The notes under the pieces: model-generated | What the model saw: only the letters and a program-made list of their open reading frames with translations | Told to the model about the DNA's origin: nothing | Databases searched by the model: none | Part shown: positions 1 to 64,000 of the stretch, in pieces | Layout of the letters: each line of letters begins with the position of its first letter | How positions within the stretch are numbered: position 1 is the stretch's first letter | Position numbers and translations under genes: made by a program | DNA from: Branchiostoma floridae | Lineage: Eukaryota > Chordata > Leptocardii > Amphioxiformes > Branchiostomatidae | Length of the DNA: 64,000 nt | NCBI RefSeq assembly: GCF_000003815.2 | Contig: NC_049984.1 | Span: 4,497,497 to 4,561,496, forward strand | Reading direction: 5' to 3'

Positions 1-2217
1 TTGTTGGTTGCGAATTCTACTCATTCCTATTTCCTTGCTGGTGTCAAGTGCCAAGAAAGATTACTTTTGACAACTTGACAAAGTAACCAATGTTGGAAGC
101 ACTACTTGAAACCGTTATATCTTCCCTTTAAGGCAAAACATATTGAAGACCTTTTTTTAAGTCAAAATAGACACAAAACTCAAAGCAACCATCTTGATCA
201 ACTGATCGCACAAAAATTGCATTTTGAATTATTTGAGAAAGGCAATTTGCATAAAATGTACATATAGATACGTAGCGACACGGCCTATGTACATATTCAT
301 GTTGTAAGTTCTTATACCTATACAATAAGTGTTTGATGTTAGTAATCTGAAACTACTAAATGTATAAAGACTTGTTCGTGCAATATATGTTAGATAGTTA
401 AATGTGTAAACGGTGTCATGACTACATTACTGTATCACACTACATTGCTTGCTTTTGCTTGTCTTTTCTTCTTCTTTGGGCTAAAGGTAACATAGGAGGC
501 TTGAATAATTGAAGAATGGAATATTTTGAAATTTTCATCAGTGTATTTTAAAATTTCATATCAAGTAATCTGAATTTGCAGTAATACTGTCATTGGCCTA
601 CCTCCCTTTTTGACCCAGAACAAAACTTATGAACAAACGTTAGAGTGCTTCTAAATACAGATATTATCTATACGTTAATAGATTAAGAATATAGCCACTT
701 GCCATTTAAACTGATGTAAATTTTGGTATCCAAGAGAGATAAAAATAAAGTTTGAACGTGTATGTAAATGTTAGGTCATTCTGTAAGAAATAAACAAGTT
801 ACTACAAAGACGTGTCAATGAAATATCTTTATTTTACAAGTTATTGTGTACCAACATACAACATACAGACTTGTCTGCTGTCAGATTTTCTTTCTGATAG
901 ATTTTCCCAATGTGTGACAGGCATACATGTTGTAGAATGCCCCATCTGGACCTTGCAAGGAGAAGCTACCACATGTAATACTTCTGAACATTCTTTTCTG
1001 ACGATCTCAAGAAATTCCAGACCCTTTTCAAACTTCACAGTTTGTAGACCCACATTTAGCTCTGTGGGAATCAAGGCATAAAAGAGTGCCCCATTTAGCC
1101 CTTGGAAAGACAAGTTACTGCCCGTAACACCCTTGTACATTCTTATCCGATTCCAGTCTCTTGTCAAACTTGACAATGGGCCCTCAAAGCTGGTACATGT
1201 GTAATACAGTTGTACATCTACATTTAGCTCTGGGGATCAAGGCATAAAAGAGTGCCCCATTTGGACCTCAGAAAGAGAGGATACTACATGTAACATTCTA
1301 TACTGTACATTCCAATTCCAGTCCCTTGTCAAACTTCACAATGGACCCTCACAGTTGGTTATACAGTCGTAGATCAATCTTTGTCAACCCACATCATAGT
1401 AGATCAATCTTTGTCAACCCACATCATACGTCCTGAACAATCTACATTCTGACAAGAAAACTTCCCTGCCTCGTACCAGTATGCACACTGTACGATGGAA
1501 CAGAAATATGGAATTACACTAGTCCATGAACAACCATTAACACTACAGAGGGTTGTCACTGGTTGGTTATGGCTCATGTCTAGGCTATGGGGAGACCTAC
1601 ATTTAGCTCCGTAGGAATTGGAACCCAGTGATCTAGCCAGCCTGAAATATTTTTCCATCCCCTGTATTCTGAATAGAAATCCTGTCAAACAATCTTAGGG
1701 GGGTCTGGGGGTGTGCTCCCTGTAAAAATTTTGAAACCTAGACCCTCTGAACTGCTATTTCTTTTATGGTGAGGGGCTAATTTTGCTGGTAGTCTCAACT
1801 TGGGTTAATTAATATTTTGATATGCCGATTTTTGTTTGTCACAGAGGAAGAATGGGCAAAATATTTGTCCATCCCCAGCAGCAAAATTCTGTCAAAGGAC
1901 AGATGCTGGCTAGACTGTGTCATACGTCCTCAACAACCTACATTCTGACAAGAAAACTTCCCTGCCTCGTATCAGTAAGCACACTGTACAAAGGAAACCA
2001 TGGGATTACACTAGTCCATGCACAACCATTAACACTACAGCACAGAGGATTGTCACTGGTTGATATGGCGTTTGTCTGAGCTATGGGGAGACCTACATCA
2101 GTACCCCTTCAGTACAGGGGTAAGTATTTGTCCAGGTACTGCACAGCTCTTCTGTGGGGGATCATCACCCTCACAGTTGGTTAAACAGTCGTAGATCTAC
2201 CTTAAACTCTGTGGGAA
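1..2217. repeat. Repeat-rich 3' flank of MRPL38
   Basis: No gene is seen here. From about 1,040 to 2,217 the sequence is a patchwork of diverged direct repeats. A block containing 'aaggcataaaagagtgcccc' occurs near 1,072 and 1,230. A 31-bp phrase ending 'caacccacatcata' is tandemly doubled at about 1,366-1,427. A block of about 110 bp starting 'catacgtcct' occurs near 1,426 and 1,920. A phrase starting 'ctcacagttggtta' recurs near 1,348 and 2,170. The first kilobase is A/T-rich with no coding signal. Part of this may be the MRPL38 3' UTR. Confidence 0.6.
2098..2166 (-). pseudogene. Partial duplicate of MRPL38 last exon
   Basis: About 69 bp match the 3' end of the true MRPL38 terminal exon (from 2,218) at roughly 90 percent identity, including the stop codon region. 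The copy lacks a few bases just before the end, so its reading frame ends in a different short tail. It has no splice acceptor and diverges abruptly into the flanking repeat. It is probably a tandem duplication debris fragment and not an alternative exon. Confidence 0.6.
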
Positions 2218-5200
2218 TCAGTACCCCTTTAGTACAGGCTCCTTAGGTAAGTATTTGTCCAGGTACTGTACAGCTCTCCTGTGGGGGATCATCACCTGGG
2301 GCGCGATGAACGGCTTCGGGAAATCGTATTCGAAAATCGGCTCAGGCATTTCTGGAAGAAAACAAGAAACATTTGAGGACCGGGCTCCCACATTTCTATA
2401 CTAAGTCTTGAAGAATAAGGACAAATGTAGTATTTCCTAATTGGAATTACCGGTACTGTCAAGGCACCTAGCTGATAGTTTCTATACGAACTGAAAACTA
2501 CAAAAGCATAAGTTTTCTGCAACTTATGATCCACTGCTCACTGAGTCATGTGTTCTCTCTGCATAGTGTGACATCATAGTGGAAAAATGTCTACGGGTCA
2601 TAGTCATACGTCTACATGTGTCTCTTGTGTAAGCTGCTAATTGAGGCATTCCTTTACTATGACTGGACTTGGTCAGTCAAAAATTCGGGTAAGTTCAACT
2701 CTAGTGTTGGAAATTACAGTCAAACCTTGCTTCAGAACAGACAAGTATACTGTAATTCCTGACTTTTTAACAGTACTTATATGTTCACGGTTTTCACAGT
2801 GACGCCTCAGGCTCTAATGTGAACTTATCATTACAGATAACAAATAATTCATCAACTCTTTTTACACACACCTGCCGCCACCATAATCATTTAATTCTGA
2901 GAACAAATTCAAGTTTCTCACTCTCAGACTGTTTGGTACCGAGAAGAAAAAGTAAATTACAGTACTCACTTAGAACACTGCGGAAGGTTTCCCTGACAGA
3001 CGGGTCCCACGGACACTGGAAGAAGTTCAGTCCTGCCGGCGTCAGCTGGTCCTGGCGTTCCCGGTAAAACTCAAACGTGCGGAACGTTCTTCTTCTCAAG
3101 CTGTGACTAGAGCAAGGAACAATCACAACATTTTGTCATCAAAAATACTGATGACCAATTACTTCAGCACGTAAACATGCGAGAGTTACAGACACGTAAT
3201 TTTATTAATTATATCAGTATAAAATATATCATACCGTTGTGTTGGAAGAAAAGTTTTGCGTTGTACCATGATTACTACCAACACAGACAAGCTTCCTTGA
3301 TAAAACATACCAAGGTGATGGTCTCCTCTCTGTGCTGTAGTCCAGCGGCCCTTCTTGTTTGAAGAGAAGGAACACAAATCTGTGGTACCCGGTGCCTTGT
3401 GGAGGGAACGGTGGGAAATACTCGCACACTGTCTCTCCCTTGCTGATGTCACTCCCTGGGATGTTACCTCTGTGTGGGGGAGAGGGAAAAAATGTGAGAA
3501 AAAGTTGTGCAACATTCTTCAAGTTTGGTTTAAGGTTGAGTAAAAAAATTCAAAAATTACTGCTCTTGGTGGCAGATGTTGGCACACTCTCGCACCAGAT
3601 CCATGTGTGTTTTTGGCACACTATTTGGCAAATAAGCCAAAGAGGCTCGGTGGGCGCTACTCCACCATTGTGGTGGGTATTTTTTTTCCAACAGCACAAG
3701 TTCGGGGCAAGGCAAGCATCGAACCCTGGACCTATTGGTTCCGAGTCGAACGTTCTAGCCATTGTGCCACACAGGCCTTACTTGAGCCAAGGTTAAGGTT
3801 AAATATCTCCTATATGGGGGCCGATACCGATTGACGGGCACTTTGAACCTGTTACTGATGTCACACGTCTGTTCAGCTCACATGACATAAGCTTCAGGTC
3901 ATTTCAACTTGAGAAAGGTCAGAGGACTGACCAAAAGCTTGTTCGTAAGAGCTTTTCTTTGTGTACAGAAATAAGAAATCAATCAAAAGCTTTTTTTGAG
4001 AGAGAGAGAGCTAGTACAAGGACTCCAGTTGTAAATCAGATGGCTGCCAGGCAGGCAAATCAGTCATTGAGTGAGGTCACATTTACTTACACAAACCAGT
4101 GGAGATACTCGGCTTCATTATCTTGCAGATGTCCATCTGAAACAGAAGTGATTTTTCAAGACTCGCTCATCCAACAAATGTAAAGAAATAACACTCTTCA
4201 AAATTTCATTTTGGATGTATCATTCAACCAAGCTACACACTTGAAAATATGTCACTCATAAGGGAAGTTAACAGAACAATGGTACTTCTTCATTGATATT
4301 TTCAACATCTAGGGATAAGGCAAAAACTAGCTCCAGTTTTACAGTACCTGGATTTGTCAGGATTAGAGTCCACAAACTGTCCTCGTCACTTTCATATTCT
4401 ACGACTGGAGGTCTGCAGGCCTGTGGAGACAAATCATGAAGATAAACATTAACACAAATATGTAAGTATACTTCTAGCTTTCTTGTACGATATGGTGAAA
4501 ACTGTAAGTAAAGTTTCAAACTCTGAATATACTTGATACATCAGAAAAATACAATGGAGTTTAATCAACCTAAAATTAATCAACTTAAAACTTGTATTCC
4601 TTTCATTCTTGAGTTTGTTCATTTATCGATTTTCTGACCATCCTACCAACTAACCAACCTTCTCCTTTATTTATTCATTCACTCACTCACTCATTCCTAT
4701 CTTCCAAATCACATAGAAACTCACCTCTGTAGGAGTGACCACATTTCCCCGGTACACAGGAACCACATGGTCATCATCAGAGTCGTAGTACACATTGGTT
4801 ACCATAACAGGGTGGAAATACGCCCCCTCAAACAAGTCCTTCCAGATATTGTAATGTGTGGCCACGTCTTTCAACTGTTCGTGTGCAAACGTGGCCTCCC
4901 ATTCCTTTTTTATCTCTTCCACGGGAACTTTTACTGTAAATAAAAAAGAATGACATATCAGCGATTTGATTCCATTTAAGCAAAGGTTTACAGGCATTCT
5001 CATATTGTCCATTTCTTCCTTGTGAGGATACATCTTGTCTTGTCTAAGACAGTGTGTAAGTCTCAGAATGCATGACATCTTTTTAAGTATGATGTAACAA
5101 AGCTTTTAGTATACAAAGTATGATACTAACAATGCTAATGGTTTCAAAATCACACAACACTTTATAGAATACAGGTGTACATGCAAGCTGGACTGAAAAA

Positions 5201-5909
5201 AAAAAATTATCTACATGTACTTACTGGGCAGACAACATAAAAGAAGACTTGCACCTCCTCAACCTACAAAACATCAAGTCTTTGCATTTATGTGCAAGCA
5301 CATCTAATCATTACCCTTGCATGATGGAGCACAAGAGAAAATAAACCAGATAACAAGTGTATAAATGTGAACTTTCAACTAAAATATGTGGATATGACTT
5401 ACATGTCCGAAGACGAGCTGCTCTCTCTAACTCGGCATTGGCTGTGTTCTCATTGGTCACCTTCCTCTTCAGCTGTCTGAACTTCTTCGCCCCTACAGTA
5501 CGTACGGGCAGTCCTATATCGATCCCCTGGGAGGGCGGGGGCTCTTCTGAGTAGTACAGCTGCTGCGAGATGGGCGACGTTTTCTCGTGCCACGGGTACT
5601 CCTCCTGGTACTTTATCTCACCCTCTTGGACCGGCTCCGGGAACTGGACATTGGGCTTAACTGGGCCAACTGGTGCTGTAAAAAAACAATCTCAAGATGT
5701 TAAACAGAGGAAAGACTCTGAACCTAAGACTCTAAACCAGCCCCTAGTGCCAAAACAGTTTTTATAGCAATGGGCTTTCGTAGATCCGAGTAACCTGACG
5801 TGATATCCAGCCCATCTTCTACTAGTAGTGACAGAGAAGGCAGATGCTATGTACAGTATTTACAGGTTCATTGTACAAGAAAATTCCCCAAGCTCTCTGT
5901 ACAGCCCTA

Positions 5910-5945
<36 letters not shown>

Positions 5946-6761
5946 TAGAGCGCTACCATCATCATCAGAAATTATGTCTATCATTCATGGGGTGTATTTT
6001 GATATCAGAGGGCCTGTTGTAGAAATTTCTTGTGAGCATATTGGCCCTACAGCCGAGAAGTTAGCCCATGTAGGCCCTGGAAACAGTCTGGCATTCTGGC
6101 TATGTATAAGCACAGCAAATCATACTATTCAAACTCCATCAAGACATGATATGAGTTAAATTATGTTGTTGTTGTTGTCCTCGTTTAACGTCTAATATTT
6201 CGCTATGTTCTAACGTCTAATATTTCGTTACTCTTGGTGCTGAGTAACACATGGTTCGTTTTTTAGTCGAAAGTCTCTCTTGGTATTTAACTCTTGGTTC
6301 CTTGTGCTTGAGAGTTGCTGGAGGAGTTTCTAGGAGAGTACGTCGAGACGGTGCGTACTCTCTATGTACTGGGAGAAGGCCATGTACATCTGTTTGTTGA
6401 TTCCTTCTGAAAGGTCGCACACTACAAACAGCCATAATATTCTACATGAAGAATGTGGGCTGTTCACAGAAGAAGAAGAAGAAGAGGTCTCTCATTCCAG
6501 CTAGCGTGGTGATGTCCGTGTCTCTGCTGTCCTCTGCTGCTCTGTTGTATGTAAATTATGATACACAATGTATAAATTTTACAAATGTGGGGCAAGACAA
6601 AGTACAGTATAACACGTACCAACTAAAGTCTTGGGACGATTTTTCCTGCTGATAAACCGTCTGCTGCACTGATCGAGACAGGCTCGGGTGTGTCTGGAAG
6701 AGGAAACAAACGTACTGATGACGGGCGCACACCGACTTCCAATCCACAAGGGCGCAGCCAT
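2218..6761 (-). CDS. MRPL38: Mitochondrial ribosomal protein L38 (mL38)
   Basis: A component of the large subunit of the mitochondrial ribosome, a PEBP-fold protein. Eight minus-strand exons join with matching phases: 6620-6761, 5403-5675, 4725-4933, 4348-4420, 4091-4136, 3311-3469, 2970-3100 and 2218-2351, giving 388 residues (human protein: 380). The start ATG sits in a strong AAGATGG context and opens a basic, Ser/Arg-rich mitochondrial presequence. Family landmarks seen are a GLPVRT stretch, NVVTPTE, EYLHWFVGNIPG, FLLFKQEGPLDYS, RTFRTFEFY and LTPAGLNFFQCPWD, in the same order as human MRPL38. All donors are GT and acceptors AG. Identification is firm; the exact first methionine is slightly less so. 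Confidence 0.95.
3640..3785 (-). repeat. tRNA-derived SINE head (Arg-like), in MRPL38 intron 5
   Basis: On the minus strand, a tRNA-like block runs down from about 3,780. It shows an A-box-like TGGCACAATGGCTAG and a B-box-like GGGTTCGATGC at plausible spacing, in a layout resembling arginine tRNAs. The acceptor stem does not close well and the sequence continues into a non-tRNA body, so this reads as a SINE and not a working tRNA gene. Confidence 0.55.
5910..5944. repeat. (TA)n microsatellite
   Basis: An uninterrupted run of about 17 TA dinucleotides inside MRPL38 intron 1. Confidence 0.95.
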
Positions 6762-6820
6762 CTTGGCCTATTCAATCTCGTACCCAGCGTACTGTTACAA
6801 GGTGCTCTGGGCTCGAGAGC

Positions 6821-6829
6821 TCTCGCGAG
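6821..6829. promoter_or_regulatory. TCTCGCGAG-type core promoter motif upstream of MRPL38
   Basis: TCTCGCGAG lies 60 bp upstream of the MRPL38 ATG, one base short of the palindromic TCTCGCGAGA element known from housekeeping promoters in animals. Further CGCG words follow at 6,833-6,850. Function is inferred from position and motif only. Confidence 0.5.
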
Positions 6830-7614
6830 CACACGCGAGAGATCGCGGGAGACTTTTTTGGCGCCAAATTCAAATAAAGTGTCGTCTGCACGTCACTTAC
6901 GAGAGATCACGAGACTGCTCTTGAAAGTTCAAACGACGAACGACGATATAACGTTATACTCTCTACTGGGATCCACATGTCAATGGTAGAAATAAGCCAA
7001 ATAGATCTAGACGGACACCAGAGGAGTACGCCGGCCAAAAATAGTGTTGGACATGTTTTTCCTCCAAAGGTCTGCTTACATGTAGCTAACATTAATTAGC
7101 TACACAAGAAACAAGGGACGACCGGTGAATACATGTGCTGTCGCACTATTAGATGACCTAGATGTCAAAGCAAGAGCTTTTTTTAAGTAAAAACTACTTG
7201 CTGTCGGAGAAGCTCAGCAGTACGTAACGTTACTAAATGGATTCTCTTTCCTCCCATTCTCCTCACTTGAATGGTAACAGTTTATCTCCTAGCAAATTTT
7301 CTAATGACGGGGCAGGGGCAGTAACGTTAATGTTTTAGACTACTGCTGAGCTTCTCAATCACCATAAAACTACTAGGTATATCAGGTTAGTTTTCTACAC
7401 TTGAAGCCTGCCAAAGTTCATACATTAACGATTAAGCAAAAACTACTAGATAGAACACATACATTCAATCTTATTGCTATGTCGCATCCTCAATGTTAAC
7501 GGGCTTACCTTCCGACTTGACGCTGTCTTCAGTCTTGGCCCTTGTCCAAGCTTCACCGATGTCCCAGTGCAGACGACAGACCGGGCTACCCCCCTCCCCC
7601 TCAGACCCCACCCC

Positions 7615-9737
7615 CTACACATCCTCCTCTGACGCCTTGACGCAGGGCGCCCGAGAGTTGTCCAGGGCCTCTGCCACCCTGATGACGGTAAGAACACCCT
7701 GCCCCTGCGTTCCCTTCTGGACATACTGGGTGGCGTTGGGCAGTTGGCCCAGCGCTTCGATGCGCATCCTAGAGTCGATCACAGACTCCAGCAGGCGAGT
7801 CAAGGGCTGGATACGAGCCTGAGATGAGATGGGATGGGATGAGACCGGTTTAAGATCACCAGGGAAGACTGCTACATACTTAAGCGCTATTTGCATTTAA
7901 AAGGCATTGACAGACATTCTCACAAAGCGTTCAGGAGCATGGCAAAGTGTAGCCTGATCGAATCTCGCTTATAGCAGCCCGCCCAACATCCGGCCGGCCG
8001 CCTAGCCTGCGGGGACGGGCCAGTTACAGCCCTGGAAAGCGGAGTTTGTGCTACACAGAAGAGGCAAAGTGGTTTTTATGAAGCGAGATGTGAGGCATTT
8101 GAACTAACCTCAGCGCCCTCCTCATCCGAGCAGTCGGAGTTATGTGATGGAGCGCGTGCGCGCCGGTAGTCTCCGTACATGTTTCCATAGCATGTATGGG
8201 AAGAGCTCGCGGACTCGGGACGGGATGTCCCGGATGAGGTGTCGCTGATCGCAGTAGATTCTTCGCTGATCGCAGTAGATTCTTCGCTGATCGCAGTAGA
8301 TTCTTCGCTGATCGCAGTAGATTCTTCGCTGATCGCAGTAGATTCTTCGCTGATCGCGATAGACGCTGAGGAAGCACAGCACTCGTCTTCGATGGACAGA
8401 TCTTGCAGCGCTAGCAGTCTTGGTGCCACAAATAGCACACCTGCAGGACGATACAGGTGGTTACAAATAGCCCTTACCACTAAGGTTGCTGCCCCGCCGC
8501 GCCCACTCTGCGACCCAAAGTCGACACCGGAGCGCGTCCGACGAGCATGGTACCAAGTCTAAGAAAAGACGCCAAGCGTCTATCTAATACACTTCACTGA
8601 GCTGCGGTTTCGGCTCAGTCCGTTTGTATAGGGTTGTCGGGTTTTCTATTTCGTGCTGTTTTCTATGGTCCACCAAGTCTCTGCTTGAATAAATGCTAAT
8701 CCCCAAGTAAGAAATGTTACTAATAGTTTTGTCGGCTTGTCAGCCAGAAAAATTTACGATCCTAACATCTGCTTGGATATCAGCTGCGCACCGTTCTTCG
8801 AATCGGAAAAGGAGAGAGAGAGCTTGTTTGCACATACATAGCATATTTATCATATCTAACAATTCTTAAGGACTAATCTACTTTACTATACTATTGGTGG
8901 ATAACAGTAACGACAATCTAGTTATGCTTGCTAACCCGCTAGAACATTGTGTTGAATGCAGTATGCTGCAACAGGAATGTATAATAACAATGTGTCGCCT
9001 ATGCATAGACAGTCTACTAGTTATTATACTTTCCTGAGCTGCATATGAACACGTGCATGATGATATCATATGGAATATCTGTCTTTGTATGGTAATGCAG
9101 TGTCGGTTTTACATTTAGAACACGACCATAAATATTTTTGTCATTCATTATCATGCGATCAAGTGGAATACGTTCTCACTATCGGAAAAGAATGAATGAA
9201 CCGGAGGTAGGGAATTTCACAACCAGCCTTCGTAACCCCTGCTTCGCCTATTTAGTCAGTGAAGTCAGGCTGGCCTAAGACTGATATTTCCGACTTACTT
9301 AGGCCTACGTCACATTTCCAAACCGGGGCCGTCAGGGCAGCTTTCGGGAGCCACAAGTATGGTATAAAAGACACCAAAGTACACAAGACGTAAAGATGAT
9401 AGTCGTGGGCATTATTGTGTATAGCTGTACGTATACATTTCTATTTTTCGTTTCCACAAACAGCTCAGCCGGGCCCCGGTTTGAAAAATGTGACGTTAGC
9501 CGAGAAGAGATGCTGCTACAATTAGCACTATGGGCCACTCTCCATCTTCATGATGGTAACATCAGGCGTTTGTCGAACTTGACTAAAATAAAGTTTCTCA
9601 CCATGTGGAAGCTTTGGCACCGGCGACGTCTCCTCCTCTCCGAGATCCAGATGGTGGATCTTATTCTTACGCATCTTCTTGGGGAAACAGCACCTTACGA
9701 TTTCCACACAGCTTGTTTTAGACTCCTTGGCACCCAT
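7615..9737 (-). CDS. Unrecognised protein, predicted lipid-anchored N-terminus, ISEESTA repeats
   Basis: I do not recognise this family. Three minus-strand exons fit in phase: 9602-9737 (donor GTGAGA), 8109-8440 (acceptor CTGCAG, donor GTTAGT) and 7615-7818 (acceptor CTCAG), giving 223 residues. The only upstream ATG in frame is at 9,737, in a strong AAAATGG context. It opens with MGAKESKTSC and has Cys at 10, 16 and 17 beside basic residues, which fits N-myristoylation plus palmitoylation and membrane anchoring. Exon 2 is rich in Ser, Thr and acidic residues and carries the seven-residue unit ISEESTA in tandem. Exon 3 has a probably helical part (PLTRLLESVIDSRMRIEALG). It lies in the same direction as MRPL38, 0.85 kb upstream of it. 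Confidence 0.65.
7945..8062. repeat. Dispersed repeat, copy 1 of 2
   Basis: About 115 bp, beginning 'agcctgatcgaatctcgctt' and including 'gggccagttacagccctgga', matches 39,952-40,061 at roughly 80 percent in the same orientation. It lies in intron 2 of the unrecognised gene; the other copy is in ECI2 intron 4. Family unknown. Confidence 0.75.
8243..8368. repeat. 21-bp coding minisatellite, 6 units
   Basis: Units start at 8,243, 8,264, 8,285, 8,306, 8,327 and 8,348. The first five are essentially identical, with core 'cgctgatcgcagtagatt'; the last has diverged. The 21-bp period keeps the minus-strand reading frame open and encodes ISEESTA repeats in exon 2 of the unrecognised gene. Near-identity of the units suggests recent expansion and likely length polymorphism. 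Confidence 0.95.
9306..9498. mobile_element. Foldback element with CCAAACCGGGGCC termini
   Basis: Inverted ends: left 'tacgtcacatttccaaaccg' from 9,306 and its near complement ending 'aaatgtgacgtta' at 9,498. No coding capacity. Related ends occur at about 10,385-10,547, 14,829-14,950 and 35,887-36,178. The element lies about 100 bp beyond the 3' side of exon 1 of the unrecognised gene, inside its intron 1. Confidence 0.65.
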
Positions 9738-11258
9738 TTTCTTAGGTTTTCTTTTAAATTTGGCGAATAAACTCAATCAAAACTTCGGTAACACAGCAAT
9801 ACACTGGGCGTGTACTTATTGCTACCTTGTTCGATTTGAACAATGGAGTTGTCTCCTTGTCAACGGACAGCGGTAAGTATTGTTCGAGAACAGTTAACAA
9901 ATTTCCTAGGGATTGTACCATTCGTTCGATCCAAAGGGGGTATTTTTTTAGATAACGAGTGTACTTTTGTGTGCGATAAAGACTTCAAAATGACGTTCAC
10001 ACTCTATTATTCTTGTAATATATTAGATTCATTTAAACGCAGTAACTTATACTGATCGACCGGTGCCGTTCGGATTTGCAACACTGGATCTTCCCAACAC
10101 TAACCGGTATGTTAGCCCATGAAAAACAGGTGTTTGAAATCTAGCGGACGCAATGTTAACCCTCAACTATTGGGAAATGTCAATATCCTTCAGAATGGCG
10201 GGAATCCACGTCACTTCAGATGTAATGGGTAAGATGTTCATGCGAACGACATTGTCAGAAAGAGAAGAAAAGAGTTTGGTATTAGAAGATAAGTGCAGAG
10301 AAAATCAGTGTATAAGCTTACGGGACGAGGCATTGCAACTCCTCTCTCTTACGCATAACCTGACCTACAAGGCCTAAGCCATACTTCCTACCGGGTGCCC
10401 GGCCGGACTGTTCGCGGAAATGAATGCCAATAAATATGCACAAGGCATGTTGTTGAATTATTTTGGTCCTTTTTGTGTTTTTGTTGTCTTTTATGTCGTA
10501 CTGTACACAAAACTTCCCGGCCGGGACCCTTTGTTGAAATGTGACGTTACTGTCGTAGTGAGTTGGGCTTCTGACAGGCCTTCCCATTGGGAGAGTGCTG
10601 ATTTGCTGTTTATGACACGGGCCAGGTTCGCAAATGCCGGGGGAGCTTAATGCCCAAGTCCCCCTTTTTGTTTTGCTGCACAATACTTCCATAGTGTCTT
10701 TTTTGTTTAATTCACAAGGATAGTTTTAAAGAACGCATGCATGTGCAAAAGTTAGGTGTGACGGGTCCTTCGGTGTAATATAACCAGCTGCTGCCGCGCC
10801 GCGTGCCTGCGAAACTTGTGTGCTACACCGATGGGCGGTTAAACCGGCCATATAGATACAGATACAGATACAAGCTTTGCCTATTTGGCAAAGTGCCAAG
10901 ATTGAAATAAATGCATACTTCGGTGACCAGACGTGTTCCTGCGTAATTAAACAATTGCACACAAGTCCACCAGAGTCCCCCCCCCCCAAAAAAAATTAAA
11001 CGAATCCCCTTCTGTACACACTGAACATAATACTCAAAGCACAGCACAACATTTGAATTATCCAAATAAATATCTGCGCATGCGAATGACACGTCATCCC
11101 TTGAACCCGGTAGAGACACGTCAGCAAGTTTGCCAATGTAAACACTGACCCCGCGCTCTTTGGATTATAACTCCGTCAGCGGGAAGTGAAGAAATTTGCG
11201 GAACTGTAAGTTTATTGTGAACTCCAAAAACAAACAGTGGTACCACAAGAGTAAAATT
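9738..11258. other. Intergenic, divergent upstream region
   Basis: This 1.5-kb interval separates the start of the minus-strand unrecognised gene from the plus-strand methyltransferase. It holds a related foldback fragment near 10,385-10,547 with inverted 'cccggccgg' cores. No open frame here shows a recognisable domain or good splice sites. Confidence 0.5.
11075..11084. promoter_or_regulatory. NRF1-like site upstream of methyltransferase
   Basis: TGCGCATGCG lies 175 bp upstream of the ATG at 11,259. It matches the NRF1 palindrome (YGCGCAYGCGCR) for ten bases. This is a motif match in a plausible promoter position only. Confidence 0.4.
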
Positions 11259-14200
11259 ATGTTGGGAAAATCATTGACGAGTATTTTCCTGCCGTCAGTT
11301 GCCGCGTTATACGTTCTGAGTTTTAAACTGGAATGTGTGAACGGACAGGGCTACAGCTACATGTACGTGGATCGAGTGCTGCACTCTTACGGCAGACAGC
11401 TCCAGTGGACCTGGTGTGTGGACATCAGCGACCAACTGTCGGTCTCAGAGAGGAACAGGCTCTGTGGCGATCCTGACGGCGACATCCAAGGTGAGAGATT
11501 CTTTTACCTCCATAAAAAATGTAGGTATTGTTTTTGTTTTGTTTTTTGTTTTCGTGTGTGTGTGTGTGTGTGTGTGTGTTTGGATTGTAATGGGTTTTGG
11601 TGTGTGGGTTGGTGTTGGGAAGACGAAGGTCAAGGTCAGTTTTGGGCCCCTAGTATGTGACCTTGGTATTGCAGCAGAACTTCCATTTTTTGTATATTTT
11701 GATCTTAACATGCTATTGTCTTGTTAGGATAGCAAAGCTTTCAGTATTTCAAGATGTGTATTTACATAAGTATAAACATCGCGGTATATAGCTCACCAAG
11801 CATACATGTACACGTCAAGTTCTATGTGTTTTTGTTATCTATGTGACAGGCGTTTGAAAATCATTTTACAAGAACAATTGTTTTCGCACAATGTACATAA
11901 GATGTTACAGCATTTTTCTTTGACATTTGACGTGCCGATTTCCTATTTAGTACTGCTGGGGCAGATTTAGTGCTAGTGCGGCTTACCCCGACACAAGCAA
12001 GTTAAGCAACCTTTGAAATACAGTCCACAGTGTATTGGTTTCGCACATGACGTCATTCCATCATGCTTTGCGGGGCTAAGGACACGTCAGGGCTAAGTCT
12101 AGTATTTTGCCCGCTATAGAAACGTAGTACAAAGTACGGCTACTTTAGGGAAAATCTTTAGGGGTTTAGGATACTGTAACGACGCTTACGATAGTACGAT
12201 GGCTTACCCCATGCGGAACCTCTCTGAAGTACTCTTCAAGCAGAGGTTGTTGGGGTAAAATCGTGACCTTTTCTTATACATATATAACGTTACCGGTTTT
12301 TCTGTCAGCTATGCCCACTAATATATGACAGAAAAAGAGAGTACATAAGAAAAATCTCACTTTTTTCCCATCTACCTCTGCTTGGAGGGGAGTAATACTA
12401 CTGGTACTAGTACTAGTCTAGTATTCAAAGCTTAGGGCAAGACGCATCTGCCCCAACAAAAATCTAAAGAATCTTACGGACAAAGCAATAGAAGTAATAA
12501 CGTTACATACGCAAACTCTGTGCAAGGAGGTTGAAAGAGAAAAAAAAACCTCCTTGCTCTGTGCAAAGGTCACCTACTCAACTAGCCTACCGCTAATGTG
12601 CCGCCACACACACGTCACGGATGCTTGAGTCCAGAAGTACTAAATCCCGTTACATGGAACCTGAATGATGAATCTTGTTGTGTGCCAAAACCTTTTGATA
12701 CTTCGTGTCGGAAAATGTAATACTGAGTACCAGTACAGTGGTGAAGTCTGCCATCTCTGAATTGGCCTCGTACATGAATTTTGTTATTTTTGACCATAGC
12801 AGCAGAATAGTTTGCCATGTTGGTGATTGAATATTTTCAATATCGCTGGTATGATTTGGCATTTGCTCTTTGCTGTGTTTCTTCTGATTTCTCATCATTT
12901 GCTGAATTCTTCTGCAGAGGACGCCTGACGTCCACGTTACAGTGATATCATGATAAATGTACAAAGCTGTTCATATTTCTTTCCGCTTGGTCAAAATATG
13001 TCTAACTAATTAGCCTTAGCCCATCCTAGGGGGCTCTGTCAGTGTACAGTGTGGTGGTGCTGTTTACAACAGGACACTTAATTTACGTTAAACTCAAAAT
13101 GGTGACCTATTCATACACTTGTAGATTAATCCATTGACATCCCCTTTGTTTGTATGTATAGTTAGTTGTGGTAATCTTACGTAGACGCTGTACATTTGTT
13201 GTATCAATAAAGATTTATCATTTTATGACGTTATAAACGCATCATTAAACAGCGAACAACGCCAGTGGAAACTGTTCAATGACCTCTCTAAATCAAATCG
13301 GCTTCAGACCGTTTCCATGGCAACTCTTCATTTAAAGATCGATGGAGAAATATCGATCGATGGAACAACGAGTGTACTCTACACAGATTTAATTATACTC
13401 GTGTGAAGAGCTTTTCTGCGCACAGCACGGAAGTCGGCAACCATAGTTTATACAAGTAATCTACAGTGTCGACGTGGCTTCAGTAATGAATTCGCTCACA
13501 CAACGTTAACGTTAACCGACCTGTGGTTTTGTGAATTTTGATGCCGTAACACCCAAGCTGGGTACGAGAATTCGAGTTGTGCAAATGGAGGACGACAATG
13601 ACTCGAGCGACAAAGTTGGTAGGTAAAAACTTGGTTGGTAGGTTTTTTTAACATTTGATAGATTTTTGCTTCCAAATTTACGTCCGTGCTTCTAAAGAGA
13701 ATAGCTAACAGATCATCCCTAAATCCACTTTTCAACGACGTTTTGACGTTCGTAAGTGGGTACATTTTTGAGCAACCCTCAAATAAAACACTTGTCATAT
13801 TCACCATCTGAAGTATTATATATTCACTATTAGGACGTTAAAAACAAATACGGGTGATGTTTTCGAACTACATTGTATTTTGTTTCTACATACAAAATTT
13901 CACCGCCATTCTGAGACAAAGAATATCTGATCAATACTCCGAACGGAAGCCAACGAAGTGCAGCAACAGTTACGTCAGCATTAGATTGCAAAAAAAGAGC
14001 GCAGCGCAGAAATAAAGGCTTACATGCCACTTCAAAACCAGTCGCGCGTTTCAGAATGAATGACACACTGCTGGATGAAACCGTTTTGTGCTCGCTCGCT
14101 CGAAAACAACTATTTTGAGGCCATATCGCCTTTTGCGAAATTCTGGTTAAAACTAAAAGCACTTTTAGTACTTTTAGATTTCAAAATATTTATCTGCGAC

Positions 14201-17200
14201 TTTTGATATATACCGAGGCGTATTTTCTGGCTTTATGTGGCGTCTTCATTGAACAGTTTTGAACCAAGTTTTGATTACAGGTGTATCGGTCCAAATTAGG
14301 CCCCTGACCTTATTGTAGGACCACGTCATGCCATAGACTTTCAAACTGGTATATGATACTTTCTCTGCTTAGCTTAGCCCTCAGCATTTGGGACTCAGCA
14401 AGAGCACACATCACCACTGGTGGATTAGCCCCCTGCAGTAGAGATTGCACAAAGTTTTGTGGCCTAAGGGCTATTAAAAATTGAGATGAGCGCCACCCTA
14501 TGCCCCAGCTGGTGCGAGAAAGACTTAATTCTTTCTTTTTTTATTTCCTCCTCAGTCGACCATGCAGACGTACGGGTGGAGATGGCGGAGTTTTGGCGGG
14601 AACAGTCGCACGACGGGTCCCTTCAGGAGATGATGTTGGACGAGAACGCTGACGAACTGGACCAGGAGGAGAGACCGGAGATACTCGCCATGTTACCGGA
14701 CCTCAAAGGAAAACGTGTCCTGGAGCTCGGTGCTGGCATCGGGTAGGGCTTGATACAAGCATTGTCCCTGTAGCTCAATTGGTAGCAACCTTCTGGTTCC
14801 GAATACATGTAGTTCGAAAGGCTAACGTCTCATTTCCAAACTGGGGCTCCATTGGGCTGTTTGTGGAAACGAAAAATAGAAATGTATGCATGTACTTAAG
14901 AATATACACAAATGATGACCACGACTATTCTCGTTACGTCTTGTGTTGTTAAGTTTGATCCGTGTATATCTTTGTGTTGGAAACAAGTTAGGCATTGAAC
15001 ATGTGTACTAAGATCTCGTGTTATGATATGATATGGTCATGATCGTTAGGTGTAAGACATCTAGCTCTTATCTTTTATTATTATTATATAATTCCTGTCT
15101 TATTCAATCGAGAGTAATCAGTTTTGTTTCGTTCCAAAGCCGTTTCACCCCGAGTCTGGCCAGGCAAGCTGATCACGTGACGGCCGTAGATTTCATGGAA
15201 TCCTTCATCAAGAAAAACGAAGAGGCGAACAGACACCTGGGTAATATAAACTTCCTGCAGGCTGACGTCACAAGGCTTGATCTGCCACAGGAAAGGTAAC
15301 GCAAAATGGGCAAATCTTCTTTCCTTGCTTTGTCATAATTCTGTACAGTCCGCCTTCTTTTATTCCTTCTTTCTTTCCTTCATTCTTTTTTGTCACTTAG
15401 CTTAATATTTTTTCTTTCTTCTTTTCTTCCTTCCTTCCCTTTAGTCTGTTTGTAATCTGACCTCCAAACTGACAGCCGGTCTAGCTCTTTCATCAATGTA
15501 TTTGATATGTCTCCCTAGCGTTGACGTCGTGTTCTCCAACTGGTTAATGATGTACCTGGCGGACGAGGAGGTCTCTGCACTTGCCGCTAAAGTCTTGTCT
15601 TGGCTGACTGAAGGCGGTTACTTCTTCTTCAGAGAATCTTGCTTCCAAAAGTCTGGTAAGGAATCACCAAGAAGATACATGTAGTAGGAGATATGTCATC
15701 GTCGTTTTAGTAAGGAAAAAGATATATCACTGGTTGCAAGGGAATAAGAAGCGATGTGATGATATAAATGTGGTTGTAAATGAGACGTGATGTGGTAATG
15801 CACATGCGGTTGTAACCAGGCGTTGTAATGGTCGTATCTCTGTGGTTGTAACAGGGAATAAGTGGCTATCTGATTACTTAGTATGTGAATGCGCCTGTAA
15901 CTAAGCGTTGTAATGATGTATCGCTGTGGTTGTAACCGGGAATAATAAGCGATGTGATGGCGTAACTGTGGTTGTAGCTACTAGTAAGCATCGTAATGCT
16001 ATATCGATCACTATGGCTGTAACAGGGAATGATAAGCGATGTGATGACGTGCTATGGTTGTAACCAAGCGTTGTGATGATATACCATTGTGGGTGTAACG
16101 GGGAATGAGAAGCGATGTGATTATGCAAATGTGGTTGTAATTATGAAGCATAGTAATGATGCATCACTGTGGTTGTAACAGGGAATAAGAAGCGTTCCTT
16201 CAACCCCACCTTCTACCGTTGCCCAGCGGACTACAGTGCTATATTCTCAGCTGTGACGCAGGACGCCCGCTATGTTTACGAGGAGCAGTTCGCCGGACGA
16301 GCAGTAAAAACGTACATCAAGGTACGACAGTAATCCGTACTTTTATGGGCACCATTACAGTAAACTGTCGATCCAATTTGTTTTAAGTATTGTATATAAT
16401 AACAAATGGCCGTATAGGTCACCGCGAAGGTATTGCCAAACAAAATCCGGCCCATGGACACAGTTCAAATGCTCCTTTTAGTACATTTAACACAGATGAA
16501 TCACTTAAGAGAAAATGTGACATTAGAATAGGGTTACTTTAAAGTCAACAATTTGGTGATGCATAAAGAGCCTACAACGCATGGTATGATGCATTGTGCA
16601 TACAGAAATACCCGTATGGGGTGTAGCCCCGACAGGGCCTCGAAGCCACAAATTTGTCTCGATGGACTGGCAAAAACCAGGGAGGGGTACCTCTCGATGT
16701 TTTTTTTTCACGGGTAGGTGAACGTGTTTATTTGTCACCGGGTCCAGGGTTGATTTTAACTGCCAGGGCCCGGCCGTGCCCCAAAAATAGCCCGGTAGCC
16801 ACAGGGTGTCCAGCGAGGCTATGTAGGGGTCACCCCCGAAAGTGCAGAAAAATAGGCGTAAATTTCTCGGAGGGGCCCCTTTTCCAAATGGGACCATAGC
16901 ATAAACCGGACAAAGGTTTCCACTTTTGTGATGTGGGTGTAGCCTCTAACCAGCTGATAGAGGATCGGCTTGAACTGAAGAAAGCAATTAGGCAATTCTC
17001 TGACTGCTGGTTAGATGCTACAAAAGTGGAAACGGTTAAGCACAGCCTCCCCAAGGCTAATGTGTACGTGTATCATCGGCGTATAGGTCAGTGGCAAGGC
17101 TCTATCTGCGTACACAGCACGGAAATAGGGATTTACCATTAGAAGGATGACATATACTGGGTAAATCTGCAGCTGGCTGCTTTGGGCGATTCACGGTGTC

Positions 17201-18976
17201 AGAATAGATTTCCTTTACCTATCGCTAGCGCTTATGGTAAATCCGTCAATTTCGGTGGAGCGAGCCTTCCATATCTGACCCCAGGTGATATTTAAGCTAT
17301 ATCTATTGCGAGATTTGTCACAGGAAAAGAAAGTCAGACAGGTACGTCTAGAAATGGTTTCATGGCAAGAACTCACATAAGTCCGATAATCGTTGTCTCA
17401 AGCTACTCTCCAAGCAGAGGTTCGGCTCCGGCTGTGTTTTTTTATGTGTATTCAGGCGTTTTTATCGGGCTTTTTCGTATTTTGTTACCGTTTTCTTCGG
17501 CGTTTGGCCGCGAGACCTATAAAGAAAACGGTACAAAATAGAAAGCCCGATAAAAACGTTTAAATACACATAAAAACAGCCAGAGCCGAAACTCTGCTTG
17601 GAGAGTAGTCTCTTGATCTCTTGATCTTCTTGATCTTGATTGAGTACTGGACAACGCCCCTCAGTTGGGGCAAAGCGTCCAGGGGGAGTGCTGCGCCTTA
17701 ATGTCCCCTGAGGCGTCGGAGAACTGCCTCCTTGAACTTTGGAGCGTCTGTGATCTCCGTGACCTCGTATGGTAGAGAGTTCCAATCTCTCACGGTTTGT
17801 GGGAAGAAGGAATGTTTGTAGCAGTCTTTGTGAAAAGGTAGAGCCTTGTAAGAATTTGGGTTTGAGTGTCGCGATTGGCGCGGTACAGGCTTTAGATGAG
17901 ATTCGACCGGTAGGGCTACTTTATGGTGTCTTGCTTTCTGTAAAATTGTTAATCTATTTGCTGTCCTTCTGTTGCGTAAAGTATCCCACCCCAAATCAGA
18001 GACAAGTTTGGTGACACTATCATAACTATGATACGAATTTGTGACAAATCTGGCCGCTCTTTTTTGAACGGACTCTAACTTAGCATCTTAGCAATGTGCT
18101 CTTTGTGGTATGGATCCCAGGCAGCGCTGGAATACTCTAAATGTGGTCTAACAAGGGATGTATATGCATTTGTTTTGACTGATTTGGGGCAGTTATAAAG
18201 ATTGCGTCTCACAAAGCCTAACGTCTTGTTAGCCTTGGAAGCACTGTACTGTATGTGTTGTGACCAAGAGAGCTGGTTGTTGAGCGTGACTCCTAAGTAT
18301 TTGTGGTTGTTAGTCTCGGCTAGAACATGACTTCCTAGTTTGTAGTCGTAGAGTTTAGGTTTACGTTTGTGGGTATAACGCATAACAAAACATTTGTCCG
18401 GGTGTAATTTCATCTGCCATGTGTTTTGCCATGTATCTAATGTATTGATGTCCTCTTGTAAGAGGGTGTGATCTCTGTCACTGTTTATCTCCCTGTAAAT
18501 GACGCAGTCATCCGCAAAGAGACGGATGTTAGAGTTGAGGTTGTCGGCTAAGTCATTAATGTACACTAAGAACAGTAGTGGTCCGAGCACGGTACCCTGG
18601 GGCACTCCAGAGACTACCTCTGCCCACTCTGAGTGCTCTCCCCCAACTACCACTCTTTGTTTACGATTTTTGAGGAAATTAGAGATCCAGTGAAGTACCT
18701 TACCCCTAATACCATAATTTTGGAGTTTTAGGAGTAAGCGTAGTCTCAAGTTTCAAATGCCCAAATCAACCATTAACAAGGAATTCATTGCTATTGTTAA
18801 ATCCCGTTTTTCGTGCAGTGGTAGGAGAATAATATAACGGGCAGCCAAAAGGATACGGCTTGCATTTTTCGTGCACTTATAACTCTTGTTTGTTTCTGCA
18901 GCGCAAGAAGAACGAGAACCAGCTGTGTTGGCTGCTGAGGAAAGTCCGTCGGGATGGTTCACACGAAGTCAAGTGA
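11259..18976 (+). CDS. Phosphoethanolamine N-methyltransferase with N-terminal leader
   Basis: Predicted SAM-dependent enzyme methylating phosphoethanolamine on the route to phosphocholine, like the N-terminal domain of plant PMT and nematode PMT-1. Six exons join in phase: 11259-11490, 14556-14742, 15140-15295, 15519-15655, 16182-16321 and 18902-18976, giving 308 residues. Family motifs seen: [17 protein letters not shown], motif [13 protein letters not shown] (about 132-143), [49 protein letters not shown], and a [14 protein letters not shown] end. It stops after one methyltransferase domain. Exon 1 adds about 77 residues that the family lacks, with a hydrophobic stretch near residues 8-24 that looks like a signal peptide or anchor. 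A shorter start exists at the ATG at 14,583 (residue 87). The catalytic part is firm; attachment of exon 1 rests on phase and splice sites only. Confidence 0.85.
11555..11580. repeat. (TG)n microsatellite
   Basis: A GT/TG run inside methyltransferase intron 1, shortly after the exon 1 donor. Confidence 0.9.
12232..12390. mobile_element. Foldback element, CAAGCAGAGG termini (copy 1)
   Basis: The left end 'ctcttcaagcagagg' and the right end 'cctctgcttggag' are inverted copies, with TA dinucleotides outside. It has no coding capacity. It belongs to the same family as the copies at 17,406, 43,872 and 46,910. It lies in methyltransferase intron 1. Confidence 0.6.
14340..14535 (+). repeat. SINE-like repeat abutting a splice acceptor
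   Basis: About 180 bp matches 59,880-60,090 in the same orientation, with shared blocks such as 'gattagccccctgcagtaga' here against 'gagtaaccccctgctgtagc' there, and 'gagatgagcgccaccctat'. The repeat ends about 20-30 bp before the acceptor of methyltransferase exon 2 (14,556), so its tail merges with the polypyrimidine tract. Confidence 0.65.
14762..14960 (+). repeat. tRNA-like head fused to foldback fragment
   Basis: A tRNA A-box-like TAGCTCAATTGGTAGC near 14,771 and a weak B-box-like AGTTCGAAAGG near 14,811 are followed by a fragment of the CCAAACCGGGG foldback family (14,829 on). It begins about 20 bp after the exon 2 donor. It is a degenerate composite and not a functional tRNA. Confidence 0.45.
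15735..16200 (+). repeat. Minisatellite copying the exon 5 splice acceptor
   Basis: About six degenerate units of 76-114 bp run through methyltransferase intron 4. The phrase 'ggttgtaacagggaataag' recurs with variation near 15,740, 15,854, 15,938, 16,025 and 16,101. The last copy, at 16,181, is the real acceptor and start of exon 5. At least two upstream copies (15,854 and 16,025) keep the AG of the acceptor followed by GGAAT. Confidence 0.8.
16620..16900. repeat. Dispersed G/C-rich foldback-like repeat, copy 1 of 2
   Basis: Blocks such as 'cacgggtaggt', 'accgggtcc', 'ccgtgccccaaa' and 'gtaggggtcac' are shared in the same order with 53,510-53,715. It lies in methyltransferase intron 5 and is non-coding. 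Confidence 0.7.
17406..17605. mobile_element. Foldback element, CTCTCCAAGCAG termini (copy 2)
   Basis: A nearly perfect 200-bp hairpin. Each arm is about 85-95 bp, the left starting 'ctctccaagcagag' and the right ending 'ctgcttggagag'. It is flanked by TA on both sides, fitting a two-base TA target duplication as made by Tc1/mariner-type elements. It has no coding capacity and lies in methyltransferase intron 5, just beyond the 3' end of the LINE fragment. Confidence 0.8.
17630..18752 (-). pseudogene. 5'-truncated non-LTR retrotransposon (CR1/Jockey-type LINE) fragment
   Basis: Antisense to the methyltransferase in intron 5. The minus-strand frame 18,749-18,075 covers the middle and end of a reverse transcriptase, with [20 protein letters not shown] and the catalytic FADD box. 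After a frameshift or stop near 18,075, a second frame (17,994-17,698) continues with the usual LINE C-terminal motif TVRDWNSLP. The element is cut at its 5' side near 18,752. It ends with a short GATCAAGA-type tandem tail near 17,610-17,640. It is a dead copy. Confidence 0.9.
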
Positions 18977-19994
18977 TAACAACTAATTGCTGCCTGGGGC
19001 CTCTGTGTACATCTTAAACCCTGTGTATGGGCGTGCTGAAATGTATACAGATAGATTTAGAAGCAGTTTGTATCCGAAAAAAAATCTTTTTAAGACCCCG
19101 ATAATGATATAGAACGGAATTGATCTCGATTCGCGAATCCTGGTATGGTGATATTGGTAGTCCTTCGTTGGCGTTGCCGAAGATAATTGTCTTCTAATCA
19201 TATCTTCTACACACAGACGTCCACGCGTTGCATTTTGCCATCGGTGGTCTGTTGTCAGGACCGTGCTATAGATGCCGTCCTGTGGCATCTTGTATTTTTA
19301 GGGGGCGATTTTCAACATAGGTCTCCATGCTGAGAATTATGGGAGTTTCGTGGCATCTGTGTGCGGTGAACCCGACCAGGTTGAGGAACCGCCTTGGCCA
19401 ATCTTAGCCCTTTAATAGTGCTACGCAAGTAATGAACGCCGCTATTTCAGCAGTCGGGCAGAGAGGCTACTGCCTCTTATCCCCCTCGAAAGCTGTTGCT
19501 CGTTCGCATCCCTCTAGGCTGTTCGTTTAGCAGCTGATAACTCCAGTTGGGATGGTTGAATGTGGCAACATATCATTTACGAATTCGATCTGCTAGGTGA
19601 TCATGCAAATAGATGCAATCTTTGAGCTGGTGAGATAGACAAGAATTTTACGAATCCAAGACAACGTCGTAAGATATAGTTTGCCTGCAAAAACAGACAG
19701 ACTGCGTGTGTTGATCTTTGTTATTTCTTATTCAATAATGGCTGCCGTGATTTTCGTTTGTTATTTCTGATTCATTGACGCATTACTCTTGCTGCCGTGA
19801 ATAACGTACCCGAAAGCATTACTGATACGGTTGTGTCAGGACCTGATTTGTGCAGGATGTAAATTTACCTACATTTACGTTAGACTGACCTAAATTTACG
19901 TCAGGCTTACCCTAGGTCTTCTGCAAAATAATAGATATATGTATGAAAGGTTTATTCACTCATCACTTCATTGTAAAAAGCACATAGCAGCTTT

Positions 19995-20110
19995 TATTTA
20001 TTTTATTTATTTATTGGTTTGGCTGCACCGAACACACAGCCAGGGCTGCCCAACTAGCCTATGGCTATTACAAAGGGCTAGCCCTGCTGACAAACACATA
20101 AACAATACAA
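19995..20110. repeat. Dispersed repeat, copy 1 of 2
   Basis: Starts with a TTTATTTA-type run, followed by 'cacagccagggctgcccaac' and 'caaagggctagccctgctg'. The same block is at about 27,125-27,240 with roughly 90 percent identity. If read on the minus strand, the A/T-rich run would be a tail, as in a retroposon. Confidence 0.75.
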
Positions 20111-22969
20111 ATTTAAAAAAAGAACATTTGTATGTACATGGTATAGGATAACTTACATATCATCTAAAATGGAGTATATAACATCATATCATCGACAACA
20201 ATATTTGCAATGAGAGCAGCAGCTTTTATATTGATAACAGCTCCTTGGTAAAAGCTCCTTGATATCATATCACTCAAGTCTTGACTTTATCTTATTCGTA
20301 TAAGTACTAAGTCTAAACCCAATCTAATATTCTTTTAGCAATTTTTTTTCATAATTGGACAAACGACTGTTTGCATCCGCCCATATATTTGGCTAAGGCA
20401 TGTCCGCTAATTGCCCATTAATAGCAAGCGAACTACGCTGGTTTAGTAAAATTTGGCCTGTTTAAGCATTTCTTTGGTGAATGGAGTGATCAATACCCCA
20501 CCGGATACATAAGAGACACAGAATAACCATACATTGTACGCTTGTGTTTTGTTTTACGATATTGGAACAAATCTTTACTAGTGATCAGCTCTGCATGCAG
20601 GACCCTCTGGCCAGTATTTGGAAAGACGTTTTTACATATGGGTTTTCTCAACCATTCATACACTTCAATATGAATCGTGTATAAGTGATCACCTGTGAAA
20701 AAGACCACCTGCTTAGTCTGGTAGCCTTTTGATTATTCTATCCATTAAACCAACGCAAAAATCCTGTCAAAAGTGACTATTTTCTAAAGTGGTGGTCACT
20801 ACAGACAGTTGGCTGTGGCGTGTAAGATGCTGAATAAATTGTGAATTACTGGTATGTGTTGAATAGATTCCATATAAATTTGCATCTAGTGTGAGCAAAA
20901 TAAGAAGGCACAGGGAACATGGGTTTTGCAGTTTATTGCCTGTAATTTACTACAACAGACCATGTCGATAGGTGACAACTGCAGCTAGTATTCAATGATG
21001 CAGGCTATCTCACAAAAATATCTGTCTCAAACGTGGACTACCTGATCTATACGTGCTATAGCTAGCTGTAGGGCCACCATTCAAATGTTCTGCAAAACAT
21101 ATGGCCTGGATTTTTTTTTCTTATCTGCTTTGGCAAAGACCGCTTTCTGGACATACTAAAAAAATACAGCTGTACACATGTACAAATTCCTGGTTCAACA
21201 ATTAACAATAAACAAAACATTTGGCAACAATACCAAAGGAAAATGTAACACGACAGTAACATACTAGTATGGAGGAATACATCAACAGCTGTTATTACAA
21301 TGATCAGCATCTATACAACTAAAATGTGTGCAGTCAACATGGATACCATAACCATCAATGAAGTCCTTGATTGCTAGCTTTGAAGTTGCTTTCCAAAAAA
21401 AGTAGCTACAAAAATCTTATGACAACAAAAGCATTGTGTTTGCAGCTGTGGTCCCATCACGGAATTGTAATTTACATAGTTGCACTAGAAGGAACTTCAT
21501 ACCTACTAAGATGTAAAGACAGATTTCAAGGTAAAGGTTATTCTTCTTAGGAGATTATCTTCTAACAATGACCATGTTTGTATCAAAATTGACACTGCGC
21601 TAGTTAATCTTTGCAAGAATTAGTAGCTCATTGTTACAAGATGTTAAAGAAGTACTGAAGAGTATTTGTTACATTTTACAGATCTTTCCCTAATTGAATT
21701 CAAGACCATTGTTGTTGTATATTTACATCATCTGGTGAATCAACCATACATACTTTGTACAAGGGATTCATAAATCGTCATAATGAAAATAAATAACTAT
21801 ACCAAAGATTACATATCAGTGTTTCATGTCATGTTAACGCATACTTACTATATAGCTACTGTATTTAAGATGTGAGTTAACAGTAGTGGGTTTACCAATC
21901 ATCCAACCAATGCTGGCATCATCCAAATTACTTGCTTCTTTCGGCAATCGGTATATGAACTTTCTACATATCAAAGCTTGCAAAATTGATTCCTTGAATT
22001 TCACAGCTTGCCACTTCATGACAAGAAAAAAAGAAAGCGTTTGCGCATGGAAGGTACTCTGTTTTGAGACAATCCTCCATCTTCATGAGTAGAATCTACC
22101 TCCGCACTGATCAATTTTTGGAAGATTTTTAATAGAGTGCAATAAAGGCCATGCTGTGCGAATATCTATCCATATGATCACTACAAAATAGTGCTTACAC
22201 TTTTATCTATCTTTACTTTAGCATGGAAGCTTATCAAATTTAGATATCTACAGTGTGCTTCTTCAAAGTAGCAAGCTTGTTACATGCGTTTTTATGCTGC
22301 AAACTGTTTTTCTGATTTCATCAAACTGTTATTCAGTCCTCCTATGGTTAGTTCAGTGAGTGGTCTTCAGAAAATCAGATACATTGATTCAATATCATGC
22401 TAGTGCATGTGAATGTTCTTAGCATTTGTGTTTGCTTTGGGATATCTAACATGCTGCTATGCTACTTCTGCAATCTAATGATAGTAATGTTAGGAAGTGG
22501 TCAGTATCATTACGATTCACGAGAATCTACCATCATGCATTATCAAACTGCAGATAGACTGATAGTCAAAGGACAAAGATATTTCCTAAATCACTGGAAT
22601 AGATATGATTACAACATTCCTATTTGTAAAATATGTTATATAATCATAGAGGCATTGCTAACCCTAGCTCTCTACAAATGTACCTTCAATGAAATGCAGT
22701 ACCTTCAAAATACAGTACCTTCAATGAAATGTTTGTAGGCCCAAAATTCATGCTTTATTTCTACTGCCACTCCATGTATATGTCCTTGATCATTGGTTAA
22801 ACCATTTTTGCTTTCAGCAAATTTATAGCATAACATACTCAGAAACACCTTAACTAAAGGCAAAACTGGCGGGATGGCATCAACATTCTTTAAGGCAAAC
22901 ACTTCAAGCAAAAGTACCTAAGCACAGAGGGCTATACAGCCTGAGGTATAATAGGTGTAGTACATTTAT

Positions 22970-23097
22970 CAGTGTTCTCGCGAGGCCTTTTTCAGCATAG
23001 GGGGCCCCTACGCTGTAATTTGGATCCCCTATGCTGTGATTTAGGCTCCTACGCTGTTGTTTTGTAACAAAGGTTTTTTTCCTGGTGAGAACACTGT
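22970..23097. mobile_element. Small foldback element, AGTGTTCTC termini
   Basis: The left end 'agtgttctcgcgagg' and the right end 'tggtgagaacactg' are inverted, with 'tttatc' on both outer sides as a possible target duplication. The inside has three variants of 'cccctatgctgt'. It lies about 170 bp beyond the CDYL stop codon, probably in its 3' UTR. Confidence 0.55.
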
Positions 23098-23266
23098 TTA
23101 TCTATGATGTACATGTACAAACTACACACTCAACTCCATCACAGTAGCTTTACAGTCATCAAACCATACTTTCAACACAGAGTCACCAATGTGGTAACTT
23201 TTTACGTCATACATAAGCATTAATTAGTCTGTACAAACCAGCCGTAGCCTCTCACAGAAAGTCGGC

Positions 23267-26200
23267 TTAGCTGGATAGTCCTTCCCTGTCCACGTAAGAC
23301 TTGATCTTTCGGAAACATTCCTTGTCCTCCCAACGTTCTCTGAGCATGTCACACTCGGCCTCATTGGTTGCCAGAAGCTTGGCTTTGTGTTGCTGCCTTA
23401 GCAAGGCCTTGGACATGGCAAGTGCCTGGGAAAAAAAATCAAACATCAGTGAATAGGTTCATCAAGTTGATGAGTCACAGGATAATGTATCCTTTGTTCA
23501 CAACCAAGTGGTTTTAACGTTGATGAATGTCAGACATCAAGGTAAAAAGATACGCCAAATAGCCTTTACTCAAGCAAATGGATTTGATTTTGGAAATGGT
23601 CAGACGTTTCAGGTAGCATCCAATACCTTTTGTCAGTGACACTCTGGGGAACTGTTGACAAGCTGCTGTAGTGGCAAGTGGTAAGTCATGAACCTGTAAG
23701 TCATTTGTTTCTTCAGAGGATGTAGTTTACATCTTATACAACTTATACTTGTATACTTTTCAAATGCTAAACTATAGTACAATTTTTCTACTGGGACTAT
23801 CCACAGTAGCTACTTGATGAAGCAGCTGTAAGATTGAACACTTAGATGTAAATACCTTAGCAGAACAGGTTGTCATTTTGAGCACTCTTGGGATGACCTC
23901 CCCCATAAGGCTGGTCGGCCAGAAGACTTGTGAGACCAGTCCTTTGCTGTAAGCCTCTGATGCTGTTAGTCTTCGGCCAGCCAGCAAGACATCACTGGAC
24001 TGAAACATGACATCAACCGTCACATATAGCCTCCTTTGCAAACTTCTGGCGAGGCTGGCTTTTATTTTATGGGGTGGGGGAGTGGTTCAACTTTGACTAA
24101 GGTTCTTAAATGCTAGGGAAAAAGTCTGCCGTGGAAAAGAGTTTCGCCCCGCTCTAGTGGCTTCAACAGACTTACAGTTTCACTGAGTACACTTTCATAC
24201 AAAATTGCCATTGAAAGTGCACTCTTTGGAAGATCAGTTGTAGATATACAAAAACAACTTGCAACAGTGCTTAAATCTTCACACAATCTAACAGTCGAAA
24301 TCCTATAGCATAGGATAGGGCTACTCATAAAAGACGTTGTATCTGCAGCAATGTTGAAAATACTAATTTGCCTCTGAATTTACAAGACATAGATTTGAAC
24401 TATACATCAGGCCAAGTTGATTTGATTATATCGATAACGTCCACACTCGCATCAATTTCTATCTGCTTCCAAAGATTTCATACTGAAGGCAACCTTTTTT
24501 CACACCAAACTTTTTTTATTCCAGCTTGCAACAATTTTGGAGTTCCCAGAGATTGTCATCCATACAATCATCATGGCCTTAGTAATAAGTTACAGGAATG
24601 TCAATGAACTGCTCACCAGTGCTGTGCCCAGCACCAGCGGGAAGGTGTAGGAGGAGCACCCTTCTGGCGTCTGTCCAATCTGCATGTATGGCATCTGGAA
24701 CACAGCCTTGTCGCTGGCATACACAATGTCACACAGGCCGAGAAGCGCCGCCCCGAAGCCAAATGCAAAACCGTTGACGGCTGCCACAATCGGCTTGGAG
24801 AATTCAATCAGCGCCTCCACCAGCTCCCTGCAAGAGACAGTCAACAACCCTGCAGTTAGGAGGATATGTGAGCCTGGACTGGCAATGTGCAGGAGCCATT
24901 AGCTGGTAATGGACACACTATACCAGTACACAAACGCTCATGTAATCAAGACTTCTCTGTTTTTGTTCAGTCACAGTGCAGGCAATTTCGACTACCATTT
25001 CAGGCAAACATACAAATTCACCATGGCTTTTAAGCTGTCAGATCAGACAGAAATATGACACCCATGCATTATGTAACTAGGTATAGTTGAAATGCACTAT
25101 TCTCTAGTTCTATGGTACTTTGTCAATCCACGAACAGAATACAAAATACAGTAATATGCTTTGTGGCTCAATGGTGCATCTTGGCCTTCCTTGCACAAAT
25201 ATCTCACCACTTTTAAGAGCTCAAATATCTTATGACTTGGTGAAATTTTATCCTGTGCCTTGTTTGACTGTAGTTCATAGTTCTACCTCAACAAATTTTA
25301 CCAACTCTGAACTGTTCTTCCTGTCTCTCAGCATGTCTGACCCTTGCAGTTATCTTCCTACTCACTTCATGCCAATCTATTGACAGCGGATTCAACTAAT
25401 TACAAACACCAAAAAAAAAAAAAAAACAGACTCCATACACAGGCTATAAGGGGAAGGCAAAGCCTAAAACAACGAAAATGAGCTATTTGTTACCTCAAAG
25501 GTTCAGCCAGCTCAGCTGCAGCTCTTCTCCTCCTCTGGAAGCCCTGGGTTGCCAGGTAGGTGATGTCTATCCCCGCACAGAAGATGCTTCCCGATCCGCT
25601 CAGAAGCAGCAGCTTACTGTCGTCGTCATCTTCTATCTCGTTTAAGGCATTGGTCAATTCTTTCATACCCTGGAGAGCAGATGGGAAAGTCCTACAATCA
25701 GATTTGCTGCCCATTGTCAACACGATTTTGTGCTCAAGAAGAAAAGAGACAATCCTTCTAGCTATTGGAGGGGCCTAATTACCATCTATTTTTATCAGTG
25801 TGGCACATACAATTATGCCTATCTCAACGTCTGTGAAAAATGGAGGTTGCGTTTTAGACATTTGTCTGTGTGTCAATCAACAAGATAACTCAAGAATGGT
25901 TTTCTTATCTGCTTTGTCTTTGGTACTGCAGCAGACCATATGGTTTTGATACTACTACAAATCGACTGACTCTAAAAAAACAATAACTCTATGCTAGCTA
26001 TCAAAGGACAATCGTGGACACCCACTCAGAACTGTTACCACTTTAACTGAAACTGTGTTATGTGCCTTATATTTATAAAAGTTACATATCATAATGTTTC
26101 TGGCTAGTACACTTATGCTTTCATTTTATGTCTAATGTTTTCCCAAGAGACTCTTCGGAGTCCATCAATCTTTATCATTTGATGGAATTTCCGGAGGCTA

Positions 26201-29200
26201 ATGACAAAAAAATTAAGGCCACTTTGCCATACTGACAGGCAAAATTGGCAAATCAACTGTTAAATATAAAGAATGATTATGGCAAATCATGTGGGGGGTG
26301 ATCATGAGTTGTTCAGGGCTTTTTCTAAAGTACCCCCATGCCCTGGCCAAGTGCCTTTCTCTGGGGAATGGATCTTCTAATGAGCATACAATTTCATTCT
26401 GATTGACAAGGGATACTACATCATCGTACATGGCCACCTCTTTGACAGGGATTTTTCCCTTTGGACAGTCTTGGAATACCACATTATAACTTAACATTCT
26501 CTCAAACTTCCCTTCCACACCATCCCAATGCTCCCCCTTGCAATTTTTTTCTAGAAAACCCCCTGGTCGTTGATGACAAGACAACAATATCCTGGTTTGT
26601 TTTTTATCACCAGTAGCTTGCAGCTCATAACAATCTTCATCAATAAACACAGCAATTTGATGATAATGTACATGTATTGGCAGATGTAATATCAATCTGT
26701 TTCAATTGTTTGTAATCTTATGTTTTCACACTCCAGGAACTGAGGTAAGGAATACTGTACATTAAAAAAAGGAGTAATTGTTACCTGTGGTCTAAACATT
26801 GGCTTGCCTCTGCAGCTGGGTAGGAGCTTTATGTGAGTGTATCCCTCTTCACTCCTCAAGGCAATGTGTTTGTACTTGGACCCCGGTCTCTTGACTTTCC
26901 TAGGCAGGGGCCGTCTCGTCGAGACCTCACTGTCATCGCTGTCGCTTTCACTTGCTTTCGTCCGGTCCTCCTCAAGGGTTTTGGGGCCAGATTTCCTGGG
27001 AGATCTCCTCTTTACAACTCTACCGACTTCGACAACACTGGCCGATGAGTGGCTCTCTGTGTCATCAGATTCTGGAAGAAATATCAGGACACAGATGTTT
27101 GACTGAATTCCAAAATGAATTACTGAGTTTATTTATTCCTTTATTGGTTTGGCTTTTCAGCACGCACAGCCAGGGCTGCCCAACTAGCCTGTGGCTATTA
27201 CAAAGGGCTAGCCCTGCTGGCAGAGACAAAGACAATACAGATAGAATTTGACATGGATCTGATAATAAGCAATAACAATATTCTAAGTCAACTGAGTTGT
27301 CCAAAAAATGACAGCCATACTGCAGTGTTGAAATCAATTTCAAGACTAACATTATCAAATAGAGTAAAACATATATACAACAGACCAGCTAAACAGTTTT
27401 TGTTGGGTCACAGACCACTTTTTGTTGGGTCCCAATGACACAAACATGGAGAATCGTGTCAAAAGTAACCACCTGTCCACAAAGACCAAAGTGGTATTCT
27501 TGGGCAGTTTGCCTGTATTAACAAACTTGACAATTGACACCAAATTTAGCATCATAACACAAACAGTTCATGATGAAGATATTGATTCCAGTACCTGTGT
27601 CTCCATTGACATTGACCTCAACAGACTCTGACGCCCGACTTCTCGTCCGTCTGGAGATCGGTGCCTCGCTTTTCTGAGAAATCTCTTCTGCCGACAAAGG
27701 GTTTATCGTGACGACTGGCGACAGCTGCTGGGTTGTCATTTGTTTGACACTATCAGGGCACGTCACAGATAAACTCTCAGACATGGGGAGCTCTGACAGC
27801 TTGCTGTGGGATAAGGGGAAATTGTCAGCAGGCAGCATCCTCAGTGGGCTTCCTGGTTGGTATGGCATTCTTCTGGTCGGGCTGGTAGGATCACTTGGAG
27901 ATTTCTGCGCTGAGAACGAGAGACTTCTCTGTCGATGTGGAGAGGTTGGACCCATCAGCAAGCTTGGTCTCCTACTAGGGGGGGTTGGAAGTACTTTGGG
28001 GACGACGTGTTCATTTTCAGCTCCAACAGAGAAAGAGCTGCTGCCTTCACTGGCATCGCTGATAGAAGTGGTTGTGCTGGAGACCTCAATATCCTTCTCC
28101 TGGCCAGAAGGTGCTTCCCTGTGTCTCCTTTTGGCTCTTCTTGCTGGAGAAGGTGACTTGCGCTTTCTCTTAGGTGATGCAGTTCTGGCCGAAGGTATGT
28201 GGGCTTCCTGTGCGTGTGTTTCCTCTTTGCTCATGGACGTTGACCTCTGCCGTTTGGGCGACACAGACCGACGGGGAGACTGCGACTTTTGTTGCCTTGC
28301 GGCAGGAGACCTTCTAGGTGAGACGGGTTGACTGCCTGGCTCCTGCTTGATCTCAGTGATCCTCGGAGGGGACGCACCACGCTCCAGCGACCGTGTGGTA
28401 GTGGGCCCGTTGGGGCCGGAACCGTTGGGAACTGCATTGCCTGGCAGCATCTCACTAAGAATTCTACTCCTGGATCGGGACGGCTGATTGGGGTTGGAGG
28501 AGGTGACGCGTTCAATGATCTTGTTCTCGATCTGCTGCTGCTTCTTCAGCAGGAATCTCCGTCTGTTCTCGTAGAAGGCGTGTATCATGTCGACACACCC
28601 CTCCAGGTTTGATATGGGCTCCCAGGAGTCCTCCTCGCTGCCGTAACCCTTCCATCTCACCAGGAACTCCACTCGACCCTTCATCTCCCTGCGAGCCTGC
28701 AGTTTCTCAACCTGAAATAAAATGAGACAAAAACATCACTCAACTTTATCTGGGAAATCTTTTTATACAGGAACTTGAAGAGATAAAGTGTAAGTAAATG
28801 AAACCTTAGTCTGGTCTCTGAGTTGACATCTTGAAAAGATGACTGTCATCTGTTGTCTCAATTCTTCCAGAAACATGTGATAAATCTTAGGCCACACCAA
28901 TTTAATTTCTTGGTTCACGGATTCGCTCGCTCCAATTTTGTGGGAAAAAAAATAAAAATAAAAATTACCACTCAGCAAATTTTCACCATTGATGAAACCA
29001 TTCACCAACTTTCTGGTGTAGCAAATTGCCCTTTATATTTTAAGCTCCTTAAAATGTGGGTATTATTATTGCAGTTATATTTTTCATTCATGAAGAATGG
29101 GACTAACATAAAAACTGACACTACTTTTGTAATTTTCAATGAACAGGTGCTATTACTGTACAGTAATAGTGTTTTTGTACCTTTTTCAAGCTGAAAACTT

Positions 29201-32200
29201 TTAATTCTTTATGTTTTGGATAAGCCCTTTCCTTTACCCCAACCATTTTACAATTTTTATTTTTATTTTTATTTCGCCCTCTCGCTCCGTATTTTTTATG
29301 AAAAAATCCGTGAACCAAGAAATCAAATTGGTATGGCCTTATGAATAGATAAATAAATAAAGAATGACTATGTACAGAATGACATATTCAGACATATTAA
29401 ACAGATTGATAAGATTACCAGCTCTCTTAGTATATAATGTCCTGAAGTGGTGCATAGCACATTTCACATAAGGGAGTCTTAGTCTAAGAGATTATATTTA
29501 GTCTTTGTATGCAAAAACATCACAACATTGTGATATATTTATAGCCTATTTTTGCAGCAAACACCGTAGTTGTTGATGCTGTTGAAAGGTTTCATATCTG
29601 CATATATGACCAAATCTTAGTACTTAGATTACTCATTTTACACTCTTTTTATTTCACCTTCTAAGCTTCCAAGAACTCAACTACAATTTATTGTAAGACT
29701 TTCAACCTAAATCTAGTAAATTTTTCTCAGCTACATTACGACAATGAAAGCCTATATGACCTCATGAAATTTCTTTGATTGATACAACTGGAGTCATGGA
29801 AATTACGATAACTCCATCAGTATCCATGCATAATTGAGTCCAACCTGACATATCTGATGTCTGAACCTTATCTCTATGTCATTGATAATGCTCTTAATGT
29901 TGATGCTATTTCTTTTTTATCACTTGGAATACAATGATATCATTAATTTCAGAACAAGATCCTTATGATATCCTACAGTGAAAATTGGAAAAAGAAACTT
30001 GAACAGATTATCAAACCTTAATACTTTATCTTCCTGAAATGAAAGCGTTCTTTGCTGCTGCTGCTTTGTCCCTGATACTATGTGATAGATTCCAAATGGC
30101 AATGCACCAGCATCACCATCTGCTACCAGATCATGATCAGACTTTGAAATAAGCAGTTGGATAATACCTTTCTGTCCTGAACAATAATATCATCATTCTT
30201 CCAAAGGGAAACGTGGGAGCAAAATCTTTAAAACCCTTTTATACAGGGGACAGCTGGACCAAAACCGAAAACGTGTTTGAAGTATTTCTTACAACAATGG
30301 TTTCCATTGTCCTCTGGTTCACAAAGAAAACGAGAGAATATTCCAATTCCACATGGAAAATTACGTTTTAAGAGCAGTAATGATTACGTAAAAAAGGATT
30401 ATCCGTACAAAAACATTCTTGACTTATCCCTAATAAGTTACCTACAACCTTTTGGTGCCAGATCAGTTTTGTAGTCAGGCAGGAGGATGAAGGTTATTAC
30501 AGCCATTTTTGCCTGCAATACAGATCAAGCGGCCGCTGGGGCGCTCTATATCCCCATTGTCTACTCCAGTGGTAACTGCTCCAGACAAAGGAAAGGATAC
30601 AAGAGATGGACAATACTAGCTTTGCAGCTGAGTACAAACTGTCTACAGACTGTCCCAAAGTGGCTGCCAAATGCATGCTGTGCTGTTTTCTTCCAACAGT
30701 GTTTCTTTTGTTCAATAAATTAAGGGGTGCCAGTGTGGGAGAAATCATGCAGATGAGTATTGACAGTGGTAGAATCGTTAGGTGCTACATAGTTTTTAAT
30801 CTACAATTCAAATACACAAAGCTGTACTTTGATACAAAAACAAAACGGAAAATTCTGTGATCTGATTCTAATATGTATGTGTCTGAAAATAAAGAAAACC
30901 GTACTTGCATGCCTCTAATTTTACGTACTGAACTTTTATCATTTTATGTTTCTTATATATGGCCCATCAAAAGAAATCTTAAAACACGAATATGGATATC
31001 AGTTTGAAAGCCACTCTTCTTTATTGGCTAATACACATATGAAGTTGTAACATCACAACCTTCAACTTCAGTTGTTTCCAATGTACAGCAATGTCAATGA
31101 CATGTACAAGGCAACAGCAGATGGAATTTCTCAGAAACAGATCTAGACAAAACTTAGAAGCACAGACAGCCACAGAGGACCATGAAGTTTAACACCTTTG
31201 CAATGTGATATGAGAACGCTGTTTATTGGTCTAGACATCAAATGTTAGTTGCTACTGCCTTGCATGATTTTTCTGGATTGAGTCTCTTGATAAAAATCCA
31301 TTCATCACTCAGCATTCCAGATTCTACTGCATAAGCAGATAAAATTTTGCAGATAACAAAGTGCAAATGATTCAAAGTACAAATGATTCATAGAATAAAC
31401 AAACTTAAGAATAAATCAAAATACACATTTGTAACTGTGAGAATAAAAAAAGGCACATTAAGAAAAAAAATGGACCAACATAAACATTTTTGACCTCAAC
31501 AAGATAAACTGTTGGACATCATCTGGTGAGTGTAAGCAAAAAGCCTGAGAGCCTGTTCAACATTGACATGGAAGCAGGTATTCAGCTACACATGGGCCAA
31601 GTAAGCTGAGATCCAACTGGCCTTGGGGCCATATTTTACAATCATGTGTGGCCTATCCTTGCCTTCAGTTAAATCCTGTTCAATAATGTTTTGTCCACAA
31701 TTAAATATCAATATGTTCAGCTGCAGCAGTGCAGCAGCAATGAGCTATGGCAATACAAATACTTTCTTCTCAAAATATACATGCAAGTTGTGGTCTCTCA
31801 AAACTGACTTAGCTACATTACACATAACTATAAGCAGGCTGGCATACATCTAATGGTAAAGCCCTAGATGTATGCTCAACCATCTGAATTCAGGACTCGC
31901 AGTGAGACTTTGGACTGGCAGATACATTGACCTTTGATTATAGGCACGTTGAACAAACCTTTAGTTACATTCACAAACCCAGTGGTGCCTATTAAAACTG
32001 GAGGTTCCCACTGCTTTAATTCAAAGCAGACTAATTGGAATTCTGTAAAATACCGGGGCATAATCATCATGACTAAATGACAGTATGAACGATGAACAGA
32101 ATCTGGTTGAAACAGCCTTGCATTGGTGATGACTGATACATCAGGAATTACATTCCAAAGACAGCTAAAACATATATAATGTAGCATGAAATTTACAACC

Positions 32201-35200
32201 ATACTGTGGCAAATAAACCTTTAGCTGTACATATGTGTTCCCACTTTAAACCATTCCCATTCAGAATCCTAATCAGCAGTTGCTACCATGTGTAGTTTAT
32301 TTTAACTTCAGCATAATTGGACAGAGATGCCCAAAGCCTAAAGGCCACTTAGCCTCAGATCTGATCTCATTTCACAAGCATTGCCAGGTCTAAAAATTCC
32401 TGGGTGCATATGCAGATTTCTGCGTCCAAAATTGTGCACCCTATCATTGATTTTGCTGCACACCATTTTTTAAAATGCTCAAGGTTACAAAGTACTACTG
32501 ACAGTATTGTGCACTAGCTTATAGCATGGTCATGACTATATTTTGACATGACACCCAAAATATCCTTTGTGCACCTAAAATTGTTACAAGCACCAGTGTA
32601 CCATGCATTCCCCAAAGTGAATTTCGAGCATTGACTGTATGCTTCATGCAGCTAAGGTGCATGAGACAGGACCTGCCTGTTCTGGGTTAATTCCATTGTG
32701 CTGTCATGGTTGCTGATCTCATTAGGTACAAAAAGGATGAAAGACAGCCTGTGTTCCTGTTTTTAGACTTGTTTGATGACTGATTGCATCAGTGTGTGAA
32801 AAACAAGATTGGGTTGTTCTACATATCATTGCATTTTAGAGGCAAAACCAATGATATTCTAATCATACATCAGGCAATTTTACAGTCATCTTTGACATTT
32901 CTTATAAGTTGAGACTACTAGTAATCTAATCTTCAATTCATGCCCAGTTCAATGTCAGGACTTTCTTCAGAAGCCAAATCTTGCATAAATATGCACAGGG
33001 GTACGTAACAATAATATATCAATAGTAGAAATAATGACTAAAATAATGTTACATAAAGGCAAAGACTGCTGTTGATTTTTAAACATTGCTTCTGGTAAAT
33101 CTTGGCAACATGGATTACCCAAGACATATTTCTGTGTATGAAACAAAGTATCTGAATTCTGGAACATCGAAATATATATATGTTTGTGCTGCTTTAAGGT
33201 TGGCTGCAATAAAATCTATGACAGTTGATGCTGCTCATGGTCAACAGCTGTAGAACCAAGTCTTAGAAATTAGACGTTTACTGAAAGGCAACTGCAAATA
33301 AAAGTCCAAAAATTAAGTCTTGGCCAACAGCTAGAACATCGAAATATATATATGTTTGTGCTGCTTTAAGGTTGGCTGCAATAAAATCTAAGACAGTTGA
33401 TGCTGCTCATGGTCAACAGCTGTAGAACCAAGTCTTAGAAATTAGACGTTTACTGAAAGGCAACTGCAAATAAAAGTCCAAAAATTAAGTCTTGGCCAAC
33501 AGCTAGAACAAAGTAGAAGGGAAGACAAAGTCAAAACAGACATCTTGGTGGCTCACAGCAACAGAGTGGATATCCAATGGTCGATGAATAATTGGTTGAT
33601 CTTCTCTAGCCATGGCAATGTAATTCCTCAAAGTACTGTAAAGACATTCATTGACATCTATGTATATAAATTATGTATAGAATTTTGACACTGACCTCTG
33701 ACCTCTCAGCTACTTGAGACTTATTTAGATTAGATTTAAGCGTTGTTAGGTGTAAATAAGTAATGTGTTAATGTTGTATCTTGTAATGTGTTTTTGTAAC
33801 GACTCCAGGAAGATTAGAGATGCAATTTCAATTGTAATCACTAATGGAGATCCGTTGAATAAACGAATAAACTGTCCCAGCATGCCAAAGTTCCTTTTTT
33901 TCAGCCAACAAAAGAGTTTGGTGAAGTTAAACAATCTTTCATATGATATTGACAGATATATAACATATGTTACATGAAATACTTTGAAGATGTTTGATGA
34001 TAAACAGGTTCCTAAACCTTGCCACTTCTGTTATTTGTCCCATGACCCCCAATGTCCATGGACATTGAGGCACTGTAGAAGCCAGACTTATGGTAAACAA
34101 GCAAGGTCGTGCCTGTCATGCCTCGTGGGAACACACAGATCTAGACTATACACAATGGGAGTTGTCTTTTAAGCTTGCTGTTTCTTTGGGCACACAGAGG
34201 AGCTTCTCGTGCGAAAGCTACCCCTGCTTATCTCTGACCAACATTTGCAACCTTTGTAAACTGGAGACAAATTTTAATACAGCATTGGCAAAAAAAAAAA
34301 TCTCTCTCTTGTTGCAACACAAAACTACAGGCAGGCTGATGCATTTGGATGAAGGCTTGCATATAACAATTGGCAGCTGCATGAACCTGATGCCATCAAT
34401 GGTCATACTCATGAGGGTCAAATGCAAATGACTGGTGTCTGTTTCTGGGTGAAAACAGATGAAAAACATCAGGAATAGCTCAACAAACTGTATTTCCAAC
34501 TAGTAATATGTACCTGGTAACCAGTATGAGATATGTGGGCTGTCTAGAAATCCAATACCATGGGGAGTTTTCCCATGAAGACTTGAATTTCACTAACAAA
34601 TGGTCTTTGTCTGAACAATACAGAATCAACCATTAAATGTAAATAATATTATCTCAAGAGATATCCCACTAGTGACAGTTTTCTGATGGCATATTTTGCT
34701 ATAAACTACAACTTAACCTTTTACATCATATTATACCAATTTTTAAGCTAGTTGCTTTGCAGAAGCGTTGATAGTGTCTACGATACTCTTTCAAAACTTG
34801 ATGGTAAGCCCATAACCTATGATGGCTAGCTAAAACTAACACAGAATGCTTAGTGATACCACAGGAGGGATAGGGAAAATACATCAACATCCAAGTCTTT
34901 TAGATCTAAGAGCACCATAGTCAATTGATTGTCCTTGCAAAGCTTTCAGGGACCCAATCATCAGCCATGGTGCGGCACAGTTGAGATCAATTACCACATG
35001 TAGCCTTCTGGCAGTAATGCCTGAAGATTTTAGTTGTGGCCTTGACTCATAATGATCACCAGCTTGAATGCACCGCCAGTATACTAGTCCTTTACATTTG
35101 CATATGCTGATACCTGACAACCAAAACCAAACAACACATTAAAGCAACATCATGGAAGTCGCTGAAGATGTCTGGTCAGAAGGCTATACTCATCAATTAA

Positions 35201-37361
35201 CCAGCCAAAATCGTAGTCTATGAATCATCAAACAAACCATCAAACTCCAACTGCAAAAACGTAGCTTGTACCTTTGCTTGTAAATAATCTTACTGGTAAA
35301 TAATTTTTACTGGTAATCTTTTTGTGTAGATCTTATCTCCGGGCTTGAATCAAATGAGCACCAGTCTGACTGCAGTTAACCAAAACCAGTTAACTACACA
35401 TGAAACTTCAACCAAAACCAAATACTACACTGTATTAACAGCTTCATGTTAGTCATTGAAGATTTCAGAAAGCAACTCTCGTCAGCAAACTGACTCAAAA
35501 TCAAAATCCAACTACCTCTGGCTAATGCTGCAAAAAAGTAAGTTGCATTTTAACTGGTAAATAATTTTTACTGGTGAAACTTAGTTGGCCTTCATGGAAT
35601 ATTGCCTGAAGATCCAGCTTTAAATCAAGTAAGCACCAGCTTGAAAATATTAGTCAACTAAAACCTAATGCTACATGGATGTGTGGAGGTTGTTGAAGAT
35701 ATAAGATGGCAACACTCATTAACCAACCAACCAAAATCTACAAATCAAACTGCTTCAGCCAAGTGTTGTTCAAATCAATGGCTTTCTGTGTGTATTGTCT
35801 AAAGATTTAAGGTCCGGCCTTGAATCAAATAAGCACCAGCTTGGAAGTACCAGTCAACCCAACCCAAATAAAACGTACTGCTAGGGTTACCTATCCAAAC
35901 CGGGGCCTAGTCCGGCTGTTTTCCTGAAGTAAGAATAAAGTCTAACAATTATGACAAAAATTGCAAAAATTATATCTTTTTAACGCTTTGCGTGTTGTCT
36001 TGTCTTTAATATCATACCTAATCTTTTTTGCAAACTACCCAGTCGGGCACCGGTTTGGAAAGTCTAACAATTATGACAAAAATTATATCTTTTTTATGCT
36101 TTGCGTGTTGTCTTGTCTTTAATATCATACCTAATCTTTTTTGCAACCTACCCAGCCAGGCACCGGTTTGGAAAAGTGACCCGGGCATATTGTGTAAGCA
36201 ACATCATGGATATCATTGAGGATGTCAGAAAGCAACACTCATCGACCAACCAACCAAATCTACAAAACCCAACTGCTTCTTGCTTTTGCTGCAAAGAAAG
36301 TAGCCTGCATTTCAATTATGATCTTATCTGTAAGAAACTTAGAAAGGTAGAAGTAAATCCCTTCACAGGAAGTGACATCACCGACCAGGGAGGAAACCCA
36401 ATGTTTGCACTTTGGTGTGTCATGCATACCCATGCATGGCTGACCCGAAGGATTTCTCACGTTACTGCAGTCTGGGTTTACATTTCACACCTTTGTGTTC
36501 AAACTCCAGTTTTTCTAGTAAAAGGTCTCGACAAGAAAGCGACCCCTACATCAGTCAGATACTGGTACTCTACAAGATTGTAAGCAGGAACGTGTAAGGC
36601 TGTGAATCACTCCAGAAGTTGGTAGAGCGCTGCTTCCGGTGTCCCGCGGCCCAGCTGGAAGTGGTGATATCGGAATGACAAGTTGTGAATGGCTTTTGTC
36701 CACCTCGGACAGCGCCGGCCGTTGCCGGACAATGCACGTGAAAACAAAAACCCTGGCGCCCAAATTAGTAAACTGACCGACATACATGTCAAATATTAAA
36801 TTCGCCACTTCTGAGCATAGTTATCTTTAAGTTTAGCTGTTGGCAGCCACATCTAAGGGCGCCCCAACATGCCGTTCCTGTTTTATCGCGCGATAATCCA
36901 CATTTCAAACTTTTCTACTTTTGTTTGACAGCTTTTTTCCGCAATCTCTAAAATTCTTAGGTACCCAGGCACAACTTTTTGCTAACGGAGGACAGAGGTT
37001 GTTCTGGGAAACGCTTATCCTCCTCGCTTGGGAAGCTGCGTGCACTTTAAGTGATTCAACCTCGAGAGAAATCGGGAGCACTTGAGAACATTCTTTGTTG
37101 TTGCTGCGCACGATCTGTCGTCTGGCTGTCGGGCAGACCGGGCGGGCTAGCAGATCGCGACGGCGAGCGCCAAACCACAAACGACGAGCAAAACCCTACT
37201 TTTTACGCACAACCATCGCCTAAATCAACCAAATTTCACAACTCTACATCAATTGTGACCAAGTTATCAACCTACTGTACCGAATCCGAGAGAATAGGAC
37301 GACGTTTAGCGGTGGGAAAATTTGGGATCGGGCTTACCTCGAACTCTTCCGGAGGAGCCAT
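23267..37361 (-). CDS. CDYL: Chromodomain Y-like protein (CDYL family)
   Basis: Chromatin reader with an enoyl-CoA hydratase/isomerase-fold C-terminus; vertebrate CDYL proteins are nuclear corepressors and crotonyl-CoA hydratases. Seven minus-strand exons join in phase: 37338-37361, 27595-28711, 26785-27071, 25494-25669, 24617-24827, 23856-23999 and 23267-23425, giving 705 residues. Exon 1 encodes only MAPPEEFE. The chromodomain covers about residues 5-60, with cage aromatics F7, W28 and Y31. Residues 80-440 are a Ser/Pro/Arg-rich linker with many SP sites and basic patches such as KRKRKSPSPARRAKRR, a likely nuclear signal. The C-terminal 270 residues are the isomerase fold, with AAVNGFAFGFGAALLG and GQTPEGCSSYTFP. 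An 8.6-kb first intron is full of repeats. One invertebrate gene would stand for vertebrate CDYL, CDYL2 and CDY. Confidence 0.93.
26213..26695 (-). other. 160-codon open frame in CDYL intron 3, unknown
   Basis: An ATG-initiated frame lies on the same strand as CDYL, between exons 3 and 4. It resembles no family I know and has no obvious splice sites. It has a charged middle section and an even composition, unlike the A/T-rich surroundings. It could be a retained piece of a transposon, an alternative terminal exon, or chance. Confidence 0.2.
27125..27240. repeat. Dispersed repeat, copy 2 of 2
   Basis: Same family and orientation as 19,995-20,110. It sits in CDYL intron 2, about 55 bp upstream of the exon 3 acceptor on the minus strand. 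Confidence 0.75.
28890..29338. mobile_element. Harbinger-type MITE in CDYL intron 1
   Basis: About 450 bp with terminal inverted repeats of about 35-40 bp, beginning GGCCAYACCAATTT and containing TTGGTTCACGGATT. It is flanked on both sides by TTA, the three-base target duplication typical of PIF/Harbinger elements. It has no coding capacity. Confidence 0.75.
33162..33505. repeat. 172-bp tandem duplication
   Basis: Two head-to-tail copies starting 'gaacatcgaaatatatatat' at 33,162 and 33,334. I saw one mismatch (ctatgac versus ctaagac). Such identity implies a recent event. It lies in CDYL intron 1. Confidence 0.95.
34990..36315. repeat. Degenerate long-unit tandem array in CDYL intron 1
   Basis: A motif like 'ttgaatcaaataagcaccag' recurs near 35,042, 35,345, 35,617 and 35,820. 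It is followed each time by a stretch rich in 'aaccaa' and then, in most units, by a block like 'gaagatgtcagaaagcaac'. Unit length is about 200-300 bp. The last unit resumes near 36,195 after a foldback element. Confidence 0.65.
35887..36178. mobile_element. Foldback element with internal 121-bp duplication
   Basis: The left end 'tatccaaaccggggcctagt' and the right end 'gggcaccggtttggaaaa' are inverted relatives of the family at 9,306. Inside, a block starting 'gtctaacaattatgac' is repeated at 35,941 and 36,062. The element interrupts the tandem array described above. Confidence 0.65.
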
Positions 37362-37763
37362 TTTCGCTGGCTTAGTTGGGCGAAGGAATGGTGACGTAAC
37401 GAGAATTTGAATATCGAACAGCGCCACAACTCTACTGCGCATGTACAGAACTGAACGACGGCAGAAATACGACACCAGCGGGTTTTCCGGTCAAAGGTTA
37501 GATTTATGGAATAGTCCACTACCAATCGTGATGAGGGTATATGAATATGTTTATTGGCAATAGAAAAGGTTATTGAACAGATACATGCCATATTATTTAA
37601 ATAATTGGTAGCAAACAAAGTAATTTTAAACTATTAGCTTAAATAGTTTACCATTTGTACACAAATCGTGATAATATTTTTTTTCGAAAAGCCACCTATC
37701 AAAGTTTCATCCCTACGATAATGTGGTATCATCAACAAGTGACCTTCCAAGAGATCAGAAGTT
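37362..37763. promoter_or_regulatory. Bidirectional promoter, CDYL and ECI2
   Basis: The two start codons face away from each other, 402 bp apart. The interval has an NRF1 half-site TGCGCATG at 37,436-37,443 and a CREB/ATF-like TGACGTAA at 37,392-37,399. CpG frequency is higher around 36,850-37,480 than in the flanks. Shared regulation is inferred. Confidence 0.6.
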
Positions 37764-40700
37764 ATGGCGTCTGCTCTGTGTTTACGGTTGTCATCTACGT
37801 TTGCAGGTGGTTTATCGGCCAGGTGAGTAACCTTTGTACAGTTTTGTAATGTGGTGAAGTAGAGGAGTCTTCAGGCTTTTCAAAAAGTACTTGTTCAGCT
37901 TCTCAAACCACTGGTAACACACTTTATTTCTGGATTGAATTTGAAGTGGGCACACCTATACACTAGTAACGTTACACGTAATACAAACAAGTTATTGTAC
38001 CGATATCAAATATCTATATATCTCATCGTTGATTTATTCAATAGGTAGGTTAATGAAGGTGTCATTATTAAGTAAAGATTTAGCCCCTTTGATATTTGAT
38101 AATCATCGATGACAGAGTGTTGGCAGAAGTGTGAACAACATATACAGTATAGTTCTCCTACCATTCCTAGCATGAAATTTCACATGAGTTGGTAAATAAT
38201 TTACCAACAACCCAGGCCAGGTGAACTTTTTATAACGAACTTTGACCCAGTGTTACATCACACATGGGAAAAAATCACGTCCCTACAGCACTCACGTGAG
38301 ACAGTAGCTGAGGGAGACCGCATACTTGTAGTTATCCATTGAAAGTTTCTTTATTCTCAACCACATTTATGATCAAAAATTTCTGTAACCATCTGTCACC
38401 TTCATTGGGTCAACGGTGACCATACTTCACTGCAGCTAGGTGTTATTGCTACAGTGTTTCGATGCTTTATGTGGTCCCAAACGTATGATTAAGTAGTTGT
38501 TTTTGATAATCTCTTCAATGATTTGACCTAGATGAAAATGGGTGTGTAATCTAACCATGCTCTGTAGGTGCTTGCTGAATTCGAGAGTCCAAAGGACACA
38601 GTTCTTACACATGGGGCGGACAGCCTTTGGAGCTCACGATGCTGCGTTTGAGGCAGCCAAGGAGAGGCTAAACACACTCAAGGAAGAACCAGACAATAAT
38701 GTCAAGCTGCAGATCTATGCTCTGTTCAAACAGGTATTAAATGATTACTAATGAATAGGTTAAGCAGAGTATTACTTGGATGGAGGCCTGGCAGACCTCT
38801 GTCTGGTATCAGCCATACGGTGATTAACATCATTCACAGCATCCCTGTCTTGTAATTAGCCAGCGAAAGGGTATGTCACCCCGTAAGGGACGGTATAATC
38901 CCGTCGTGTGTTAGCACGTTGACCGATGATGATGATGATGATGATGATGAAGCAGAGTATCTGCAACTGTAGGATATTACATGTATTATGACATAAGAAA
39001 TAAGTCTTGGAATCTCTCACACTCAAATGTGAAACAAAGATGTTTCAGGGCTTGACATACCAGTTACCAGTATATCCTTTTAAAGTTTGTTGATGTCAAT
39101 GTACTGTTAAGATAGTTTTTATGAATGCCTGGCTGCCTTACATGGCAGTAAATAGCAGTGTTATAACCTAGGCTATAGCGTAATATCATGTTGAGCATGT
39201 TTTTCTCCCCTCCAGGCTACCAAAGGACCGTGTAACACCCCCAAACCTGGAGCTTTTGACTTTGTGGGACGTGCCAAGTGGCAGGCGTGGAGCGGCCTGG
39301 GAGACATTAGTCAGGTAGAGAAGATGAAAAGCCTCTAAGTGATGAAATTACATGGATATGACCAAAATTTATCCGTGGCTGTCTAGGATCTACATTGTAT
39401 TGGACAAGGTCATTCAAGGAACATCATATCCTACTTGTGGAAGCCAAACATCCAAAGAATTTTAAAAAAAAAAGTGACAGTAGTACTGTTGATTTAACAG
39501 GACGTGTGGACCCAGAATATATATAGGAACAATAGAGAAGTTTCTATTCATCGTTAGTTTTTATTGTTCATTTTTTGCTGGTCTTTGCAGCCTAGCAGTT
39601 ATTTATTTGAATAAAGATGTAGGAGAAAAGAGCAGATGTCAAGCATTTAGGAATGTCAGCTTGATACAGTGTATATTCTATCAATAATTATATTGTTTAC
39701 TGCACCATTTTCTATTCTTATGATGGAGCGAAATCAACTTTTCACTGTACCTTTTTTAAAAATCCTCCAAGGATGAAGCACAGAAGCAGTATATAGACAT
39801 TATCAATGGTCTTGCAGGAGAAGAATCACCTGCAGAGACAGAACAAGCAGGTGAGTTTGCACACTTCAGACAAAAATCAGTCCTATTTTGCAACCCATGG
39901 ACATCATTGAAATAGATTGTCTGGTAATATCATTCATCATGTTGTCTTTTTAGCCTGATTAAATCTCACTTATAGTAGCCTGCCCAACTTCCGGTTTGCC
40001 TCTTCTGCAGGGAGGGGCCAGTTACAGCCCTGGACAGCAGAGTGTGTGTTACACAGAGTTACTAGTATTGTCTTTTAATCTCAAAACAGATGTTGAAAGG
40101 GAAAATCATAACATTTCTCTAGACCACTGTTTTTGGCAAAGCATGTACTAGTATCTTTTTGAGGAATACTTACCTTTGTCAAAATAAGTAAAATTGTTCT
40201 TGACTTTTCCTGTCCATGTATGAGAAAATAGTCTGGAGGAAATTTGTAATTCTCCATTTGATATTTTTTGTACAGCTAGTATAGATATAACATTACAAAC
40301 AACCTCCATTAGCAAAGAAGGTCATAGAAGGTCAAAGACATTATAGATACATCATTTAAACACATTTAAGACAGACTCAGTCCAATAACCAGTTCAATTT
40401 TTTCTTATCTTTTTGCAGGTGAAGAAGCCAGTAGCTACAAAGAGATAAAAGTAACCAAGGAGAACAAAGTCTGCTCCATCTTACTCAACAGGCCTGCTAA
40501 GAAGAATGCTATTACCTGGCTGGTGGGTAGATTACCTTATAGAATGTATTTGAATTTGTCCAAGAAGTCATAGTTAATAACTATAAGGTTATCTAATACA
40601 TGTACACACATACAGTAGCTGAAAAGAGAAATATATATGTGGCACATCAAGTCTAAGATTTTACCTCCATTTTTACCACCAAATTATTTTTGGTGTGTCA

Positions 40701-43700
40701 GTATGTGTGTTTGTCCCCTCAAGGACCCCTACCTTAGTACCTAGTCAAGGGACTAGATAGGTGGGTTTGGGCCTTCTAGTCGTTATCCTTGTTACTGCAG
40801 CAGAAATTTTTGTATCACGTCCCTTTGCATGCTATGGTCTTGTTCTGATTGATTTTTGTCTTCCAAACGATGACCATTGAAACTGTCATATCAAAAGTAG
40901 ATTATGTTGTTTTCCTGCAGATGTACAATGAAATTGTCCAGGCATTGGACGATGCTAGCAAGGATGACTCTGTCACTGTTGCTGTTATAACAGGTATATC
41001 TATGATTGCTTGGATATGTGTAGTACTCACAACATTGTCCAGAACTACCATTAGAAAATCAATATTATTGAGAGTACATGTACTATTGTATTCTAACTCT
41101 TTTTGAAACAACAGAAGTTGCTTTGACATATGTAAAGATAAAATAAAAACGTCTGTTCCAGAAAAATCTAGTAGGGGTAGCAGTAGGCAATAGATCCACC
41201 AAAACAATCAATTGTTTAATGTCAGAAAACTTACAAGAACTGCCTTTTCTTTAAAAATCTAAAGTGCGCTTCTTTCATCTCATGCATTAAATTTTCATAA
41301 AACAGCTTTAAACTTGTTTTTAAATCTTTGTGAAGGTGCTGGTGATTACTACTGTAGTGGGAACGATCTCGGAAACTTCATGAACATCGATCCCAAGGAC
41401 ATGCCTAAGATGGCTCGGGATGGCAAGGAACTGCTCAGGTCAGTCTAGTTTTAGCAAAACAATGTGCTTCTCAATAAAGTTACAAATTATGTGACTTGCA
41501 ACACAAGAAAGTTGACTTACTACAATTTTCAACTTATCAGCTCCAGTCTTTTTCAAGGAATGGACAATCCATTGCTTATGTGACGTCGAAAATTTCAGTG
41601 TTGGAACCTCAAGTTTAAATTCATCCAGAAGGACTTCTACTAATACAGATGAACTTTCAAGTCACCTAAGTAGGCGTATTAACTGTGGCGCTTTATTTTG
41701 CTCAAAATGTCAAAAGCCATGTTTTATGTACATTATATTTGGAGCCTGAAGAGTACCGGTACTTAGGAAATGTGTTTTGTGTCCACCAGGCGATTTGTCA
41801 CTGCCTTTATCGACTTCCCCAAGCCCCTGATTGGTGCTGTGAATGGTCCTGCAGTGGGCGTGTCGGTCACCGTCTTGGGTCTGTTTGATGCCGTGTATGC
41901 TACTGACAAGGTAAGAACACTTTCTTGCAGGTAACAATAGCCTCTACCAGGCTCTGTGGATTGGTGGTCTAATTGTAGAATTGGACAAATAGAATCAATA
42001 GTACGCTAGGGGAGTCAGCCGGCCAGAAGAATCTGTATCCTCACAGATATATAGATTGTTCTGGCTGGCTGACTCCCCTAGCGTACTATTCTTCTTCCCG
42101 TTGATGCCCACAATCTTGAAGAAGATTATACTGGCATGTTTGGGGAGTGGTGACGCTCGCACTTGTCGACGTAATCCAATACTCGTTAGTCCATTAACAG
42201 TCCATGGTCGATACCCCTGAATCCGTCAGTTGTCTAGGTAGGCTGTTATGAAACAGAGGCCCGAGACACAAATGACTATTGACTCTATGTGTCCAATTTC
42301 TACTATTAGACCACTCCACGGAGCCTGGTAGAGGCTAGGTAACAAAACTAACATGTGAGAATGTGGTTCCTAAGAGTTGTTGGTTATCCTATCCTGTTCA
42401 TATGACACAATATCTTGTTTGCATTGAGTAAACTGGTCTCTTATTTTTGAAGATGCAAATATATGATAATAAGCACAATAATTCCTCTTGAATTTGTGAC
42501 TGTTTGCTACCTGAATATTCATTATGAACACAAAGTTACAGAATGCAAATTATGACTTAGCAATATTTCCAAATCATTATTACAATGATTTTTGTTTTAA
42601 TGTGTTGTAGGCTACATTCCATACCCCATTCACCGAGCTCGGACAGAGTGCAGAGGGCTGCTCTTCATATGTATTCCCCAAGCTCATGGGTAATACCAAG
42701 GTCAGTACAGATTAATGTCTTTTGTGGATATTTTGTAAGCTTATAATTTTGCTACAACACAACACTTGTAAGCTGTGTTGCAGCAAGTGTGCTTTGATGC
42801 ATTTGACTACCCACGGACAGGGTTTTTAGTAAAGTTTTTACATGACATATTTTGTATTATATGTCATCTTCCAAAGACAGCTTGATATGAAACTGAATTT
42901 TATATGGTTTTATGTATCCATACTAATTGTATAGTATACATTGTGCCTTATGCCAAGGACATTTCATTTGCAAATTCTTGAACACCTATCACCAAGATTT
43001 AACCATTGGTATCATTTGCAGCATTGTTACTCCCTATTGAGGTGTTCATGAGAGACAACTACACTGCAGAGAAAACTGAACAATGTTTTCCAAAAGCCAG
43101 CCACATCATAATTTTTGATAGAGCTGTTGTAAAAAATTGCTCAATCTTATGGAAAACGCAGCATATTTTGATAGAGTTGTCCGTAACATTTTGTCAACCT
43201 TCTGTTTTCCCCTATTGTCCATCTGCAAATGTAGTAGCACAAAGTTACAAAGACGAATTCAAAATTAAAAGTCAGTGTCATTTCCTCCCTCAGGCTAATG
43301 AGATGCTGCTCTTCAACAAGAAGCTGACTGCACACGAGGCATGTGAGAGAGGCCTGGTGACCGAGGTCCTTCCTCATGACAGCTTCCAGAAGGAGGTGCA
43401 AACTAGGGTGGAGTATGTCGCCCAGCTTCCACCACAGGTTCGTAGTGCATTTATTTTATCCGGAGGTGATTTTCTGTAATTCTCTTTCCAAACATGGGAA
43501 GACGTTGATACAGAGTGTACAAATTGGTAATTGGTATGTCAAGTTTCTGTCAGTGAGACTGTTTTTTTCCCAAACTCATCAAGCTTGTGAAAGTTAGACA
43601 ACACTTATGACAGCTACAAACTGTTTAGTTTGTAAAGTGACTAAAATCATTTTAGTACAGGTAATTCCATGTGACAGGGTATACAATTGACTTGTATTTT

Positions 43701-44237
43701 CTAGGATGTAAATGGACAATAACATTGTTCTTACAGCCATATAAGCAATATGCATAAGTCGTGTATTTGTGTATTTGAAAGTCTTTCGATACCTCAGTCC
43801 AGCACAGGCAAGGATGCAGCTTTACGTTTAGAATTACCATGCAGTAATGTGTAAAAAGATTGTATTCCCTAATCTCCAAGCAGATCTTGCTGTGGCAAAT
43901 GGGAAGGAGTTTAGCCAGCAGAGGAGTGTTCGCTGTGGCCAATAACACTCCTCTGCCAGCGAAACTCCTTCCCATTTGCCACAGCTAGATCTGCTTGGAG
44001 ATTAATATGTATCCCCCTCTACACACACACTTTCAATGTACTATTGTAGGAATAGATGCAACCTTTTCCTTTCCTCCTCAGTCTGTCAGGGAGGGAAAGA
44101 AGCTAGTACGGGACCAGGAACGAGAGGACCTGCACAAGGCCAATGAAAAGGAGTGCGAGGTGCTGGAAGGGAGATGGCTGTCAGAGGAATGCGTGCGGGC
44201 TATCATGAGCTTCTTCACCAAGAAAGCTCGCTTGTGA
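37764..44237 (+). CDS. ECI2: Enoyl-CoA delta isomerase 2 with ACBP domain
   Basis: Moves the double bond of 3-enoyl-CoAs to 2-trans-enoyl-CoA so that unsaturated fatty acids can be oxidised in mitochondria and peroxisomes. Eleven exons join in phase: 37764-37822, 38568-38733, 39216-39314, 39772-39850, 40419-40522, 40921-40993, 41336-41438, 41790-41910, 42611-42700, 43294-43437 and 44082-44237, giving 397 residues (human: about 394). The N-terminus is a mitochondrial-type presequence. The acyl-CoA-binding domain follows ([20 protein letters not shown], then KWQAW). In the isomerase domain the oxyanion-hole parts are [12 protein letters not shown] and [12 protein letters not shown], and the catalytic glutamate is E283 in GQSAEGCSS. 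The C-terminus is ARL, a type 1 peroxisomal signal. Polyadenylation signals AATAAA lie at 44,484 and 44,561. Confidence 0.95.
38780..38950 (+). repeat. Retroposon 3' end with (GAT)n tail
   Basis: A block ending 'agcacgttgaccgatgatga' runs straight into eight or so GAT repeats. That layout is typical of the 3' end of a CR1/L2-like LINE or its SINE. A similar (GAT)n end is at 63,300-63,320. It lies in ECI2 intron 2. Confidence 0.55.
39952..40061. repeat. Dispersed repeat, copy 2 of 2
   Basis: Matches 7,945-8,062 in the same orientation. It is in ECI2 intron 4. Confidence 0.75.
41938..42337. mobile_element. hAT-type MITE in ECI2 intron 8
   Basis: Exactly 400 bp with about 60-bp inverted ends beginning TAGCCTCTACCAGG. 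A perfect 8-bp target duplication, GGTAACAA, is at 41,930-41,937 and 42,338-42,345. Within it a second near-perfect palindrome at about 41,999-42,090 has arms starting 'tagtacgctaggggagtcag'. The element begins 27 bp after the exon 8 donor and leaves the donor intact. It has no coding capacity. Confidence 0.9.
43872..44002. mobile_element. Foldback element, ATCTCCAAGCAG termini (copy 3)
   Basis: A 131-bp near-perfect hairpin with arms of about 60 bp, starting 'atctccaagcagat' and ending 'ctgcttggagat', flanked by TA on both sides. It lies in ECI2 intron 10, 80 bp before the exon 11 acceptor. Confidence 0.85.
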
Positions 44238-45162
44238 TGGAACAAATTCATCCCATGTTGATGTATAATGTATTGAACTACTTAACTGTAATTTGGACCC
44301 AAATTTTCGAATGAACAGCACCAGTCTTTGTCATTCCTTGAACAGTTACATTTTTGTAAACTAGTTCAATAATGACTTCTACCAAGTTGACACAGATGAA
44401 CTTTCAAGTTCAGATGTATAATGTAGTTTGCATAACTGTGTGAGATTTAAATGATTGGTGGACAGCTAACATTCTTTGGCAACAATAAAGCTGCATAGAC
44501 TATGTTCTTGTTGCTCTGTACATTTGCTTCATTTAAGAAAATAATATATCATGCAGACTGAATAAAACATGTCTGGGTTGTTACAGGATGCTTTGTTCAA
44601 TTCTTCAAGCCTTTTTTTTTATTACACTGCTTGTACATGTAAACAAACTTGTGAGCCAAAACTTGGCTTAATATGTGATACTAGTAGTTGATATTAGGAT
44701 ACAGATATGTTAAATTGAAGCAGCATCAACACATTGTCTACAAACTTTTGACATTCAATAAGTTAACCAGCAGGAAACAGTGTTGTTTCTTGGCATGAAA
44801 CACCATACAGTACAGTTCTGGCAAGAAACAATGGCACCATGAGGTCATAATGGGTGTTAAAAGCACATGAATTTGATTCATTTCCAAGTTGATACAAATC
44901 TATAATAAATCATCCATTGTAGGTCATTTCCAGTAAGCATAATGCTTAAAACTTAGCACATAATATTTTTTCTATTCTTTTATTTTGACTGCAACTTTTA
45001 TAGTGCTATGATATATAACCTATCACTCTGCAACTTTCAGCTTTGATATGTGGCACTATACTCAACATAGTCACCAAGAGCAGCTATCAGTAAGCTCTAA
45101 ATGATGTACTCAGCACACTGTTACCCTTGCAAAGAAGATGCTGATAGTTCAACTATGGGCCA

Positions 45163-48100
45163 CTACACCTTACCTTCCTTTTCTACTTGTGTTTGGTCTT
45201 TCTGTAGTCTGTTATTCTCCTCAACCACATCTTTATTCTTATGTGTCAATGATTCTACTACATCTTCTGCTTTCACATCTTTGATGGTAGGAGTTTCGTG
45301 AAAAGCATCGGGAACGCCTTTGGCATTGTCCAACCGCATTTCTATTATATGTAGCCTTGTTTTAACACTTTTGGCAAAGTCTTTCATGGTTTCGTTCAGC
45401 CCTTGCATATTCGACACCATGGAATCTAGCTGCTGGACATCAAATTGCGGTTGGTGATGCCTGTGGGAGGTGGACTGCTGCGGGAGTTGTCGCAGGGCAG
45501 CTTCGATGGGAAGGACGTAAAGATGGCGCCGCCGGTCATCATCAACGTCATCACCCGTGAGGATACCGAACGTCTCCAGCATCTTGATTGCGTCGGATGA
45601 GTCGAAGGTGATCTTGGAACCAGATTCCAGCAGGATCCAGCGGTTGATGAGCTCCTCCAGCTCAAACACGGTGATGCCACCTGGAAAGTACAAGAAATAT
45701 TTGATTTCCAATAAGATGTATGAACTGGTAGTAGGGTTAACGAGATGTTATGATTTAATTGTGTTGTGTTAAGTGCCAATGATCATACAACCGATCACGA
45801 GGATGTCATGGTGACGCAGTGGTAGGCAAAAAGCAGTAATTTGATGTGCTAATTTAAATATCAATTTTTGATCCAATCTTCTGACGTCCTAGTAGGCACC
45901 GGCTGTCAAATACCCCCAGGTATAAACAACACCAACAGCAATCGCTCGTACATTCCAACACAAGTATAAGCCTGAGAATCTTTAGTTGTCTGAACTGCCA
46001 ACTTCATCAGGGTCAAATGACCAATCACTGTCGTAGCCTAGTTGGAATTTCAATGACAAAATAATCATACAACGAATTTGACTGCTCATTTAGAGATTTA
46101 CCCCACTTGGCACTAGATGAACAATTAAAATGGGAAACCAGGTACACCAGGTAAAGAAAGGGTCAAGCCCAAAGATTCATAATTCTAACCTCTGATGATG
46201 TCCCCTTCATCCTCAGCCTCCAGTTCCAAAGGTGAAGTTCTCCCCAGCAGAAATGTGTAGACAAGAAGTGCCTGTTTCACTGACTCCTCCTGAGCTCTAT
46301 CCACTAATGCAGTAAGCAGCCCCCTATTGTAAATACACAAAATAGTTAAAGCACTGCATGTATTTTCTAAAGTGAAATGTAATACTGAAAATGGTGGATG
46401 GCACTTCAGTACCATAAACATAAAAAATATATCAAAATGTCTGGAACTGTTGGGCTACAACCACTAAAGCTTCATGATTGTACTACATTATCATAGTGGA
46501 CAAGTATGAGCTTCTATGGAAAAATCTCGCAAAGTCCAAATGGTCACCAGAAGTTTATGTCGAAAAGAATTTTATTTTTCATTCTTTGATTTCACTTTTT
46601 TACTCTCTTTGACTTTTATCGTTGTTGCTGCATTTAATCCCTTACAAGTATTTGCATTTTTTTGGGAAAGACCACATAAAGCCATGAATCAACCAAACGA
46701 AACAAAGGGGTACCTGTTACTTGATACGTTTTTGAAGTACAGTGTTCTGGACAGCTCCAGGAGATACAGGTTGCGTCTGTTCTTGTACACGGTCCACGAC
46801 CGAAGGACCACAAAGGCAATGGTTGCCGCCAGCATCAACAAGATGGGGATCTCTAGAGATGCCATCACCAACACAAGACGCTGCAAAGATGAAGTATGAT
46901 ATATGGTTAATCTCCAAGCAGATGCTAGGAGGAAACATTGGAGGCAGATTGTATCAGAATTTGGAGAGCTAGAAAAACAGTTTCACCTCTCAACAAATTC
47001 TGCTTAGAGATTGAAGAATTTAGAACACAATGAGAAAACTAGTTTGCATGTTACATCACAGATGCTAGTCTGGTTGGTTGAAACTAGAAAAGTTAAATGT
47101 ATCAATTTGTATAAATGACACTCCCATTGTGTGACTGCAATAATAAAATTCAATTTACCTGTCAATGTTGTCCACAGTATTTGCATCATAGTCACATGAA
47201 TATAAGCCCCCTTAACATTGAAGTTACAATATGCCACTTTCTGTGGATATTTACAGCATACATGAGCTGTATAAATAATTTTATGTATTGTGTTGATGTG
47301 ACATGTACTACGTGTTATCCAGGACCCCACTGTAAAGCAGTGTGGTTACACTGAGTTGGGCTACCCTGGCTAAAGAAAACAAAAGAAAAAAAGCTGTAAA
47401 AATAAAACCTTTGTAATACAACAAAAAACAATTATTAAGCTTGCCTGTATGATGACACCAAACAATGCTATGAGGATGGTTGTGTACACCATGCCCTTGT
47501 CTGCACGAGTCATCCGTATGCGTGCATCAGGTAACAGGTGTTCTAGCGCCTTACAGGGGATGTCTTTAAAACCTTTCAGGATCAACTGCTGGTCCTTCTT
47601 CAGACGAGCTGCCACTACCACTCTCTTGTAGAAGTATCTATCAAATCAGTGAAATACCGGTCGTTACGCTCAGATTATCAAAATGCTCCAATAAAGTATC
47701 TTAGACAAATTAGAGGCACCAACATATGAATTTTTACTCCAAAATTGCACAAATTTTGAATATGTATACTTTCATACATCACTATGGTCCAGTATTGGTA
47801 TTTCGTGAATGTTGCTATGCAATATTTATGCATGGCAACAATTCAACAAATAGCTACAGAGAGTATAGGTTGTCTAAATGCTGCTCCACCATGAATACAT
47901 CCCAAATCAGGGGACCCCAAAAGACGTAATAAAACTTCTAGAAGCAATACAAAGATCAAAATCAAAGATTTATGAAGTAATCCCAACTTTTTCTCTTTCT
48001 CTACAGGATTGGCCAGCTTTCTGTAGACCAGGCTATACCACGCTGGTGACTGATCATGTATCTCTTCCTTTCCAAAGGCCCAGAACTTCAGGATGGCATA

Positions 48101-51100
48101 TGCATCTGGATTCACATCAACCTGAGAACAATACATAAAACTTCCTGTTAACATGTAAAAGTGGGGTTCAAGTGCTACCAACTGACCAGTCCAACTGGTT
48201 TGGAAAGCTTGGCCTAACAGTTATGGTGTTGGGTTAGCAAGCTGGCAGGCCAGGGTTCAAATCTCAGGAGCCAGGAGACTGTTTCTACTTGCCTCTCTTA
48301 TGTGTTTCAAGTATACTTTGATATAGAAGTTTGCTCTGTCTTTTTAACACAGTCAAAGTATGCTTATCAAATTTTCAACTGTTTCTTGTCTTCTATGTAA
48401 TGTAAAGAGTCCAGTGGTTGGTGACCCTGCCTTTGGATCAAGAGATCAGGAGTTTGAATCCCGACTGCTGTTGCTCACCCAACATGTACGCTACTGGAAA
48501 AAAGGCACAGTCATCAGGACAGGATATTAAGCCATGTTTCACTGTTAATTGTGCTTGTTTAAAAGAGCTAGGGGATGTCCCCTTGTTACCAAAAAAATAT
48601 AAATACTGAATACATTGTATTTTCTGACCATTCCGAGATCTGCTCTCCTGTGACATAATTGGGTTTGAGCTCACTCTTTATTATTCTTAACAGCTTAGTT
48701 CACGTCTGGCACAATGACTTGCATAGTGGGTCATAGGTGACTGGAAGTTTGTATCATCTGCTGCCCGAGTTTTTTTGCAACACCTCTGGGATGGAACCTT
48801 CATAGTACATGTACTATTGCAATTGGTTTGGCTGTCAATGGGTGTTGGGTAATGAAATTATGCCTCCAAGAAGCTTTGACCCTCACCTTTCTGGCAAGAG
48901 ATGTATCACAGGCAATCAGTATACACAACAAAGACCAAAGAGGCAGTTCTGAACTCTTTGTTGAAAAGATATATCAGAGTTCTTTCATGTTACAATTCTT
49001 GTAATTTTGACAACTTGTGGCAACATTTGTTAGAATGGACTCTCCCAAATTTCCCTATGCAATAATGGACTCTTCCAAAGACACCACCATGCAAAATGGA
49101 CTCTATTTATCTTATGACCACGCGATTGTATTTATTGACAAGAGAGCAGAAAGTATTAGCTGTACTGTGTAGATTCTTACCATGACTCCATTTTCAGACA
49201 CGTGATCTTTCAACGCCTCTACCACCACGTGACGCGGCAGCTCAATGTAGCTCGCTTTCTTGATGAGTGACGACAGCTTCTGTATCAAGAAGAACTCGTT
49301 TTCCACCCGTTCGTGTTCTGTCATGTGACGTGTAGCGACCGTTTCCTTGTCGGGGTTCACCGGGTCAAACATTGTCTGCATTTCATCAAAGCAAATAAGA
49401 ATAAACAAAGGGCAAAACAAATTAGAGTAATAAGATTCTGTTGTAGATAACAATGCTCAGTTATCAAATGCTGCATTTCTTTAAATTAAATGTACCAAAT
49501 TTGGGGATGTATTGGGTACATCTAATGAAGCATTTTCCAAGAGAAATTTTGCTGATGAATTTTGACACATTTTGCTGAGACACTTTCAGCTTGAAAAGGC
49601 ACCAATTGCTAGTAATTACCTGTAATTTGTTATCCAATGATATGTCTATAAATGTGATGAATTACAATTGATAAACAATTTCACAAATACCTTTTCACTT
49701 TCAATAAATGCAGTATGGATTGGGATATTTTCTTTAAGGCAAACTCATTTCCAGAAGCAGAACAGTGTTATTCTTTAAGATACTTTCTTCTTCTTGAAAA
49801 TACAATTTTGAAAAATTCCATTGCAAATGTAACAGAAACAGAAATGGACCATAGCGATCCCAGGATGACATACAGTCCTACAACAGAATATTGCTTCCCT
49901 TGCAAACTGAATGTCAAGTTGTCAATACAATTCATTTTTTTGATTCATAGAAAAAGAATCTGCAGGAACAGACCATCTGTTTCTGGGGTTGAGTTCCCCT
50001 TTAAGCATGACATTACCTCATAGATAACATCAAGCATTGGAGGTTTGCATCACATGCTTACACATCAATCTAGACTTAAAGTTCTGACCTAAAGATGTTG
50101 CAAACGCACCTCTTTGTCCGGGTTGATTGGATCGAAGACATGCTACATCGCAAGCAGCAATAACAAACAAAAGAAAATTAGTGGAACAATGCACAGCACA
50201 CTGTTACTTTTCATGAAAAGCTATGGAAACAGAAAAAAAGAAGAAAATGGTTGGATGAAGGGATATCAAAACAAACTAGTCTACAAACAATTCCATGATT
50301 GCCAAAGCATGGTTGCTACGGTACCTTCACTAGCAATGTACACCTGAAATGTACACTGTGCAGAATTTTTGCCATTCTTCTAGTCTAAGAATTGTTTGGG
50401 TTCTACTTTTTAGTCTTGAAAGACTTAACAATTCTTTAATATTTTCTTCAAGGACATGGACAATCCTTCTTAAAACATTCAAGTCATGCACTTAAGTTTA
50501 CAATGTTAAATATGAACAAATACACTTCATTTCCTGATGGCAGTACCTTCATATCAATTAGAATCTTGTGATATTCATCAGTGATCGCAGTGTCCAGTGC
50601 ATCGGAAAACTCCGAGAAGTGATCCAGGTACGTTGTGTGGATGATTCCCTCCATACGTTGCATGAGTCGCATAACCAGCGACCGCCGGGTGATGGGGATG
50701 AAACGTTCCGGGAACTCCTCCTCTGATGGGACCCCGAGAGGAGTCGCCCTCTGCACCGATGTGTCTGCTGTCTGGGTGGCAATGGGGGCAGCTGCTGTCG
50801 TGGGCCATTTCAGTTTGCTACGGAGGTTTACCAGCCTGGCTGCTGCACTATACTGAAAAATAGGAGAACACGATCAAATTGACCATCTACCGGTACATTT
50901 ATTTTGCAGAAATTTTGCAGAAATTTTTCCAATTCTTATGGTAAAGTCAAGTCATGTTAGTTTTCTTTCACTATCAAACATTTTTATACAGAAGATAATC
51001 TTTAATCATTATGTTAAGAATTGGTACTGATTAATTACTTTTCTACTCACAATCCCCTGCCTGGCCTGGTAGGAAATGGCTCTCATGAGTCATATAGTTG

Positions 51101-51786
51101 AGTCTTTCCAAAGCAGGATGGAGGTCTGCACGTTTTTATTTACAGTCTTTAACGACATTTCCATAGTCAAGAAAAAGGTAAGAGAAATGTATATGTCCAC
51201 ATTCTGTGCAACCAATTCACCATGACAACAGGTGTGCATCCATCCCATCTGTGTTGTCATGGTAATGAACTTGTACCTACTCTGATCCATGAATTGAAAA
51301 GGATTTTGGCTTGCTACCTTACTGTTAAGGGACATCAAGGACATGGAGACATATGTAGTCAAACCTAGATTCGTAGACTAACCAAATAAGCTCTGAACCA
51401 AGTTAGGTAAATACAGTGTCCTCAACACGTCAAGGTTGCATAATTCATTATGGAGCATATTATTATTAAGATGTCTATATTGTTTTGATATATTCCATAT
51501 TTACTGTAAGCACATGTATCAGATTCCTTGTATACACTTTCTAACATAGGACAGTAAAGTTTACAAGACGTTTATAACGTTACACAGGTGGCATGTTGTT
51601 GTTTACAAGTCTTTAACGACCTTCCCAAGGACATCAACAAATGTTACGACAAAGGTCACAAAATGTAGACGTTCTGTGTACCTTACTGGACTGACTTACG
51701 TTGTTTCTGGAGGTGTGAAGTCCAAGGGACAGGATTCTAAGGCGGAAATTCCCCACACGACAGCAGAAAAGGGCTGGACCGCCCAT
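45163..51786 (-). CDS. TMEM143: Transmembrane protein 143 (DUF3754)
   Basis: Mitochondrial membrane protein of unknown role. Eight minus-strand exons join in phase: 51700-51786, 50547-50852, 49181-49375, 47988-48121, 47445-47637, 46714-46880, 46190-46323 and 45163-45680, giving 577 residues. Family landmarks: ERFIPITRRSLVMRLMQRM, FDPVNPDKET, AILKFWAFGKE, YFYKRVVVAARLKKDQQ, GFKDIPCKALEHLLPDARI, and two membrane segments at about 288-304 and 312-335. The first exon is a basic mitochondrial presequence. Intron 5 has a GC donor (CAG then GCAAGC) with a normal AG acceptor. The C-terminal exon is longer than in human (459 residues in total there) and ends in a charged, probably coiled-coil tail. 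It is head-to-head with GINS2. Confidence 0.92.
46910..47011. mobile_element. Foldback element, ATCTCCAAGCAG termini (copy 4, degenerate)
   Basis: The left end 'atctccaagcagat' and the right end 'ctgcttagagat' are inverted, with little inner pairing left. It lies 30 bp upstream (minus strand) of the TMEM143 exon 6 acceptor, where branch-point sequence would be expected. Confidence 0.55.
48205..48610 (+). repeat. Two tRNA-derived SINE heads
   Basis: Two tRNA-like blocks have B boxes: AGGGTTCAAATCTC near 48,252 and GGAGTTTGAATCCC near 48,450. The second is followed by a SINE body with 'aggacaggatattaag' and ends in an A-rich tail near 48,590. Both lie in TMEM143 intron 3. They are not functional tRNAs. 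Confidence 0.6.
50110..50142 (-). other. Candidate 33-nt cassette micro-exon of TMEM143
   Basis: Inside intron 2, an 11-codon stretch encodes HVFDPINPDKE. It nearly repeats the start of exon 3, TMFDPVNPDKE. It has a donor-like GTGCGT directly after GAG and a TAG acceptor before it, though the polypyrimidine tract is weak. Its length is a multiple of three and it would fit between exons 2 and 3 in phase 0. It could be an alternative exon or the remnant of a partial exon duplication. Confidence 0.5.
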
Positions 51787-52352
51787 CTTTACATGTTTGG
51801 GGTCATCAGGGTGGGAGGTCGGAGGTTACTTGGAGCTTAGGAGCGACAAAACGCAAATCAAACTTATGTTATAAAATATACTGTATAGTAAAGCTAGATC
51901 ATCTTGTAAAATTGTATGTGGTTGGTTATATAATGGTCTATTTTACTTACTTAAGATAGTTTATGTGACATATGATCTTGCTTTCGAATGTTTGCTCTAA
52001 AATAATGATGCTTATTTTATGTTCTGTCGCCTTCTTCCATGCTGCATTGCGAATTTTTCCCGCGAAAACGAAAAGAGGAAATCGTCCAGACCGGTGTCCA
52101 AATCATCCTCAAGCTTTCTATCTTTTTTCGGAGTTCAGTATGGCAGTGTGAGTTTCCGAGTAGAAATTCTGATCTAGAAAATGTCAGTGCGTCACGGAAT
52201 CCATTAGGCCTCCGTCCTGTTGGACAAAGAACGCGGATTTTGTGTCGGCAGCCATATCGCCCCCCTCCCCATACCTGTTGGAAATGCACATGTGAGAGAC
52301 TTTGACGTTGTTGTTGTAGCACCGTTCTGTTTGAGAGGACTGCGTTGTCGAT
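51787..52352. promoter_or_regulatory. Bidirectional promoter, TMEM143 and GINS2
   Basis: The start codons of TMEM143 (51,786, minus) and GINS2 (52,353, plus) lie 566 bp apart and point outward. The region contains the E2F site below. Confidence 0.6.
52055..52068. promoter_or_regulatory. Palindromic E2F site upstream of GINS2
   Basis: TTTTCCCGCGAAAA, a full consensus E2F site (TTTSSCGC on both strands), lies 285 bp upstream of the GINS2 ATG. GINS subunits are S-phase genes under E2F control in animals, so position and motif agree. Confidence 0.7.
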
Positions 52353-55300
52353 ATGGACCCTTCAGAAGTAGAATTCCTGGCTGAGAAGGAGATGGTACAC
52401 ATCGTGCCCAACTTCTCCATGGACAGGATGTATCTTATTGGGGTAAGTTTGAAACTTAGTTACAGTGTTGTTGTGTTGTGTTGTGTTGTAAAATTGATTT
52501 CGTGTATGTAGAGTAGAATCTATGATCATGTCTGTATCATACTGTAAGTGCAGAAACTTTCGCGGTGGATTAATGTTCGCGGTTTTCGCGGTGGCCGCTT
52601 CACTGCGAACTTAAAAACACTGGGTGCATGGTGCTACCGCAAAATTAAAGCCACCGCAAAAAGTCCTTTTTCCCGCTGCTGCGAAATTAAATCCCCATGA
52701 ACTTAAATACAATTACAGTACTCTGTATCCTGTCAGTTTTTTTTCTTCAGAAAGTTGATACGTTATTGTTGTTGTGATACCAACTGGTGAACTGTACATT
52801 AAAGTGTGCATGTTACAGGTAAAGCAGGTCAAACTGGAATCGTGATGCCCGAGACAAAGTTTTGTGATAGTCAATAGTGTGATTCGTCCTCTCCACGGCT
52901 TGCTCTTTCAGCCTTCCATGTCGGGTGACCCTACGTTTCTAAGTAAACGTGTAACGTTAGAAGTTTGACATTTGAAGTAATTGACTGAAACTTCCCAACT
53001 CATGGCTTTATTAGTTTATGTCCACTTTGAGAGAATGAATCCCAAGCAGCCCTTCCAACTCGGATTCAAAGCTGTCCTATGGAATCTCAGGATTTGATCC
53101 ATTTGGAACATGGGAGTGGTTTACCGCTGGCACCTAACACAGCTCAAATAGTGTTTTTTTCAAGGCTACTAGTTAGTAAAAGAAGACTGAATCTTGTGAC
53201 ATGATATAGGAGTAAATTTGTTACTTGTAATTTTTGATAAAATTTACTTTTCTTGTTTTGTAGGGTGATATCGGTCCCTTCAACCCCGGTCTCCCTGTGC
53301 AGATCCCCCTGTGGATGGCCATCAACCTGAAACAGCGACAGAAGTGCAGGATACAGCCTCCTGACTGGATGGATGTGGGTATGTAATATCTGAAAGTGTA
53401 TCTACATATATCTGGTATAGGGCTATGTTCCTATAATCTTTCAGACTCACGCTTTCCATTGTAGTGGTTAAGTGGGTAGAGTGTTTACCATACCCCTCAG
53501 TGTTCTCCACGGGTAGGTCATGGCATCTATTTGTTACCGGGTCCCGGGTTCATTTTAAGTTTGACTTGAATTGAACCTGGTGCCCGACCGGGCCCCAAAA
53601 TAACCTGGGAGCTGCAAGGTGTCCCATGGGGCCACGTAGGGGTCACGTTTTAAAGTGCCAAAAAACAGCCTGTGAACTGCCCGGCAGGGCCCCCATTTCC
53701 AATATTTGGGACCTAAGTCTTAGGCCTAGGAAAAAAAATGTTGTGTTTCCTGTTTCAGTCCTGAAAAAATTAGGGTCGGTAGGTAGGAGATATCTTTTTT
53801 TTTTGTAATTTTTTTTAGGCTAGCCAAAAATCTAGTGATACATATTACAATACAGTTGAACAAAGGAAACTGAAATGCATGAGGACACTTGTCTTTCAAT
53901 GTCAAACTTTGATTTTGTGCACAATAGATACATTAATCCTTCATTAGATAGGGCAAGCAGACTGTTTTTACTTCAATAGGAAGCAGGCTGAATAAAAATT
54001 CTAACTGGAAGTTTTGTGACTCCACTGCCCACCCAAAAAAAAGTCTAGGGTCGGCAGGTTTTTCTAGGGAAGGTAGGGAAACAGGAAACACAACATTTTT
54101 TTTCCTAGGCCTTACAGATACATGTGGTAGTGTACAGGTTCAGAGGCCTGACCCATTATCAGCTGTGTATGAAGTTATTCCCATCCTTGTAATCATTAAG
54201 ACATTGTTTTCTTCTTATGCCTGCCACAGAAAAACTACAGGAGAAAAAAGAAGAAGAAGAGGGCTCAGAGTTCTTCAAGCCCATGCTGAACAAGCATTAC
54301 ATGGAAGTGGCACAACTCTTACTCACACAGTAAGCTTAGATATGCTATATTATTTATTATCATAAAGAGTCTCTTTTTACACAACCGCAGCTTTATTTTC
54401 ACTGACTTTTTGGTGACTGTCTGTCACTTTCATCAGGGCATTTCTGACTGGTTCATATTGTACCGCAGCAATATGTGTCACTGCTTACAGGTGCGGTCAC
54501 AAATGTAAGTTACCGGTACTTGCAAATATACAGTGAGGAAGTCTTAATGCTTGTGTCAATGGGTAAAATCATCTAAAGGGACCACCAAAAAGTGGTGACA
54601 TTGGCCAGGTGGTCCTTATGTAGAGGTGGTCTCTTGTACAGGTTTGACTTTTGTGTTGATAATGTCACTGTAAAGAAGTAGAGCCAGTTCTTGCAGCTTT
54701 TCTACAGCATTTTTGGTTTTTTTTTTTTTTTTTTCAAACTATATTGGACCAGCTATGATGTGATGGTCAGACACAGAACTCCCGGTAGGTAAGCTTCACT
54801 CTGTCATGCAAGACTTGGATTTGTTGGAAATCCAGGTGTCAACTCTCGGAAGATGAACTGAACTGATTATACCGGTAGTTTAATTTTAAACACTTGTCTC
54901 TTTTGTAGTGCAACAGATGATATCCCGAGGGCAGATGAGGTCAGGACTCTGATCAAGGATATCTGGGACATCCGGACAGCCAAGCTGCGCACCTCTGTGG
55001 ACAAGTTCGTCTCAGAGCAGGAATCCCACGCTCAGGTAAGGCCACAACAGTTTCACTTGGTGGTTCTTTGTTGTTTCTTAGGTTTGATAGATACATAGTA
55101 GTAATAAGCCCTCTCACAGAGATCAGAAAACATGTGCAGTGACAGTAAGTAATATATACAAGGTAAAGTCCCCGTAAAAGAAAACAAAACCCGTCTGGAC
55201 ATTGTTATGCAAAATCAAAGCAATGGTCCAGAGAAGGGGTGTTTTCTTACGGGGACTTTACCTTTGACACATTACCTAGAATGTCCATTCCTGTTGCTGC

Positions 55301-55585
55301 ACATGCGTTCCGATCTCTGTGAGAGGGCTTGTGGTGATCTGGAATATCAGAAGAATATCAGTGTGTTGAATGTCACATGACGCATTTCGAAGTAATCTAC
55401 ATTTTATATAGTTCTAGAGTTTGATTTATCTTTGTAACACAATTTTTTTTAAATTTCAACTTCAGCTGGATGACCTTTCTCTGATGGAAATCAACACGAT
55501 GAGACAGTTCCTGACACAGGCACTGGATCACATGCACCAACTGCGAGCACCACAAGGGGGCGCCACTCAACATACACAGGAATGA
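52353..55585 (+). CDS. GINS2: GINS complex subunit 2 (PSF2)
   Basis: Subunit of the GINS tetramer, which joins MCM2-7 and CDC45 to make the replicative helicase. Five exons join in phase: 52353-52442, 53264-53378, 54230-54329, 54909-55035 and 55466-55585, giving 183 residues (human: 185). It starts with [15 protein letters not shown]. Landmarks are [61 protein letters not shown] and [21 protein letters not shown], all in the same order as human PSF2. Polyadenylation signal AATAAA is at 56,238. Introns 2 and 4 each hold a foldback transposon. Confidence 0.96.
52545..52735. repeat. Foldback-like repeat with 'ttcgcggt' core
   Basis: In GINS2 intron 1, phrases 'tttcgcggtgg' and 'ttcgcggttttcgcggtgg' are answered by 'ccaccgcaaaaag' and 'ctgcgaaattaaat' further on. 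The ends are 'actgtaagtgcag' and 'caattacagta'. A related fragment is near 2,745-2,835. Non-coding. Confidence 0.55.
53510..53715. repeat. Dispersed G/C-rich repeat, copy 2 of 2
   Basis: Same family as 16,620-16,900, shorter. It lies in GINS2 intron 2, just before the Harbinger-type MITE. Confidence 0.7.
53723..54111. mobile_element. Harbinger-type MITE in GINS2 intron 2
   Basis: About 390 bp with inverted ends beginning GGCCTAGGAAAAAAAATG, flanked by TTA on both sides. It has no coding capacity. The end sequence (GGCC) and three-base duplication match the element at 28,890, although the interiors differ. Confidence 0.75.
55106..55330. mobile_element. Foldback element in GINS2 intron 4
   Basis: The ends 'aagccctctcacagagatc' and their complement pair, and an inner pair 'ggtaaagtccccgtaa' with 'ttacggggactttacc' extends the hairpin. 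I found no clear target duplication. Confidence 0.7.
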
Positions 55586-57307
55586 CACAGAACTTGTGCC
55601 TCTTTTTATGAACTTTTCTCTCTATGGGAAGAATGGGTGATCTTCTGTGTATCATTGATCATCATGTCAGCATATATATGACTTTTGCTGAAATTTAATA
55701 CCAGAATGGTATAGGATTGGATATATGTATTTTTAATTTCTGATTCTCAGTGAGTCTATGGGACCAACTGTTAGAATTTGTGACTAAAGTGTGTATGCAA
55801 GAATGGAGTGGTATTGTATACTATATAGAGTTTGAGTTAACTGTATACTGTATACTAAGGAGATAGTATTTACCAATTATGTATGTACCAAAAGAAAATC
55901 TATGTACAGGGTCCCACCCTTCTTTTTGAAAATTGTAGCACAGATTTCCAAAGAATTTATTGTAATGAGACAAAAGAGGCCCTGTTAATACAGCTTGAAA
56001 TGTAAGCTTGATATTGATAAGCTTTGTATGGCTGCCCCTTGTTGCCATTTTGTTTTGTACTTTTTCATTAGAAAGATTGGTAGTAAGTTATACAGTATAC
56101 TGGTATACTAAGACTAAGTTCTAGATTACAAATATGTAGTACACTATGAGTTCACAAGTATAGTGAACCAATTTGGCACCAAACTATGAGTCATTCTCAC
56201 AGCCTCATCAATTTACTGGGAGATTACATTCACTCTCAATAAATACAAGTCAAGCCTTTTGTACTGTCTTTATTTCAGCATGTAGAATATTTTTTTATAA
56301 TCATCAAATGATTTGTAGTAGCCAATACCCAGTTTGAAAAAATGGTGAGTCACTGAGCCAGTGTGTGTGTGTGTGAGAGTGAGTGAAAGAAAGCATTATG
56401 CCTCACCTAAATAGAGGTTGACTGTAATTTTACTTCAACTAGGGCTGGGTACCGGTACAAAACCGGTTTTTCTCTTTGGACCGGTCCAGAAAAACCGGAC
56501 CTGAAAAAATTCGGTGGACCGGATGTTGGACCGATTGGAAAATGAACTGATTATATGATCAGGCATTCACACGTTTTGGGGGTTATCGGTCTAGGCAAAT
56601 GACAAGAGCGAAGCAGAGTAAACTCTTAAGTCATTTTTACTAACTTTTACAGTCATTCGTACAGAGGTAGTTTATAGCCTTGTAGGATTTTGTAAACACC
56701 AGTGGGAGTTGAATACTACACAAAACAGATTTCTTTGTAGCAAAATGGACCATTGTTTTGATTACATACCAGTTCCATTCACAAGTTTTTACATAGTGAA
56801 TCAGGTCCAGACCTGGACCTGATCCTCTGAACCGGACCTGGACCTGAATTTTCTGTACCGGTACCCACCCCTAACCTCAACTATTATCAATTAAACATCT
56901 AGCGACTAGTCCCGAGGATTCTACGATATCTTCCCGCTGCAGTTAAAATTTACTTCACTATGAGGTGCTTGTGATCACATTTTTTTATTTACTTCACCCC
57001 CTGAGCTGCCCGCTCAGCGTGAATGGTTTGCTCCACCAGCTGGTGCCCCGAGGTGCATGCTGGGTGCAGCAGACGGTAATTTACGACCCGGTGACCCCGG
57101 CCGACAACACGGGGAAGTCGTGCGGGGAGAGAGAGTCCCGCTGCCCGTGCACTTCAGGAGGCTCCCCTGCCGCGATAAACCTTCGCCGAGCTCACAAACA
57201 TTTCCGGCAGCGTTTCGTGTGGTGGTGGTTTACTGGGATGTGTGAACGTGTCCGCGGAATGCGGTTGTCAGTGATTTGGTGAAGCGAGGGGGATCGCTGC
57301 TGTCAAC
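55586..57307. other. GINS2 3' UTR and intergenic region
   Basis: The left part is probably the GINS2 3' UTR, up to the AATAAA at 56,238. A hAT-type MITE fills 56,440-56,873. From about 57,000 the sequence turns CpG-rich and is the likely promoter and 5' UTR of the next gene. Confidence 0.6.
56440..56873. mobile_element. hAT-type MITE, TAGGGSTGGGTACCGGTAC termini
   Basis: 434 bp. The 19-bp ends are inverted with one mismatch (TAGGGCTGGGTACCGGTAC on the left). The 8-bp flanks are ACTTCAAC on the left and ACCTCAAC on the right, a target duplication with one difference. Inside, blocks with 'ggaccggtcc' and 'ggtccagacctggacctga' are rich in self-pairing. Non-coding. Confidence 0.85.
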
Positions 57308-59416
57308 ATGATGATGGCGGGTGCAGCGCCGCGCACAGCTGGCGGGGCCACGGCCACATCTGGCCCGGCGGCGGCGCCCGACCAACATGGCTCCGTCTGC
57401 TTCGTGTGTGGCAGCGGCGGCGCCAGCTACGAGCTCCGATCCCGCCCGGGGGCTGACAGCGCCGTGCCGTACTTCCCCTTCCTGGAGTATCACGAGGCCC
57501 CTCCCGGGGGCCGATCCCTGGCCACCGACGGCTCGGCCGACGTCTGTTTCGTCTGCTACTCCTTCCTGTCCGAGCAGTGGAATTCCTTCGAGCGGATGCG
57601 AACGCCACTCGCCAAACGGCTCTACTGGCTGAAGAGGCCCCCAGGGTGCGGGTACAGGAGCGGTCACGACGTCTGTCACGACGCTCAACTTCGGTTTCAG
57701 CAGGAGGAACTTCTGAAACTCAGCGGTCAGGACGCTGGCGATGTGGGCGGGGACGCGTACGACTGGCCCGGGTATGCCGCCGCCGCCGGCGACGACGCCA
57801 GGAGCAGAGATACCACAGTTACAAACGAAAGGACGTCAACTCTGAGATTATGTTACGTCTGCGGCGCTAAGAAAGACAGGAGACACCTCCTCAGCGCTCA
57901 CACGCGCCCCCAGCATAACCCGAAGTCACCGTTCTACCCGTGTCTCAGCCGACATGCCCCGCCCCCCGGGGCACCCCCAGCGGACCAGGACGGCACGGTC
58001 ATGATTTGCGAGGGCTGCGAGAAGTTCTTGTTCAGGCAGTGGCAGGCCTTCCAGAGGAACAACATTCCAGTCATGGAGAGACAGTACCAGCTGCTCTCCG
58101 AGGTGGACGCGGTGTCCCACAAGGCAAGGTCTTCGGACCGCCACAGCACCACAAACACACAGCAGGACAGGAACCCTGGAGGAGAAGAGGAAGATGGCAT
58201 GATGAGATGTTACACCTGCGGAGTGACGCAGCCATTCAGCTCAGGCAGGTTTGTCTACTCCAGGAAACACTCTGAAGGTGGCGCATACTTTCCCTTCCTG
58301 GAAGAGTTCACCCCACCCAAAGGTGCGATGTCGCTGACGGCACATGGCGTGACCAGGGTGTGTCACGCCTGCCGTAAATCCTTGGACAGGCAGTGGAAAT
58401 CCTTTGAAGCGTCGTCAACACCCGAGGGGCAACGTGTGTACAGGATACACAAGGAGGGTGCACAAAAGCCGCCGCCTTCCCCATCACGATCTCAATTGCA
58501 GCCAAAATCGACTGCTTCGAAACCTCAGGGTTGTTACCTGTGTGGTAGCATTCTTCCACTCTCAGGTGGTAACGTTGTCAACTCCAAACCGCCATCAGAT
58601 GAGGACGAGGATGATCGAAATGAGAGGTACTTTCCCTTCCTTGTTGATTACCCCCAGGCAAGTAATGCCCACCCCCTGAGACAGGATGGTACAGCCCAGG
58701 TGTGTGACACCTGTCAATCATGGCTGGACCAACAGTGGCACATCTTACAAATCAGAGGCGTCCCACCTAGCCAGATAGGTGGTTTTATAAGTAACTTTAT
58801 GGTGCTGCCAAGTACGTCAAGATTGAGGGAAGAAATTGACGATACCCCTAAAAGGTCATCACCTGCATCAAATGATAGCAAAGAGGGAACACTAGAAGAG
58901 GTGAGGAAAAACTGCTTTATTTGTGGCAAAAGTGTAAGCAAAAGGGGTAAACAAACATTGTACACTTACCCAAGGACGAGGGACGGAGGGTCAGACAGAG
59001 GCCCTTTCTTCCCCTTCCTGGCCACCTGTAACCCGGCACCTGGAGCTGAGCCGGTCCGCTCCAACGGCTCCGTGACCGCCTGCAAGTTCTGCCACTACAA
59101 CCTGCTGCAACAGTGGAACGATTACGAGAACTCCCCCGAGAGTGCCGGCGAGTCCAACCGGTGGCTGCGGCCGTACCACACGCGAGATTTCGTGTGCTAC
59201 CGGTGCGGGGAACTCCATCCCTTCGCGGTGGCGAAAAAAGTTTTAGTGAAATATTCTCCCTTTCTCACCGACCACCCCAGACCGAAGGGGTCCCTAGCGC
59301 TGGAGGGAGGCAGCAGTGTACTGGTGTGCCCAGGATGTCATGAACTCATGAAAAGTGCTGAAAAGACTGACTTTACACCTTCAGTTATTAGGGGACCAAC
59401 CATCGACGAACACAAG
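57308..59416 (+). CDS. First coding exon of a six-module CxxC protein, possible GSE1 counterpart (partial)
   Basis: A 703-codon exon ending at a donor (CACAAG then GTGGGT) in phase 0; the gene runs past the right edge. It contains six repeats of one module: CxxC, about 45 residues, CxxC. Cys pairs are at 31/34 and 80/83, 182/185 and 234/237, 301/304 and 352/355, 409/412 and 466/469, 536/539 and 592/595, 630/633 and 674/677. Between the pairs a YFPFL-type motif and a DG motif recur; a QW motif follows the second pair in modules 1-5, with a trailing FE in some. Four cysteines per module suggest one zinc each. Linkers are Ser/Pro- and acid-rich. I cannot name the family with certainty. The neighbour GINS2 is next to GSE1 in human, so a GSE1 relationship is inferred from position only. 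It lies in a CpG-rich stretch. Confidence 0.8.
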
Positions 59417-59879
59417 GTGGGTGAAGATTTCCTTAGGACCAACCATTGTCTTCCTTTCTTCTGTCAAAACCATTTCCAATGTCATACTTTTTTTTTAAGT
59501 CTTCAAAACATTGCAATGACAATATTTTTGTATAGTTCACACCTTGAAGATTTAAGCAAGGAGGTTATATTTAAGTTATGAGGGGCTAGCCATTGTTGAA
59601 TGCAAGATGGGTTGAGATTTCTTTCGGGGACAAACCATTGTCTATTTGTCTGATAGAGCCATTTGGATAATAATACCATCAATAGCAATACATTGAGTTT
59701 ATGGGACAAAGATTGCAATAGGTCTATGTTCTGTTCTATTTGGTGTCATTGGAAACATGGCCTTTACACCAGTGAGTAGAGTGCTGAGAGTGTTTGCCTT
59801 GCATTGCTAGGTCATGAGTTCAAGACTTTTCTCTTCTTTAATAGCACATTTGGAAAGAGTATGGTAGTTGCTCATAGCC

Positions 59880-60090
59880 TGAGTATCATCCTCCGTAGTA
59901 ACCGCTGGCTCACGACTTTCGCTTGCTAACCGTGGTTAAGTTGCAGGCGGGCTAAGTTGCTCACACAGACCACTACGAGTGGAGTAACCCCCTGCTGTAG
60001 CGCTTCCACCAAGTTGTGTTGCCCAAGAGCCATTAAAACGGAGATGGGTGCCGCCCTATATACCACCTGGTATGGGAAGCACTTTTAACT
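59880..60090 (+). repeat. SINE-like repeat, second copy
   Basis: Same family and orientation as 14,340-14,535. A tRNA-like B box (GAGTTCAAGAC) lies just upstream near 59,817. Confidence 0.6.
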
Positions 60091-61864
60091 TTAAAGCTAA
60101 ACATAAACATTTCCTGCCAAAGTGCATTTGCCCCTTGAGTGCACACATGTGTTGGTAGAAGACTTCCCACCTGTCCACCACAGTTGCACACCTGTCGCCG
60201 GTGTCAGGTGACAAGAGCACTGATGTGTGGCCATGGAGGGAAACAGGAGACTCCAGGGGTAATGCACCATAGCCTCAGGCCTTCCCAGAGAAGGAGGTTT
60301 CTAACTGAATAAAATGCCTGAAAATAGGTTAACTTTTATCATACTGAAGTAACCATTTGGCTACCAATCATGATCATGCCTATTATCTATCAGTCAAGGG
60401 TTTAGGCATCAGGGAGAACTTTAACCAGGTTGGCTCGTTGTCAAGGGGTAAGGAGTTTTTTCAAACTTTGTCACGTTATACGCCATAAAATAGTCAGTGT
60501 TTGTTACTTTTCATAATATAAGTTGAATCTACCTTCTCGCAATGTGCCTAATGGTATTCACAGTACATTTCTAAAATACCATTGTGCCATACGAACGTGC
60601 TGACAACCTGGGATTTGTTGTGCCAGACAGTAGCTCAACACCTAAAGAACTGGTCTTCGGCTGCCTCTTTCATCAGTCCAATCTCTTGAAATGTGATGAC
60701 AAAAGACATGTCCATCTAAGAATTTGTTATGAATCATTTAAATGGAAACATTGGGCAAGATTTTTTCTAGAGAAAATTTTCAGTTTTTGTACCAAAATTT
60801 AACAAGGCCAAATTGCGTTTAACTCCATTATTCCTCTGATGATCAGACTCTGACACTCCGTGCCTATTTCAATGAGTCCCTAAGATATTATATGCTGCCA
60901 TATTTTTTCCCTACTTGAGTGCTCTAAGCTGTCTGCCGCCCAGGTGGTGTACCTTGTCCGGTGTACTAAAGGCAGGTAAATACAGGTGCTTGTTCACCTC
61001 TTGTCAAGACAACAAAGGCCTTACATTGTCCACGCCCTTTTGAAAGCGCAGGTAAACAGAGCTGGGACCTCTAGCTGTAGCAGATGCCGTCAGCTTTAGA
61101 ACAGTACTATTTTTATCCCGTATATATAATATCTCGGATTGAAATTCCCTAGATGAAACAGATTGAATAATTCTCCTGAATAATTTTTCTGAAATACTAC
61201 TTGTAGAAGTTACCATACTCAAGCAACAGGATATGATTTTTCTATCATATCCGATTTTCTAAAATCATATCCATTGCTTTGAGTCACTGCTGTTTGGCGT
61301 ATCTCGTTACCTGGGTTTTCTAACCTTCATCCTTTTATTGTGTAACTTTGTTTCAATGGTTCATTTATAATGAGGCAGATTAATTCTCCCTAATTTGTGA
61401 CAAAGGAAAGCTTAATTATACGACTGAAGGATTGTGTTCTTCAAGAAAGAATAATCAATATCACTTGTCTGGAGAGAGTAAGAAATATTGATCTTTTGTT
61501 ATCATTAGTTGCTGCCATTATGCAAGGTTTGAAAGGTTGTTCCTAATCAAAATTCAGAATATAACATTAATCCTCTGCCTTGGTGATAATCCTCGAAAAG
61601 CTTATCCTTTAGTTTAAGATTGTCACATAATTATACATAACCATAAGCCTGATTTTTTTATTGCTATCAGTATCAGTGATCATGAGAATATTCTTAATGA
61701 ATCTGAACAAGAATACAATGAGACCAAGGTCCTATAGATCTACCATTTCAGTGCTATAAATGCTACTTTTAAGTTTTTTAGTAGTATTCACCCTTCATAC
61801 CCGCTAAGATGCCCAGTTTGTTGTGTACAAAGATGTGCAAATACAAAAGTCCTTAAGATGTGCT

Positions 61865-62600
61865 GTTTCTGTAGATAAGATAAGGCACCTCATCTTTCCC
61901 CACCTGGCCCTGAGTGTGCAGGTATGCTTGGGTAGTGCTAGTGTGTACAAAAACATGCTATCAATGTCTTATTTTTGTAACTGTTTCAGTACAGTGATCA
62001 TCCTACTTGCATGCTGTTTAGATCAGTGGGATTTCCTTGGCTGTAACTGTAAGTTATCATCTTTCCCCACCTGGTCATGAGTGCCAGGCATGCTTGGGTA
62101 GAGCTGGTACTACTACATTCATACTGTTGTACTGTTTCCATACTGTGATCATCCTACTTGCTTACTGTTTAGATCCCCTTTGACTGTAAGGTACCGTACC
62201 TCATCCCTTCCCCACCTGGCCGTATCTGGCATACTTGGGCAGTGTTGCTGTTTACAAAGACCAGCTACTACGTCCTACTTGTAGTTGTATGCTGTGATCG
62301 TACTTCTTGCATACTGTTTAGATAAATGGGATCCCCCTAACTGTAAGGTACCTCATCCCTTCCCCACCTGGCCGTGAGTGTCTAGCATGCTTGGGTAGTG
62401 CTGGTGTGTACAAAGACGTGCTACTACAGTCCTATTGATGTACTGTTTCCATGCGATCATTCTACTTGCTTACTGTTTAGATGAATGGGATCCCCCTTGA
62501 CTGTAAGGTACCTCATCCCTTCCCCACCTGGTGGTGAGTTTCAGGCATGCTTGGGTAGTGCTGGTGTGTACAAAGATGTGTGGCATTCGCCCTGGCGTGA
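61865..62600. repeat. Tandem array, about 145-170-bp units, 5 copies
   Basis: The phrase 'ccttccccacctgg' or a close variant recurs near 61,894, 62,062, 62,207, 62,359 and 62,519. Each time it is followed by 'gcatgcttgggtagtgctgg' or a variant and later by 'cttactgtttagat'. Units are diverged by point changes and small gaps. It lies in the intron of the six-module gene. Confidence 0.85.
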
Positions 62601-62719
62601 CCCCACAATCTGCAGTACCTTGCACATGTTACTTGTTAGTTTGTTTTGACTCCACCAGGAACCAGGCAGACATTGCAACCAGCGCCACCAGCTAACCTTT
62701 CCCTCCCACCCTGGCTGGC

Positions 62720-63215
62720 AAATATGAGGGGCCTGGTAGTCTGGATGCCAGGCTGTTTCCAAGGCCTACGATTTAGGCCAGAGTTTCTCTTAGGATAGCC
62801 TGGATACCAGGCAGTTTGCAGGGCTCTTGAGCTAGTCTTATTCCAGGGCCTAGATAGACCAGCTCCTTGGCTCTCAAGCTATTCTGAATACCAGGCCTAC
62901 ACAGGCCAGATCCTCTCTCAGGCTAGCCTGGATGCCAGGCTGTTTCCAGGGCCTACACAGGCCAGATCATCTCTCGGGCTAGCCTGGATACCAGACTATT
63001 TCCAGGCCCAACTCAGGCCAGTCCCCGGGCTCCAGAGCTATTGTGAATGCCAGGCTATTTCCAGCGAGGGCCTACAGTGTACACAGGCCAGATTCTCTCT
63101 CGGGCTAGCCTGGATACCAAACTGTTTCCACGGCCAACCCAGGCTAGCTCCTCAGTTCTAGGCTATTTCCATGGTCAAAACATACAGACCAGCTCCTCTG
63201 CTCTCTGGCCAGCAT
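62720..63215. repeat. Tandem array, about 60-bp units, 8-9 copies
   Basis: Units contain variants of 'gctagcctggataccaggct', 'gtttccagggcctacacagg' and 'ccagatcctctctcgggct'. The array follows directly on the longer-unit array. A related 'catccaggctag' fragment reappears near 63,470. Confidence 0.85.
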
Positions 63216-63754
63216 GCCCTCAACTGGCCTAGACCCATAGCAACAGATATTAGAAATCAAGTGCCAAGTAGAGGTCATTGCGGGGTTATATGGGGGTAAC
63301 CCATGATGATGATGATGATGTATCCCTCGCAGAAGGGGTTACCGTAATTATTGAAAATTTCGCTGCGATATTTGCGGTGTTCTGTCCTCTGCTTGCCTGC
63401 TCCCTTATTTAAACCACACAGAAGGGAACTTCAGGGCATTTGCCTCTAGTCTAGCACGGTGGGTCTGGCATCCAGGCTAGGAGGCTGGTGGTATTCAGTG
63501 GGTCTCTGAACTCACTGTGATGGTTCGGTAGCTTTTAACCTGTGCTACTTGGAAGTGTTCCATATCAAAGGGTAGTGTGTCCTGTAGGGCAAAAGTTCCC
63601 AGAAACGTAAAGTGGAACCTACAAAAACTTTCAATTCAAAAAATTTCAATATTTTGTAGAAAATCGTCTAATCAATATTTGTCAATAGGTTTGGGTGAAT
63701 TTGTTTTTTTACTATTCAACACATTCGGTATCTACTGGCTGCCAAAATACAACA

Positions 63755-63778
63755 GATATTATTATTATTATTATTATT
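63755..63778. repeat. (ATT)n microsatellite
   Basis: About seven ATT repeats in the same intron. Confidence 0.9.
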
Positions 63779-64000
63779 TAAAATCTTGACCTCTGCAAAT
63801 CTTGCTACTGGTTACCCAACTAATGTTGTAGTGAACAGTACTATGATGTTTTATTTTCAAATGTTTTTTTAGGAAGAACCCAAAAATGAGCCATTCAATT
63901 GCTTTGTTGAAAAATCTCCTTTTAGAATTAAGATTTTACTTAAAGTCATCTAAAACATATATGATATAAAAGAATTACTGTAGTCTACAAGGTTTGACAA

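Follow-up and report, generated by a model that had tools for sequence, protein, structure and literature searches.

The window analysed here is a stretch of 64,000 nucleotides from Branchiostoma floridae (contig NC_049984.1, positions 4,497,497 to 4,561,496 of the forward strand), and positions beyond it are given on the same scale. Towards its 3' end, a first coding exon at 57308..59416 on the plus strand encodes an array of six cysteine-rich modules. The ATG at 57308 (sequence context TCAACATGATG) opens the array frame, an in-frame stop being present at 57272-57274, 36 bases 5' of it. From this ATG the frame is open for 2,109 nt, or 703 codons, up to the exon border at 59416/59417, where the exon ends in phase 0 at AAG/GTGGGT. 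The splice donor GTGGGT (59417..59422, plus strand) scores 6.0 bits, and the GC content falls from 0.48 to 0.37 on crossing it. Past the donor, the array frame runs for 54 further codons to a stop at 59579-59581. Since the frame is open through 59417-59581, intron retention would yield a 757-aa protein containing the array only. A promoter-like CpG island (56800..58200, no strand assigned) spans the start of the array exon and was the sole island found over 56.0-100.0 kb using a GC content of at least 0.55 and a CpG observed/expected ratio of at least 0.75 in 500-base windows moved in steps of 100, with N-containing windows skipped.

The exon contains 12 CxxC pairs, which form six tandem modules of the type CxxC-x(40-53)-CxxC, all on the plus strand. 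Module 1 (57380..57661) has the spacing CxxC-x45-CxxC and carries YFPFL, DG and QW, while module 2 (57836..58111) has CxxC-x48-CxxC with FYPCL, DG and QW. They are followed by module 3 (58193..58453; CxxC-x47-CxxC; YFPFL, HG, QW), module 4 (58517..58786; CxxC-x53-CxxC; YFPFL, DG, QW) and module 5 (58898..59164; CxxC-x52-CxxC; FFPFL, NG, QW). The last one, module 6 (59180..59374; CxxC-x40-CxxC), is shortened and has SPFL without QW. In the alignment, all six modules share the two CxxC pairs without exception, as well as the G that follows the first of them and, within the YFPFL block, the P and the L. An earlier sequence-only reading of this DNA had proposed six tandem CxxC...CxxC modules in one exon, and this was confirmed by the frame, the 12 pairs, the alignment and the leave-one-out profiles described below. 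The YFPFL-like block which it regarded as shared holds as an aromatic-proline block (P and L in 6/6), the QW after the second cysteine pair was correctly assigned to modules 1-5 (5/6), and module 6 was rightly described as shortened, with its x40 spacing, and as lacking QW. The DG that it called conserved stands in part: it is literal in three of the six modules (1, 2 and 4), is replaced by HG and NG in modules 3 and 5, and neither is found at this position of module 6.

Sequence comparison supports the kinship of the modules. All 15 module pairs match each other in blastp, with E-values from 4e-17 to 5e-3 (calculated for the six-sequence set, with composition correction off). When a profile of five modules was run against the sixth, scores of 26.3-80.9 bits were obtained, and the best score reached by any shuffled sequence was 15.3 bits, from module 4 (each module was shuffled 1,000 times freely and 1,000 times with Cys fixed). 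Module 6 is the weakest member, scoring 26.3 bits vs 11.3 for the best of its own 2,000 shuffles. As the leave-one-out scores exceed every shuffle, the similarity among the modules is not due to chance.

No named domain for the modules was found in searches of Pfam, NCBIfam and the PDB sequences, in agreement with the earlier description of the domain as unnamed. The array exon, read as 757 aa, matched six Pfam families up to E 10, none of them at its cut-off. Among these, PF08274 (YjdM zinc ribbon) covered 11 residues of module 2 (E 2.5e-5, 24.6 bits, below the cut-off of 30.8) and was rejected. Scanning the modules singly against Pfam gave zf-Tbcl_FmdE for one module (E 0.0026, the best match) and zf-C2HC_3 for one (E 0.0033), both weak and rejected as identity, as was RNA_pol_N, which matched two single modules with a best E of 0.18. 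In NCBIfam the best match of a single module had E 0.026. With E-values up to 10, the module profile retrieved 12 PDB sequences, each matched in part only; the best (heterodisulfide reductase, E 0.0055) was rejected, and no full-length relative was found among the PDB sequences. In the 513 Mb genome, the whole exon found only itself (3 candidates scored, E <= 0.001), and tblastn with module 1 recovered the query and four further modules, 2-5 (E 8.6e-10 to 3.2e-4, 5 candidates scored). Neither module 6 nor any other genomic copy was found with module 1 up to E 10; the statement that there is no other copy rests on these two queries, so modules split by introns would be missed. In prokaryote genomes, 35 pattern matches included no relative. 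The modules are a real family that is undescribed in the libraries searched and was not expected at such a site.

Exons of GSE1 are located 36-54 kb downstream of the array on the same strand, beyond the window (94.9-113.5 kb). They were found by reading 60 kb past the window, apart from the 1,462 consecutive N that adjoin it. The exon chain, including DUF3736 (PF12540), extends from 94962 to a stop at 113491 on the plus strand. On the joined exons (a 952-aa stretch), DUF3736 is matched with E=5.6e-39 over positions 3-141 of 142 (133.8 bits vs a cut-off of 22.6), and one exon alone gives E=1e-15 and 58.5 bits. The downstream exons thus hold this domain in full, as expected of the GSE1/DUF3736 family, and this domain of unknown function is the sole Pfam family named in the 952-aa stretch. 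In the model, six presumed human GSE1 stretches used as queries all find their match in the expected order, with E 1e-30 to 3e-6, although presumed GSE1 motifs had also helped to build this model in finding exon 3. The same stretches likewise match the unjoined DNA (6/6), the best piece of each having E 9e-10 to 7e-5. Human reference GSE1 presumably starts at the equivalent of exon 3, without the array.

Between the array and GSE1, the top exon score belongs to a putative exon 2 at 82304-82466 on the plus strand, with phase 0 at its start and phase 1 at its end. Its phases suit both the array donor (phase 0) and the GSE1 exon at 94962-95150 (phase 1). The search used generic splice matrices and codon log-odds, and 195 donors and 275 acceptors exceeded the threshold. 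This exon scores about 26.3-26.4 bits, a value not fully independent because the array exon was in the training set along with some of the GSE1 exons, and the next separate place scores 11.7. The reverse complement reached 12.4 bits, and 60 shuffles reached at most 20.0 bits in any phase and 15.7 in this phase pair, these shuffles being first-order Markov sequences in 2 kb blocks, in which dinucleotides are kept only roughly. The putative exon 2 encodes EPVIVIDGSDSETES followed by acidic serines, and we take EPVIVIDGSDSETES to resemble a SUMO-interaction motif. After correction by hand, the exon chain comprises 17 exons, reads without interruption from the array ATG to the stop (1,923 aa) and has AG/GT at all 16 introns. 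The starting chain, begun from the array, had 23 exons after it, of which eight short ones (67047, 68565, 70369, 77662, 100253, 101287, 101478 and 101631) were removed by hand and one missed exon (94962-95150) was added. Furthermore, 104594-104606 was changed to 104555-104606, and 110050-110220 was lengthened to 110262. In a model version without the small exon, the frame is broken past 104120, with 10 stops. Most likely, the array exon is the N-terminus of a long GSE1, whose transcript was put together from phase-compatible exons. Being apparently the 5' coding exon of GSE1, the array gains a chromatin context.

The sequence-only reading had proposed a structure prediction, and for module 1 an AlphaFold2 model made from the six alignment rows only is confident (pLDDT 85.8, pTM 0.76) and treble-clef-like. 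In this model the second CxxC (residues 56-59) lies between a strand (52-55) and a helix (57-72). A single-chain model of modules 5-6 is weaker (pTM 0.49) and gives no read-out of packing; module 5 in it repeats the order strand, helix, strand, long helix. Other treble-clef-like zinc regions are those of FYVE, HNH and thymidine kinase, whose arrangement of zinc site and helix overlaps parts of the module models. A single zinc ion in each module would be compatible with the predicted fold of the modules. Foldseek returned nothing at E <= 0.001 among 20 PDB matches or 38 viral-model matches, and a second structural comparison against the PDB took in 51 and 376 chains preselected by Foldseek. ZAD structures occur among the weak fold matches, with the zinc regions of FYVE, HNH and thymidine kinase scoring equal or higher. 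All of these fold matches are taken as shared geometry only.

It had also been claimed that no standard zinc finger has such a layout. This was too strong, because the ZAD domain (zf-AD, PF07776) has a similar one. ZADs have, within 71-97 aa, two pairs of Cys separated by about 50 aa, their last strand leads into a long helix, and they form the N-terminal domain of C2H2 proteins, mostly in arthropods (PMC5509000). The modules resemble them in size, in the distance of about 50 aa that separates their two CxxC pairs (x40 to x53, module 6 fitting least), in the one zinc expected, and in the strand and long helix at the second pair. Unlike ZADs, which stand N-terminal to C2H2 fingers, the six modules stand in tandem before GSE1 and carry YFPFL and QW. 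The modules may still be true, very divergent ZAD domains, in which case a tandem ZAD protein would self-associate by antiparallel pairing, a reading considered unlikely. The zf-AD family is absent from the Pfam matches of the exon and the single modules, and hhalign against three solved ZADs gave a probability of 0.3 % and no profile relation. No C2H2 family was found among the matches of the 757-aa array reading or, at E <= 0.1, in the 952 aa that follow in the model, and two single-exon readings scanned over its last ~270 aa gave no Pfam match.

In human cells, GSE1 is a subunit of the HDAC1/CoREST co-repressor complex, and the DNA damage response is impaired when GSE1 is lost (PMC10681733). 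In leukaemia cells, GSE1 protein is lowered by LSD1 inhibitors (PMC8830420). The membership of GSE1 in HDAC1/CoREST and the effect of LSD1 inhibitors led us to infer that the N-terminal modules dock partners or each other. In the long GSE1, the conserved body would be preceded by the six treble-clef-like modules in tandem and by a stretch resembling a SUMO-interaction motif. Each module would hold one zinc via its four cysteines, and the aromatic-proline block together with the QW-bearing helix might form a docking or self-pairing surface, as in ZAD domains. By avidity, the six modules could hold the CoREST complex on chromatin-associated partner proteins, or cluster it there, while the conserved body would join the co-repressor and the exon 2 stretch may provide a SUMO contact. 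That the array is the N-terminal exon of a long GSE1, with zinc-binding treble-clef-like modules docking the CoREST complex by avidity, is given slightly better than even odds (about 0.55). The multivalent binding platform suggested by the sequence-only reading is plausible as a hypothesis.

Alternatively, the direct targets of the modules might be nucleic acid or modified histone tails and not partner proteins. The weak fold matches do include HNH nucleases, Cas-HNH and ribosomal proteins, and the workplace of GSE1 is a chromatin complex (PMC10681733). Against this, none of the basic residues is invariant across the six modules and the fold matches are weak and tied, making direct binding of this kind rather improbable. 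Least probable, and quite doubtful, is a separate gene, e.g. one for the 757-aa protein ending at 59579-59581 with GSE1 starting elsewhere, for which the 54 codons open past the donor and an in-frame ATG immediately 5' of exon 2 would speak, whereas the good donor at 59417 (6.0 bits), the agreement of its phase with the best-scoring exon on that strand, the drop in GC from 0.48 to 0.37 beyond it and the failure to find a second CpG island in 56-100 kb argue against it.

If the array belongs to a long GSE1, it may even be ancestral in animal GSE1: an undescribed zinc-module family with its own CpG-island promoter, providing multivalent docking of CoREST/HDAC/LSD1, with shorter forms that start downstream and lack the array. 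This extension is put forward tentatively. Were it true, the known GSE1 without the array would be only part of the protein. Because the modules match no library domain, the little-understood GSE1 may possess a multivalent docking region not described so far. With its defined and countable units, such an array would also offer a mutable handle on which modules matter, which partners they meet, and which genes the long and short forms target. Four-cysteine zinc modules and a ZAD-like layout are known already; what did not turn up in the searches made is a six-fold array before GSE1. No zinc array on GSE1 was described among the best-ranked matches, in the parts of them available, of a literature search outside subscription journals, and the terms 'GSE1' with 'amphioxus' gave 0 papers.

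Several other features were observed in and near the window. Four copies of the peptide SRLHDMSSSPTPGQLSN (at 101480, 101633, 101799 and 101952) are present at and just before GSE1 exon 9 (region 101480-102000), and the repeats look as if the 5' part of this exon had been duplicated in tandem. A stretch at 120010-121104 on the minus strand has an open frame of 365 codons and, judged by eye from its translation, reads like a rhodopsin-type receptor. Within the window, a reverse-transcriptase stretch (18078-18752, minus strand; PF00078, E=9.3e-18) is probably a retroelement remnant. A chromodomain exon (PF00385, E=4.8e-14) is present at 27521-28735 on the minus strand; on the plus strand, 43003-43476 resembles enoyl-CoA hydratase (PF00378, E=5.1e-6, just below the cut-off). 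This pair is reminiscent of CDYL proteins, but its members lie on opposite strands.
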